Origin: Steinernema hermaphroditum
Lineage: Eukaryota; Nematoda; Chromadorea; Rhabditida; Steinernematidae
Assembly: GCA_030435675.1 (NCBI GenBank)
Contig: CM059624.1
Coordinates: forward strand, 2,380,769-2,444,768
Length of the DNA: 64,000 bases
Direction of reading: 5' to 3'
Under the pieces are notes generated by a model. It was not told the origin of the DNA. It did not search any database and saw nothing but the letters and a program-made list of their open reading frames with translations. The translations under genes and the position numbers were made by a program. This document shows, one piece after another, positions 1 to 64,000 of this stretch (positions are counted from its first letter, which is position 1; each line of letters begins with the position of its first letter).

Positions 1-224
1 CCTGTACGGAGTGTCCTTAAGGACGTGCAGCCTATATGGCCCATTTTGCGGTTTTTACATAAAAATTCGAAATAAATTTGTGGAATAAACTTGCGGGACT
101 GCGCTCATTTTAAAGAGCGGAAATTTCTACAAAAGTAGCATCTTGCCAAACAAGTGATAAAAGATAAAAAATGTTTTATACATCTTCCTATTGCTCTACG
201 ATTTTCGTTTTTTTTCCGCGTGAG

Positions 225-440
225 CTTGATATCAATCGAAAGCTGAATAAATTCTTATCACGATTATCCGTTTCATTGTTGAAATTCGCTCTAGATCGCG
301 AGATATTTACCAAACAAGTTCAAAATTTGGATCAGAGGTTATTGAAATCGAAATCGAGGAAGTGATTAGTGTGTCTCGACACGATCTGCCTGTCTGGGAA
401 GGGGCGCAGTTTGCGGGCGAGCGAAGCGAGCCTGTAGAAG
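225..440 (+). repeat. dispersed repeat block, copy 1
   Basis: A ~210-bp block matches a second copy at about 30003-30190, inside the foldback element at 28.8-31.1 kb. Shared landmarks in order are an ATTCGAAAGCT-like start, the string CAAACAAGTTCAAAATTTGGAT, a TCTCGACACGAT motif and a GCGAGCGAA motif. No reading frame is conserved between the copies. The copy here may be a fragment of another foldback element that lies mostly outside the window. Confidence 0.6.
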
Positions 441-2885
441 TATTACGGATGCTTTTTACACCTATTCCGAAATTTTCAGACATGCACAAAACTGATTAAC
501 GTATTCACGCACAACACGCAGTTAGTCGCCATTTAGGTGTTCGGTCCCTATTTGGATTTTCGTAAACTTGGGGAGAGTCTGCATGGAGCATATTCAGACA
601 GAAACTGCCACTAGCTTTTTTATTTATCGTACAATTTTGATGATTTTCTCGAAATCAAAAAATCGATATTGTATCAAACGTGCAGCGCGGCCCTAACAGT
701 CACTTTGGACGCTCACGCGTCGGCGGCGCCGCCGCCAAAAGCCGACGGGGAGGAACGGATGTTTATATGTTACTGTGGCGGTGCGAGGACGTCGCCCGGA
801 TGAGTATCAGAGGGAAGTGCATGGCTCCCAATCGATATGTTCCGCAGGATCTTTCTGCGTCTTTTTGTCGTACTGAGAGCTTCTGCAGTTTTTTGTCGGC
901 CATCGGTCATCGACGAATTGAGCACAGTGTTGTAATTTTTTGCAAAGGAAAGACAAACATCGCCGATAAAGTACAAGTTTTGCACGAGCGTCGGGAGCCG
1001 TCATGAGAAGAAAGTGCAGAAGAAAAACGACCATCGCAGCCCCATTAAAATGTGTACGGTAGGAGTTTGCCCCTTGCACTTAGCCGTCAGTAAGATCGTA
1101 TGCTTGTTTTCCCATTCGTTAATTGACCGGTCGGTTTTGGTCGATTTATATCGCTCAATGATCGCCTTGGCTTCGAAAAGAAACACTAAGATATTTGGCT
1201 GAAAAAAAAACTGAGACGATTCACTGCAGGACCGACGTCGCCAGCTGAACTGAAGATGGCTCAACGCTGCGCTTCCCTCAACCTCTATCTTCTTTCCCCT
1301 GTCTCCCAGCTTTCATTCAAATCTAACGATCGTCTCTCTATGGAGAGTCGCACCGATCGGTACCACCGAATCACCGAAAGGAGGAAAACCGACGTCGGCG
1401 CAGCTGGCGACTGTGCTATCGCGTCCTCCTTTCAAGCGATTCTGTATGCAAATGGCGAAACGAAAAGGAAGAGAATAGGGGAAAACAGGACCGTTCTCCA
1501 TATAAGATGATCGAGTCCAAAATCACGTTTACGTTTACTCCTGACTCAATGGCATTCGTCATGCAAGAATTCTCATAATGCACAATGAAGAACCGTAGAT
1601 CATCGCCGTGAGTGCCTGAGCGGTCGTTTTCGGCACTTTTACATTGGCAATGATTATCTTGCCTTCAACAAGGCGTGGAACACTAAGGATCACCTTGACT
1701 CCTTGAGGAACACTGACAATTACAAAGGAGTTGCTACAAATGAGTTCTTCATGTTTAAGTTTCATTCTTTTTGCCTTTGCTAGTGCAATCAAATGGTGAA
1801 TAGTCAACTAATAGTGAATAGATCCTTAGTGTTCCACGCCTTCTTGAAGGCAAGATAATCATCGCGCGATGTAAAACTGCCAAGAACGACCGCTCAGGCA
1901 CTCACGGCGATTTTTACGACGAAAAGTGCAAATCCATTCTTTTTCCATCGTTTCCCATCACCGCAGCTGGCGCGATAGCTGGCTCCCTTCTTTGTTTGAA
2001 ATGGTTATGCAAATGGACAGAGTAGAAAGATGGCGGAATAAAGATGGGAAAGCGATTCAGATCAGCTTTTGTTTGGGCATCGGTAAACATCGGTAGTGTG
2101 ACAAAGAGGGCCTACTTGTGTCGTGCTGAGTGAAGCCGATCGAACTCGAAATCCGTCCAAGTCCGACTTGATAGGAATTTTCGTGCATCTCAGGTCTACC
2201 CTATGTCGCATTTCGTCGCCAAAAGCAACAGAATACTCACGAAGAACGATGGAATACTAATCCGCTGCGGAATTCCTCGAATTCTCGGGCCCAATAAGTC
2301 CGCGACGCGACTCTCCTATCACTAGAAGGTGTTTCTATCAGCAAGCTTTCATGCTCGCAAATCCAAAAGATCTTGTTTCCCAAGTGAAACGGAGGATCTC
2401 TGACAACCAATGTGCCCCAGGTGCACAACCAACAACGGATCGGATGACAGTAAACGGGCTCATCTCATGCGACAACACTCGAGACACTCACCCGTTTATT
2501 GCAACCAAAATAAACAACAGGACTCATAACAACAGCAAAAACTTCTGCAACTGATCAGATTGGTGATGTCGTAAAGTTCGCTTATTCAGATGCTAATAGG
2601 ACGGTACTTTCCAGGCGTTCCGTCAGGTGGAAAGCAAGGGATAGAACGGTAGATATACATAGATAGAGCGGAAACATCGCCGCTTAGGAACAGTAGATAG
2701 AGCGGTAGATATATTGGGTTGGAGCATTGGAACGTTCTTTGTCGTTTTCAGTACGGTTACTCGCCTATTCGAATTCTCGCTAAGCCAGATCATGTCCATT
2801 AAACACCATGGATCACAGAGCATTCTTTATGCAAACGAAAATATAACTCTACATTGCGCTATAAATCACTCTAAACATACAGCAA
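441..2885. other. gene-free stretch with repeats
   Basis: I see no convincing exon here. Short open frames overlap on both strands and lack family signatures. The stretch contains a hairpin-type inverted repeat (1602-1911) and a small run of related AGATAGAGCGG motifs around 2640-2715. It ends at the stop codon of the minus-strand receptor gene. Confidence 0.5.
1602..1911. repeat. inverted repeat, MITE-like hairpin
   Basis: Positions 1602-1691 and 1821-1911 are imperfect reverse complements. Both arms share the strings ATCGCCGTGAGTGCCTGAG and GGCGTGGAACACTAAGGAT. The ~130-bp loop is unrelated. The structure resembles a non-autonomous DNA transposon; I did not find a clear target-site duplication. 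Confidence 0.65.
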
Positions 2886-5800
2886 TCACTGTGATAAAGT
2901 GCCTTGTGATCGCGTATCCGATGGTCCGACGAATCTGGTAACGGCTACTTGAATCTTCGACGAGCGCACTCCTAGCAACATGAACAGATTCGTTCGAAGA
3001 TCACCGTTGAAGATGAAAACGACGAGCGGATTCATGAAGGAGCTAAGGAGAACGATCCAATTTTGGACGAAGGTGATAATATGCAGATCGTCCTTAATTT
3101 TCGGGAGTGACAGAAAGCTGATATTCTGGATTTCCAAGCAGACGCAGATGAGGAAACTCTAAAAACAATGAGAAGTGGAAAAAGTTCTGGAGGTATGGGG
3201 ATTCGAACCCCAGCCCTCTCGCATGCTAAGCGAGCGCTCTACCCCTGAGCTATACCCCCACATTCGAATTCAGTCTTGCAAATAGCTTACCTGAATGAGC
3301 ATACTGAATTCTCTTTTCCTTCGTTTTGAGTTAACTTGACTGTTCCACGAGAAGTTAGCGAAAACTTTGAAGTTGGAAAGTCTCGTGTAGGCTATTAAAG
3401 CGATGTACATGACCATCATAATGGCTGGGAAGTAGGTTGACGTATAGGAACCCTCAAAGTGGAATATGGTAATTGGTGTAACAGCCCGTCACTAACTTAC
3501 CCACATCTTCATAAACCACAAAAACTGTGAAATATCTTTCACACAGTCGTGCCACAGATAGAACTTCTCAAAATTAAACGACTTCCTGCATCCGCCCACA
3601 TTAGTCAAAATCACAAAAACAGCAATAATGAACCAGACCAGGGCGATTGTTCTAAAAATCTCGCAAGTGATACCGTTTGGTTCTTTTCGATACTCACACA
3701 TAGACACGTTTCCCAGTGAATAAGAGGACGTTCAGCTTTGGAAATATAAAGACAGAGAAACGATTTATTGTTAGGAGAAAAGAGAAATAAAGTTGACCAT
3801 TGTAGGCTACCGTATCGAAGAATGCGATGAGGTGAGGCAAGTCGTAGAAGAGGACGATGTCTTCGTATATCTAAACGAAATTCATATGTTATTTGGTTTT
3901 GAATGTTCCCCAACTTTCAAAGATGAACTCCAACCCCATCTGAGCTTATTGTTTTGCACTTCTTGGTACTAATAAACACCAATAAAAAGTGCTTCGCTGT
4001 CCGAAAAGAGTGTAATTAGCTGAAGTACAGCTGTCTTACATACATACACTTTCAGAACGACATGCGCTATGCCTCAAGCGTAGGTTATGTCACATTGTTT
4101 AGGTGAAGTTTGTGCAGAAATGACAGTGATTTAGATCCAACCGTAGTTCAGTTCAGTTAACATAGTACATAATGCATCGATGACAGGTGCATTGAAAATT
4201 TGGTAAATTTTGCATCTGCGCACGTGCTTTATTATTGCGTTGCATTTCTGCAAAAAGTCATTTCAGCAATAACATCTTTCACCTTGAACTAAAAATTGCC
4301 GAAGGTAACATTTCACCTGTAACCTCTATACAGAGGCGTAGATGTACAAAGATTTGTACGAACAGATGGTTTCAAAAGCTGTAGTCAAAAAATCTTAAGT
4401 TCAAATAAGTTTTCAGGAGCCAGCACAAACAAACACATGCATAATGCTGGAAAATTAAGACATCACCATTGTGAAGCCTCACCCGCAGCGATCCTAAGAA
4501 GTATGAAACGAGTTCAGACTCGTTTCGGTCTTTTGAAATGTTCACCCTATTTAATTCAGATTCTTTTGATTTTAACAATTTGTCTCAGAACCTCACTCAA
4601 TTTGAATTTGAAGAATTTGAACCTCTCTCAAAGTCTTTTTGTAGTTGGCGCCACGAAATGGGTGACGTTGTTTTTTTGAAAAGAAATGACCACTTTTCGT
4701 TGCTATAATACGCACGTAATCCGTGATCGTCTGAACATTATGTAAATTTGAATGTTCATGTGATCGCAAATTTTCAGAAGCATATAAATTTTGCCCACTT
4801 TTGTTCCATGCGATGTTCCATGAAAGGAATCTGAAGATATAGGAAAAAAGTTTCGGGCTGAGCCGGGGATTGATCCCGGGACCTCTCGCACCCTAAGCGA
4901 GAATCATACCACTAGACCACTCAGCCATGAGAAATGCGCATCCCTAGAAGGGAAAGTCCGCCGAGAGTTTCAAATAATTAGGTCATTCATACCCCCCTGG
5001 AGGAGAAGGTCATCGAGAAAGGAAGACTATCACGGCTGAGTGGTCTAGTGGTATGATTCTCGCTTAGGGTGCGAGAGGTCCCGGGATCAATCCCCGGCTC
5101 AGCCCGAATCTTTTTTTCATCATATGATGGCTTAATTTTTTTCATTTCCGATTTGACCCACTGAAAGCACAAGAATACTGATTTGATATATTACGTATTT
5201 GGGAGGAGCGGGTATCCTAAACCAGAAATGTTATCTCCCGCAGAGGTCCGTGATCTTTCACTTTCGATGCACTTGAACGCTTCGCGTTCGGAAAAAAAAT
5301 GGTGATCACCACATACCATAATAGTATTGTGATGTAGCAGTAGATTAAAAGGATCGGAATGATGGTGACGTTTTTAAAACAGTTAGTAAAAAACACTCTT
5401 TATTGCCCACTTCCCACTTTCCAAACGTCACTAAATACTTCATTGTCTGCAGTTTGATTAACTCAATGAAGTTCCACTAAAGCGAAAATACGTCTGGCAG
5501 AACAATGATTTGAACTTTAACGTGGAAAGAAAAACGAAGAAGTTATTATGCCTATATTCCGATAAGCTATGATCGCACCCTGTTGTGGCATCCAGAACTC
5601 GAGTACGGGTTCATTTTTGAGTCCGAATCCGGTCTTGGAATCCGAGTTTGACTAAAGAGGGCGAGTCTAAGCGGAACATGGGTCATCACGCACAAGCCGA
5701 ATGGATGATTGTCTAAATTTTTTGTCCTAGTAGTAAACATTGTAGTTTCAAGCAGCCCGGTAATGATTTATATCACATATTCAAGTCTTATGTATATGAG

Positions 5801-6152
5801 GGACTCACATTCGAATGTGTTACCATTTTTGGTTTATACCATGTTTATCTCAAAACTGTACTTGATCCCAAAGTGATGATTTATAGAATCAATGAAGACT
5901 TACATTGTATCCAGCAAACGTGGCCGGCACCACCAGGGTCAACTGCACCATTTCGCTCATCATGTCCGAGATCAAGTGTTGCACGATGATGATGAAGAAT
6001 GTTCTTTTTGACTTCAAGTCGCCACTTTTCCATAAAACAACGGCCAAGAAGATACTTAGAAGTAAGCTGACCACATTGATGAGAAGATAAGAAGCAGCAC
6101 CAGCGAGCCTGATACCCGGAAGCACTGGATTTGAGCCGTTTGATGCTGACAT
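2886..6152 (-). CDS. nematode 7TM serpentine chemoreceptor (srx/srt-like), gene B
   Basis: A seven-transmembrane receptor of the nematode chemosensory type, expected in ciliated sensory neurons. My model is complement(join(2886..3158, 3291..3452, 3501..3651, 3698..3870, 5904..6152)), which is 335 aa with every junction in frame. Exon 1 holds TM1-2 and ends GYN. The next exon has TM3 with the NRFSVFIFPK motif (an NR pair where other GPCRs have DRY). TM4 follows, then a TM5 exon with YFPAIM, then TM6-7 with a NPLVVFIFN motif. The first intron is 2.0 kb and contains two opposed tRNA-Pro genes. The last intron is 132 nt and contains a tRNA-Ala on the same strand. A close paralogue starts the cluster only 118 bp upstream, so the pair arose by tandem duplication and may be co-transcribed. 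Receptor identity is firm; the subfamily name is uncertain. Confidence 0.8.
3188..3259 (-). tRNA. tRNA-Ala (AGC)
   Basis: A 72-nt cloverleaf on the minus strand. The acceptor GGGGGTA pairs with TACCTCC, the anticodon loop reads TTAGCAT (AGC) and the T-loop is GGTTCGAATCC. It lies entirely inside the last, 132-nt intron of the surrounding receptor gene and is transcribed in the same direction. Confidence 0.95.
4855..4926 (-). tRNA. tRNA-Pro (AGG)
   Basis: A cloverleaf with acceptor GGCTGAG/CTCAGCC, anticodon AGG in TTAGGGT and T-arm GGGATCAATCC. On its own strand it ends near a T-rich run in the flank. It is one half of an opposed pair with the copy at 5034-5105, and both lie in the first intron of the receptor gene. 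Confidence 0.95.
5034..5105 (+). tRNA. tRNA-Pro (AGG), opposed partner
   Basis: Its sequence is the same as that of the copy at 4855-4926 but on the opposite strand, 107 bp away. A run of seven T follows shortly after the 3' end (GAATCTTTTTTT), which fits a pol III terminator. The two genes form the arms of an almost perfect hairpin. Confidence 0.95.
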
Positions 6153-6269
6153 AATCGGACTTAGAATGTGCTCCGCGAAGGCACTTCACAGGTGCAGTGC
6201 TAAACCTCCAACGAGGGGCGGGGCGCTCACTTTTATTCGCAAAGACAGGTGAGGAAGTTGTTTATTTCT

Positions 6270-8546
6270 CTATTTATGGCTTGCGGACAAAGGGGTCACT
6301 TTGTGCAGTTGTTTTGATGTTCGGCAGAAGACGAGATTTATCAGAGAAGTGCGGATCTCCTTGTTGAAAGAGAAGATGACGGCGGCGTTGACGGCGGAGC
6401 CCACTTGGACGATGACGTTCTGCAAGAAGATGACGATTCCGAGAGGGTCTGCGATTCGGGGAAAGTACATGAAGGCGATGTTTTGTAGTTCGAGATAGAA
6501 CGAGATGATAAAGCCCTGAACGAGTAATTCGCGGTTATTATGGCAAGCTGAAAGAAGACGTGATAAAGACGCCGAGTTAGTGGAAGTAGCCGTATTGTGG
6601 TGCGATTATCTGACTGTAAGTAGTAGGTTATTTGTTGCCATTTGAATAGAAAAGACAGCAGCACAAGGATAAGGAAGGCATCAAAAGCGATCCGTAGTTG
6701 ACCCACGAACACAACTTGCCATTAAGATAAAGCTAAGAGACAACATACAATGGCTTCTCTTTTTTGTGGAAATCTTCTCGTTCAAATGGCTTTCGGCATC
6801 AGCTTTGGGGATGCTTAGTTGATCTAGCTCACCTAACTATTGATGGCATACTCATGGATAGTTCTACAGACCAAATGTGCAGATTAATCCGTCCTAACTA
6901 TCATACTGACGTACTGAGGTTCGCGTGTTAGATAATGAACCACCGAAGCAGTAATTTACAGCAATTGCGGACCATTATCTTTACATTGTGACGCAGAACA
7001 GCACGGCTATTATGGATAATTGCGAAGATGGACACTTAGGAAGAATGGGTTGAACAGTTAGGTTCAAACACTCTTAGTAAATTCCTTTGCACACAAAACT
7101 ACTGGAAACGTCACTCCAGAGATTATTTTTGACATAGATCAAGGTACAATTCAATGACTTAAATATATTTGGATCTGTTGGTGGAATGATTTGCTTAACA
7201 TAAGGCAACCTGTCATCTTTCATTGAGACAGTAACACACCTGCATCAGAAGGAGATATTCTTGTCGCCGCCGCTTCTTGATATACGCGATGCTGCCTGTC
7301 TTTGTTTGAAAAGAAAAACGCACATATAGGAAGAGGATAACGTAGATGATCAGCATCATGGCAGGAAAGTAGTTAGCTGTGCTGGCACCCCACTAAACGT
7401 ACAAATTTTGATTATTCTCTTTCCAGTACATGAAGATGATTATAGTGTTGTCTTACTGGGGGTCTTAACTTTCTGAATTATCCAGCTACGAACATTATCC
7501 AGCTCTGATATTTTGCAGGAAACTCTAGAAACAATGAGAAAATGTTCTGGAGGTATGGGGATTCGAACCCCAGCCCTCTCGCATGCTAAGCGAGCGCTCT
7601 ACCCCTGAGCTATACCCCCACGCTCGAACAGTGTCTTGCAAATAGCTTACCTGCTTGTGTATACTGTATTGTCCTATATGTATATATTGTGCTTGGAAAA
7701 TTGGTCCAAAAAATGCGGTTTTTGACTTCAACCCGAACGCAACTCCAGTCCCATCAGACCTCTTCCTATAATATTTTGAACATAATGGTTCGGTTTTACC
7801 ATGAAAACCTCCAAATTCATACCTTAACTTATGATCCTCAAATGGCTAGTCCCATTAAAATTTTATAGATTTCGCGAAGCTGTGACCAAAGTACGATGCA
7901 CTTAATTGAAACCAAATTCATGCACATGTCCTCGCGCATTCAATATTAATTTCACAATCTTGCACTTACCACTTTCCCTAGCAGAATTGCGAATTGGGAC
8001 AAATCAGGTTTGCACTCATGCTTGAGGAAGAAGCCTTTGAAATCGAACGTGTTCCAGCAGCCCGTGGCCACGGTCAGAACTACAAAGATCCAGTCGAGCG
8101 ACCACACGAAAAAGATGGTTCTGAAAGGATCACAGTACCGTATTAATAGGATGGGCCTACCCGAAAATCCTTCTTCCTTCAAAAATCTCCATATTAGCCC
8201 TGGGGAAAATGATAGCCATAAGTCGACTGATCGCCAGGGTGAGCGAGAAATACAGTAATCCATTATAACTAATTGCATCTACGAATCCGATAGTTCTCGG
8301 TATCTGCTTGTATTTGAAGATGTCATAGCCCGCATAAGTAGCCGGCACAATCAATGACAATTCGACAAACTGTGTGAGAAGTCCACAAATCACAATCTGC
8401 CAAATGATGAAGTAGAAGGACCGCTTGAGCTTAGCATTCTTTAGGTGGAATAGCACCATGATCAGTAGGCCATTGATGACTATGGTGGCGAATGAGATTA
8501 TGAGATACACAGAAGCGGCCACTACTCGCACGGCTGGCTCAACCAT
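6270..8546 (-). CDS. nematode 7TM serpentine chemoreceptor (srx/srt-like), gene A
   Basis: Paralogue of the receptor immediately downstream. My model is complement(join(6270..6515, 7240..7392, 7970..8120, 8161..8546)), 311 aa, all junctions in frame. TM1-3 lie in exon 1, which ends FPRANMEIFEGRRIF. TM4 follows with a VWSLDW motif; the next exon carries YFPAMM in TM5 and a very basic KKRRRQEY loop. The last exon has LELQNIAF and NAAVIFSFN in TM6-7. Exon phases match gene B except that TM3 is fused to exon 1. The 577-nt second intron contains a second tRNA-Ala, within a transplanted piece of gene B's last intron. Like its neighbour it probably acts in chemosensory neurons; its ligand cannot be predicted. 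Confidence 0.8.
7517..7655 (-). repeat. duplicated intron segment carrying tRNA-Ala
   Basis: This segment is a near copy of 3151-3300. It contains the end of a TM5-type exon with its GTAAGC donor, the tRNA-Ala, the intron 3' end and the first bases of a TM6 exon (AGTTTCCT). It lies in a receptor intron where those exon fragments serve no purpose, so a stretch of the neighbouring gene was copied here. Confidence 0.7.
7548..7619 (-). tRNA. tRNA-Ala (AGC), second copy
   Basis: Sequence identical over the tRNA to the copy at 3188-3259: AGC anticodon, intact acceptor and T-arm. It sits inside an intron of the upstream receptor paralogue, on the same strand. Confidence 0.95.
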
Positions 8547-10630
8547 CTCGCCTACGATGCACTGCTATTGTTCGACGAGTTCCTAAACACTATTATGACT
8601 TAATAGAGATAATTGTAATAATTGTATGCGGAAAGTTCAGTCGTAGCGTATCGGAAACGATAGTGAAATCTTTCGCGGGACTGGAGATTGATGTCTGGTT
8701 TGAAGTGTATTTCTACATATTTATTTTTGAAAATAGACATAGGTAAATAGAGAAAGGTTCTTGGTAAATGATGTCGTTCTCGTTAATTAAAGGACGGCTG
8801 AAGATGAAGCGAAGTCCTAATTTTCAGTTAAATTCGCGGTAACAAGGTGCACTGCGAGGATCAAAATCAAATTGGTGTTTATCGAAGGCGAACTTATCTG
8901 AAAGGGCTAGAACGCTAATTTCTCTGTCATATTACGCATCAGCAAATATGTCTAATTTATTAAACTTCCAACTTTCAAAACTTTCAAAAGGAAGATAATG
9001 GTTAAAATTATGACAGATGATGTAAACACATTCTCATTTTGTTGAGTTTGCTGCTTGTCCCAACCAGGTGCTGGTTATGCGTTGTGAATTCTTCCCCTAA
9101 CATATACGTTACTATGCATCGCGACAGCCCCAAGATTTGTGGTTCTAACAAGAAAACCTTCGGATGTGTCGTGTTGCGTTGCGTTCAAATGGCTATAATC
9201 GACCTTTCCACCTGATGGTCAACCGTCTGTATGGCCAAACTGGGTAGTGTTTTGGTCAAGCGGAATCGAGTCCCTTCGCGGTCATTCCCTTTCAGTTTTC
9301 TATGCTTGGCATCCTGAGATGATTAGCAAAAGCACTTACCAAATACTGACCGGTCCTGTGTGTAAATTTTCGGCTCAATCTGAGACGGATACTCCGTAAG
9401 CGTTCCTTATAAGTGCTTCCCTCTGAGAGGCAAAAGATACGGGGCTTATCTAAGGCGTGCCAAGCTTTCGAACGAGCATACCAATGTTCGTCAGAAGCTT
9501 CAGGATAGAAAACTCAGAAGAGAAAAGGGTATTGAGAAGAGTGTGGACTAGAATGTTTCCAGTAGGCTAAAAGTTATAACAGCTAAAGAAGATCATAGAT
9601 GGAAGCCGGGAAAATGCTGATAAACTCTTAAAGGCAAGGGATACGAAGAGTCGCTAGTAAAGACCGCACATTGAAAAAGGTGTGAGAACAGATATTGAAG
9701 CGTTAGGAACATTTCTAAAATGCCGATAGGAATAATGAGAAAATTATAAGTCTCGCCCGTTCCCTGCTCTAATTAAAACGAACCGTATAACGCTGTCCAT
9801 GTTTTTTCTTAATTTTCAGAATTACGTGCTATGACATGCTTGGTGTGCGAAGAAGCGTTAATATCCGCGCCAGTGGTTTTGTCGTTCTGTTGATAACCTC
9901 GTTAGAGACAGTCTTTTAGTTCTTGTAGACCAGATCTTGTAGATCTTTGGTGCTATGTGCGTCGCACTACCCTAGTTCATTAGATCTTCTAAGCAAAGTT
10001 TGGTGCACCAACACTATTGTAAAAGTAACACATAAGTTAACCAGAAAAAACAGACATATGCACTATGTCCTACACGAAAAACCAATGTAGAATAACAAGA
10101 TTGCGGGTGGACACAGTAAGCATTGGGATGATCACGTTTAGTTTTGAGATGGCATGTCACGGCATCGAACTTGGAAGTTAATAAATAACATTCATTCTCA
10201 ACATGACCTTTCCCGCAGTGAGCATTATCTGGTTACATGCAATGCAGTGACAGAGCTAGGACGAAGGCACTTTAATCCACACTGTTCTGATGAGTACCTT
10301 ATATTGCGACGGCTCTATTCCGAAGCCACAGCAGCAATGAACCAGTAGCATGTGATCCGTGCTGACGCGAGGGTTCTCAAAATAACAAAATGCGCAGCGA
10401 TACGATTCCAAGAACTGTTGAAGTGCGATGGTCTCAGGTGAATAAACACGAAAACAACAACAAAAGAGAAATCCGCAAAAAACATTCATGTGGAAACCTA
10501 CGAAAAAAAAACAAAACCTGCTTTTGATTCGATGTTCTAAATGAGGAGTGACGTGGAAGTGAACCTCTAAACTGACTGTGGGGCTTATAGAAAACGGCAA
10601 TACCAATATAGTAAACGGCTGTTTTAAAGT
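8547..10630. other. intergenic, no recognisable gene
   Basis: No exon with both family resemblance and splice sites was seen on either strand. The region is the upstream flank of the minus-strand receptor pair. It holds no tandem array. Confidence 0.5.
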
Positions 10631-10701
10631 GCCTGTGTGGCTCAGTGCGAGCACGTTTGATTTGTAATCGATCGCTACGGGTTCGACGCCGGCCTCAGGC
10701 T
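10631..10701 (+). tRNA. tRNA-Thr(TGT)-like sequence, possibly a tRNA pseudogene or SINE head
   Basis: The acceptor arm GCCTGTG/CTCAGGC has one mismatch. The A box TGGCTCAGTGCGAGC is good and the anticodon loop TTTGTAA reads TGT (Thr). The T-arm GGTTCGACGCC has two mismatched pairs. A related, more decayed sequence occurs at 23371-23442. It may be a functional tRNA-Thr, but the stem defects favour a pseudogene or SINE-derived copy. Confidence 0.5.
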
Positions 10702-11188
10702 TCATTGTGTCAAAACATTCATCTGTCTTCCTTTTTGCATATAAGGAACTTGCGCATATCCCTGCTAAACAACCCAGAAATAGAATACGCCATTTTTCGA
10801 CGGAAAGACTAAACCAAGAGCTGACTATTCCTACAACACACCTAACGAAGAACTGATGCGAAAAAATCACAATCCTTACATGTCGAATGGTCAAATGCTG
10901 GTTGAAGGCGACTTGCAATCGACAAATATGGGATTGGCAGTCGAATTGACGATCGAAATGGTTAAATTCAAGCGAGAAAAACAAGACCATGAAACCTAAT
11001 ATCAGATTAATTACCGTCACTTGGAAGTTTGCAGGCGGTAATAATCAGTACCAATACATCATAAATCCATTTTCTGCACATGTCCTCTTACCAATTCGAC
11101 GGTGACATCGGCGATAATCGGCGAAGCAACAGTTCCAGTAGCTATGTCTCTGGAGATACTAGACCTTGAGTTTCCTTATACTTTTTAG

Positions 11189-11361
11189 GTCACTTTTAGC
11201 CTATTTTGTGAGCGCCAATCTTATCGCTCGCAGGGCTGCATGTGACTATTCGAAAGGTCGTCAGGTCTTTGATAACCTAAATTTCGAGCTTCAAGAAGCC
11301 TTCGAAAGAAGATCATATCATAGCTGTGTAAATTTTTGGATGGAAGGATTTGTCACTTTGG
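11189..11361 (+). CDS. isolated exon-like open stretch
   Basis: An open frame is bounded by a good acceptor (CTTTTTAG) and a good donor (GG|GTATGTG). It encodes a Cys-containing segment that includes the motifs SLLAYFVSAN and FNFWMEGFV-like hydrophobics. I could not join it convincingly to another exon, and I do not recognise a family. It could be a remnant of a membrane receptor gene or chance. Confidence 0.25.
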
Positions 11362-12358
11362 GTATGTGCTTACTCATCTTTTCCCCAACTGTATCCCTCA
11401 ACTGTTGAGCCCGTTATTCATCGCGCCGACGGTCATTTTAACGACCTTCGCCACCCGCATCCCCTATCACACTCTCACATCCAGCAACTGTCCAATCGAT
11501 CGATCCGAACTCGGCGGAGGAGTTGGAGTTAAACAGCCGTGTTTTTATGTTCAACCTTTTGTTGTTTGAATCCGTGATTCTCAGATCTCTTAATCAAAGT
11601 CATCTGAATTATAGCTGCATTTTTTCAATTCCAGCTACCACTTCCTGCAAGCACTCCACTTTGCAACATCGCGCGCACCCCCACTCCCTCTCACTGTCCG
11701 TTTTTATCCGCGACCGTCTGTCCGTCGAGAGTGTAACGTCCGATCGCAGCGGCCACTGCTGCGTAAGCTGGTTTCGTTTGGACGCCGTGGCCGAACGGGC
11801 GACGGTGAATCGATCGTTGTGAAATGTCTTAAGTGCTAATTCTACGAATCGCGACGGGCGATCTGGCCGATCCGATTGCAATGTCGAAGTTTTTGGAAGA
11901 AAATTTTATGAATTACGAGTGAAACTCTCCACGGCACTTTATATTTATGATTCTTGCATTATTTATTTCGAATTTTTTGCAGAATACAGGCGTGATTATT
12001 CCTGAAATAAAGTGAAAGTAAAGCCTGCGAAGACACGTAAACATACGTAAATGATTCATTGCGTTACAGTTTTTTACGTTACAGTTTTTTTTTGTAGGAA
12101 CAACTGTGAGAACACGGTAGTTGTGATGTGAAAAAATCACGATTTGCAGAAGCATATCAGGCCGATGATAGCCATCAATTGTCGATAAGATGATTCCAAG
12201 CCATTTCTTCTCAAATGACGTGGCACGATGGCACTTATCTGATACAACATTACAGCTTAGTCAATGATCTCTGAATGTGCTGGTTGGTGGTCGGTGAATA
12301 GAGACACCAAAACAAGACAAATTATGTTCATATAGGATTCCGTGAACAGGTAATAAGT

Positions 12359-12440
12359 GCAGCGATGTCCGAGTGGTTAAGGAGTTGGACTTGAAATCCA
12401 ATGGGCATTGCCCGCGTAGGTTCGAACCCTGCTCGCTGCG
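12359..12440 (+). tRNA. tRNA-Ser (TGA)
   Basis: An 82-nt class II tRNA. The acceptor GCAGCGA/TCGCTGC is perfect, the anticodon loop CTTGAAA reads TGA, there is a variable arm (TGGGCATTGCCCGC region) and the T-loop is GGTTCGAACCC. The discriminator is G, as expected for tRNA-Ser. A run of six T follows (AACTTTTTTC) and is a pol III terminator. Confidence 0.95.
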
Positions 12441-12555
12441 AACTTTTTTCATTTTCTCGTTGTTCATTTTCCACTCCCTTTGTTATTTGCTTGGTGTACG
12501 ATAAAAAAAACAAAAACGCAAAAAATGTTGACTTTTAAAGAACAAAACAAAATTT

Positions 12556-12627
12556 TGGAGGTACGGGGGTTTGAACCCCGGACTTCCCGCATGCGAAGCG
12601 GGCGCTCTACCACTGAGCTATACCCCC
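12556..12627 (-). tRNA. tRNA-Ala (CGC)
   Basis: The acceptor GGGGGTA/TACCTCC and D-arm match the AGC isoacceptors in this window, but the anticodon loop TTCGCAT reads CGC. The anticodon stem is CCCGC/GCGGG and the T-arm is GGGTTCAAACC. The minus-strand gene is followed by an AAAATTTTG context. It decodes GCG alanine codons. Confidence 0.95.
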
Positions 12628-13384
12628 ACAGTTGGAGCGATCACACGAGTTAGTGTTACATCGACTCAGCTCCAGAAAGTGCAAATGCCACTGAAAGAAA
12701 AAAGAAAGGAAAAGAAAAACTTTTTTAATGACAATCGTATGCTATAAATTTACAACAAAAGAACGAGCACTGGCTGGCACACGTTGCGAAACTCGCTGAA
12801 TCAGATCCTCGTCCAAAGTACCTCTACTTCCAGCTGTTTCAAACTCGTCTCCTCCATCACCTTCGTGTCCATCGGCCCACATCTGTGCCCTCGTGACTCA
12901 GCGCCCCCTTCCACCACCCTCGTCCACCTCTCCTCTTCACTTCGCCCCCTTTCCATCGTCCAAAAACACATTTCGCCACTCGCCACAGGGCATTTTCCAC
13001 AACTGTCGACGGGGCGGTCGCCGCTCAGTGTAAAGGCGACGGAAAGCGCCGGATCTGCGCAGATCGGCGATGTTTTCCTCTTCGCGGCGGCCCGTTCAAC
13101 GGCCGCGATCCTTCCACACCGGCTCGCCTACGCGCCTCTCACTCGCCGCGATCCAGTCGTCGCCTCAAATCCAGCTAGTAGCAGCACGGCCGACCTATCG
13201 AAGTGGCGCTCTGACTGGATTTCCTCTCCCTGCGAGAGGGAAGCTGCCGCCTGCGCTCGCGTCTATAATCGCGTTAAGCATACAGTTGCCTCGAGATCTT
13301 CCGGGAACCGTTGAATTTTGCCATTATCTTTATGTTCCCTTTCGTTTTCAGGCCCTCTTTTCGATCTCAACACTTTCAACAGAC

Positions 13385-14942
13385 ATGGTAAGTCTTACTG
13401 TAATTGGCAGCGTTGATCGGAACTTTTCAATCATTTAAAAGCTACAAGCTAACCTAAGTTAATACCTACTAGTTCGTCCTTCAGGGCAAAGAAGTATCGG
13501 AAGGCTAACAGTGTGAAATGTCATTACTAAAAACACAACTATATGATAGGTATGATAGGTAGGAAAAAACAGGAATTGAGTAGCTCGTTGAACATCGGAA
13601 TGCCTCCAGGAAATTGAGCTGTAACGAGAGTCAAAATATGGTCATTTTAAAGGAATTGATCCAAACCATTCATATGTAAGGGAGTCCAATTTTTGTACAC
13701 ATGTTCCCGGGAAGTTATGGTAAGGTATACATCATTCAATCTGAAAACTTGAGTCCGAGTCCGACCCTCGAGGTGAAGGACTCGCGGACTCCAAGGCGAG
13801 GGCTCGGACTCGGCCACAGACTTCAAGTTTAAATGGAATGACGGTTTGCGGAATTAAGGCTACACATAGGCGTGAACTTTCCTACTGGGATAAAAATTCA
13901 AACATTCGGGTAAAGATGGCAGAATCCGGCCTTTTTTTGTATTGACCCCTGGACTTGATTTAGACTCGGGTTTTTCATCACTGAATGGACGCGGATATAG
14001 GAGAGGCGAAGTAATGATTCCGGGAGGGATGAAGACGCTGCAGCTCATCGACTAGAATCGGTCCCATCTTCGAGTGGGCTGAAACGTCGATGTGTCAATG
14101 CATCTTCGGCGGTTTTCGGGAGAGCGACGGGCTATAAGAAATTCATAATGTACAGTTTGTTCGGCATGAAGAAATACCTTTAAAATGACTAAGCACTTCC
14201 TGAAAGCGGCGCTTCGATCTTAATAACAAACCACACTTGTTTTGATCAAAAAATCGCGAGAAAACCTGCATTCACGATAGCGTGGAATCACTAAAAGAAA
14301 ATTGTAATAGTATTTTTCCGGAAAACCTCAGTAGCTCAATTAACTTATCACTGTGGAGACTAAACAATTGTATATTCATGTGCTTGTTCTAGGCCTCCGG
14401 AGTGAAAGTCGACGCCTCGTGCAAAACCGCCTACGACGCGCTGCACAACAAGCACATGCACTCCTACATCATCTTCCGCATCTCCGACGACGACACCACC
14501 ATCATCGTCGAGAAGATGGGCGAGAAGGGCGCCCCCTACTCGGAGTTTGTTGAGGTACGCTTTCACTACAAAACGAGCCGTAGACAAAGTGCATTCTTAG
14601 GAGATCCGCAAGACTGTTGGCGACGGAAAGGAGTGCCGCTACGCCGCTGTTGACGTCGAAATCCAGGTTCAGCGCCAGGGAACCGACTCCGGGTCGAAGT
14701 TGTCCAAGGTCGTCTTCATCCAATAGTAAGCGCTTGGAGGGAAGAGGCTTTGAACTAGCATCATCCATTCTAGCTGCCCTGACGAGGCCCCCGTCCGCCG
14801 ACGCATGCTCTACGCTTCCTCGGTGCGCGCCCTGAAGGCCACCCTTGGCCTCGAGTCCCTCATGCAGGTGCAGGCGTCCGATCTGTCCGACCTCGACGAG
14901 AAGAGCATCAAGCACGAGCTCATGAGCCACCAGCGTACCTAA
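13385..14942 (+). CDS. unc-60: ADF/cofilin, muscle-type (UNC-60B orthologue)
   Basis: Actin-depolymerising factor that binds and severs actin filaments. The model is join(13385..13387, 14393..14554, 14601..14725, 14774..14942), giving 152 aa, the usual length for UNC-60B. Exon 1 is only the ATG codon (AGACATG|GTAAGT), the same odd arrangement as in C. elegans unc-60, where the shared ATG exon serves two isoforms. The protein starts ASGVKVDASCKTAYD, then has HSYIIFRI, GKECRYAAVDV and the actin-binding long helix with VRRRMLYASS, and ends SHQRT. An acceptor-like TTTTCAG 34 bp before the ATG suggests a 5' UTR splice. Exons of the unc-60A isoform, which in C. elegans lie between the ATG exon and the B exons, are not visible in the 1-kb first intron. 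Confidence 0.95.
13749..13822. repeat. hairpin inside the unc-60 first intron
   Basis: GTCCGAGTCCGACCCTCG and GCGAGGGCTCGGACTCGG form a GC-rich inverted repeat around a ~28-base loop, flanked by CTTGA/TTCAAG. GAGTCCGAGTC-like motifs recur at about 5613, 18018 and 58090, so this is probably a small dispersed repeat family. Confidence 0.5.
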
Positions 14943-16017
14943 GAAGTCACCTCGTGGAGATCGGAATTCGGCGTGTGAATTACTATATCATATTTATGTT
15001 CAGTCGCCTACCGTAATCCCCAGGCGATCCGTTTATAATGTGTCTGAACGTTGATGTTTTGAATCAGTAAAGCTCAAGTTTTTCAATTTGTAGAAAGAAT
15101 TTCTAATTTCTACCCGTTCGTTCTCTCAGAAATGCATTAAATGAGCGGTCGTTCTTAGTTGTCATTGGTGAACTGATCGCGCCCAGAATGATTCGAACAC
15201 CAGGGATCCGCAGTTCCAACGTCTGGTCAAGAAGACCATCACATCTGCCTGACTCTAGAGCGCCGTCACCTCAAGAGGAAGCTCGTTGAAACTCCGATGT
15301 CCACTCCAGAGGTGGGCACGAACGGAGCCGATCTGTGAGCCGACTGACGGCTGACGAATCGGCTTGACAATGAATTCAGAACTCCATAACTCGTAATTTA
15401 GTTCGTCGGAAGAACTAGGATATCAGCGAAGCTGTCAAGACTACAGGGCTTGCCCATCGGACTCGCTTTAAATCAATAAGCATGTCGTTGGTACAATGAA
15501 TGCCTCAAGAAGGCTTTGAACACCAGGGATCCGACGTTGTCCAAGACAATTCGGGCCTTAAAGCTTAGCGAATCAAAATCAAACGGCAAGTAAGCCGTTC
15601 TTCTTCTACCAATTCTACCAAAAGATACTCTGAAGAGTCAAAAAAGGGTAATGTTATCAAATTTCATCATTTGTAGGTGGAATCGTTGGCATGATCCTTC
15701 GATGTCCTCACAAACTGATAGGACTGTTGCTACATTCTACTCGGATGTCGCCTGCCCCACCGACGATGTAGATCTTTGTAACCTTCGAAGAAAGACCATA
15801 ATAAACCAAACGGAAAAGGTGATCTCCAAAGGACTACTGAACGGCTAGTACAGTTTAGGACGGCACCTTCATTCAATTGTCATCAATTTGTAACCACGCG
15901 TTCCCTACACGCAGTACATAAATGAATCTTAGGTCAGATAAACACTATCATCAGCGTTGTTGCTCCGTACACGTAACTCTGATCTGCACGTCAAGCTCTC
16001 ACATTTTTTGCTACATA
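14943..16017. other. intergenic after unc-60
   Basis: Contains the unc-60 3' UTR (a CAGTAAAG sequence near 15066 may act as the poly(A) signal) and then no recognisable gene. A 16-base string GAACACCAGGGATCCG occurs exactly twice, at 15195 and 15518, which suggests a decayed duplication. Confidence 0.5.
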
Positions 16018-17518
16018 ATGGAAAACATTTATCCTTTCTCCTCAACTCGTATATTTTATGGATCAGTCTACATAGCTCTCGCGGCTACTGCCTTGCCGTT
16101 ATATTTAATCATCATAATTGTTAGTTACCGTGAAACATCCGAATTATGGATAGCGATGACGATTTTAGATTTACATGCGGCACAAGATGTTTCAAAAGCT
16201 TCCGTGCTACTGGATCATGAGTGCCATGGGAATATTCGATCTGTTGTACCTAAGTAGCGAGGTGGCTTTGGGTGTACGCTTGCTGACGAACGAGGAATAC
16301 TGTTATTGGATTGAAGAGGTTTGACCAATAGGGATAGATACGCATTGAAAAATGGCTAACAAGGGTTATCGATGGCCCTGTGGATTTGCTCTTTGCTGTC
16401 AAAAGCTCGATGCGGGTTCGATCCACCGTACCTTAGTGGGTGGGATGAGCCATGGGCCAGCCACAGGTAGCGGTATGGACCGGGCATAGAATAAGGCATT
16501 AACAGGGGAAAGAACTGGACGTAGGATGAGCTATGTGGATGTGGCATGGGTCAGAGATGAGATGAGGCTTTGCATGGGGCAAGGATCCGAAAAATGATGA
16601 GGAATTTGACCAAACTCATGACTCACTTTCATTTGGGTGTTACCGCTGGAACAGGGATCACTCCAAGGATCATTCAAGCTTATCCACCGTGAAAGTTTTG
16701 GGGCTACACACAACGAATCCAAGCTGCATAGAATTTCCAAAGTTCTTATTCACTAATAATCGATATAATTGCCTAGTGTTTCAGGTTTTCATGTGCCTAA
16801 TGTACTCCACCTATAGTGGATCGGTTATCATGATCTGCTTGCTCGCCACAAACAGGCTCTTCGTTCTTGTTTTGCCCGTCCTTCCAAGCATCTTCTACAA
16901 GGTAAGTGTATCTAGTTTGATATCCAGTCGACGCAATGATACTCAGGTTTGTATCTTGATAATTTGCGCTTATGTCGCGGCAATATTCGGTATATGTGTG
17001 TCAAACAAAATGAAGATCTATTATGAGCCTTTGTTCTTAACGCCTGGGGCTGAGTCGGATAGAGAGTGGGCCGCCTATGTGCTCTCCGTGGATAGTTTTG
17101 TTGGATTTATATCCTTTGGATCTACTCTGGTTATGTATGTTGTTATCACAGTGTACCTGGTCGTCAAACGCTTCCAATCAAATCAACAGAATTTCGTGAA
17201 AGACTTGAAAGTTCTGTGGCAAGGAGTGCTGATATTTTTAGTTGGACTCTTCATTCTTCTAAATCGCAACTTTGCTACGCGGTTTATCGATGTGACCTAT
17301 TGGTACACGGCGTCGCTGAATGTCTTCTGCATCTTCTACTGTGGTCTTTTCAATCCCATGCTCTATCTCGGCACGAACAGGTTGGCGGAATGTCGGTCAA
17401 CAATGTATATTTGTGCAGGGAATTGAGGCGCGTAGTGCGAAGCGTTCTGTTTTTGAAGAAGAGCAGTACATCCACTGTCGAAGTCATCCGAATCAAGGAC
17501 GTGGAAAGCGAACTTTGA
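16018..17518 (+). CDS. nematode 7TM serpentine chemoreceptor (srt-like)
   Basis: The model is join(16018..16119, 16169..16318, 16785..16901, 16947..17380, 17419..17518), 300 aa, with all junctions in frame. Exon 1 starts MENIYPFSSTRIFYG and carries TM1. Exon 2 has MRHKMFQKLPCYWIMSA followed by TM2. Exon 3 contains TM3 with ICLLATNRLFVLVLP, an NR pair in the DRY position. Exon 4 encodes TM4-7, ending FNPMLYLGTNR, and exon 5 encodes a basic cytoplasmic tail (RRVVRSVLFLKK). The layout and the CYWIM...GIFDLLYL block resemble the Srt class. It is not closely related to the pair at 2.9-8.5 kb. A chemosensory role is inferred from family only. Confidence 0.8.
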
Positions 17519-18383
17519 AGGAATTCGAAAAGATGATAACATCGGCAACCGCTCACTTCGGTTGGTCAGATGGCAAACCCTGTGGCATGTCTGACACCAG
17601 GAATCTCGATGTGTAAGCTGTCATCTGTCATGTAAGCTGTGTAACTATAATACGCGAAGACGCAACTCCCGGACCACGGACTCATCTTTCCGAAGCAAAC
17701 GAGCATTCCGAAGCCGCCTCTGTGCCTCTAGCGCTGCCAGACGTCCTCTGTATGTCTATTTTCGGTGTCGCGCAAGGCATAATGCCTTTGATTCACGAAA
17801 TAAAGTCGTGAAGTCGACCGGTAGTTCAGGATGACCTAAATTATAGTGATATTTCGAAGGAATCCTTCTAGAAACTGGTTCAGTTCGAACTGGGAAACGA
17901 GCTTGAGAACATCTATATTTCATCGGGAAAACTATACAGTCCAAAGTGGTCATGTCAGGAAGAAATTTCTACTGCCCTTTATAGGCCAATCCCAGTAATG
18001 CCAAGTCCCAAATCTAAACGAATCCGAGTCCGGACTCGTTGACATCTCTGGCTAAGCGTGCGTTCATATGACTCTTCTCAGCCCGTCAAGGATCGTCTCG
18101 AACAGGACCCTTTTGACAAGCGAGTTCTCACGCCTGGTTCCTCATCAACATAGAAGCATTTATTGAAATGAAGGGAATGAAATCGTGTTTGCTGTAAGTA
18201 TCAAAGTCATTGTCAAGACATCACATGTGAGCACTCCTCATTTCGCGTCTGGCATGGTAACTTCCAACTAAACAACACGATCACTACAGCACCCAAACCT
18301 AAAAAACCTACTTTACAGTCCTTGTTAATTTTGACTGCCGATCCTGCAACTACTGGATAGGTCATACAAACTCTACTAATCTC
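17519..18383. other. intergenic between convergent genes
   Basis: 3' flanks of the plus-strand receptor and the minus-strand two-repeat gene. A perfect 14-bp palindrome CGAGTCCGGACTCG lies near 18019. No exon is seen. Confidence 0.5.
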
Positions 18384-19237
18384 TTAAAACCAATGCTCGT
18401 ATTCAGCTACCTTCATAACTAACTTACCATATGGTTTCTTGATGGTTAAACGGAGAAGTGACGCACTCGTTGGATGAGCAAATGGAAGGAAGCCCCCAGC
18501 GATGAGTAGCCCGCTACCGAGGCGCGGAGCCAGGTATTGGGTGACCTTGAAAGTTTCGTAGCTTTGTGCGTCGTGTCGAACCCAGAAGGAATCTTGGTTG
18601 TAGACGTCGTAGTCGACATTCACCCAAAGTTCGTTTTCAGATTCGTTCAGAACGCCAATGGTGGAAACGTTGCTGAAGTATCCTTGTGCCACCTCTGTAC
18701 ATTTATATATTATCGATAAGAGAGGGGAATATTCCTTACCAACTGGAATATTGTCAAAAGCTTTTTCGATCGGAGCATCTGCTGACTCCGTGTAAAGTTC
18801 CATTTTCGCCATTTTTCGATTCTAATCGTTCACTTGTACCGTATCCGTTTTTTCACTTACCGCGCTCTTATAAGCTTCCTTGACCCTGATGTTGTAGCCG
18901 GCGACCAGAGGGAAATCCGAACAAACGAAATCTGGACCCAAATCGAATCGGATACTGACGAAGAGAATTTCGGAGAATTGGCCATAGGCCAACTGCAGTT
19001 CGCCACCAGCCGGGATACTTGTCATACGTTCGCGTTCGCTCAGATGAGATAATGCTTGAACACTGATAGCCCTTTCATGTCAGAACCGAACGCACCTAGG
19101 TTCTTTACGGAAGGCACCTGGCTGTAGCCGTCGACAGCAAAAAGTTTGGCGACGTCGTGGTCGACTCGCACGTAGAGCTCCTCATTGGTGTCATTTCTCA
19201 CGATGAACACCTTCGTTAGAGGGATGAGCGGTCTCAT
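18384..19237 (-). pseudogene. two-repeat nematode protein gene with a frameshift
   Basis: Unrecognised family. The exon model is complement(join(18384..18694, 18740..18821, 18861..19237)). The first exon follows an ATTTGCAG acceptor-like site before the ATG. It reads MRPLIPLTKVFIVRND to VFKHYLI and then hits a stop near 19040. Allowing for two extra bases (TG) at this point, it continues in another frame as SERERMTSIPAGGELQL to the donor. With that correction the total is 255 aa and all later junctions are in phase. The protein has two similar halves: NEELYVRVDHDV...VFKHYL in the first and NELWVNVDYDV...TFKVTQYL in the second. The frame break may be a real mutation, an assembly error or a very unusual splice; otherwise the gene looks intact. 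Confidence 0.55.
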
Positions 19238-19780
19238 TTTTCTGCAAATGATACACAGAGGTATTGAAAAGAGGGCCACAAAACAAGAATGTATATGGTG
19301 GAAATGTCCAAAATGTTTATGAACTGGTATTTAAGGGTCCTATCGTTGACCTTACAGTCCAAGCAGATTTGTGCAGATTAGCGCAATATGTCATTTTCTA
19401 ATCTTCAATGATTCATCAATAAACGAAAATATTTGCTCAATATGTAGTCGTCGAATGTTACCTCTCCAGGGAGTCGAGGCGTTGTGTCTCCGACAGACCT
19501 TCACAAAACGCCCGCGCAGAAATTCATGAGGATATTCGCTTGAGGACTACGATAGGATAAGCTTCCGGAACAAAATTAGGACAAAAAAACCTAAATGGAA
19601 ATTTCGTGGCTATTCTGTACTTTGACCTTCATAGAATTGCTAGCATTGTGGCGTGGTGCCAGCAGGGGTATGGACGAATAATGTGGATAGGGGTGTACAC
19701 GGTTCCGGTGGCGATTTTTTTTCGTTCCGATGCACAGAACTTATCGAAACGCCTACGGGACTGACTCCCGTTATGGAAGT

Positions 19781-19853
19781 TCAACCGACGAGAATCGAAC
19801 CAGTGAACCTGTGTCTCGCAGACCAACAGCCTACCGACTGTGCCAATAGAGCC
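19781..19853 (-). repeat. tRNA-derived sequence with A and B boxes
   Basis: On the minus strand it has a strong A box (TGGCACAGTCGGTAGG) and B box (GGTTCGATTCT) spaced as in a tRNA. The anticodon stem has only weak pairing and the 5' acceptor GGCTCTA has no complement at the 3' end. It is therefore a tRNA pseudogene or the head of a SINE, not a working tRNA. Confidence 0.55.
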
Positions 19854-20296
19854 TGAGCGTACGCTGCAGCTGTGATATGCATGTGCCCACAACACAAGAA
19901 CTCTTTATCAATTTTGTAGGGCCAGCATTTGTAATTCATGATATCAAAGTCATCCGTGACCATAGCGTGTTGTCGACATCCATTTCATAGCTATCGACCA
20001 ATGAGTTTCCTATTTTGCTAAATATTATCCCGTGACAGCAACAGAAGGGGCCACGAAGCTTCATATAGAGTTCAGGAAGAAAAGTAGAATATGCCTTAAT
20101 TTTGTGGCTATTCTGCACTCTTGTCTTCAAGAATTGCTAGCATCAATCGACAATCGACGAAAACAGAGCTCTTTACGAATTTTGTAGGACCAAGGTTTGT
20201 AATTCACGATGTCAATAAATCCAAAGTCATCCGTAACCATAAACTAGTTGATTTGTCGATTATCTCTTTTCTCGGATTACCGTCAACAGTGGTCTG

Positions 20297-20302
20297 TATA
20301 AA
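20297..20302 (+). promoter_or_regulatory. TATA box of small secreted peptide gene
   Basis: TATAAA lies 52 bp before the ATG at 20349, and a TTTCAG lies directly before the start codon. The spacing suits a short 5' UTR. Confidence 0.4.
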
Positions 20303-20348
20303 ATCAACGCAAATGATTGCAGGGCTCTCTATCTGAACAGTTTCAGCT

Positions 20349-20540
20349 ATGAAATCGTTGACCTTCCTCTTCGTTTTGGTGCTCGTTGTGGCCCTTTTCG
20401 AGGTCGACCCGATGAGATTTGCTACAGTGTCACGGAAGGCTCGGTCCAATCTACTCTGGAAGATGTACAGAAGGCCAAGTACCTTCGGTGTCGCTCTGTC
20501 AACATTAATCAGCGGAACGATGCAATCAGGTTGTACTTAG
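20349..20540 (+). CDS. small secreted peptide precursor candidate
   Basis: A 63-aa open frame begins with a strong signal-peptide pattern: K in position 2, then a run LTFLFVLVLVVALF. It continues with a basic, mostly unstructured tail that contains RKAR and a RR dibasic pair, possible prohormone-convertase sites. It lies downstream of a TATA box and a TTTCAG just before the ATG. I do not recognise a family, and the frame could end in a spliced donor rather than at the TAG. A neuropeptide-like or effector-like secreted product is possible, but only the signal sequence is visible evidence. Confidence 0.45.
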   Translation: MKSLTFLFVLVLVVALFEVDPMRFATVSRKARSNLLWKMYRRPSTFGVALSTLISGTMQSGCT

Positions 20541-20862
20541 GCTCTAATCTAGGGTGTTGTTGATTGATCGACTACATTTCACCAACACGCAATAGTGTTT
20601 TCCAGCTCATGAATATTGAAAATTGATTAATTCAAACGATTGGATGTGAAGAATTTGCGGAGACTCAATTTTGTGGTTCTGCTTTTGGGAACCTACGCTT
20701 TGGCATAAAATATAAAGCATGTGGCCAATAATGTACCTACAGCACAGGGAATTTGTGCGCAGTACATGTGAAATTCCAATTGTTCATAATATTTACAATG
20801 GAAAGCGGTGGTCAACAGGCATGAAACTTCCGGTAGCTCGATTTGCTGAAGGCAAAAGATTC

Positions 20863-20934
20863 GGGCTGAGCCGGGGATTGATCCCGGGACCTCTCGCACC
20901 CTAAGCGAGAATCATACCACTAGACCACTCAGCC
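20863..20934 (-). tRNA. tRNA-Pro (AGG)
   Basis: Same sequence as the tRNA-Pro genes at 4.9-5.1 kb: AGG anticodon, GGCTGAG acceptor. It is the left arm of a second opposed pair. Confidence 0.95.
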
Positions 20935-21039
20935 GTGGTAGTCTTCCTTTCTCGATGACCTTCTCCTCCAGGGGTATCGATGACCTAATTATTTGAAACT
21001 CTCGACGGACTTCCCCTTCTAGCGGTGCGCAGATCTCAC

Positions 21040-21111
21040 GGCTGAGTGGTCTAGTGGTATGATTCTCGCTTAGGGTGCGAGAGGTCCCGGGATCAATCCC
21101 CGGCTCAGCCC
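21040..21111 (+). tRNA. tRNA-Pro (AGG), opposed partner
   Basis: Right arm of the second opposed tRNA-Pro pair, 105 bp from its partner. It is followed by GAATCTTTTTG, a pol III terminator. The spacer between the two genes is the reverse complement of the spacer in the first pair. Confidence 0.95.
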
Positions 21112-21811
21112 GAATCTTTTTGCTTCTTATCATCCTATCGAAATGCATAACTCACCGATTTCATAAATTAGTTCCTCTGTGAGCTGTCTGAAACATCCCT
21201 TCAGCCCAATCTCAAAGCTCTGATCAATACTTTTTCGACCGCTCCTCGAATAATCAAATGCGACCGCCCTCTTGTCTAACCAAGACACTAACCGGGTCGG
21301 TCGTTTGATGCTCCTGTGGTTAGGGTTGCAAGCCGAACCGAGTCAAAAGAAACTGCAGAAAAGTGGACTGCAAACACAACTGCTTCACAATAAAATCTAG
21401 TAGACTCTATTGGATTATCCAAAGAATGTAAATTTCAAAAAGGAAATATAATCGCCCTCATTAGATTCAAGTTCGATTCAATGGCTCATCCTGCGTGTGG
21501 CCTTCCATCTCTGCTTATAATACGGAAATGAACAGTAAAAGTAAGAACTTCAACGGCAACATATACACCTTATCTTGCCCGCAGTCCAACATTCACACAT
21601 GCTTTTTGCAAATTATGCAAATTCACTTCCAGTTCACTATAATGCACTTCCCGTTCCACATGCAAATACATCATAAATCAAGCTTCCTAACCTATGGGAA
21701 AGTCGCACCCAAGCGTGCACCCATGTACGCAACCATATGACTTAGGTTCTCACAACCGCCATTTTATATTCCCTTTTATATTCCCTTATATTCCACATCC
21801 GCCTTTCCGAA
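21112..21811. other. intergenic, hairpin sequence
   Basis: No gene seen. An imperfect palindrome, ATCAAATGCGACCG ... CGGTCGTTTGAT, spans about 21254-21310 around an inner CTTGTCTAACCAAG stem-loop. It may be a degraded mobile or structured element. Confidence 0.4.
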
Positions 21812-23026
21812 ATGATGTCCGAACTATTAGGTCTGCTCGTGTCCATTCTAAACATTGCTATCTGCCCCTTATTTGGTCCTGTATATCTACTTGTTCTCTG
21901 GGTAAACATCGCTTCTGTTCTCCCAAAAAAAAGATAACATGCTCTAGATTATATTCACAAACTCCGAATTCAAATCAAACTCAGCCTACACTGTCATTCT
22001 TCTTGCTGGAGTTCTGGACCTGATTCACATGGTCACCAGCTTCTTGGCCGGGTTAATCAATTTCTATCCGGCGCTGTTTGGCGGCCTTCTGGGGGAGGTT
22101 AGATGAGTGAATAAGCTGGTGTAGAAGAATGTAAATGTTCAGTTTAAGGTCGGAAGCTGTATGAGAAATGGATATCTGGTGGCTGTGCCGCTGTTGGAGT
22201 TGATCTTAGCCTGTAATAGGCTGGCTGTGATAACAAGAATTCATGGAAGTGATCTTTGGAAAATGGCTTTGAAGGTGAGTTGGTGCTAGACAACAAAGGC
22301 GGACGGACATATTTTTTCTATATTTTATCAACATTAAAAGCAAACGTTATCAACCTCCTGGCTATAACTGGTCTGTGTGACTGGGCTATCTTCAGGTCTT
22401 CATCATCATGGCAGCTCTTTTGCCCATTCCTTTCCTATACCTACTTACTGTAATCGACGAAAATATCGTGTTCTCCTACCACGAGAAGACATATCGCTAC
22501 AAAGGACCGGCTTACTTCGAGAAGCCCTTCATCTTCAGCCGGGTCCTTCTAGTTTCCACAACGCTGGCAACCTATTCTATCACCGTTTTCGTAATTATAG
22601 CTCAGGTACCTGGAATGCACTTTTAAGGAAGCTGAACATATTTTTAGCGCAAACTATATGGCTCAAAGTTCAAGCTGTCGACGAAGGAGTTCCGACTGCT
22701 TCTTCAAGCCCTATTCCAGTCACTTCCCCTTGCCTTTGTGATCCTGTCAGGGGCGTTTCTTTTCCGAGAGATCTGGAAGCATGGGCTTTTCTTTGTCCTT
22801 TGGGCCATCACGGCTATCAGCCTGCCAGCGATACATCTGTTGATCTTGTTGGGATTCAATTCGTGAGTGAACATAGCGGTTGTGTTTAGCGTTGATGTGA
22901 AACTGTTTCAGTATGGTCCGAAACCAGTTGCTTGTGTTCACTGGGTTCAAGAAACATCAGCCTGTCTTCACAGCTGCAGTGAGAAAAGTTTCCGTGGCGA
23001 CTATTTCTGTGCGCTCTTTTGCGTAA
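21812..23026 (+). CDS. nematode 7TM serpentine chemoreceptor
   Basis: The model is join(21812..21901, 21948..22097, 22149..22274, 22396..22605, 22648..22862, 22912..23026), 301 aa, all phases consistent. The protein starts MMSELLGLLVSILNIAICP (TM1). Exon 2 has SNSAYTVILLAGVLDLIH. Exon 3 carries TM3 with LACNRLAVITR, the NR pair in the usual place. Exon 4 covers TM4-5 with an extracellular loop. Exon 5 starts RKLYGSKFKLSTKEFRLL and covers TM6-7, and exon 6 encodes a basic tail ending SVRSFA. The EFRLLLQAL helix is typical of srv/srx-type nematode receptors, but the subfamily is not certain. A second in-frame ATG follows the first directly. Confidence 0.75.
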
Positions 23027-24291
23027 ATGTAAAATAATTTGTGTGATACAGTCGTTTTTTTCGGCTTTCGCATGTCCGTCGGACGATATTTTCAAATGTC
23101 ATTTCGGATTAGAAATGAAAATCGACGTGGGCAACCCAAAAATATCTGCCAAATGCCACAAATTGTGTTGTCATTTCAATGCCCTTGTATTGTATTCGAA
23201 TTCGATATCGCTATCAGTAGGGTTCATTAGATCATTAGAACATTAAATAAGTTATGGGAAAATGTCTATATTCAATTACAATCCCCCCAAAAAAAGGCCA
23301 AAAAAACTGTAGCCCTGCGGGCGTAGCATCACCAGAGACATAGTAGAAGTAGAGCGCTACCATCTCAACTGTCTGCGTGGCTCATTGCGAACGTTCTCCG
23401 TTTGTAAGCGAGCGTTGTCGAGTTCGGTTCCCCTCGGGGTCCTTATTTTGTGTGGGTGTTTCCGCCGTGCGCACGGAAAAACACACACACACACACAGAC
23501 CAACGGACCCGTCGGTTCTCCGTTTATATATAGGGGATTACGGGACCAGGGCCGGTGTTCAACTGACCCCAACCGAGTATGAATCAAACGCTTTTGCTGT
23601 CCGAATATCCCGTAAATCCGAAAAAAAATCAGAAAATCCTAATGCCCATCCCTCTCGAACGATCGTATAATTCTCCACGTTCTCGTTTGTCATGAGCTCG
23701 CTGTTCATCAGTTAATAAATACTCAAACTGTCAGTAAAATCATGAGAAATAAAGCAAAAATAGAACATCTGACAGAAGATCCCTTCAATGTGGTTATCGG
23801 TCGGCGTTGACCTCAGAGGTTAATTATAACTTAAGCAGTCGCTACGTGGAGTTCCTAGAGCGCACCATGAAGTTTTGGATCCATTTGGAACGAAAACTCA
23901 ACAGACAGTTTGTGGACTTCAGTGAGTTTAACTTTGAGCGTTTTACACCACTTACTCTGGAAATAAATATACCTTTTTTCATTATTCACACGTTACACCT
24001 TTCTCGACTCGTTGACCTATCATCAAGCAAGTCAACCTACCTTAAAAAAGCGCTTATTCAGCGTCTTACGTCAAGCAAACACAATGACGAAGCCGATGTT
24101 TGTGCGCCTAGTAACGTAGCCTGTGATCTCAGATCGGTCGTACAAAAGGTCGTCAGTTCATAACGCGCGCGCCCCCCAAGTAAACACCGTCTGTTTGACG
24201 AAGGAGGCGCGCTTTGGAGATTCCGGAATTCCACGGATCACCGCTGTTGATATTTGCCGGAGTCACGGCATTTCTGTCAGTGTCACTCAGG
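23027..24291. other. intergenic with tRNA-like repeat and CA run
   Basis: Contains a decayed tRNA-Thr-like sequence (23371-23442), a (CA)n run of about nine units near 23482-23499 and no recognised exon. The last ~100 bp is the promoter side of the DOMON-like gene. Confidence 0.5.
23371..23442 (+). repeat. decayed tRNA-Thr-like sequence
   Basis: Aligns with 10631-10701: GTGGCTCATTGCGA (A box) and TTTGTAA (TGT anticodon loop), then GAGTTCGGTTCCC (weak B box). Stem pairing is largely lost. Probably a tRNA-derived SINE or pseudogene of the same family. Confidence 0.45.
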
Positions 24292-26483
24292 ATGCGTTTT
24301 GCCGTCGCCCTCTTCGGCGCTCTCTTCTTGGGTGAGTTCTGTTTGTTTAGGGACCTGTTGGGTGCTGAAGGCTGCACAAAATAAGATCTTTGTCATCAGG
24401 TACTTGGCCAGCTAAGAATAGAAAGCATGAGAGAAAATGATTATTTATAAGAGAACTATTTAGGCGCGTCTGCTCAATACCAGTACACTTCGACCTACGG
24501 TCAAACTCAGAACACCTACCACTTCAACGATGGCGCTGGACCGCAATGCTGGTTCTCCAACTCCAACGGCTTCAACCTCAGCTGGACTGTGGACAATAAT
24601 CTGAATGTCATCTTCAATCTCCGTTTCCCCAACTACCCGACCTATGCCAGCTGGTTGGGAGTCGGTTTTGGCAACAATGTAAGTGGTGTTTGCTTAGCTA
24701 TTGGGTTGTTACAGAAAACGGAGGATATGCAGGAGGGGCATCCGAACGCACAGTCTGGGGACACAATCAATCATCCATGCGAATTCATTAACCCATCTGA
24801 TCCCAGGGCCACCCAATGGGAAAATATACAAAAAAAACGCCATTTTCAAAATAACAACCCAATAGAACTACAACTATAACGCAAACAGTCTATCACAGTT
24901 CTCATTGGTGAACCTTCAGAATTGTCCGCCTCAAATCACGCTAAAAATTGGCACATTATTAAACGTTAACTTTAAAAGTTCGTTGGCCAGCACACACCGA
25001 ACTTTTGGAAGTTACATCCAAACCAATATGGTCAATATTATGACACCTGTCACGAACCTTTCTGTGATCGAACTGGCCAATATTCGTTGTGTGCTTTTGG
25101 TGGTCATTTCAAGATAGTAAACTAAGAACGAACGCAACTTTGAAAGGCCGGCTAAGCCGCCGGGTTTTTGATGTTAACGTTCAATACGGTATGCGTACCT
25201 GTGTAAATTTTCATTCTGTAGATCTGATATCTAAGTAAATCTGAGACGGACACTTCGGCAGGTTCTCATGTTAGTAATGTTGTTTACCTTTGGTGGAAAT
25301 GGTTTATGAGAAAATCTCTTTATTAAAGACAAGAGGCCTCAACTGTAAAATTCCGTCTCTTTTGCTACGATGATCACTCTGATAAGATTGATAAGAATCT
25401 AGCCACTACAGCCTTGTTTAGTCCCAAAACATCTCCCTCATCTTGGTCGAAGTGGCCAACAACCAAGTCAGCATCGCCTCCGCCAAGATGGTTAACGACA
25501 ACATCCAGAAAGCGTACTCTAACTCTCTCGTTTCGGCGACTGGACTCATCAACGGCAATGTTCTGCAGGCCACCTTTGTGAAATCGCTGAAGGAGATTCA
25601 GGACACCGCCCAGGGAAGCCCATGTGTCCAGTGGAACGTAGGTTGAGATATTTCCCATCGATATCATCAAAAACTTGCAGTTCTACGCCACTCCTCGAAT
25701 GAACGGAACCAGCCAGATCCCACTTACCAAGCAGATCTGCAATGTCGATCAGACCTGTCCCTACTTGGGTACTCAAACCGTGTTCGGCGCCCAGCAGGAT
25801 CCAGGCTATCAGGTCCAGTTTGGTCAGCCAGACTATCAGTATGGTCAAGCTGGACAGAGTGGGTTCCAAGGTGGATATAACTATCAATATGGTAGGAATT
25901 TTGAATAAAATGTGTCTCTATGTAGGACTTTTTAGGTCAACCTGGACAGCCTGGACAAGCTGGTTATCAACAGCTCAATTACCCCCAGCCCCAAGGTATG
26001 CATCTATCCAAAATTTTCAGATGTAATATAACCATCCCAGGCGGCTTCCAGTACTCCACACAGCACCCCAACCAAGCCTATCAACAACAACAGCAGCTGT
26101 ACAACAATCCTCAGAACTACGGTAGCCAAGACTTCTACGTTCAGAACCCGAACTACCGTTTCCTCGACGATCAACTCCTGCAGCGCTACGAGCAGAATCA
26201 GAACGTCTATCAGCAGCGCATGAGAGACCCTACTTATCAGCAGAACGGCCCCTACACCACTCAAGCTCCGCTGCTCAACAACGACCAGCAGAACCAGGTG
26301 AACTACCAGCGCATTCAGCAGGACTACCGTAACAACCCGAACCCGTCGGCTGGCAAGACGTTCACTAACAACATCTACGGATATGATTACCGTAGCAATC
26401 CTAACCAGCAGTATACCTACACATCGAACAACCAACAACAGTATCAGCCACCTCAGTATCAGCGAGTTGTCCCGGTTTTGTAA
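24292..26483 (+). CDS. secreted DOMON-like protein with Gln/Tyr-rich tail
   Basis: The model is join(24292..24331, 24464..24678, 25422..25637, 25681..25891, 25936..25995, 26041..26483), 394 aa, all phases consistent. Residues 1-18 are a signal peptide (MRFAVALFGALFLGASA). Residues ~35-160 fit a DOMON fold: FNLSWTVDNN, then ASWLGVGFGNN, then ILVEVANNQVSIA. DOMON domains bind heme or sugars and are often extracellular; a ligand residue cannot be named here. The part encoded after the 743-nt intron may lack one short exon. From residue ~205 the protein is Gln/Tyr/Pro/Asn-rich low-complexity sequence, including GQPGQPGQAGYQQ. Exon 1 is the same length, has the same phase and is closely similar to exon 1 of the secreted protein gene at 39.1 kb. 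An extracellular structural or cuticle-associated role is plausible. Confidence 0.75.
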
Positions 26484-26818
26484 CTTTCATTCAAACAGAT
26501 ATAAACTGATTTTATCCGAAGCAGCTGCAAGACAGAAACCATGCTGAGAATTTAGGGAGTGAACTGTGATACGTGCTACTGTACAACCGACACCAGCTAA
26601 TCCTGGGAACTTCTAACCCGACACCAAAAATTGTCGGTCCGTCGACTATGATCCACAAAGCAGGCGGCTTCCTGGCGATCTGACCACTAATAATCACTAA
26701 ACGTTTCGAACATGTTCGTGGTCGGAAACAATGACAAGCAATCAGCCCACGGCCTCCAGATTTGTAGTAAACAAAACTTCAGTCATGGATAATTAAACCA
26801 CTTATACAAGACATTTTA

Positions 26819-27169
26819 TTAGACGAAACTTGGACGTTAACGAGGGTCGCAGAAAGAAAGCTGGAGACCAGCCAGCATCGAATGGAACGGAGAATGCTTA
26901 GCATCAGGCTACTGGACAGAAAGACGAACGAGTGGCTGAGAAGAGTTACCAAGCTGAAGGATGTCCACGGATGAACGGCAAGAAGGAAGTGGAACTGCGC
27001 CTGGAAGATTGCTCGTGAAACGCCTGAGAAGTGGTCGACGAAGCTCGAAGAATGGCGACCACCTATAACACGTCGGATTGGAAGGCCGAGGACCAGATGG
27101 CGAGATGAGATCACGAAGAAAATAGGAACGCAACGGTGGCGACAGCGAACAAGAGAAGAGGATTCATAA
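26819..27169 (+). mobile_element. non-LTR retrotransposon 3' remnant (RTE-like)
   Basis: An open frame with one internal TGA (near 26969) and a terminal TAA encodes the C-terminal part of a LINE reverse-transcriptase ORF. Typical motifs are ETWTLTRVAERKLETSQHRM, RRMLSIRLLDRK, and after the stop RRKWNCAWKIARE and RRIGRPRTRWRDEI. The catalytic core lies upstream of this fragment and is absent. It is a dead 5'-truncated copy inserted between the DOMON-like gene and the next decayed gene. Confidence 0.75.
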
Positions 27170-27418
27170 TGGGTGTGGCTCGATGTTATGTTGACGATAC
27201 CACAAATAGTAAATCGTTAAATCGCAAAATCGTAAATCGTCGTCGGAGTCAAAGTAATTCTTGTCAACTTTCTTCGTCATATCCGGAGTTTTCTGTTCAT
27301 CCTCTCTATGTTCGTAATAAAGATGGAATTGGAAATCTGGTTCTTGTAATTTGTGTTTTATGCATTACAATACTTACATGTAAGGGTTTATATTGAATAA
27401 TATTGCGTAGTCTACATC

Positions 27419-28331
27419 ATGGACACAATTCCTTATGAGTTCGTAGAGTCAGTCGTAGAGCTGCTGCAGGAAGAGTCACTGCGCTCCCTGTGGGATGTTG
27501 CCAATCGACACTGGGACGGCATCGCTCAGGCTTCTGCATATTGCAAACCGTCAATATCTCAGCATTCTTCTCACGTCTACTGAGGACGGATTTAGCTGCA
27601 ATTTCTACAACTTTGATTACGAAAAAACCGTGACGCTATCGGAAGTGGAAAATCTCGGCCCGCAATACGTTCGATTCATAGAGGTTTTGGACTACACCGG
27701 ATGCTAGATCGACCATTCCGAAAATAAGTTGCTGGAATACAAGGCAAAGGACGCAACGATGCTTTTCAAGAAATGTTCGCCTCAGTTTATGCCAGAACAT
27801 CGTACACTGTTGCGGCTGTACAACAGAGAAAGTTCTCCTGAGTTCAAAAGGCGAATCATGAATAGTCTCTTTCGGTCAGTGTATTTCACAACGTTGCATC
27901 TGACATACGTCGGTGCTGAACCAGAGACGTTCCTGAGAGACCATATAGACAATTATCCTGGCTTGACCAGCATTACTCTAGATGGAGACTGGCCTCAGTC
28001 GATCTTGGTTGATAATCAAAGATTTTGTCTTCATACCAAAATGAAGAAACAAGTTTTGCTATGGACCAATCGTGCCTTTGTAGACCATAATTTTGTCATG
28101 ACTTTTTTCAATTTCTGGAAAACGAATGGAGATTTCGAATTCCATCTTTGCTATGAACACGGAGAGGATGAACTGAATACTGTGGACATGATGAAGAAAG
28201 ACGAGAGGAATTACTACCTCTACAAGTGTAATGGCGCCGTTGACGAAGACGACAACATCGATAACGGCGACGAAAACGATGATGTTGGGTTCGGCAAGCA
28301 AAAATGTACAAAAGTCTATGACAAGAAGTAG
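27419..28331 (+). pseudogene. decayed nematode F-box-like family gene
   Basis: Starts ATG with MDTIPYEFVESVVELLQEES and LWDVANRHWDGIA, an N-terminus of the type seen in large nematode F-box-like families. A +1 frame change near 27500-27540 is needed to reach the frame containing NRQYLSILL and DYEKTVTL. That frame has an in-frame TAG at 27705-27707 and then continues unbroken from IDHSENKLLEYKAK to the TAA at 28331. The C-terminus is acidic (DEDDNIDNGDENDD). The WKTNGDFEFHL segment resembles the WK.S.GFY motif of the modules in the genes at 40-46 kb. Two lesions make it a probable pseudogene. Confidence 0.6.
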
Positions 28332-28347
28332 TCTGAAATACAATAAA

Positions 28348-28656
28348 TCATCGTCTTGATGTCGAGCCGGTCGGTGGCGGTGCACATGTATGAATCGCCG
28401 AATCTACAGAAACAGCATCGGAACTTCTTCTTCTCGGGACGTTTGCGGCACAGGGATTCGAAGCTTGAACTGCTTCTGACAGATGGATCCTTCGTCCAGA
28501 AGTTGCGTCTTCGCCGGCAATAGTGTTGGAGATATTCTGGGTGACCTCACACGCATCCGGTTTCCTGGCGTCATACATATTGTTCTCAGCGGTGGAGGAT
28601 GAGACTACCACTGAAAGATCAAAACATATCAGTCTAAGGTTCAACCATCGGTGCAA
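28348..28656 (-). CDS. uncertain open frame
   Basis: A minus-strand open frame of about 100 codons with no signature that I recognise. A second frame over the same bases is Cys/Lys-rich (RKRPEKKKFRCCFCRF), so the true frame is unclear. Acceptor-like TTTCAG sequences are present upstream near 28612. It could be the last exon of a small gene or noncoding. Confidence 0.2.
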   Translation of the reverse strand: MHRWLNLRLICFDLSVVVSSSTAENNMYDARKPDACEVTQNISNTIAGEDATSGRRIHLSEAVQASNPCAANVPRRRSSDAVSVDSAIHTCAPPPTGSTSRR

Positions 28657-28758
28657 GTTCAGTCTTTGCTCCTAGGGGCGGGCAGCTTTCATTCAAACGC
28701 ATCTAGAGGTGTGCACGTATAACAGGAGATGTGAAAGAGGCCAAGCAGAACAAAAAAC

Positions 28759-28980
28759 GGCATAAAGCCGTTTCAGGCGTCCCCCTGGATATCGGGCGTC
28801 CCCCCTTTTTTGTGGGATTTCAGGCGTCCCCTCTGAGATTTCAGGCGTCCCCCCTGCGATTTCAGGCGTCCCCCCTGGGATTTCAGGCGTCCCCCCTGAG
28901 ATTTCAGGCGTCCCCCCTGGGATTTCAGGCGTCCCCCCTGGGAGTTCAGGCGTCCCCCCTGGGATTTCGACCGTCCCCTG
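28759..28980 (+). repeat. left subrepeat array of the foldback element
   Basis: About ten units of a ~20-bp repeat (TTTCAGGCGTCCCCCCTGGGA and variants). On this strand it gives a repetitive QASPLGF-like reading frame that is not a gene. Confidence 0.9.
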
Positions 28981-29229
28981 GATTAATAACATTTTAATAA
29001 TTTTTAATATAATTAAAATTTAAAAAATTTAAATGAAATTTTCAGAATATTAATATTATTAAAATTTCATTAAAAGAATACATCACGTGTTGCAAGATTA
29101 ATTTATAACACGGAAGTTTAATGGAATTTTAGTAATATCAGAATTAGAAATTATAATTTAATCGTACTATACCTGCTGTCTTCCTCAGTCAAATCGTTCT
29201 CGTTCTTGCTTACAAAATCTTACAAAATC

Positions 29230-29590
29230 TACGTCATGTCTATGGTACAAAGGAGGTATCGTCACGTGTGCGCGGCTCTGGCGTGTAGGATGCATCTATC
29301 AGCGCACACGGAGCTCAATACCACGTACTCCAACGGGGGCTGTAACCGACTGAGCCGAGCTACCGTACCCTACCGTAGCCAAGCACGCACTACACAGGCA
29401 GGCTCCCGTCGCGACTGGGATACTGTACCAAAACGCAGCAGCGCTCGGGTACGGTAGTTCGACTCAGCCGGCGATAGCCCCCGTTAGAGTGCATGGTATT
29501 GAGTTCCGTGTGCGCTGATAGATGCATCCTGAATGCCAGAGCGGCGCGCACCTAATGACATCACCCCTGTACCGGAGACATGACGTAGCC
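29230..29590. repeat. nested inverted repeat inside the foldback element
   Basis: Arms 29230-29371 and 29447-29590 are reverse complements with scattered mismatches. Both share TACGTCATGTCT, GGCTCTGGC-type, GATGCATC and GAACTC/GAGCTCAATACCA strings. The loop is ~75 bp and contains GGTACGGTAG. This looks like a MITE inserted in, or evolved within, the larger element. Confidence 0.75.
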
Positions 29591-30002
29591 AGGCCTAACC
29601 GCAGTATCTCCTCATGGTGTAACAGAATCGGTGCGCGCATGACCTCATATTTAATCCAGTCGTCTAAGTAGTCGATTGACACCTCGCATGTGTCCAGAGC
29701 ACAACTGGACAAGAGTATATGCTATACCGGGCTATGGTCTGGACCTAACTCAAAATGGACATATACAAACGATAGCCCACCCTATGGCGCGTCGAACGCA
29801 CCTACGCACTTGTCCAGAGATGCACACCACACCGGGAAATGGGCTATCCCGGGATAAGGGAACTGCGTTTTCGGCATATCGGGTGCGCATACTATACGGT
29901 AGTATAGGCATTTCGGCTATTCGTTATTCGTTTGTCGAACCGAAAAGTTCCGACTGCTCCTAACTCACCAGGGTTTTGTGATATCTTGGAACATCTTGGT
30001 AC

Positions 30003-30190
30003 CATTCGAAAGCTAAATAAATTATCTATCTACTCTGTGTTTGTACTCGGCGGATTTTGAAATTCATCTTAGTTAGCGGGATATCAACCAAACAAGTTCA
30101 AAATTTGGATTAGCAGGCAGTTGTTGGCTCTCGACACGATTCGCCTGTGGGGGGCACGGGGAAGTATGAGGCGAGCGAAACACGCTTGTC
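30003..30190 (+). repeat. dispersed repeat block, copy 2
   Basis: Matches 225-440. Shared landmarks are TCGAAAGCTAAATAAATT, ACCAAACAAGTTCAAAAT, CTCGACACGATT and GGCGAGCGAA. It lies in the interior of the foldback element. Confidence 0.6.
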
Positions 30191-30707
30191 AAAGTGTTTC
30201 TCGAACAACGTCAAGAACAGCGGTTCGTCCTCTTGATTATCATGATCACCGGGACACGTCTACCTTGCTTATGTTTAAAATTAAAATAAAAAATGAATCT
30301 ATTTAAAAACATATTTAAAAATCTATTTCACCAATTTAAAATGTATTTAAAAAATAAATCTAGCCAATAGACTAAGCCTAAGCCATGCCTGGATTTGTCC
30401 GTGGGTCCGTGCAGGAACCTATGACCAGGGATTTATTCCGTTGTATGCTTGCAATTGATACACTTACCGTCCAAGATAACCAATGAAAATGGATAAAAAT
30501 GAATATAATTAATATGATAATTAATAAAAATTGGAGTTTCTGCATTTTACATTATACCGAGGCCATATTAGCCGACACCACATTATCTACCCGACCCAGA
30601 GCCCTTAATTTCAATTTAATGAAATTTTAGTGGTATTCAAATTCTGAAAATTTCATTTTAATTTTTTAATTTTAATTATATTAAAATTATTAAAATTTCG
30701 TTAATAC

Positions 30708-31068
30708 AGGGGGACGGTCGAAATCACAGGGGGGACGCCTAAAATCCCATGGGGACGCCTGAAATCTCAGAGGGGACGCCTGAAATCCCAGGGGGACGCC
30801 TGAAATCCCAGGGGGGACGCCTGAAATCCCAGGGGGACGCCTGAAATCCCAGGGGGGACGCCTGAAATCTCAGAGGGGACGCCTGAAATCCCAGGGGGAC
30901 GCCTGTAATCCCAGGGGGGACGCCTGAAATCCCAGGGGGGACGCCTCAAATCCCAGGGGTGACGCCCAAAAGCACAAAAAGGGGGACGCCTCAAAGCACA
31001 GGGACGCCTGAAATCACAAAAAGGGACGCCTGAAATCCCACGGGGGACGCCTGAAACGGCTTTATGCC
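30708..31068 (-). repeat. right subrepeat array of the foldback element
   Basis: About sixteen inverted copies of the ~20-bp unit seen at 28759-28980, with a few degenerate units near 30960-31020. The array is longer than the left one, as expected if unit number varies. Confidence 0.9.
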
Positions 31069-31468
31069 CAAAAAACTATAACGTCTGGGTTTGCTTTTCG
31101 ATCATCAGCACAGGTTGCGAAGCATCGTCTTTCGGTTAGATGAATGGAGAAAGGGATGAATCGGCACGCATCGCTTCTCTATACGTCTGATTTGCTTCAC
31201 GCTGATGCAAATATGCGGCTAATGAATTAATTCAGCCCGTTCCTTTCGTTGCCATTTCTGGCCGAGTCACCTTCACAACTTGAACCATTTCAATGCCTTT
31301 TAACGTCGTTTTGGCCCACTGACCTGTTCTCAATATATGTTAAGCTGTCCTCTTGTTGCTATCTTGTACAATGTCAGCTTCTTGATGTGTATTGCCACTC
31401 CTGAATAAATGAATGAAAGAGTTTTACTGAAACACAACATGTTCAAGTGTTTGCAAAACAGATCGTAT

Positions 31469-32089
31469 TTAACGCGACAATATAAGGATGTACAGAAGGA
31501 TCCCACCAACAACAGCGATACCAATTAACAGCAATGTATCTTTTTTATCTGAGTTGTTCTGCAACATTTTAGCATAGTGGTCAAGAAGAGAGACGAATTT
31601 CTTCAATGCAGTTGTTAGTAAGTGTTCGAGAGTCTTGTCATCCTTTCCTTTCACAAAAATGTGAGCATGTATCTTTATGGAGGACATCACTTTCTGGATA
31701 TCACTGCCTAAGTGCTCGTTCTTCCGAATATTGAAATAAGAATAAGCAAGAGGCGATCCGAAGGAAAGATGATAAAGCTCCGTTCCGATTGCTTGAACAG
31801 CCCATTTGACAATCTCGCCATCAAGAGGGAAGCTGATCTAGCTCACAACAACGTGAATAAGAATCCACGCTGCGGCAAAGCAGGCGGCCCTAATGGCAAT
31901 ATCCTCGATGTCGTCACCAGTAATTATGTCCTTGAGGAGGTCCACAGCAAACGCAGGTATTTTGATACCCGCGACTTTTCCAGCCAAGTAGGCGGCCTTC
32001 TCCGCTCCATATTCTTCGATATGGTCTCGGATTTTTTCAAATAAATCGGCCGGAATATTGTTTGGCGGTGTATCCAAGTGGTTGCCCAT
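31469..32089 (-). CDS. small tail-anchored membrane protein, unknown family
   Basis: The two-exon model is complement(join(31469..31693, 31847..32089)), 155 aa. The donor is GTTGTT|GTGAGC and the acceptor TATCCAG|AAAGTG; both sides are in phase. The ATG follows a TTTTTTCAG acceptor-like site. Exon 1 reads MGNHLDTPPNNIPADLFEKI then a helical region with IKIPAFAVDLLKDI, and a hydrophobic stretch FAAAWILIHVV. Exon 2 has KTLEHLLTTALKKFVSLLDH and a C-terminal hydrophobic segment (LLLIGIAVVGGILLYILIL) ending in SR, a tail-anchor pattern. The Gly at position 2 could allow myristoylation, but the following residues are not ideal. No family recognised; the two exons could alternatively belong to two separate genes. 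Confidence 0.5.
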
Positions 32090-34045
32090 TTTCTGCGTTG
32101 TCTGAAAAAACTAACTGACTCCTTACTGACTCGTTTACGAAAATGAAAATATAACTACTAGTTCGGATGAAATGGATCGCGAACAATCAACAGCAAAAAA
32201 AGAATATCGTTTGGCTTCTGTTCAAGTGGTTACACGTAACTGCAACACAATAATAATGAGCTGCAAAGAAGGAACTCGTATTATGATACGGAGGTTGATC
32301 ACAGAAATTTTCATATAAATTTTACACTTAAATTTATAATTTTACAGGTAAATTTCAGAAATATGACGCTCAAACTACAACCACGATGGAGAACAAACGG
32401 TCGACGCCAGCGGCTTGCTTGTTGCGAAAGAGTCGTCTTATCTCAGCAGTCTTCCCGCATTCAAATCAGTTTCAAATTTAAAATCGATTCGTGTCGAGAG
32501 TCATCGCCCTTTAGAATAATCGATCTCAATTGTTATATACCTTTTTTGAAAATCGATCGACGTATATGTCCAAAAAGGGCTCTCGCTATGTTATGTCAGC
32601 CGTCTTCAGCCTCCCGATTTTCGTTTTTTATGATTGGTCCATTCGGTTGCCGAATCCGGTGCGTCTTGGAGTACAGATTCGTTTTGGAGTACAGATTCGA
32701 GTATCGACTGTAAGAAGCTGTAAGCCACTGAACTCCACTACCGATATCCAAGCGCACATCTACTTCGGCTTCTGTGAGTGGATCCGCATGTGAACTGAAC
32801 GTTTTTGAGATTCGTACGCAGAGTTCTCCTCTTCTTAAGGAACCTCGAGCGCTTCTAACTTGGAAGCCGCACTTTCAGAATGAATACAATATGTGCATTG
32901 AGAAATGCGATAATGAGAAGATTACAGCTTTGTGCGATGATTAGCTCCTGCGATGCCTGGTGCTGCCGTCGTCCCCTTGTGGCGATAGTGATGACAGTCA
33001 CGAATGGTGACGATCGTCTTGTATTCCCTTAAGAGAAGGCAGCACGAAAATAGCTTGGTTAACATGTCGCTTGGTTAACACAAGGAGCAGGAACACGATC
33101 AGTCCTTTATTGGAGACACACACGAATAACAGGTTATGATAGGTAGCAGTCTACACTGTCCACCAATTTTGATAAATTTTGATTTCACTGTTTGCAAAAC
33201 AGGTAGCGGGTGGTGTCCGCCACTCGCTTCGCTTGCCCCGATTGGTCATGGAAATCTCTCATTCCTATGTTAAATATGATTTGTCTGATCTGCCCTCAAC
33301 AGCGACGAAGGCGGCTTGTCCGTAAAGCATCAATTCCGAATCGCACATCGATTCCAGACTAATTGGTTACTAGCCTCCTCAACATTTTATCAAAAATCTA
33401 GTTTAGGGCTTATTGTCTTGAATCAAGGGACTGTGCACAAACGTTGCACGTTGCAGCGTGACTTTGGGCCGGGGCGATCATTGCAACAACGGCCCAAAAC
33501 GACCACTCAATTCATTTTTGAGAGAGAGCGGACGAGTGGAGTATTACGGGGCTAGAAGTCGCTGAATTCACAACAATAATCACGAAAAAAGCCATTCTTT
33601 GTTGGCAAAAATAGCCCATAAAACCAAAGCTAAGCTGCCTAAGGTAGCCTAAGCTGTCCCGTTCCACGTCCAGCTATTCATGACACAAACTTGATCAAAA
33701 TCATAATCCAGGTTTTCGGGATTGAGCAAAGATCCAGCCATGATCTCTCTCACTTGAGACGTGCTCCTGGACATACAGTTTGTTTTGGTCCGGTCATGAA
33801 TGTCTCTTGTATCTGCTGTATCTTCTTGCTGGTCGATTTGTGGATAGTGAGACATAGTGAAGTTCTTTGCATACCTTGGAGCACATGCTTGTTACGTTAT
33901 CGCAACCTTATTTTCATACCAATGGCGCTTGTCGTAGATCTGGTTACCTTCTTGCATATATCATTTATGATACTTGCGACACAACGCATGCAAAGACATC
34001 GAATTTATTGAAACGTCACAATCGGAGATTCGCTTAAAGCGCGCT
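32090..34045. other. intergenic, no gene recognised
   Basis: I found no exon with supported boundaries. A short direct repeat of GGAGTACAGATTCG occurs near 32668-32699. Otherwise it is unremarkable sequence. Confidence 0.45.
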
Positions 34046-35009
34046 TTAAGTACTCTTGCCAATGCGTCGGTAGGTGCCGACGAAGGTCTTGCAGTTGGAA
34101 CACCGGTGCTCGGCGTCCTTGAAGGTGCCGACGCAGAACGGCACCCAGAGGAAGAAGAGCGGGAAGATGGTGAAGCCGAAGATGAGCAGGACGAAGAAGC
34201 TGAGCCACGTGAAGAATCCGTTGACGAAACGCACCTCGGTCTCGCAGTGTTGCTGAAATAGTTGAGCTCTTGAGTTGAAGTGGATGTCGAGTGATTGATC
34301 GGTTATGTACACAGCTCTCGAAAAGTCAGTTACTCGCAGCGGCCCTTTGTACTTACTTCTGACACTTGTTTTGCATACGTGAATGGAATCTCAGCGGTTT
34401 TGAGCTGATTTTACTTTGTGTTCACCTAGAATAGAAGCCTCCTATCTTGAAGGTTCGGTCATCTACGGCAGGACGATCTAGAAAATACGAAAATTTGGGC
34501 TTGTGTAATAGAGTTATAGGGTCATTTTGAGACCTTTCCGGAAATTATGGAATATCGAAGTTTTGTACCAAAAACAAGACCTTTTAGGACAAAAAAGGTT
34601 TCCCCTTTTGGGATCTTGGTGTAAAATTGTGACGAAGCTAGGATTCGTGAGGGAAAAAGGAAAACAGAATGAGTCCTAAGGGCAGTTATGTTCTTCTCTA
34701 AAACAATGAAACCCTGAGCTTTTCTAGCAAAAAAAAGGACCCATCTACATATCTATAAGGACCTATCTACGGGCGAACTCTATAATGAACAGCTTCCGAA
34801 CGCCCTCTGTCCTAAACATCTCCAGAGCACTCGTAATCGGAGACGCGAAAACAGCCTGGGAAACTCACCCTGCACCTGGGACAGTCGAGAAGCTGCGGCC
34901 GGTCGCTGAGGAACTTCTTCGCGTTGACCAGCATCGACGGAGTGTGCGACGCGGAGCGATGGATGGGGATGGGCACCGAACGCGACATGCTACGCTCCAG
35001 TTTGGACAT
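34046..35009 (-). CDS. LITAF-domain membrane protein
   Basis: The model is complement(join(34046..34252, 34869..35009)), 115 aa. LITAF-domain proteins are monotopic endosomal or lysosomal membrane proteins. A zinc site built from two CxxC knuckles brackets a hydrophobic in-plane membrane segment. Exon 1 ends LLDCPRC(R), the first knuckle (residues 43-46). Exon 2 gives a hydrophobic WLSFFVLLIFGFTIFPLFF stretch, then the second half KDAEHRCSNCKTFVGTYRR with the HxCxxC knuckle. The intron falls immediately after the first CxxC and the phase is 0 on both sides. Length is normal for short nematode LITAF proteins. An additional upstream noncoding or coding exon in the GC-rich region above 35010 cannot be excluded. 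Confidence 0.85.
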
Positions 35010-36095
35010 GTCGGATTCTGGTGGCGAGGAGCGAGTGGGGCCGAGACGGCTCTGAGACGGATGTGGAGGAGTCCGTCCGGCCGGGGAGGGGATGGCCCTG
35101 TCTGTTTGCTCTCGCTCTCAGATTTAGAACCGTCGGGATGTGCGCGCGGATGAGTGCTCTCCGCCGCGTCCTCTGGCCGATTCCCGGCGGGCGCCCGTGT
35201 CGGCCCGGCGTCGGGAAGCGTCGCTCGAGTGGCCTCCGGGCTCGGGGGAACAAGGAAGCGCTGGAGGGTGCCGTGGAATTTGTGCCGAAATGTGACGCGA
35301 CGCGTGCCGGAAACCCGACACCGCGGTATTGTAATCCGCTCGACAAGCGGCGATACAGAAGAGAAATCTGTGAATCGGATGTGTGCGCTCCCTCTTGAGC
35401 GTGAATGAACGCCGCGGAGCGCTCGAAACACGATTTATTAAACATCAGCGGCGGCGGCAGTGCATGTAAGTGGCGCAGAAGTGACAGAACGGACAAGGGT
35501 TACGGTATTTAGTGTGCAGAAGCGCCACTTTGCGATGTGTGTGGGCACTCAGAAAGGAGTCAGAAGAAACTGTGTTTTTTGAGCATTCTTTTGTCCGGTC
35601 CCAAGAGGCCGTACCTCTTCACTTTCCAGTGGCTCACTCCACAAAAGACACTAAAAATGCTGAAATCAGTTTCCGGGTTTCAATGCGTTTTCAGGCTCAA
35701 AAACTTATTACACTCGGTTTTTTTTGTTTTACACGATTTACGATTTGAAATCTGTATCTGCTTTTGACTTGTTGACTTGTTTATTGGCAACAAACAGGCA
35801 GGTCAATCCACTATGAACAGACCGAATGAATGATTGTTAAATTGCGCTCTCTGCTGAATGATGCACTAATGATGCGAGCGGCTCGAAACCGGAATAAAAA
35901 AATCGGAATCTAAACCAAAGTCCGGGGTTCGAATCCGCGTAACTTTTTCTAGTTTTTATGGTAACTTTTTAGGACTTGCTTTAGTACTTGTTTCCAGCGA
36001 AAACACGCCAATTCGCTGCGCGACCTCCGCTCCCGGGCCCCTTCGAAGCCTCTACTTTCAGATCCGGAAGATTCTCAATGTCTTGTAATTCGCGT
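35010..36095. other. GC-rich upstream region of the LITAF gene and flank
   Basis: 35010-35460 is strongly GC-rich and open in several frames on both strands without any family signature, as expected of CpG-rich promoter or 5' UTR sequence. 35460-36095 holds no recognised exon. Confidence 0.45.
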
Positions 36096-36188
36096 GTGAA
36101 GGGCCGGTCGATGGACGTGAAGCGCGGAGAGCACATCCGCAACTGGATGTCGCGCTACTTTCTCCTCTTCAAAGACGGAGCCCTCCTA
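36096..36188 (+). pseudogene. Akt/PKB PH-domain fragment
   Basis: The translation VKGRSMDVKRGEHIRNWMSRY followed by FLLFKDGALL matches the first strands of an Akt pleckstrin-homology domain (family pattern: VKEGW..KRGE.I..WR.RYF.L...G...G). The Lys and second Arg that contact PIP3 are kept, but the first Arg of the WRxR motif is Met. The usual EGW is degenerate. The match ends abruptly at 36188, directly beside a LINE fragment, and no further kinase sequence follows. It is a stray piece of an akt-like exon, not a functional gene. Confidence 0.6.
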
Positions 36189-36540
36189 GTAATGCTAGTA
36201 CTTTCCTCAAAGCTTCTTGATAAGTGGTGAAAGGAACCCTACATCGCGAGAAAACAAAATTGAGATACTTCGATTGTACGGTATCAAGCAGTAATCTATC
36301 ACGAGAAGTAGAAGGTGACCAAATGGCTAAACAGTATTCAAGGATCGGCCTAATATAGACAATAAAAATGCACCATAGTGCACTTTTATATCGAATGATT
36401 CGAGCTTCCGTAGCAACAGAATATGAGGCACCATATCGAAAGCCTTGGAGAAATCTAAAGGGAAACAAAGACGTCGTGAAAGCAGGAAGCAAGACATGTT
36501 GCGGTTGACCGCCCAAGGAGGAAACCATGTTGTTTTCTAC
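36189..36540 (-). mobile_element. LINE reverse-transcriptase remnant (CR1/jockey type)
   Basis: Several minus-strand frames, broken by frameshifts, spell out conserved RT pieces in the right order. These are KQHGFLLGRST, then LDFSKAFDMVPHILLLRKL (the catalytic-Asp block A), then VYIRPILEYCLAIWSPSTS, and finally TYQEALRKVLALL. The FxDD block between A and the thumb is missing, so there is an internal deletion. A dead copy that abuts the Akt fragment. Confidence 0.75.
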
Positions 36541-36853
36541 AGAAAAGGTTATTTCGAATTCTGAATATGTACGAGGAGGGCAGTACGTGCAAAACGTTCG
36601 CCGACCTTGGAAAGAGAACAGGTTAACGAGATTGGCCGATACATCACGTACACACTTCACAACAGGCGCAAGATGGTCACTGTTGAGACGTGGGGAACGA
36701 CCGGTCTAGTGGGGTTCATCTTTATCAACAATCATATCCTTTATATGCACAATCGTAGACACAAAAGGGCGTCTAGTCAGTCTAGACGCTGGAGGGGGAC
36801 TACTACCCAACAGTCACATAATGACAACCTTCTCAAATCGTCGAAATGAAATC

Positions 36854-36940
36854 AGTAGACAGAAAACTGCAAATCATTCAGACGGAAGGAGCGTCTTGAG
36901 ACCAGAAGAGAGTGCCTGTCAGTCTCGAAACGCGGATTTG
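36854..36940 (+). repeat. MITE family copy 1 (partial)
   Basis: Begins AGTAGACAGAAAACTGCAAA, shared with three other copies in the window, and continues through GACGGAAGGAGCGTCTTGAG and a CTCGAAACGC motif. The opposite terminal repeat is lost. Confidence 0.6.
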
Positions 36941-37226
36941 TCTGCATCATTTGATTTCTTGTCTGCATTCGAGTCGATGACGGCAGTTGGAATACACCAC
37001 TACACCACTTCATACCAGGCGTAGAATGGTCACATAATGACAGCCAACTCATTCCTTCTCAAATTGCCAGCGTCAACGTCAGTAAACGCTCAAATCAGCA
37101 GGCAGCGTCTGAACGTCAGGTCCAACCGTTGCGACCGACTCGGATGAAGTCAAATGCTCAGTGCAGACTCTGCAGACAGTATCCGAGTCTCGAGACTTAC
37201 AGGCACTCCCTCTCGGTCTTGTCTAC

Positions 37227-37520
37227 TCAATCGAGACCGACAGGAGACGAGATGCAATGAAAGACGGAAATAGGTCTCACCAACGGAGGGCGACAGGTAC
37301 TGAGTTCCAGATTGAAGATTTCCTTGTACATATCGAGCAGGTGGGCGTGCGAGCCCGATTTAATCAAGAAGCCCAGATGCTCCCGGGAGATTCCGAAGGT
37401 GTGGTTCTTGATGTAGTCGACGTAATAGTCAACGATGCGTTCTTTCAGCTCGGGGAATCGGTTGCCGTTCCACTGCAGCGGTCCTTCAGTGTGTCGAATT
37501 GAGTGGACAGAAAACTGCAA
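37227..37520 (-). pseudogene. coding-gene fragment, unknown family
   Basis: A minus-strand frame contains a protein-like segment: GPLQWNGNRFPELKERIVDY, then YVDYIKNHTFGISREHLGFL and LLDMYKEIFNLEL. It is compositionally like a globular nematode protein but has no clear start, and its 5' end runs into a MITE copy. It could be a displaced exon of a neighbouring multigene family; I cannot name it. Confidence 0.35.
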
Positions 37521-37598
37521 ATCATGCAGACGGAAGGGGCGTTTTGAGACTTGTTAAGGTCGAGTGCCTGTCAGTGTCGAAACGCCGATTCGGTCTGC
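37502..37598 (+). repeat. MITE family copy 2 (partial)
   Basis: Starts GTGGACAGAAAACTGCAAAT and ends with a CGAAACGCC motif, directly before the left arm of the palindrome at 37600. Confidence 0.55.
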
Positions 37599-37996
37599 CG
37601 AATAGAGAGCAAAAAATACGCATTGGAGTGCACTGTTGTCAAACATCACTGTTTGTTTGGGCGAATCATTTCCTTGGACGAATGAAGGTGAAGAATGTGG
37701 AAGTTTTGAAAAGTAACGGTTGAGGTGGCCTCTCGGTTGCCTCCCAGACACTTCCTCTGTTTCTAGATTCACCTGCAGTGCCATTATTTCTGATACAGCT
37801 AGGCCGGTCGATCTTTCGGATCTGCTCGATCCTAGTCGATCCATGAAGGCGAAGGCTTCGGCGCGTAGAAGCGGAGAGGGAATGAAGAGCCAACCTCCGG
37901 GTGTGAAGCAAACAAAGGCTCAGCAAACAGCCTAACAGTCTTTTTCATCGATCATGTCTTTGTTCACTGACACAACAAATATGGATCCTTGCTGTC

Positions 37997-38486
37997 CTAT
38001 TGTTGTTCAAATAACAGGCCCAGGTTCCAGTCTTCAACTTCCTAGAATAAGGAATTACTAAGAAAATCCGAACCAGAAGACAAACGTCGGGATCAATCGG
38101 CGCAACGGTAATACGGGTGATTGAATAGGAATCGCAAAAACCTTCTTCGATTTCCAAACGAGCGTTGACACGTGGATGTTTAATAAAAGTCAGTGAACAT
38201 TCATCAACATTCATTCTGTTCGGAAACACCGCCTTCAACGTTAGATCGTCCAGCACGACTTCGATTTTTCTACTCTGATCAACAAGGAAGTGACCGTTTC
38301 CTTCCACTTTGCGGTAAAATCCCACATTTCAGCACTGCTCAACTTCTTTGGCTTAAAAAGAAATAGACTCAAAACCAAAACGTCAATTTCCTACCTTCGC
38401 TTCACAGGTAACAAGCGTTTCTGGCCCTCTGCTGATCTCTAGAGTCGCAAAATTCAAAGGATGATCAATCGAAAGACTGGTCTTCA
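37997..38486 (-). pseudogene. truncated copy of F-box-like family gene (3' exons)
   Basis: Reading the minus strand gives the end of module exon 2 (from the TSLSIDHP region to LVTCEAK), a donor GTAGGA, and an acceptor TTTTTAAG. Module exon 3 follows (PKKLSSAEMWDFTAKW-like to IDPD), then an intron and a last exon EVEDWNLGLLFEQQ ending in TAG. Exon structure and phases match the intact genes downstream, but everything 5' of exon 2 is absent. A 5'-truncated duplicate. Confidence 0.75.
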
Positions 38487-38636
38487 AGAAGGTTTTTGCG
38501 ATTCCTATTCAATCACCCGTATTACCGTTGCGCCGATTGATCCCGAGGTTTGTCTTCTGGTTCGGATTTTCTTAGTAATTCCGTATTCTAGGAAGTTGAA
38601 GACTGGAACCTGGGCCTGTTATTTGGACAACAATAG
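38487..38636 (+). pseudogene. second truncated copy of F-box-like family gene
   Basis: Inverted twin of the preceding fragment. It holds the end of module exon 3 (EGFCDSYSITRITVAPIDPE), an intron starting GTTTGT, and a last exon EVEDWNLGLLFGQQ ending in TAG. It is the palindrome's right-arm copy. Confidence 0.75.
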
Positions 38637-39100
38637 GAGCAAGAATCCATATTTGTTGTGTCAGTGAACAAAGACATGATCGATGAAAAAGACTGTTAGG
38701 TTGTTTGCTGAGCCTTTGTTTGCTTCACACCCGGAGGTTCGCTCTTCATTACTTCTCCGCTTCTACGCGCCGAAGCCTTCGTCTTCATGGATCGACTAGG
38801 ATGGAGCAGATCCGAAAGATCGACCGGCCTAGCTGTATCAGAAATAATGGCACCGCAGGTGAGTCTAGAAACAGAGGAAGTGTCTGGGAGGCAACCGAGA
38901 GGCCTCAGCCGTTACCTTCCAAAGTTTTTCACTTTTATTCGTCCAAGGAAATGATTCACCCAAACAAACAGTGATGTTTGGCAACAGTGCACTCCAATGC
39001 GTATTTTTTGCTCTCTATTCGACCCACAGAGTGCAGAAGGGCCGAACAAACACGTTTTTGGATTGCACTTTGGATACTCCGAAATTCCGCCCTTCTCGAC

Positions 39101-39107
39101 TATTTAA
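39101..39107 (+). promoter_or_regulatory. TATA-like box of the Gly/Gln-rich secreted protein gene
   Basis: TATTTAAAAG lies 39-45 bp before the ATG at 39146, a suitable distance for a short leader. Confidence 0.35.
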
Positions 39108-39145
39108 AAGCCCCTACTCGCGCCACCTTTGTCATTGTCGTCCAA

Positions 39146-39720
39146 ATGCGTTTTACCGTCGCCCTTCTCGTCCTCCTCTCTTTGGGTAAGTTCGTTCTAT
39201 ACCAGGCTCTGAAAAGACAGTAAGCCGAGCCTTGAATCATTGTTGATGTAAGTTAAAAGCTTTGGCAAAGTTCTTTCTCAAGAATGTCAAAAAATGATCA
39301 TCTTAGGAGTGTCCGCCCGTTATCAATACAGTCCCGGACAGCCGGGCCAACCCGGACAGCCTGGCCACCCCGGATATCAAGAATACAATGGATATTATTA
39401 CGGTTATGGTAAGCTGACACCAAGCCGACCTTGTCTAATTCGTTGATTAAGGACAAGGAGGCCGAGGCGGAGATGGTGGGAGCCGTGGTCAACCAGGACA
39501 AGGAGGACAGGGTGGTCAAGGAGGGCAGCCCGGTCGGCCAGGTCAACCTGGCTATGGCTACCAACCTCAAAGCGGTAACAATGGATATTATTACGGTTAT
39601 GGTGGCCGAGGTGGAGATGGTGGGAGTCCTGGTCAACCAGGACAAGGAGGATCGGGTGGACAAGGCGGTCAGGGCGGACAAGGAGGACAGCCAGGGCAAC
39701 CCGGCCAGCCTGGACAATAA
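39146..39720 (+). CDS. Gly/Gln/Pro-rich secreted protein
   Basis: The model is join(39146..39185, 39307..39408, 39452..39720), 136 aa, with phase-1 introns throughout. Residues 1-17 are a signal peptide (MRFTVALLVLLSLGVSA). The mature protein has SPGQPGQPGQPGHPGY, two copies of a YYYGYG block (NGYYYGYG) and long GQGG/GGQ runs ending QPGQPGQPGQ. There are no Gly-X-Y stretches long enough for a collagen triple helix over the whole length and no Cys. Exon 1 matches exon 1 of the DOMON-like gene at 24.3 kb in length and phase and closely in sequence, and both share GQPGQPGQ blocks, so the genes share ancestry. Likely a secreted structural or matrix protein. Confidence 0.75.
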
Positions 39721-39995
39721 CGAAATCGTAAAGTGTGAATGTATAAAGATTCCATCCCCGCTCGATCAATGTACACCAAACACATCGACACACACAAAAG
39801 AAAATATAGGAATGAACCACTGACCTTCTACAACACGTAGACAATTGATAGCAGGCGGAAACGGTCACAATTACGGCTAGATCAGTCCACATTATCAGCG
39901 TCAGTCAATAAATGTAGCGCCTAGTATGCAGCACCTGCAGATCTAACCGCTTCGACCGACTCGGATGAAAACGAGAAATCAAATGGCGAAGGTAG

Positions 39996-40076
39996 AATCG
40001 GCGTTTCGAGACCCGAGAATTCGAGATCGCTCTTGGTCTCAAAACGCCGTCTGTATGATTTGCAGTTTTCTGTCTA
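39996..40076 (+). repeat. MITE family copy 3 (partial)
   Basis: Runs from GGCGTTTCGAGAC to the terminal TGCAGTTTTCTGTCTACT, which is the other end of the same MITE. It lies 270 bp upstream of the first F-box-like gene. Confidence 0.6.
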
Positions 40077-40345
40077 CTCATTTCATTTTGCGAGGCGATG
40101 GCTGCTCTGATTGGTCGTGTTTTCACGTCGGCACCACGCCTTGAGATGAACGAAGAACAGAACTCATCCTGAGAAGCTACAGTATACTTCACCCTCGCAT
40201 AAGTTCCGATGTTTGTTCGTTTGTTTGTTTGCGTGGTTTGGCTGAATCAATCAGATCGCTGCTCCCCTATTCCTTCCGCATCTGTGTGTCGTAAGTCCGT
40301 TCGTGTATCGTGTTTCCGGTGATTATTCAATTTGTCTATTTTCAG

Positions 40346-41969
40346 ATGTCTCATCTGACAATGATTCATCACTTACTTCCCAAGGAGATGGAAACCATCG
40401 TCAAGCCATTCGATTGGAACGCCGCCGCCAGAGAAGACCACCAAGTGGAACTCTACCTTCTTGATATCGATGTTTACATCTCTGAAGACAAGCAGATCCA
40501 CCTCTCCGTCAAGAAGCGTCTCTCCAATGAGCAGTCTGCTGGCCCGTGGGACTTCCAGGACTGGCAGCGCGCTCAGATTTCGGCTGTCAGAATCCATTCC
40601 GACATTTCGACAATTGGCTACGATCACCGTCCTTCGGATTTAGTGGAAGTAGCGCACATCATCAGCCTTCCTGTCGTCCCAAGAAGTCGCAGCTCGCTCG
40701 TCGTCGAAGGCCTGGGACCTGCAGCAATGGATGTCACCGTGCTGCTGCTCTACGTCACGCAAAAGACCTTCACTGATCTTCGGTTGTGGGACTGCGCCAA
40801 CGGAGAGCAATTCGTGGTGGAAGACTTCGTCAAGCAGTACATCGAGCAGGAAGAATCGCTGATTTATCTGGGTCTTGACTGCGCCGATACCAAGAAGGAA
40901 AGTGTCTTGGAACCTCTGCTGTCGTTGTTCAAGAAGAAGACGAAGACTTCGCTGAAGATCGAAGTTCCTTGCCTCTCTTTCGGATGCGATGAAGTTGAAG
41001 CTTTCACTGAAGCCTGGATGAGCTCTGACGGATTCTACGAGAAGAGGGAAGTCAGCTGGGGCACCAGCAGCGATCTGGAAAAGCTAAGAAGCAAGTACAG
41101 GCCCAGCCGCGGCTATCTGGCGCATCCATCGAAGAGATCTTCTATTTCATTCAATGGTCTCACCGCTGGATCGATGCGTATTGTCCGCTTCAGACGTTCG
41201 GTATGTCCGCTTTGCATACTTCTTGTCTTATCTGCATTTTCAGCATGTCTCTGTGGATTTCGACTGGATCGATTCGAAGATTTGGAAGCTGCAGAATGGA
41301 ATGGACGTTGCACATTGCCTAGATGAAGTGGTTCTGGATTCGGAAAAAGACTGGATGGAGATGGTTGAGTGGTATGGTCCCGTGGAGGTGAAGACCAAGT
41401 CCGGCTATCAAGTTCTGCAACTTGATGTTCATCCGGACCTCATTTCGTTGGAAATCGAAAATCGTGGCTCACATGTGGCTTTCACGACGAAGGTAGGGTA
41501 TCTACTTGAGTTTGCTTCAAATAAGGCACAAATTTTAGAGGACTATTATGGACAACCCTATGCTTAAGTCTCTGCTTTTCCGGTGGAAAGTGGAAGGAAA
41601 CGGCGACTATATCATAAATGGACGCCAGAAGGTCGTACTGCTGGTGGAAGAGTCCGCTTGGAATCGCCTTCGAGGCTCGAAATCTGGACGTGTTGTCGTC
41701 CATCATCCCACGATGAATCGTCGTTTGCTGCTCGAAGTGGAGATGAATTATTCCTGGGGCGTGGCCGTTCGTTTCTCAGTTCTTGGAATTGATACAGAGG
41801 CAAGCTTCATCCGCCACGTTTGCAAACTGATAGTTTATTTCAGGCTGTTACCGATTGGAATCTCAACTTGTTGTTCAAAGAGAAGTCGAAGTGGTGGCGT
41901 GGCGTCTTGCCCGCTCTTTTGTGTCCTTTTGTAAATATTCTAACTAGTGTGTCCCACAACTCACAATAA
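40346..41969 (+). CDS. F-box-like family protein with repeated C-terminal modules, gene A
   Basis: The model is join(40346..41200, 41244..41492, 41539..41799, 41844..41969), 496 aa, all phase 0. The ATG directly follows a TTTTCAG. The N-terminus (LLPKEMETIVKPF) is a shortened version of the F-box-like start of genes B and C. The central region shares WDFQDWQRAQ, HIISLPV and QKTFTDLRLWDC with them. The C-terminal half has repeated ~85-aa modules, one per exon, each with a W...S/GDGFY pattern and a HP..L.LE motif. Intron 3 has a GC donor (ACAGAG|GCAAGC). The terminal stretch after NLNLLFKEK is longer than in B and C, and the TAA stop overlaps an AATAAA signal. By analogy with nematode F-box expansions it may be an SCF substrate adaptor; this is inference. 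Confidence 0.75.
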
Positions 41970-42334
41970 ATTGTTGTTATCGCTGGTTTTGTCTCTTTGT
42001 TGCCGTATTGCGATCCCTGAGATCTTGGGGTGGGAATATCTTTGTGCCTTTAGATCTTTTCAGGATGGTTTGTGGAGAGTCGACCGATCTAGCGTTTTCG
42101 ATGTTTCGGAAATAACTTTGTGCAAATGTAATCAGGTGACAGTCTCGTTTTCTATCGGTCGCGAAACGCGAAACATTACTTGTACTTAGTTAGTTTGCTG
42201 GTTTGTTTGTTTGTTTGCCCCCTCCGCGAACGCTCTCTCTGGAGCTCTCTGTTTTATGTTCTTCACTTCGCTCTGATTCTCGCGTGCTTCATGAATGTTT
42301 CACTGCTTTCATGTTGTTCTTTCTTTCAGAAGCA

Positions 42335-43992
42335 ATGGATTTCTTGCCATATGATCTCGTCGATCATCTCATCGAATTCCTGCCGCTGAACGACGTCAAA
42401 ACTATCGTCAAGGCAACTGTTGGAAACCGGGATCTTGCAACGTGGACTCGCACTGCCGAAGAACATCTGCGAGAGCGTTATCTGCTCGACGTGAATGTGT
42501 ATCTTGAAGAACAAGGGGACTGCGACAAGATGTCACCAGAACGACCCAGATTGGAAAATGAGCAGAACAACGTTATCATGGTTCGAATGTATATTGAGAA
42601 GCGTCTCTTCGGTGGAACAAGACCCCTCGCTGCATGGGATTTCAAGAATTGGCGGCATGCGAGGCTTGGCAAAGTCGAGTTTTACGCGTGTTGGCCTGAC
42701 TGTTGTGCTGTGCCGTACCCACAAGCTGACCCTGAAGAGGTCGTCCGCGTTATCAGCCTTCCAGTCGCTTTAAAAAATGAAGCCAGGCAGCCCAGTTCAC
42801 TCGGTTTCAGTTATCTCTGTCCTCACCAATTGGATCCCGCGCTGAATATGGCCAATTCCGTCCAGAAGACGTTCACTACACTTACATGGAGTGACTGCTG
42901 GAATGGCTCGTACGGGAAAGTAAACGATTTTTTGTGCTCTTACTTGGATCGAGAAGTCTTCTTGGAAGAGTTACGGATTTACATAGAAGACGTCTGGATG
43001 TTAGAAGACGGACCTCTCTCAGAACGAATCATCGCGCTTTTCGAAAGGAAGAGCTCCCTAAAACTTGCCGTGGGAACGATTCCCGTTTTTCAACAAGATG
43101 ATATCATCACGCATTGGAAGAAGTCCGGTGGCATGTATCGAGGTTACAAGGAATTTTACATGTGTGATTGCTGGCAGCGGACAGAAAATTGCAAAGTGAG
43201 CGCTCACGGCTACCTTGCTCATCAATTTAAACGGTCGTCCTTGCACATTACGGAGAATGAAAAATACATGAAGATCGTCAAGTTCCAGCCTTGGGCATGT
43301 GTTGTTTCATGTTCGTCGTTCAGCTTTCTACTTTCAGCACGAACCGATCAACCTGGAATGGATGGACTCTTGGATCGCAAGGTGGAAGAATAGCGATGGA
43401 TTTTACGTCCACGAAGGAAAGCGGAAGATGAAGCTGCTTATGAATGACGAAGAATGGGAGAAGTTCATTGGAAAGTACAGTACTGTTGGAGAAGGATTGA
43501 AGACCAGTCTTTCGATTGATCATCCTTTGAATTTTGCGACTCTAGAGATCAGCAGAGGTCCAGAAACGCTTGTTACCTATGAAGCGAACGTGAGAAAGTA
43601 ACATTTTTGTGGTTTTGAATCCATTTCTTTTTAAGCCAAAGAAGTTGAGCAGTGCTGGAATGTGGGATGTTATCGCAAAATGGAAGAAAGGAAACGGTCA
43701 CTGTTTTGTCGATCGGAGTAGAAGGATCGAAGTCGTGCTGGACTACCCAACGTTGAGGAGCATGTTTCCGAATCGTCATTCGTATGATGTGGTTTTTGTT
43801 GAACACCCCCGTGACAACGCCCGCTTGAAAATCGAAAAAGCTATTTTTGACAATTCTTCCAGTACACTCAAGCGTATTACCGTTGTTCCGATTGATCACA
43901 AGGTTTGTCTTCTGGGTCTGATTTTCTTTGCATTTACATCTTTTTAGGAGGTTGAAGACTGGAGCCTGGACATGTTATTCGGACGACAATAA
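42335..43992 (+). CDS. F-box-like family protein with repeated C-terminal modules, gene B
   Basis: The model is join(42335..43294, 43338..43589, 43636..43902, 43948..43992), 507 aa, all phase 0. The N-terminus MDFLPYDLVDHLIEFLPLND resembles an F-box (LP-V-IL-L pattern); VKTIVKATVG follows. The central region contains WDFKNWRHARLGKVEFYA and VVRVISLPV. The exons then encode modules ending ITHWKKSGGMYRGYKEFYM, WIARWKNSDGFYVHEGKRK and VIAKWKKGNGHCFVDRSRR in turn, and a short last exon EVEDWSLDMLFGRQ. Intron 1 has a GC donor (CCTTGG|GCATGT), where gene C has GTAAGT at the same site. It lies 365 bp after gene A on the same strand, with gene C 700 bp downstream, so the three are tandem duplicates. 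Confidence 0.8.
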
Positions 43993-44444
43993 AAGAAAGA
44001 ATCCACATTTGTCATTGTTGTATTAGTTTCCACTTCATCATTATTTGTTTGATTTTGCTACAGAAGCGTAAACCTTTCAAAGGCTATTTGTGTACCGGCC
44101 AGCGCTGAATGTTTTTCTGTACGATAGTACGCAAAAGCTGATTTTGCTTTATTTGCTCTGTGTCATCTACATTGTTTAGGTCACGGGTCGTGTGAGAACC
44201 ATTTGTCTGGACCTTGGTGTGGATACCTGCGTCGGCGCCACTGCTATGATGTTAACTTGTTCCCACACACCACTATCGACATCTGCCTCTTCAGGGTCTG
44301 CTTCAATAATTGGCTGAAGAGGGGCAACAGAATCGAGTTGATGTTGTTGTCCAGCACGTTCATTATAGCATAAAGCAAGATTTCAGGCTGCGTTCTGTTG
44401 GGTCATAAATCGTAAACTGTGTTCACCTAAAAAGCCAGAAAAAG

Positions 44445-44548
44445 AGTAGACAGAAAACTGCAAATCATACAGACGGCGTTTTGTGCTGCGAACGAGTGTC
44501 TGTTGGTCTCGAAACGCTGTCTGTATGATTTGCAGTTTTCTGTCTACT
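44445..44548. repeat. MITE family copy 4, full hairpin
   Basis: An almost perfect terminal inverted repeat: AGTAGACAGAAAACTGCAAA on the left and its reverse complement on the right. Arms are ~40 bp and the loop ~25 bp. The similarity between flanks may extend a little further (AAAGCCAGAA / TTCTTCTGGC), so the true ends may lie at about 44433 and 44560. It lies between genes B and C. Confidence 0.8.
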
Positions 44549-44688
44549 TTTTCTTCTGGCTAAAGGGAAGTTAAAGGGATTTAAAGGGAAGTGAAATGGC
44601 TCTTACTGTATATTCCTGACTTCGCTCTTCTTCTCGCGCGCTTCATGAAAGCTTCACTGCTTTTATTTTGTTCTTTATTTCAGAAGCA

Positions 44689-46370
44689 ATGGATTTCTTG
44701 CCACATGCTCTCGTCGATCATATCGTCGACTTCCTGCCGCTGAACGACGTCAAAACTATCGTCAAGGCAACTGTTGGAAACCGGGATCTTGCAATGTGGA
44801 ATCGCATTGCCGAAGAACATCTGCGAGAGCGTTATCTGCTCGACGTGAATGTGTACCTTGAAGAACAAAAAAAGTGCGATGAGGCGATGCACGGCTTCTC
44901 ACCGAAACGACGCAGATTGGAAGATGAGCATAAGAACGCTATGCTGGTTCAAATGTACATCGAGAAGCGCCTCTTTGGAAGGGCAAGCCCCCTTGCTGAA
45001 TGGGATTTCAAGAACTGGCGGCATGCATGGCTTGGCAAAGTCGCGTTTCACTCGGGTTGTCCGAGGACAGCCGACGGCACTGCGCAGTACCCGCAAGCTG
45101 ACCCCGATGAGATTGTGCGCGTTATCAGCCTTCCAGTCGCTACAAAAAATGAAACCAAGCTACCCAGTTCTCTCTGCTTCAATGATCTCTGTCCTCACCA
45201 ATTGGATCCCGCACTGAATATGGCCGATTTCGTCCAGAAGACGTTCACTGCACTTGCATGGAATGAGTGCTGGGATGGCTCGGAGAGGGAAGTCGACGAT
45301 TTTTTGTGCGATTACTTGGATCGAGAAGCCTTCTTGGAAGAGTTAGTGTTTAACATAGAAGAGGTCTGGAAGTTAGAAGATGGACCTCTTTCCGAACGAA
45401 TCGTCGAGCTTTTCAAAACGAAGAATTCACTGAAAGTTGCCGCTGCTGTGGGAACGATTTCCGTTTTTGAAGAAAATGCCATCGTCACGCGTTGGAAGAG
45501 GTCCAATGGCATGTATCGAGGTTACAAGGAGTTTTACATGTATGATTGCTGGTGGCGGACAAAAAATCGCAAGATGGGCGCTCACGGCTACTTTGTTCAT
45601 CGTTCCAAACGGTCATCCTTGTACATTTCGGAGACTGGAGAATATATGAAGATCGTGAAGTTCCAGCCTTGGGTAAGTGTTGCTTCATGTTCGTCGTTCA
45701 CCTTTCTACTTTCAGCACGAACCGGTCAGCGCTCAATGGATGGACTCTTTGATCGAACAGTGGAAAAGGAGCCAAGGATTTTACATCCACAGAGGAGAGC
45801 GGAAAATGAACCTTCTTGTGAATGACGAAGAATGGGGGAAGTTTATTAGAAATTGCAATACTTTTGGAGCAACACCGAAGAACGGTTTTTCTATTGAGCA
45901 TTCTTCGCATTTTGCGACTCTAGAGATCAGCAGAGGGCCAGAAACGCTTGTTACCTGTGAAGCGAAGGTGAGAAAGTAACGTTTTTGTGGTTTTGAGTCT
46001 ACTTCTTTTTAAGCGCAAAAAGTTGAGCGGTGCTGGACTGCGGGATTTTATCGCAGAATGGGAGAAAGGAAACGGCCACTTCCTAGTCGATCAGAGCAGA
46101 AGAATCGAAGTCGAGGTGGACTACCCAGAGTTTATGAACATGTTTACGGATCGTCGTAATTGTAATGCAGTTTTTATTAATCACCCACGTGTCAACGCTC
46201 GTTTGGAAATCAAAATGGCTTTTTCTGACGATTATTACCATTTTTTCAACCGTATTACCGTTGTGCCGATTGATCCCGAGGTTTGTCTTCTGGTTCGGAT
46301 TTTCTTTGCAATTCCTTGCTTTCAGGAAGTTGAAGACTGGAACCTGGACCTGTTATTTGGACGACAATAG
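44689..46370 (+). CDS. F-box-like family protein with repeated C-terminal modules, gene C
   Basis: The model is join(44689..45672, 45716..45967, 46014..46280, 46326..46370), 515 aa, all phase 0 and all GT-AG. It is the closest relative of gene B along its whole length: MDFLPHALVDHIVDFLPLND, then WDFKNWRHAWLGKVAFHS, IVRVISLPV and QKTFTALAWNECWDG. Modules contain ITVTRWKRSNGMYRGYKEF-like, LIEQWKRSQGFYIHRGERK and FIAEWEKGNGHFLVDQSRR, and the protein ends EVEDWNLDLLFGRQ. It has a short insertion relative to gene B after the first ~65 residues (KKCDEAMHGFSPKRRR). Sequence up to ~45 bp upstream of the ATG is also similar between B and C, so promoters were duplicated with the genes. Confidence 0.8.
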
Positions 46371-46645
46371 AAGTAACCATCCACATTTGTCATTGCTGTA
46401 TCAGTTTCCATTTCATCATTATTTGTTTGCTTTTGTTACCGAAGCGTAAACCTATTTGTACATCAGCCAGTTTGGCTTAACTCCGAATCATTTTGATCTC
46501 CATAGCAGTACGCAAAAGGTCATTTTGACCTTTTTTTGCTCTGCTTTGTCTACATTGTTCAAGACATAGATCGTGGTGGCATTGCTTTGCTCCATAGTGT
46601 GCGTTAACTTGGGCAAAAAGCAAGGCTACCTCGCCTTTTTCAGCC

Positions 46646-46652
46646 TATAAAA
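46646..46652 (+). promoter_or_regulatory. TATA box of single-exon paralogue X
   Basis: TATAAAA in CAGCCTATAAAAGCC lies 32-38 bp before the ATG at 46684. Confidence 0.5.
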
Positions 46653-46683
46653 GCCTAGATCAATCATCACAACATCTAGTACG

Positions 46684-47205
46684 ATGAATCCTCAACCGTT
46701 ACACACACTGTGTCTCGTCGAAGCCGCCCTCAATTCGACACATTCCGTCCTTCCCATTCAAATTCGAAAGCGGATCGACATCTTGAAACCGTCTCTCGAG
46801 AATTTCCTGAAAACTATCGAAAACGCCTTCACCATTTCAAGACAAAAGATAGTCCTTTCCAGGAACGGAGAAGTCGATTATAGTGCAACCATCGAGGGTC
46901 TCGGTCCGGCCGGGAAAAAGACGTTCCATGAAGTCTGTGAAAGGAACCGCCTCTTTTTCGTTAAGTGGAGGCTGGCCACCGGAGTCAAGCTCGAGATGCG
47001 CAGCTCGGAACTCACCGAAGCGCTGGAAATATGCGCAGTGCACGATTCCGCGGAAGTGATGCTTCGCGTTCTGCAGAGCATCTCCAATCCGAGGTGGAGT
47101 ACCCTTGCCGCTCATCGTAGTCTTCTGACAAGGATCCATGAAGACCTATCAGAAGATGTTATAAGGACGCTGGATGAGTTTATTGAATTGTTCAGGGCGA
47201 AATAA
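46684..47205 (+). CDS. single-exon paralogue X, unknown family
   Basis: 173 aa, intronless, with a TATA box just upstream. No signal peptide or membrane segment is seen. It shares a C-terminal block with the gene at 50.2 kb: WRLATGVKLEMRSSELTEAL here versus WTILTGGSFEMDSDDLYDAL there, followed by LRVLQSISNP versus LRSIQNP. The rest is mostly helical and soluble (RKRIDILKPSLENFLKTIEN). I do not recognise the family. The partner lies 3 kb downstream beyond a DP-like gene and a minisatellite. Confidence 0.65.
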   Translation: MNPQPLHTLCLVEAALNSTHSVLPIQIRKRIDILKPSLENFLKTIENAFTISRQKIVLSRNGEVDYSATIEGLGPAGKKTFHEVCERNRLFFVKWRLATGVKLEMRSSELTEALEICAVHDSAEVMLRVLQSISNPRWSTLAAHRSLLTRIHEDLSEDVIRTLDEFIELFRAK

Positions 47206-47579
47206 AAGGTTGTTTAATAGACGTGTCAGGAAATTTTCATTCTAAGGGGTCGAGGATCCGAGGTCCATTCCTAGCGCCTAATGAAGTTCTACTTATGATA
47301 TTCACGGTCAAACGCCTTTCTTCAAATTAGCTGACTGGCCAAGCCGTCCTGGTCGGGTCCAACCTGATACATCATATAAAACTTGCGACCGTTCGCAGTG
47401 AGCGGTACGAATAGCACAAACGACGAGAGTAAATCAGATGCTCTCTGCCCTTTCTGTCTAACAGTCGACCATATGGAACCTCTCCTTTCTAAACTTGAGT
47501 ATTCCCCTGGCTATCCTCGCCCGTTTTTGACCTTACTACAAAGTTTGACTAAATTTATTGGTTAGTTGACAGTCCGGTA

Positions 47580-47632
47580 ATACGCCCGACGACGCCGCAC
47601 TCGCCGACGCCCGACGCGCCTGCCAACGCCCC
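47580..47632 (+). repeat. degenerate copies of the 19-bp minisatellite unit
   Basis: Contains CGCCGACGCCCGACGCGCCTG and flanking GACGACGCC pieces, matching the array at 49.5-50.1 kb. It lies after gene X, so related repeat sequence flanks the DP-like gene on both sides. Confidence 0.6.
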
Positions 47633-47780
47633 GAGTCATTTGCTGTCCCTAAAAATCAGCTCGTGCACTTGTTAACAATAACTATTTTATGGCAACAATA
47701 TCAATATCAGTCAACACGAATAAGCCAACACAACAACACTAACGTTCCCGGGCACTTCTCCGCTAATGTCGGCGGCTCGG

Positions 47781-48935
47781 CTACCGTGACGTTTTGAACG
47801 CTTCGAAAGGCCAATGATTCGTATTCACAATTTGATCTATGTCCGGTCTGAGAGCTTCCGGGACGTAAGACTTGATCTTTTCAATGTTCTCCAGCGTAAT
47901 CAGGTCGTTCTCCATACCGCAGGCAAGTCCAAGTCTCTTCATCAGGTCAATATCATCGTATACTTGGAACGGCCGATCGAATTGAAACAAGTATTCGGTC
48001 CTAGTATAATCAAATTATGGAAAAACTACGTGAATCCATAAAGCTTACTTGTCATCAGTGATACCGACGTCAACATTGGTAAACCTGTCCGTTGTCACGA
48101 TGATGTTCGGAACGGGTATGGTAGTTTCACTTTGAGGACGCCCATGTATGCGCTCCGCAGCTCGGTTTCGCTCCAGTAAGTTCCTGTACGACGCCATTTG
48201 GCACACAAGATTACGAAGTTCTGTCTTCTTGCGGGTGACTTCTTCACGGCGCTTCATGGCATTTGCGTTCATCTCACGTATTTGCTAAACGTTTGTTTGT
48301 TAGTGAGTAGAGTGACTGGTGACCACTTACAAGCCTAGCATTCACCGACGCACCAATAAATCGGACAGTCTTGTTATCCTTTGAGACTATATTAGCCGCA
48401 GCCATAACGTTCAGTACTTCGTAAACTCGGCGCTCTACGTTTCGAGCCACACGAATGTCCCGAGCGTCCTAAACAGCACATCAACATCTCATAGATAAAA
48501 TTAATTCAATTACATCTTTATTTGTCTTATCCTTGACTCCATCAAAGTAGCGTTTCAAGATCTCTTGCGTGATCTGAAAATAGATCAGTTATTACCCGCA
48601 ATGCAAAGTATGTTAACCTCTTGATAAGTGGCTTCTTTTTTTTCTACGATGTAGTCGAACGCCACCTTGCTGTAGTATTTCATCCCCTTGACCTTTGTGT
48701 CATTGTCTTCTGTCGTATCAACTCGAAGCGAGCCTGCGCTTTCGAACAGCTTCAACTGTTCGGCAATAACACGTTTCGTAACTTGGCTGCTGTGCTTTGG
48801 TTCTCCAACCGGTGCCGGAATCAAGCGATTTTCGGCGTTGATCAAAATAGGTCTGCGCTTCACGCGGTACCGCATCTGGCTTCGCATCACACTGAACTGG
48901 ACGATTTGGCGTCTGGCACCGTATGGCAGGTCCAT
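47781..48935 (-). CDS. dpl-1: DP-family transcription factor (E2F dimerisation partner)
   Basis: The model is complement(join(47781..48000, 48049..48284, 48331..48468, 48514..48573, 48618..48935)), 323 aa, all phases consistent. DP proteins pair with E2F through a winged-helix DNA-binding domain and a coiled-coil/marked-box region to control cell-cycle genes. The winged helix spans roughly residues 85-170. It has KYYSKVAFDYI, ATYQEITQEILKRYF and the recognition-helix signature RNVERRVYEVLNVMAAANI (family: RRVYDALNVL). The dimerisation part contains LRNLVCQMASYRNLLERN, VPNIIVTT and YLFQFDRPFQVYDDIDLMKR, then LGLACGME, all standard DP landmarks. It ends 60 or so residues after that. It is shorter than C. 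elegans DPL-1 and human DP1, with a divergent N-terminus. Confidence 0.85.
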
Positions 48936-49497
48936 TATGATATTATTTGATTATGACTGTAAAAACAACAATAAGACTCGCGCGTCAATTGCCACCGAAA
49001 CGGAGATTCAGAATACTCAGAAACAGGCAACCGGAACATGTACATTTTTCGGCAGCACGGCCCATTTTTGAAGTCGCGAAAGTGTTTGAACGAAGAGGTT
49101 CAGAGCAGGGCTTCACACATGAATGGAACTACAAGAGATTCCTACTCGCGGAGTCACATCTAGATTCGTTAGTTTCACAGTTTGAACTACCGTCCAACTC
49201 AAAAGCGGATCCTTCGTATTCGCAACACTGACCGAACCGCTTTAGTGCATGATATCGTATCTTTTGCGCCGCGCAAAAAACGCCCATGTTAATCTCGTGG
49301 TGGGACCGAAAAATTTGAACGAAAGCAAACAAGCTTTCTTTTGCTTCCCATATTACCACAAGTTAACATTCGACTATGAGCCATTCCATCTAATGTTTCA
49401 GGGATTTCGGGGAGAAACATTTTGAGCCATCCTGTTCATCTCGAAACATTCCAGTATTAAGTAGACGAAGAGGCTGAGCAGGATGTTGAACACCAAG

Positions 49498-50080
49498 CGG
49501 CTCCGACGCCGACGACGCCCGCCGACGCCCGACGACGCCCGCCGACGCCCGACGCGCTCGCCGACGCCCGACGCGCTCGCCGACGCCCGACGCGCTCGCC
49601 GACGCCCGACGCGCTCGCCGACGCCCGACGCGCTCGCCGACGCCCGACGCGCTCGCCGACGCCCGACGCGCTCGCCGACGCCCGACGCGCTCGCCGACGC
49701 CCGACGCGCTCGCCGACGCCCGACGCGCTCGCCGACGCCCGACGTGTTTGTAGACGCCCGACGTGTTTGTAGACGCCCGACGCGCTCGCCGACGCCCGAC
49801 GTGTTTGTAGACGCCCGACGCGCTCGCCGACGCCCGACGTGTTTGTAGACGCCCGACGTGTTTGTAGACGCCCGACGTGTTTGTAGACGCCCGACGCGCT
49901 CGCCGACGCCCGACGTGTTTGTAGACGCCCGACGTGTTTGTAGACGCCCGACGTGTTTGTAGACGCCCGACGTGTTTGTAGACGCCCGACGTGTTTGTAG
50001 ACGCCCGACGTGTTTGTAGACGCCCGACGTGTTTGTAGACGCCCGACGTGTTTGTAGACGCCCGACGTGTTTGTAGACGT
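49498..50080 (+). repeat. 19-bp minisatellite with two alternating unit types
   Basis: About thirty tandem 19-bp units, all beginning GACGCCCGACG. Type 1 is GACGCCCGACGCGCTCGCC and fills the left part. Type 2 is GACGCCCGACGTGTTTGTA and fills the right part. They are interspersed in the middle (49740-49900). The array begins with shorter degenerate GACGACGCCCGCC units. It ends ~140 bp before the start of single-exon paralogue Y. Long frames through the array (for example on the minus strand 49390-50163) are artefacts of the repeat. Confidence 0.95.
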
Positions 50081-50175
50081 TTGAAAGAGACTGAATTTAG
50101 AGATAGTTCGGCAGCAAAGTTTTCGAATTTTCTATTCCAGACTCTGTCTGAGGGGATTGGCATTGCTTCTTACGG

Positions 50176-50181
50176 TATATA
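50176..50181 (+). promoter_or_regulatory. TATA-like box of single-exon paralogue Y
   Basis: TATATA in ACGGTATATATGAAC lies ~37-42 bp before the ATG at 50218, the same spacing as for paralogue X. Confidence 0.45.
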
Positions 50182-50217
50182 TGAACAGGATGTCTTCACC
50201 CCGTACCTAGATCTCCA

Positions 50218-50832
50218 ATGGAGACCCTAATCGACCACTGCCTCATCACAATCGCGAGAGATCTTCAAGTTCCATTGACCGTCATACCCCCTCGCCTTCG
50301 CACCCGCTACACCGCCTTCAAATCGTCCTTGGCCATGTTCCAGTGCCTGTTTGGATACAGTGTCGATGTCAAGAAGGTGAAGTTTTCTCTCTTCCCCGAC
50401 GCTCGGATTGATTTCGAAGAAACGCTTTTCAACAATCCCCACCTGGAACTGCTCATCGCCTACATCCACGAGGGCGTTCACTTCGATAAGAGGCGCGTCT
50501 TCAAGAAGTTCCCTTTGGAGGACAAAAAGAGATACTACAAGGAGATGATGACCTACGACGATCTCCTCCGAATCAATTGGACGATACTAACCGGAGGCAG
50601 CTTTGAAATGGATAGTGATGACCTGTATGACGCTCTGCAAGTGTGTCTTAACGAAGATTCCCGAACTACTTTGTGGGATGTGCTGAGAAGCATCCAGAAT
50701 CCAACAGCCGATGCGATCCGCCATCTACGCGATCAAGTCATCATTGCCGGACTGCCTGACCAGCCTGTCAGAGTAGCCGAGTACATTGCTGAGTGTTTCG
50801 AGGAATTTATTGACTCTTTGCCGACTGAATAA
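50218..50832 (+). CDS. single-exon paralogue Y, unknown family
   Basis: 204 aa, intronless, starting METLIDHCLITIARDLQV. It is a diverged paralogue of the 173-aa protein at 46.7 kb, with a shared C-terminal block WTILTGGSFEMDSDDLYDAL and VLRSIQNP. Like its partner it is soluble and helix-rich without signal peptide or zinc motif. The N-terminal half (VIPPRLRTRYTAFKSSLAMF) aligns with PIQIRKRIDILKPSLENF in X. The 19-bp minisatellite lies within its upstream ~140-720 bp, so array length could affect its promoter. No function can be assigned. Confidence 0.7.
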   Translation: METLIDHCLITIARDLQVPLTVIPPRLRTRYTAFKSSLAMFQCLFGYSVDVKKVKFSLFPDARIDFEETLFNNPHLELLIAYIHEGVHFDKRRVFKKFPLEDKKRYYKEMMTYDDLLRINWTILTGGSFEMDSDDLYDALQVCLNEDSRTTLWDVLRSIQNPTADAIRHLRDQVIIAGLPDQPVRVAEYIAECFEEFIDSLPTE

Positions 50833-51128
50833 AACTTGAATGGTAAAGATACTTCTCGTCATGTAGGAGGAGGCACTCTTGAACGGACACCACACCATAC
50901 AATATGGATCAGAGATGGGCATAAGCTCAGCCGTACAACCGGTAGAACAGGCTGGTTGGTCAGCGGTGCAGCCGATCCGTGTGCCGTCGAACGGCAGATC
51001 GGCTAAATAGCTAGACTAGCCGACCCGCCCCATTCGCACTGTAAGGAGATAACACACCAAATGAACCATAACAACTTCACAAAAATATTATCGCACAGAA
51101 AACCACAGATAAAACGGTTAACACATGA

Positions 51129-52461
51129 TTAGATGTCATCGATATCCAGCTCTTCTCCATCATCGCCCTTAATGGTGACCTTCGCAGCCTCCTCTTTGGT
51201 CTCAGCCTTTTCAGTATTGACCTTCTCGACGACAGTCCCAAAAGTACGAGCGCGTTCATCGAAGCCGACTTCATCATCACTCTCGTCTTCTTCCTCGCTC
51301 TCTTCATCGGCTTCTTTCAACCAGTTGATGATCACTGCAGCTTTGTCGATGATCTGGCGCGATAGCTCCTTCTTGACATATTTGCTTGAAGGCTTCTCTC
51401 CCCAAGCAACAATCACCTCTTCGGTGACAATATCCAAATCGTACAGCGCCTTGATAATGTGCGCAGTCTTCGGGAGCAGAGCATCCTTGTTATTGGCAAT
51501 CAGTTGCTCGATGCCTCCAAGCAGGTATTTCTGGGCCTACAAAAGAGCAGGTAAATAATGGAGTAGATGAACAACTCAACCTTTTGATCGTTGGCGGTAA
51601 AACGGAGCAGGAGAATGCGGTGGGTCTTAAGTTGCTCAAGGACATTCTCGTCGAAAATGACGTCAGCCAGGAGCAACGGCGCCTTGGTCTTCAAATCCAG
51701 ACGCTCCGCTTCATTCGCTAATTCCTTGCTATCGCTGAGGCGTCCTTCCTTCTTTGCATTTAGGAAATATTGATGTAACATGTCGAGGCGTTCTTCAATG
51801 GGCTTGTCCAAATCCTTGCTGATGATCAGTTTGCCAATCTGAGCGGACACCTTCTCGTCGTTGTCAAATGGTTCCGGCTCCCAGTCCTCTTCAACATCAT
51901 CAGAGCTTCCGTTTTCGAAATGGTCGTTCTCGTTGCCATTTTCGTCGCTCTTGCTATTGCCCTTGTGCTTCTTTTCGGACTTAGGTGGGTTTTTGATGAT
52001 GAATGCGGACAGCTTGTGCTTCGAGTCAATGGTACCGCTATGTCCGCAAGCCTTGCACTTGCTGTGGATAACATTGCGCTTGACGGTCTGAAACGAAAGC
52101 CAATTAAATTCTGAATCACAGGCACTTCACCAACCAGAGTGGTTTCAGGGTTGTCACAAGCGGTGCAGAGAACGAATTTGCGAATAAAGCCATCGAGAAT
52201 ATCCTGGAGCTTGTTGGCGTCGTGCTCCCCGTTGACAATGTAACGGTCATTCTTGGTGTCGATGTTCGTTTGCGCTCCCAACTCACATCCGAAGTACTTG
52301 GTCGGATAGGTAGGCGGGCGTTCCAACGACTTCGCAATTTCCACCATGTTAGCAATGACGGTCTTGATGCCATTTCCCTTTCCTTCCACCTTCGCCATCA
52401 GCCTAGGCATCTTGTAGCGGTAGAAGGGGTCCAGAACTTGGCGGTTAACGTTGAGAGCCAT
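51129..52461 (-). CDS. eif-5: translation initiation factor eIF5
   Basis: The GTPase-activating protein for eIF2-GTP in the 43S/48S initiation complex. The model is complement(join(51129..51536, 51581..52087, 52135..52461)), 413 aa, close to the ~436 aa of C. elegans; all introns are phase 0. The N-terminal GAP domain has the arginine-finger region [16 protein letters not shown] and the conserved [13 protein letters not shown]. It also has the C2-C2 zinc site (CTACDNPET ... CKACGHSG). A charged linker with WEPEPFDND follows. The C-terminal W2 (MIF4G-like) domain contains [11 protein letters not shown] and ends in the acidic [10 protein letters not shown]...[19 protein letters not shown] region that binds eIF1/eIF2beta. 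The tail is DIDDI, identical in type to the worm orthologue. Confidence 0.97.
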
Positions 52462-55400
52462 TTTTCTTACGAGAGTAGATTACGTAACGAGGAACTGTTA
52501 ACTGAAAAGAGACCATATAACTCACGCCGACAACGAGCACAACCCATAAATCCCACTTTATATGCTAACTACAGCAACGCCAATGCATGTAATGCATCGC
52601 AAATTTTCCCAGCTGTGCATCCCACGTGAACAAGAATGTGAGCAATGCCAAAGAGACTTACACTTCCGCCAAGCCAACGCCAGTTCAACCATGAAACACA
52701 AGCAACCAGAACCAACTGCCCACGAGAACGACTGTGAGTCGAATGGCGATTCGCCGCACAGCCGCTCTTTATAAAACAACTCTGTCTCGTTTTTGCATAA
52801 AAGTACGACTGAGCAGTCTAACCACAAAGTGCAAGCGAATTTAGACATCTCACCGTGCACAGACAGGCGAGCATTCTGCGAAAGCTATCAGTACATTTCC
52901 TGGTTGGCCTGCAAGCGGTCGATTCAATCTTGCAGCAGCGTTAAACCCAACTAAAATCCAATAGATTTCACTCCAAATTCACGGACTGATCCCTAAACTC
53001 ACACAAAATCCTACAAATTTAGACTGATGGAGATTTCAGCTCCCAATTACCAAGACCATACCGAGCAATTAACGCAAATCGATCAAACAAGCTTACCACG
53101 TTTATGCCGACTATGAAGCATCAAAAATCCGGGTGATTCGTCGAAATTCTGAGAGTCGATAGACTCGAAACGCATCAATCAGAGGGATCGGTCTGCGTTT
53201 GCAAAACGGAAGTGCCTCGCGCATTTCGCCCGTTTGGGAAAAGTGTAGGCAATCAATCGTTTTGGGACCAACCGATTCAATTTAGATCGTTTTTTGGGTG
53301 TTCGTTTTTCGGTTTCTTGATGCTTCTTGCTTCCTTCAACGTGGTTTCTGCTTCAATTTTCAAGTGAACAAGCCAACTACCACTCTTTTTAGGACATTGG
53401 GGGCAAGCTGTGAAGCTTAACAAGTCGAGATTTGACTGTTTTGGTTTTAGAAGTGCGTTAGAGCTAAGCACTGGTCTTTTAATTGTAAAATAAAGCCTCG
53501 CGAGCTAGAATCTTTTGTTCATTTCTGCTATCTCTCGAATGTTTCTCAGATGTGGATCTGTCATAGCGCGAATTTCGTTCGAAAATCCATTCTGTCAATG
53601 TTCCTCGTGTTTCAGAACGACTTTAAAGCCAAACGTTGCCGCTTACGTTGCCAAATCTGTGCAAAATTCAAGCGACAGCCATTCCGAAACTTGCGTTATT
53701 TGGTTCGTTTTCCAAGTGTTTTGCTTCTTGCCCGCATTTAGATGTGTTATGAGTTTAATCTCGAAGCGTTTTTCGGTTTAGTTGAGTTACAATCAGCGCA
53801 GAAGTCGCTTCTTAGTGCGTTCCCCCACTTTCGGTGCGTGGAAACCGCACAGCAACACGCTCCATTCTTTCATAGCTCCTTCATGTGAATAACGAGTCGT
53901 GTTGACCAAAACCGTGTGACTTTCACACCACCCTATATTGTTTTGCTGCTCATCAGTACGGTAGCCATGTGATTACCATGGATATTCTTCCCTTTTTTGC
54001 ATATAATCCCACATAAATACCGGAACGGCTACTTACAGAATATAGAGTTGACGATGCACGTAGACGGAGTCCGTTTCGTTTCTGCCAAAGAGCATACGGC
54101 GGCAATCGGGTTCGACTGTTTCCGCAGAAGTCCACCAAAAGTAGCCTTCAGTTTCTTTCGTTTTCTTGACAACCTCCCTAGAGAGAATGGATTAGCTGCT
54201 GTTCGCAGGTATCACGGAGGCTTACCTTCCTGAAGGTTGTCGAGCATAAAACTACTATTCTTCGTCTTTTGTGGGCGCAAATTCATGCAACTGGAACGCT
54301 CCAGTAGTGTATTTGGTGGCGGTTTATGAAATATACCTGTAAAGAGAGAGGACGCGTTAGGATTACGGTAGGTAGCGCGAAAATGGAGTGGAACGGGCGG
54401 ACTCGCCTAGGGGTATGCTCGGATTAGAGATGTTTTGGTCGATTTTGGGGAAAGCGGAGAAGTGAGACTTTACCCACGGATTGTGACGCTGTGTACAGGA
54501 GGGATTGATGGAAATCGTCGGAAAATCTGTACAAATACGCGAGATCGGACGCGATAGGAGAGCGAATTGAGGCGAGCGCTACGTATAACAATAGGCCTAT
54601 CGAAATGAACGCTCTGCGCCGCCCCATTATGAATTTATATGGGTCACGGTGGGAGTCAAAGTGCGATAGATCACACCGGCGAAATACTCACGGTCTCGAC
54701 GCGACGCGCTTCAGCCTACTGTACGTCCTCGACGTCGCCGCTTCATGCCATTCGTTTCGCTTCATGTTCTATCACAAGCACACGGCGACGGCAGCTCGCG
54801 ATGGGCGACACAGGACGACTAATATTGTCGGAGAGTTTTCAGGTGGCCGGTTTCGCGACGTCGCCATCGTCACAGGATGGACGGCCGCATCCCTAGCGCC
54901 GCTCCACAGCCGCAACGACGATTGTGTTGTGTGTGTGCGAGAGAGTTGCTGGGCTCCGCCGCGGCCGAAGGGAGGGCGCTCCAATTTTTTCGCTATCGCG
55001 GCGCGTGTGATCGATAGCGGCTGCGGCGGTCGACTGCAAGTGGCGCCCGCTCCGGTGGGCTAGTTCTTCTCGAGGGGGTGGGGCCATAAGGCGCTGGTGA
55101 CAGCGGATGGGCGAGAGGGAGCGAGGTGCACCTCGACGACAACGGTAATTTGTCGGCGACGGGGTGAAGAAGTTGATGGGAGACTTCTAAAGTGGGGGTG
55201 AGCGTCTGGCGACATGTTGTCTAGACGGAAAAGGGAGGCGCGACGAAAGTGGACCTTATTTATGCATAGGGACAAGTGGGTGTGGGCCGTTATATCGTTC
55301 CGAGAATTGGTCTCAGGCCGTAGCTGACGTCGTCGAGGATCAAACATCGAGTGCAGCGTTTTTGGAAGGAGCTTTGTGTTCAGGTGGTTCATGGTCCATA

Positions 55401-55553
55401 GGCTTTTACGTCATTAGAAAGTGCTAATTATGTTTGTGAACAGGCCGAATTTAACTTCCTCATATCCGAGGAATCGGGAAGGGTTGGCAGTGCGAAGGCA
55501 AGCCTGACGATCACGAACGTGAAAGGTCCACAAGGATTGAGCACTTTTTCCTC
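52462..55553. other. gene-poor region upstream of eif-5
   Basis: No exon could be supported. 54600-55100 is GC-rich with several overlapping open frames on both strands, as in promoter or CpG-rich sequence, but no domain is recognisable. It may be a regulatory region for a gene outside the visible models. Confidence 0.4.
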
Positions 55554-55554
55554 A

Positions 55555-58500
55555 AAAACACTCTGTCCTGTTTAAAAATAGGCCACAGATCATGGTCGAG
55601 TGGGTTTTTCTTAATCCAGACCTCTAGGGAAGCTACTTTCTCATCCTCCTCCCTTTCGGGCAATCCTTAATTGACGTCAAGAGATGTGGGAAACTATGAT
55701 TAGGAGGGGTTTCAGATTTTAAGCCGTTTTGTGCTGAAACGCCGCAGAGGAGTTCGATACTGGATCGGATGTCATTAATCTGATTTTTAGACACAACTGC
55801 GTTGACCTTTCAGGGCGCACTGTGACAAATCCGACTGAATCATTCTATTATTCACCTTGTGCACTTTACGGATCTTGAGAAATCGACTTCTGCAGATGTG
55901 GTATTCGTATCGAAGTAAAGTTTATGGGATATTCTAAAGAAGACCAGATTTTTGGAAAAGATCTCCCTGAAAAGCGACAGAAATAGATTCACCGGACAAG
56001 TTTGTCGGTGTTGGCAGAAAAGGAGATGGGACTTGGATTTTGAATGAAAGGTGCCTACGCAGTCCTCGGTCGTCCCGAATTCGTGGAGATTGCGTCCTGC
56101 AACGAATTAGTGATGAGCACAAGCGCTAGGAAATGATGCCGCTGAGATAAGAAAAGAGTCAAGTCGCTTCCGAAATCAAACATCACATAAAAGAACAACC
56201 TAAAATTGATGTTTTTGACCTTCACGTCCATGCCAAAGATCCCTAACCAGGCCCTTTATCTGTCCCTGTGCCCATGTGCGATGTATCGTTGGCGCCTTTG
56301 TGTGCGTTCCAATGTGATTCGTGACAATGAAAACGGCGACCACGTCAGGCCACGTCACACGTTTCCTCAACATCGCCGTTTGGAATTTGAGAAGTGACTT
56401 AAAAGGACGTTAGACGTGGAAACGCGATCTCCTTTCGTGCACCTTCTGCACAGGCTTTGTCCATGTGTGGGATCTCCAAGAAGGTCTTGGTATGTCTCTC
56501 TCTCGCATCACTTAAGATCACCCATCCTGGGAATGTCATTTAAAATGTCAACTATTTGGGTTCTCAGAAAAGACGTTTCAAACGGCGGATTAGAAATAGA
56601 GAAGAAGACTGAATGTAAACAGAGATTAAGGCGTTTCAAGTGGATGCCTATCCATTGAGTGGGAATTGACATTTACAGTCTCACGTCCGATTCACAAAAT
56701 CACGATGATTCACACATAGTCCTGTCCGATCGAAAAGAGTTTCGCAATGGTCAAAGTCGTGGCGCCTCTCAAAACTGCGCCCGATTAAACGCCGATTTAA
56801 AACCAGTCCCCGTCAGGCTGCGAGGAATTCGGCGCCCTCGCAAACGACAATATTGCGCCGCTCTAAAAAGCGATGTTTTGTTTTGATTGACAACGTCATC
56901 CAGGCATGTTCACACACGACTCGCCGGCTCAAGGGCTGTTCGCGACGCCTGGAAATGGGGTCCTGTGTGAGAGTGGGGGAATTCTGCGAACTTAGTTAGG
57001 CGCTTCCGCCGATCGATCAAGTGGAATCGATTTGTGCTCGCGACGTGGGTGTTTGAGACGTCTCAGTGGGTGTCTGGATTAAGAGGCAAGGGATCGGTGG
57101 GCAGCTGCAAATATGTGCTAAGGACGGGGTGTCGATCTATTGTCATCAATGGCGAATTATGAAATAGTGCAGTCATAGGGCGTCGGAATGTGGGTGGTAG
57201 ACAGTCAAAGGTGAGCGTTCAGGACCAAATAAGTTGCGAAACAGTCAAAGACATAGTCACCTTAAGTGCATCGATGATCAATTTTCGAAATTTGGGGACC
57301 GAAGATTTGGAGATGCCGTCTTCTGTATTGGTGTCTCTGCAGTAGGCTACTGTCGGACTCCCTACACCTTCCAAACCCCCTTTTAAGACCGGAATCGGTC
57401 TCGATCCGGACAGCAGGAAACGTGACATTTAATTCGTGTAAACACCGAGACCCATCAACGCCCAATCAATAGTAATGAACGGATGTTTGCTGTTGTTTAC
57501 GCTGGCACCTTCTTCGCCATGGCTGGTACGGCTGGGTGGATCCCGTTCGTGCAAGGATGGCCGTTCGTTGTTTTTATTGGACTCAAAGACTAATAATTGC
57601 ACATGTCCTTGGAAATTGATTGCATTCCGTTCATATTCTTGCACCGAAAGCCGTGATTAGTTGGATAAGATGCTTAGCCGACGCATTTTACGGCTCAGAG
57701 AGATCAAAGTTTGTTATGACGCGTGAAGTACGTTTAAGTACGGTCAAATTGGTTTCTGAGAGCCGGCATCGAAGTACAAAATCCGAAATGCTCATTAGAG
57801 AAAAGCGTCGAAAACAAACATTTTCATGAGAATCAACAAGCCATTATCGTATTTTCTGGCAAAAATAACTCGTCTTTCTAATGATACGGTATGTGATGTA
57901 TCTCATCATATAGTCACTGACCGTAACAGTGGTCCTATCCAGTTGTCTGACCCCAACTTGAAGAAGCAAGCGAAAGTGCAACAAAAGTTCGAAAGGTCCA
58001 TTTGAGTGCACACTTCAACTATTCAAATTGGTCAAAAAGAGTATTGTTCTCAGTGGAAAGTTGGCCCAAGCAGACCAGTCCAAAAACGAGACTCGAGACT
58101 CGTTTCAAAATTGGCATCGAGTCTGGAATCGAACTCGATGGATCTGTAGGATGGAAATGAGGCGTAACGTCTGAACGAGACATTACAGTATCTTATTCCA
58201 ACACACTGAATCCTTGTCCTGGAGATGTAATGCACTGCTCAGTTTAATCTGGCTCAATCTTCGCATCACTCTGTCGACAATTGACACTGGCCAGCATGAT
58301 GATCTGTGCGTCTTTATTATAATGTTTTATTCCAATGACCAGTGGCTATCCTGGTTATGGTTGTAGGCGAAATTTCCTTAGATAACACTTATCAGCATGA
58401 GTACCCGAGGACTTCATCTCAAGACCAAATAAAATCCAGCATATCCCAGCTTCCGATGAAAGGATTGTAGCTTGAAAACGTGCAAGCCTGCAGCGAAACG

Positions 58501-60645
58501 GATTTCACCATCGTGTTCGCCGTCGAAAACTGGGTAAGGTTGTGAAACTCTCAGAATGATTTCAGAAAATCCCTGTCCCCTTTAGCAGGAGGATCAGCTC
58601 TACTACGTGTCTTTCCATTTGCAGGAGTGTATACTTCTTGGGTAACTCAGTGGTCCTTCCAGCGGTGATGGCGGTCAGCGAAATCCTAACACTCAGCAGC
58701 ATGAATTTTTTACTTGACACTCTACTGTGCGTCTTTTCATTTCCAGCAGTGTATATTCACCATCTGAGACCACGGTTATATAACTGACGTCTTCGTTTTT
58801 TTTGGAAAATTGCCATTCAAAATCGCAAATTTAATTTCCGTATTCATCGCCGGCACACAGACATAATCCGCTCATGACGGAGAGGAAGGTCACGTCATCA
58901 CTTCCGTGTTCGGAACAGCCATCTAATTGTCACATAATTATCGTCATAATCGAACTTATACAAAGTTTATACTTCTGTCTAGTCGTTAAGTGGCTTAATT
59001 AGATGTTTTTTTATATGTCCTTTTGGGGACGGCTGGGGCTGAAGGTTGTCGAGTTTTCTCTTCCAGAGGCAACGTGTACATAAACTAATCTCTGACCGGT
59101 CCGAAAATCGACCTAAATCTCTCCATTGATCTTTTAAATCGAACAAAATTCGATGACAAGCGAGAACATGATCGATCGACTGATCTCATCGGCCGTTTCA
59201 CGACAATATGGTCAGAAACCGCGCAGATTATCAAAACTTAGAACAGGAGCCAATCTTATTTCGACCTTGACTTTTGAATTTTGGACTGAACCCGTCGTGA
59301 GCACAGTGTCGACGTGCCTCTCGATTACTATTTGTGACTTCGTTCGACTGTGTTCACTGATTGCATCATTCATCGTTTCCTTTTGTTTATATGTAAAAAT
59401 ACTCTTTGTGTTACCTCTGTTGAAGCAATGAGGCGACTGCAGAAAATGTTGATGAACTGTGGTTCGCACCCCATCCACGATTCTGTGAAACCTCCAATTC
59501 TCTGAACGGATGATCTGCACCATATACCACTCAATGGATAGGCGTACAACATCCACTTTAAACGTCTTAATCTCTGTTTACATTCACTCTTCTTCTCTAT
59601 TTCTAATCCGCCGTTTGAAACGTCTTTTCTGAGAAACCAAAAAGTTGACATTTTGAATGTCATTCCCAGGATGGGTAATCTTAAGTGATGCGAGAGAGAG
59701 ACATGCCAAGACCTTCTTGGAGATCCCACGCGTGGACAAAGCCTATGCAAAAGGTGCACGAAAGGAGATCGCGTTTCCACGTCTAACGTCCTTTTAAGTC
59801 ACTTCTCAAATTCCAAACGGCGATGTTGAGGAAACGTGTGACGTGGCCTGACGTGGTCGCCGTTTTCATTGTCACGATTCACATTGGAACGCACACAAAG
59901 GCGCCAACGATACATCGCACATGGGCACACAGGCAGATAAAGGGCCTGGTTAGGGATCTTTGGCCTGGACGTGAAGGTCAAAAACATCAATTTTAGGTTG
60001 TTCTTTTAGGTGATGTTTGATCTCGGAAGCGACTTGACTCTTTTCTTATCTTAGCGGCATCATTTTCTAGCGCTTGTGCTGATCACTAATTCGTTGCAGG
60101 ACGCTATCTCCACGAATTCAGGACGACCGAGGACTGCATAGGCACCTTTCATTCAAAACCCAAGTCCCATCTCCTTTTCTATCAACACCGAAAAACTTGT
60201 CCGGTGAATCTATTTCTGTCGCTTTTCAGGGAGATCTTTTCCAAAAATCTGGTCTTCTTTAGAATATCCCATAAACTTTACTTCGATACGAATGCCACAT
60301 CTGCAGAAGTCGGTTTCTCAGGATCCGTAAAGTGCACAAAGTGAATAATAGAATGATTCAGTCCGATTTCTCACAGTGCACCCTGAAAGGTCAACGCAGT
60401 TGTGTCTAAAAATCAGATTAATGACGTCCGATCCAGTAGCGGACTCCTCTGCGGCGTTTCAGCACAAAACGGCTTAAAATCTGAAACCTCTCCTAATCAT
60501 AGTTTCCCACATCTCTTGACGTCAATTAAGGATTGCCCGAAAGGGAGGAGGATGAGAAAGTAGCTTCCCTAGAGGTCTGGATTAAGAAAAACCCACTCGA
60601 CCATGATCTGTCGCCTATTTTTAGAGTAGAATAGGACAGAGTAGA
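55555..60645. repeat. 1.1-kb inverted repeat separated by 2.85 kb
   Basis: The left arm 55555-56666 and the right arm 59518-60645 are reverse complements at ~90-95% identity by eye. Shared strings include CATGGTCGAGTGGGTTTTTC, AACGGCTTAAAATCTGAAAC and TGGATAGGC. Outside the arms the sequence diverges after ACTCTGTCCT. No conserved protein family is visible. Small frames are shared by both arms only because the DNA is duplicated. A long foldback transposon or an old segmental inversion-duplication would explain it. Confidence 0.8.
56667..59517. other. spacer of the large inverted repeat
   Basis: No supported exon. Two similar ~40-bp strings (GTGTCTTTCCATTTGCAGGAGTGTATA near 58607 and TGCGTCTTTTCATTTCCAGCAGTGTATA near 58728) are a small internal duplication. 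If the inverted repeat is a transposon, this interior carries no obvious transposase. Confidence 0.45.
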
Positions 60646-61535
60646 AAGAGGATGAGGACGTTCGCAAACACAATTTGCACTCTCTACATCCGTTGTGGTG
60701 TTTGGATAACTCGCATATCACCTTGAGAAATAGCCCTCTCCGTTCATGTGACCTCTTAAGCTCACTTGTTTCATAATCGCCTCTCCACACTCCACAAGTA
60801 ATTGGCATGCTCGCACAAAGTGCAAAACTTTTGCGCGTTTAAAGCCGGCGGAGTGGTGTGACGGCTTTTTTTGTGTGCGGTGCTGACCTCTGCGGCGATG
60901 GGGAATTCGCTGGCGGGGGCTGCGGGTGCTGGTGGGCGCGGAACGATCACGGCTGCAAATGAAGGATTTGCACACCGGTCACGTATGAGAATGCGAATGG
61001 AACGTAAACAGCTGCAAACGGACCTAGGGAGTGGTGTTGTTGTGGGAGATGGAGATGGGATGGGATTGTTGGGAGCTTGATGTCCAAAATCTGTGCAAGT
61101 GGCTTGAGCTGGATTCAACCGGTTTGATGGATTTTCTCTGACCGCTTTATATCCATCTGATGATAACGTGCCTCCTTTTAATTATGGTCGTTGTCTTTGA
61201 ATCGACGTGCCCATGAAGTACTTTGGTTGACACTTACGAGTTCATAGAAGTACCCAAACATTGCACTTTAACGAGAACAGAATTTTCGGGTCGTTCGAGT
61301 CGAAGACTGAGGGACGAGGTATAGGAGTAATGGCTATGCGTCGGGATCGAAATGCAGAATATATCGTCCTCGTCGGGTCGTATTTAACGTATAAAGTGAT
61401 GCAAATATGCTTGTCATAACATGAAACACTGAAACGCGATGAAAAAATGATCTCAATGCTTTAAGATGGATGCGCTAGTCTACTAGCATGTAGCCTGCGG
61501 TAGATAAGAATACTATCGATGAACATGAAACTCGT
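60646..61535. other. intergenic before tRNA-Gln
   Basis: Contains a GC-rich patch at ~60840-61060 open in several frames without a recognisable domain. No gene is supported. Confidence 0.4.
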
Positions 61536-61607
61536 GGTTCCATGGTGTAGCGGTTAGCACTCAGGACTCTGAATCCTGCGACCCGAGTTCAAATCTCGGT
61601 GGAACCT
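61536..61607 (+). tRNA. tRNA-Gln (CTG)
   Basis: The acceptor GGTTCCA/TGGAACC is perfect. The anticodon loop ACTCTGAA reads CTG and the T-arm is GAGTTCAAATCTC. It is preceded by no obvious motif and followed by GTAGTTTTCCCC, with TTTT as the likely terminator. Confidence 0.95.
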
Positions 61608-62636
61608 GTAGTTTTCCCCTTTGTCATTCCGTTTTTCTCCATTTTATTTCTGCCTTATACGACAATTAAATGGTGTGTCCACATAAGTGCAAACCAATAA
61701 AAACGCGACGGCATAATCAAAAACGCATAAATCATTCATTGCTTATGGCGGAACCCAGACGAGGTAATGACTGAAAGTACTGGTAAAGTCCAATTATGGT
61801 TGTTTCACCTGTGCGTCTGGTTACAATGTACATGCCATATATTAGGGAGTTCTTTCGTTGTCCAAAAGGAGAAAAGGCCTAAGACTGTCGTGCCATAACA
61901 GGAATTAGGTTGCTAGGTCTCATTGGTCAAAGTGATATTCAGTCTTGTATTAGAATGGCAATATGATTACACCCACAACGTGCCCATCTGCTGTCATGTA
62001 ACACAATACTAGTTCCAAGGAAAACAGGAAGCTGTTCCAAGTAAAAAAAGCTTTTGCCTATAGGAAGCTCTAGGGAATTGTCTTTTTTTTTAATGTGGAG
62101 GTCGGAAGTGGATTTCGGGGGTTCCAATTCCAATTCTAGTTGGCTCCAATTATCAATAAAATATGGTGGCGAATCGGGAACCTACAATCACATTTAATGT
62201 TGAGTACAATGTACTACATACAATTACGTTTAAAAAAAATTTCAATTACGTTTTCAATTACGTTTTTTACGAGAAATGCATGTGTCACACCGTAGTGTAT
62301 TGTCTTCTGTATACTTACAGTGTTTACCAGTGAGGACAAAGCGAAAAAATGTCAAATAGTCGCTTCTCCTCAACTGGTTATGAAGTCGAAGTAAGCCACC
62401 CAGGCGGCGATGAGGCTGTACTCCAGAAGAAGAACAGCGGCCGAAGAGGGGCTACCCTTATCGAAGCGACTGGAGCAGATGACTTTAAAGTTCCGGTTTG
62501 AGTGCCACACAATTCGCGGATCCAAGCCTGGATCGCTCTTTGTCTCCATTGTCCGTTCCGCTTTACGGCACAGTGTGATGGAGCTCTCTTTGCACCGCAA
62601 TAAGCTGCCTGGCAATGTCATATATCAAAGACATAA

Positions 62637-63571
62637 AAAGTCGTGGCTCTATTAGAGAGAAGTGACCAAAATGGTATTTATCTTGACAAAACTGTATTTA
62701 TCTTGACAAAACTGTGTTTATCTTGACAAAACCGACCAAACTTGACAAAACCGTATCTATCTTGACAAAACCGGCCAAAATTGACAAAATCGACCAAAAT
62801 TGACAGAATGGTATTTAGATTGACAAAACTGTATTTATCTTGACAAAAGTATTTTTTAATTGACAAAACTGAATTTATCTTGACAAAACCAATTTTCACT
62901 GACAAAACAGAATTCCACTGACAAAACGTTCTTTAACCACTAACTGCAAAGATCAAAGTTTTTTATCAACAAATTTATCACAAACAGAAAACGAACTGTT
63001 CAATAGTCATCCTCTTCGGGTTCTTCGCTGGGTCTGTCGGAACTGGGCCCTGCGACAGGCACGGGACCATAAGCTAGGGGGTGAGGGCCTCGTCGTAGAG
63101 ATAGATGAGAGCTATTTTTATAAGCCAAAGTTCAACAGGGGCCGTAAGTTAGGTAAAAGTTCCGGATGAGTCTTTGGCCTTACGAGTCGTGCCACGGGAG
63201 AGGTCAGGGTCTTTGAAGTTAGGGACCGCTCCGCAGCTACATTGCTTCCTTTAATAAGAGATAATTGTGCGCCTGGTACAATTGTCACTTCTGATGGCTG
63301 GAGCGCATATAGCAAAATTGAGGAACTAGAGATGGAGTATACCCGGAAATGGGTGAATCACAAAATAAGTTTTGTTCACCCGAAAGATAGGTCTGTTCCA
63401 TGGAGGCTGATTTATAATTTTGTCAGTGAAAATTGGTTGTGTCAAGATAAATTCAGTTTTGTCAATTAAAAAATACTTTTGTCAAGATAAATACGGTTTT
63501 GTCAAGATAAATACAGTTTTGTCAAGATAAATACCATTTTGGTCACTTCTCCCTAATAGAGCCAAAGTCGT
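62637..63571 (+). mobile_element. Merlin/IS1016-type DNA transposon with 8-bp target-site duplication
   Basis: The element spans 62645-63563 (919 bp). Tips are GGCTCTATTAG and the reverse complement CTAATAGAGCC. The flanking 8 bp are identical (AAAGTCGT at 62637-62644 and 63564-63571). The inverted ends share AGAAGTGACCAAAATGGTA and then become arrays of a ~20-bp unit, TATTTATCTTGACAAAACTG, ~270 bp on the left and ~120 bp on the right. The interior encodes part of an ISXO2/IS1016-like transposase. GG...CC tips, 8-bp duplication and this transposase type together define Merlin elements. Confidence 0.85.
63083..63406 (+). pseudogene. Merlin (ISXO2-like DDE) transposase remnant
   Basis: The frame reads VVEIDESYFYKPKFNRGRKL (first catalytic Asp in the EIDES motif), then an in-frame TGA at 63167-63169 where the family has a Trp codon. 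It continues TGEVRVFEVRDRSAATLLPL, APGTIVTSDGWSAYSKIEEL (second Asp in TSDGW) and YTRKWVNHKISFV. The frame then runs into the right-hand subrepeat array, so the third catalytic residue and the C-terminus are missing, as is the N-terminal DNA-binding part. The copy cannot encode an active enzyme. Confidence 0.85.
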
Positions 63572-63606
63572 TACGTTATCGATTGAAAATTGGAAAATTT
63601 TGCGAA

Positions 63607-64000
63607 GGCATAAAGCCATTTCAACCGCCTCTCTTGATCTGGGCCGTCACCCATTGCTTTCAATCGTCCCTTTCAATCTTGGTGGGATTTGGATCGTGAC
63701 CTTTGAGATTTCAATCATCTCCATTAGGATTTTGTCCCTCATAAAAAGTGGTATGAAATCATAATGGACATGGGTGCAATCCCAAAGGGGACGGTACAAA
63801 TCTTCAAAAAAGGGGCGATTCAAATACCGATTTTTTGTAGTCGACTTGGAGGTGATCGACATTTTTCTTTTTTTTTCACATTTGCATTGCAACTGATTGT
63901 GTTCTTCTTTCACACTAGAGTCCGATAAAAAATCAATAGCCAGGGGTGTCCGGAACATTCATGAGGAACCATTGATAGGGACGCACGTGATTCATCTCCA
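63607..64000 (+). mobile_element. left end of a diverged foldback element, cut by window edge
   Basis: Starts GGCATAAAGCCATTTCAACCG, which matches the tip of the element at 28759 with few changes. It continues with degenerate copies of its subrepeat (CCCTTTCAATCTTGG, TTTGAGATTTCAATC). The other end is beyond the window. It lies only 36 bp after the Merlin-type element's tip. Confidence 0.5.

Follow-up and report, generated by a model that had tools for sequence, protein, structure and literature searches.

A complete, non-autonomous foldback transposon with minisatellite arms in Steinernema hermaphroditum and its probable Merlin driver

Foldback elements are assigned to the Mutator or P superfamilies in the available text of two papers (PMC3169594, PMC4079207). 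Merlin elements, as described in the accessible part of a third (PMC8101967), have 5′-GG ends, 8/9-bp target duplications and, in some families, tandem repeats; the term "foldback" is absent from the main text of that paper, and one review names Merlin and foldback, separately, in its accessible part. Merlin enzymes are not usually linked to foldback elements. Literature searches, with most subscription papers and Repbase outside their scope, found neither a Merlin-driven foldback nor Merlin in the Steinernema transposable-element literature.

Here, a 64,000-nucleotide stretch of S. hermaphroditum DNA (the window; C4:2380769-2444768) was analysed together with the whole assembly (90.6 Mb; 60 contigs, of which five measure 16.7-18.4 Mb). 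The window contains an element with the long inverted ends of tandem units that mark the foldback structural class, and its family also displays, as in Merlin, 5′-GG ends and a duplication of 8 bp.

Structure of the window element

The original prediction described a transposon whose ends are minisatellites and whose flanks carry a perfect 8-bp duplication. This was confirmed, exact to the base, as a complete foldback element of 2,310 bp at 28759-31068, between two copies of CAAAAAAC. Its features are:

28751..28758, no strand: target duplication CAAAAAAC, left copy (sequence match; tip-pair duplication test)
28759..28775, plus strand: left terminal tip GGCATAAAGCCGTTTCA (sequence match; genome tip scan)
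28776..28981, plus strand: left minisatellite arm with 10 units, each 19-28 bp long but mostly 21, 9 starting GGCGTC and the innermost ACCGTC
28982..29074, plus strand: left inverted repeat, inner A+T-rich part (inverted-repeat scan)
29075..30614, no strand: core without transposase, longest frame 111 aa (inverted-repeat and frame scans)
29229..29588, no strand: imperfect palindrome of the core, arms 29229-29375 and 29442-29588, 82% (inverted-repeat scan)
30615..30706, minus strand: right inverted repeat, inner A+T-rich part (inverted-repeat scan)
30707..31051, minus strand: right minisatellite arm, 17 units, 16 starting GGCGTC and the innermost ACCGTC
31052..31068, minus strand: right terminal tip (sequence match; genome tip scan)
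31069..31076, no strand: target duplication CAAAAAAC, right copy (sequence match; tip-pair duplication test)

Both ends read GGCATAAAGCCGTTTCA inward and are identical and inverted. A 19-base form of the tip was found exactly in the window at 28759-28777 (plus strand) and 31050-31068 (minus strand), with 0.00 occurrences expected from 100 shuffles. The typical unit of the arms is GGCGTCCCCCCTGGGATTTCA, and period-21 arrays were detected at 28813-28968 and 30709-31056, with stretches up to 99% complementary. Ten units had been predicted on the left and about sixteen on the right; the left count stands, and the right becomes 17, the counts of 10 and 17 both including the innermost unit of the arm, which starts ACCGTC. 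Inside the A+T-rich inverted segments, the core measures approximately 1.5 kb. The interior had been said to contain no transposase and none was found, the longest overlapping stop-to-stop frame being 111 aa; no Rfam match at gathering score was found inside the element. A hairpin (ACGGC/GCCGT) proposed for the tip is mostly outside it and borrows two bases from the duplication of this copy, the outer AC being the end of that duplication; only the 3-bp GGC/GCC stem lies within the element, and even this is broken by GGCATAAATCC, which is present at one end of three other copies with perfect duplications.

Elsewhere in the window, two divergently arranged tRNA-Pro(AGG) pairs are located 16 kb apart at 4855-5105 and 20863-21111, all four genes having the same Rfam score, and a G+C-rich 19/38-bp tandem array lies at 49505-50079 within an open minus-strand frame of 257 aa.

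A dispersed family with differing target duplications

The whole-genome tip check that had been suggested was run with the 17-base tip, R being allowed at one position, and the reversed tip as the control. Exact tips numbered 46 (control, 0) and tips within one mismatch 145 (control, 2), forming a dispersed family. The survey of this family covered 100 of 145 and 100 of 152 tip places, those among the matches listed. Tips were biased to chromosome arms, 0 of the 46 exact tips being situated in the central third of a chromosome.

When both tips were allowed up to 3 mismatches and paired with the nearest partner, all fetched loci together yielded 24 distinct inverted pairs. Duplications of 8 bp with no more than 2 mismatches flanked 14 of these pairs, each different in sequence as the original prediction had anticipated for a mobile family, and 8 of the 14 were perfect; a control in which the right flank was moved by 1-4 bases gave 0/96. 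The remaining 10 pairs, with 4-7 mismatches, lacked a duplication, which is the pattern expected of old or recombined copies. A looser partner rule, which picks false partners for some long copies, gave duplications in 14/50 pairs versus 1/200 in the control. Since fixed tips at many places carry differing 8-bp duplications, this is a real, mobile transposon family with target duplications around many copies, and the window copy is confirmed as a complete, non-autonomous foldback transposon that works like known foldbacks.

Five copies are long, namely the window copy (2.3 kb), L042 (2.6 kb), L040 (4.0 kb), L045 (5.1 kb) and L039 (6.3 kb), all with perfect duplications; the other 19 tip pairs are short, 97-441 bp. 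Unit number varies as had been foreseen, the left/right arms having 10/17 units in the window copy, 10/13 in L039, and 12/11, 10/9 and 11/10 in three others. For the empty site of the window copy, a left-flank query gave 39 other matches listed (best 40 of 164 candidates scored), which covered query positions 11-163 of 309, none reaching the insertion point. In addition, a decayed foldback tip, GGCATAAAGCCATTTCA, with 3 mismatches was observed at window position 63607, followed by degenerate units to 63830, for which no clear right tip was found.

The intact duplication had been taken to imply recent insertion. It is indeed intact, but this is weak evidence of age: perfect duplications also surround L040 and L042, the cores of which differ from that of the window copy by approximately 7-11%, and the nest-bearing L039 and L045. 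Because diverged and nest-bearing copies keep perfect duplications, 8 intact bases are a poor clock. Core identity to the window element is 98.5% over 864 bp in L039, 94% over 1,166 bp in L041, 92.6% over 647 bp in L042 and 89.7% over 619 bp in L040; the sister copy L039 is a better sign of recency than the duplication.

No transposase of its own was found in any copy examined, and the additional genes of the long copies appear to belong to nested elements. Relative to the window copy, which is uninterrupted, L039 carries two insertions: a palindromic element of 1.1 kb at a TA site and, at a TTA site, a PIF/Harbinger-like element with DDE_Tnp_4 above the cut-off in one frame and below it in a second, and MADF just below the cut-off. 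An autonomous copy was rejected, as the genes of the long copies appear to sit in nested elements: judged from translation without a family search, the L040 frame reads as Tc1/mariner-like and the L045 frames as LTR-element gag/protease. Two further candidates were discarded, L048, where a MULE match near core-like pieces belongs to a stack of nested elements, and L099, where the tip pair 4.7 kb apart comes from a pair of short copies, with frames interpreted as a host cullin gene lying between them.

Local Merlin elements and the probable driver

The window also holds a degraded Merlin copy outside the foldback element:

62645..63563, no strand: degraded Merlin copy of 919 bp with GGCTCTATTAG ends, each of which holds an approximately 20-bp array, flanked on either side by AAAGTCGT as a perfect 8-bp duplication

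It retains, at 63092-63367, a DDE_Tnp_IS1595 remnant that contains one in-frame stop. This copy gave the main clue to the supposed driver of the foldback and is taken as a model for it; the decayed foldback tip at 63607 is situated 44 bases beyond it. Merlin tip pairs with GGCTCTATTAG were present in 20 of 31 sources (L049-L078 and the window), and the other 11, not all of which had been fetched for a Merlin gene, gave no Merlin tip pair. The 8-bp duplications of these 20 copies were perfect in 17 and within 2 mismatches in 19, with 4 mismatches in one; the Merlin of L063 has another GGC tip and also an 8-bp duplication. Arrays of 39 bp (19+20) accompany a 313-aa frame with a DDE_Tnp_IS1595 domain in L051, and 20-bp arrays were found in the ends of several other local Merlin copies, while the copies in L061 and L064 have only 31- and 41-bp inverted ends. 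The L051 protein has 24 homologues, the best being 57% identical over 56% of the query.

The GGC tip start is common to the foldback family and the local Merlins, the sequences differing after GGC. Target composition was compared between these two families, the duplications of both being bounded by G/C and A/T-rich inside: G/C occupied 12/16 outer and 11/48 inner duplication positions in the foldback family (p = 5e-4), and 22/36 outer and 21/108 inner positions in Merlin (p = 6e-6), the two not being distinguishable. At L052, a Merlin gene and Merlin units are followed by 12 foldback-type units in right-arm orientation. This junction was seen once among 103 matches listed (best 40 of 87 candidates scored), with no tip after it, and as a Merlin-foldback link it is suggestive only.

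The Merlin-type gene at L053 (C2:15247600-15250600) is divergent, sharing 55% identity with the L051 protein. It is flanked on one side by a 20-bp array, which is matched by an inverted stretch of 31 bp on the opposite side, and its ends are not GGCTCTATTAG. The divergent Merlin loci L101 and L102 were rejected, showing no GGCATAAAGCC ends, and L103 has ordinary Merlin tips.

Genome-wide, 36 Merlin matches were obtained with Pfam and 79 with the local protein query, together with MULE-domain and hAT matches. None of the 79 Merlin, 54 MULE and 69 compared hAT matches falls between known tips of the family, the 139 tips compared coming from lists with 100 of 145 and 100 of 152 places. One Merlin match lies 5.1 kb inside of a lone tip, at a locus with its own Merlin end (L049:4956). 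No DDE_Tnp_IS1595 transposase was found between foldback tips among these 139, and the L052 link is single and tipless. We consider that a Merlin (IS1595-type) transposase probably moves the foldback in trans, with the arms evolving by exchange or conversion; movement in trans is inferred because no own transposase was found. The family has a probable Merlin driver and is not a proven Merlin member.

A Mutator-like transposase, moving a Mutator-superfamily foldback like Tm1 and Tetris, is an unlikely alternative even in a genome with 54 MULE-domain matches. Tm1 is described as a nematode Mutator/foldback family (available text of PMC3169594), Tetris, with 8-10-bp duplications, is assigned to Mutator (available text of PMC4079207), and one MULE match is located 441 bp from a tip. 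This match is outside the tip, however, and 0/54 lie between known tips, 139 of which were compared; 14/14 good duplications are exactly 8 bp at a fixed tip, where Tm1 makes 9, and the tip start, duplication length and arm design are all common to the local Merlins. The 8-bp duplications would also suit hAT, P or Zisupton-type movement, and hAT matches number 77 in the genome, but of the 69 compared, all on large contigs, none is on the inner side of any of the 139 tips within 8 kb, and we regard this source as improbable. The tips of hAT and P elements normally lack a GG start. That the locus is not a transposon but a minisatellite palindrome, which duplication or recombination had spread, could be proposed from its minisatellite arms and from parts of the core that resemble other palindromic repeats and an rDNA spacer. 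This is refuted by the fixed tips, which occur at many unlinked places and are flanked there by 8-bp duplications of differing sequence, and its probability is negligible.

With Merlin as the preferred driver, the following course is envisaged. The end plan consists of a 17-bp tip, an arm of approximately 21-bp units and an A+T-rich inner segment, and insertion with an 8-bp target duplication is observed. An outside enzyme would act in trans, a Merlin/IS1595-type transposase that recognises the GGC tip and may recognise the units of the arms as well. Unit exchange or conversion within and across the inverted arms would change unit number and spread variants, as the two subfamilies described below suggest, and recombination between arms might, less certainly, have flipped the core once. 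A more tentative extension, which we hold somewhat less likely to be right than wrong, is that Merlins of this lineage repeatedly grow arms of approximately 20-bp units (about two helical turns) as transposase docking sites, the foldback family being an extreme product in which the arms evolve in concert and the core can flip.

Arm and core evolution, and comparison with known systems

The long copies fall into subfamily A (window, L039) and subfamily B (L040, L042, L045), whose core stretches differ by approximately 7-10%. All non-innermost units of subfamily A start with GGCGTC (25/25 in the window copy, 21/21 in L039) and the innermost of each arm with ACCGTC, and subfamily B has ACCGTC or one-base variants throughout. 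Given this core divergence, a two-base change that fills every outer unit of both arms indicates homogenisation across the inverted arms, the innermost units having been left behind.

Unit lengths correspond crosswise, the right arm of A (21-22-18-24) resembling the left arm of B (21-22-18-26), and the left arm of A and right arm of B both starting with 19. The right-hand core junction matches straight, A-right to B-right giving 0.96-0.99. The left arm of A is undecisive: its outer part gave 0.77-0.80 to B-left and 0.74-0.77 to B-right, and its inner junction 0.89 to B-right and 0.85-0.86 to B-left, with 0.55 for L045, in which the left junction is cut by an insertion. One flip of the core would explain this pattern, with moderate support (bootstrap 66).

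Part of the foldback core (29371-29810) is 74% identical to L047:318-753, a spacer just before a 5S gene in the rDNA array on C7, for which 19 repeats approximately 9.9 kb apart are listed. In the rDNA unit at L047 (C7:176000-185990), the 5S gene and a gene for U2 snRNA lie on opposite strands, next to TTAGGC-type repeats. Inverted dimers of core-related sequence are also present at L044 and at L043, the latter 20 kb from a contig end, and the foldback core may have taken up a palindromic repeat that is shared with these places.

If the Merlin link holds, the foldback form would have arisen in a third superfamily. With Merlins of the same genome carrying similar arrays, a role of the repeated units as additional transposase sites would be directly testable. 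The two subfamilies also document the spread of unit variants across inverted arms. Lying away from chromosome centres (0/46 exact tips in central thirds), elements with inverted arms could seed rearrangements there.

Among described systems, Merlin is alike in its GG start, 8-bp duplication and, in some families, tandem repeats (available text of PMC8101967), local copies being array-ended; it differs in that no foldback copy seen has a transposase and the tip departs after GGC. As given in the accessible text of PMC3169594, Tm1 of root-knot nematodes is likewise a nematode foldback, with composite ends of short units in variable number and both long and MITE-like copies, but has 9-bp duplications, 13-15-bp units, other terminal motifs and a known Mutator-type transposase. 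The 9-bp duplication of Tm1 is not shared by the present family, which has 8 bp in 14/14 good pairs. TU elements of sea urchin, likened here by description, share 8-bp duplications and foldback ends in which short units are repeated in tandem. Tetris of Drosophila virilis, in the available part of PMC4079207, is also a non-autonomous foldback with no transposase found, tandem-repeat ends and duplications from 8 bp; it differs in its 220-bp units, its 8-10-bp duplications and its placement in Mutator, as its authors proposed. Galileo of Drosophila resembles the present family in its foldback-like ends and internal tandem repeats with extra transposase-binding sites, but is moved by a P-superfamily transposase (accessible parts of PMC4079207 and PMC3169594).
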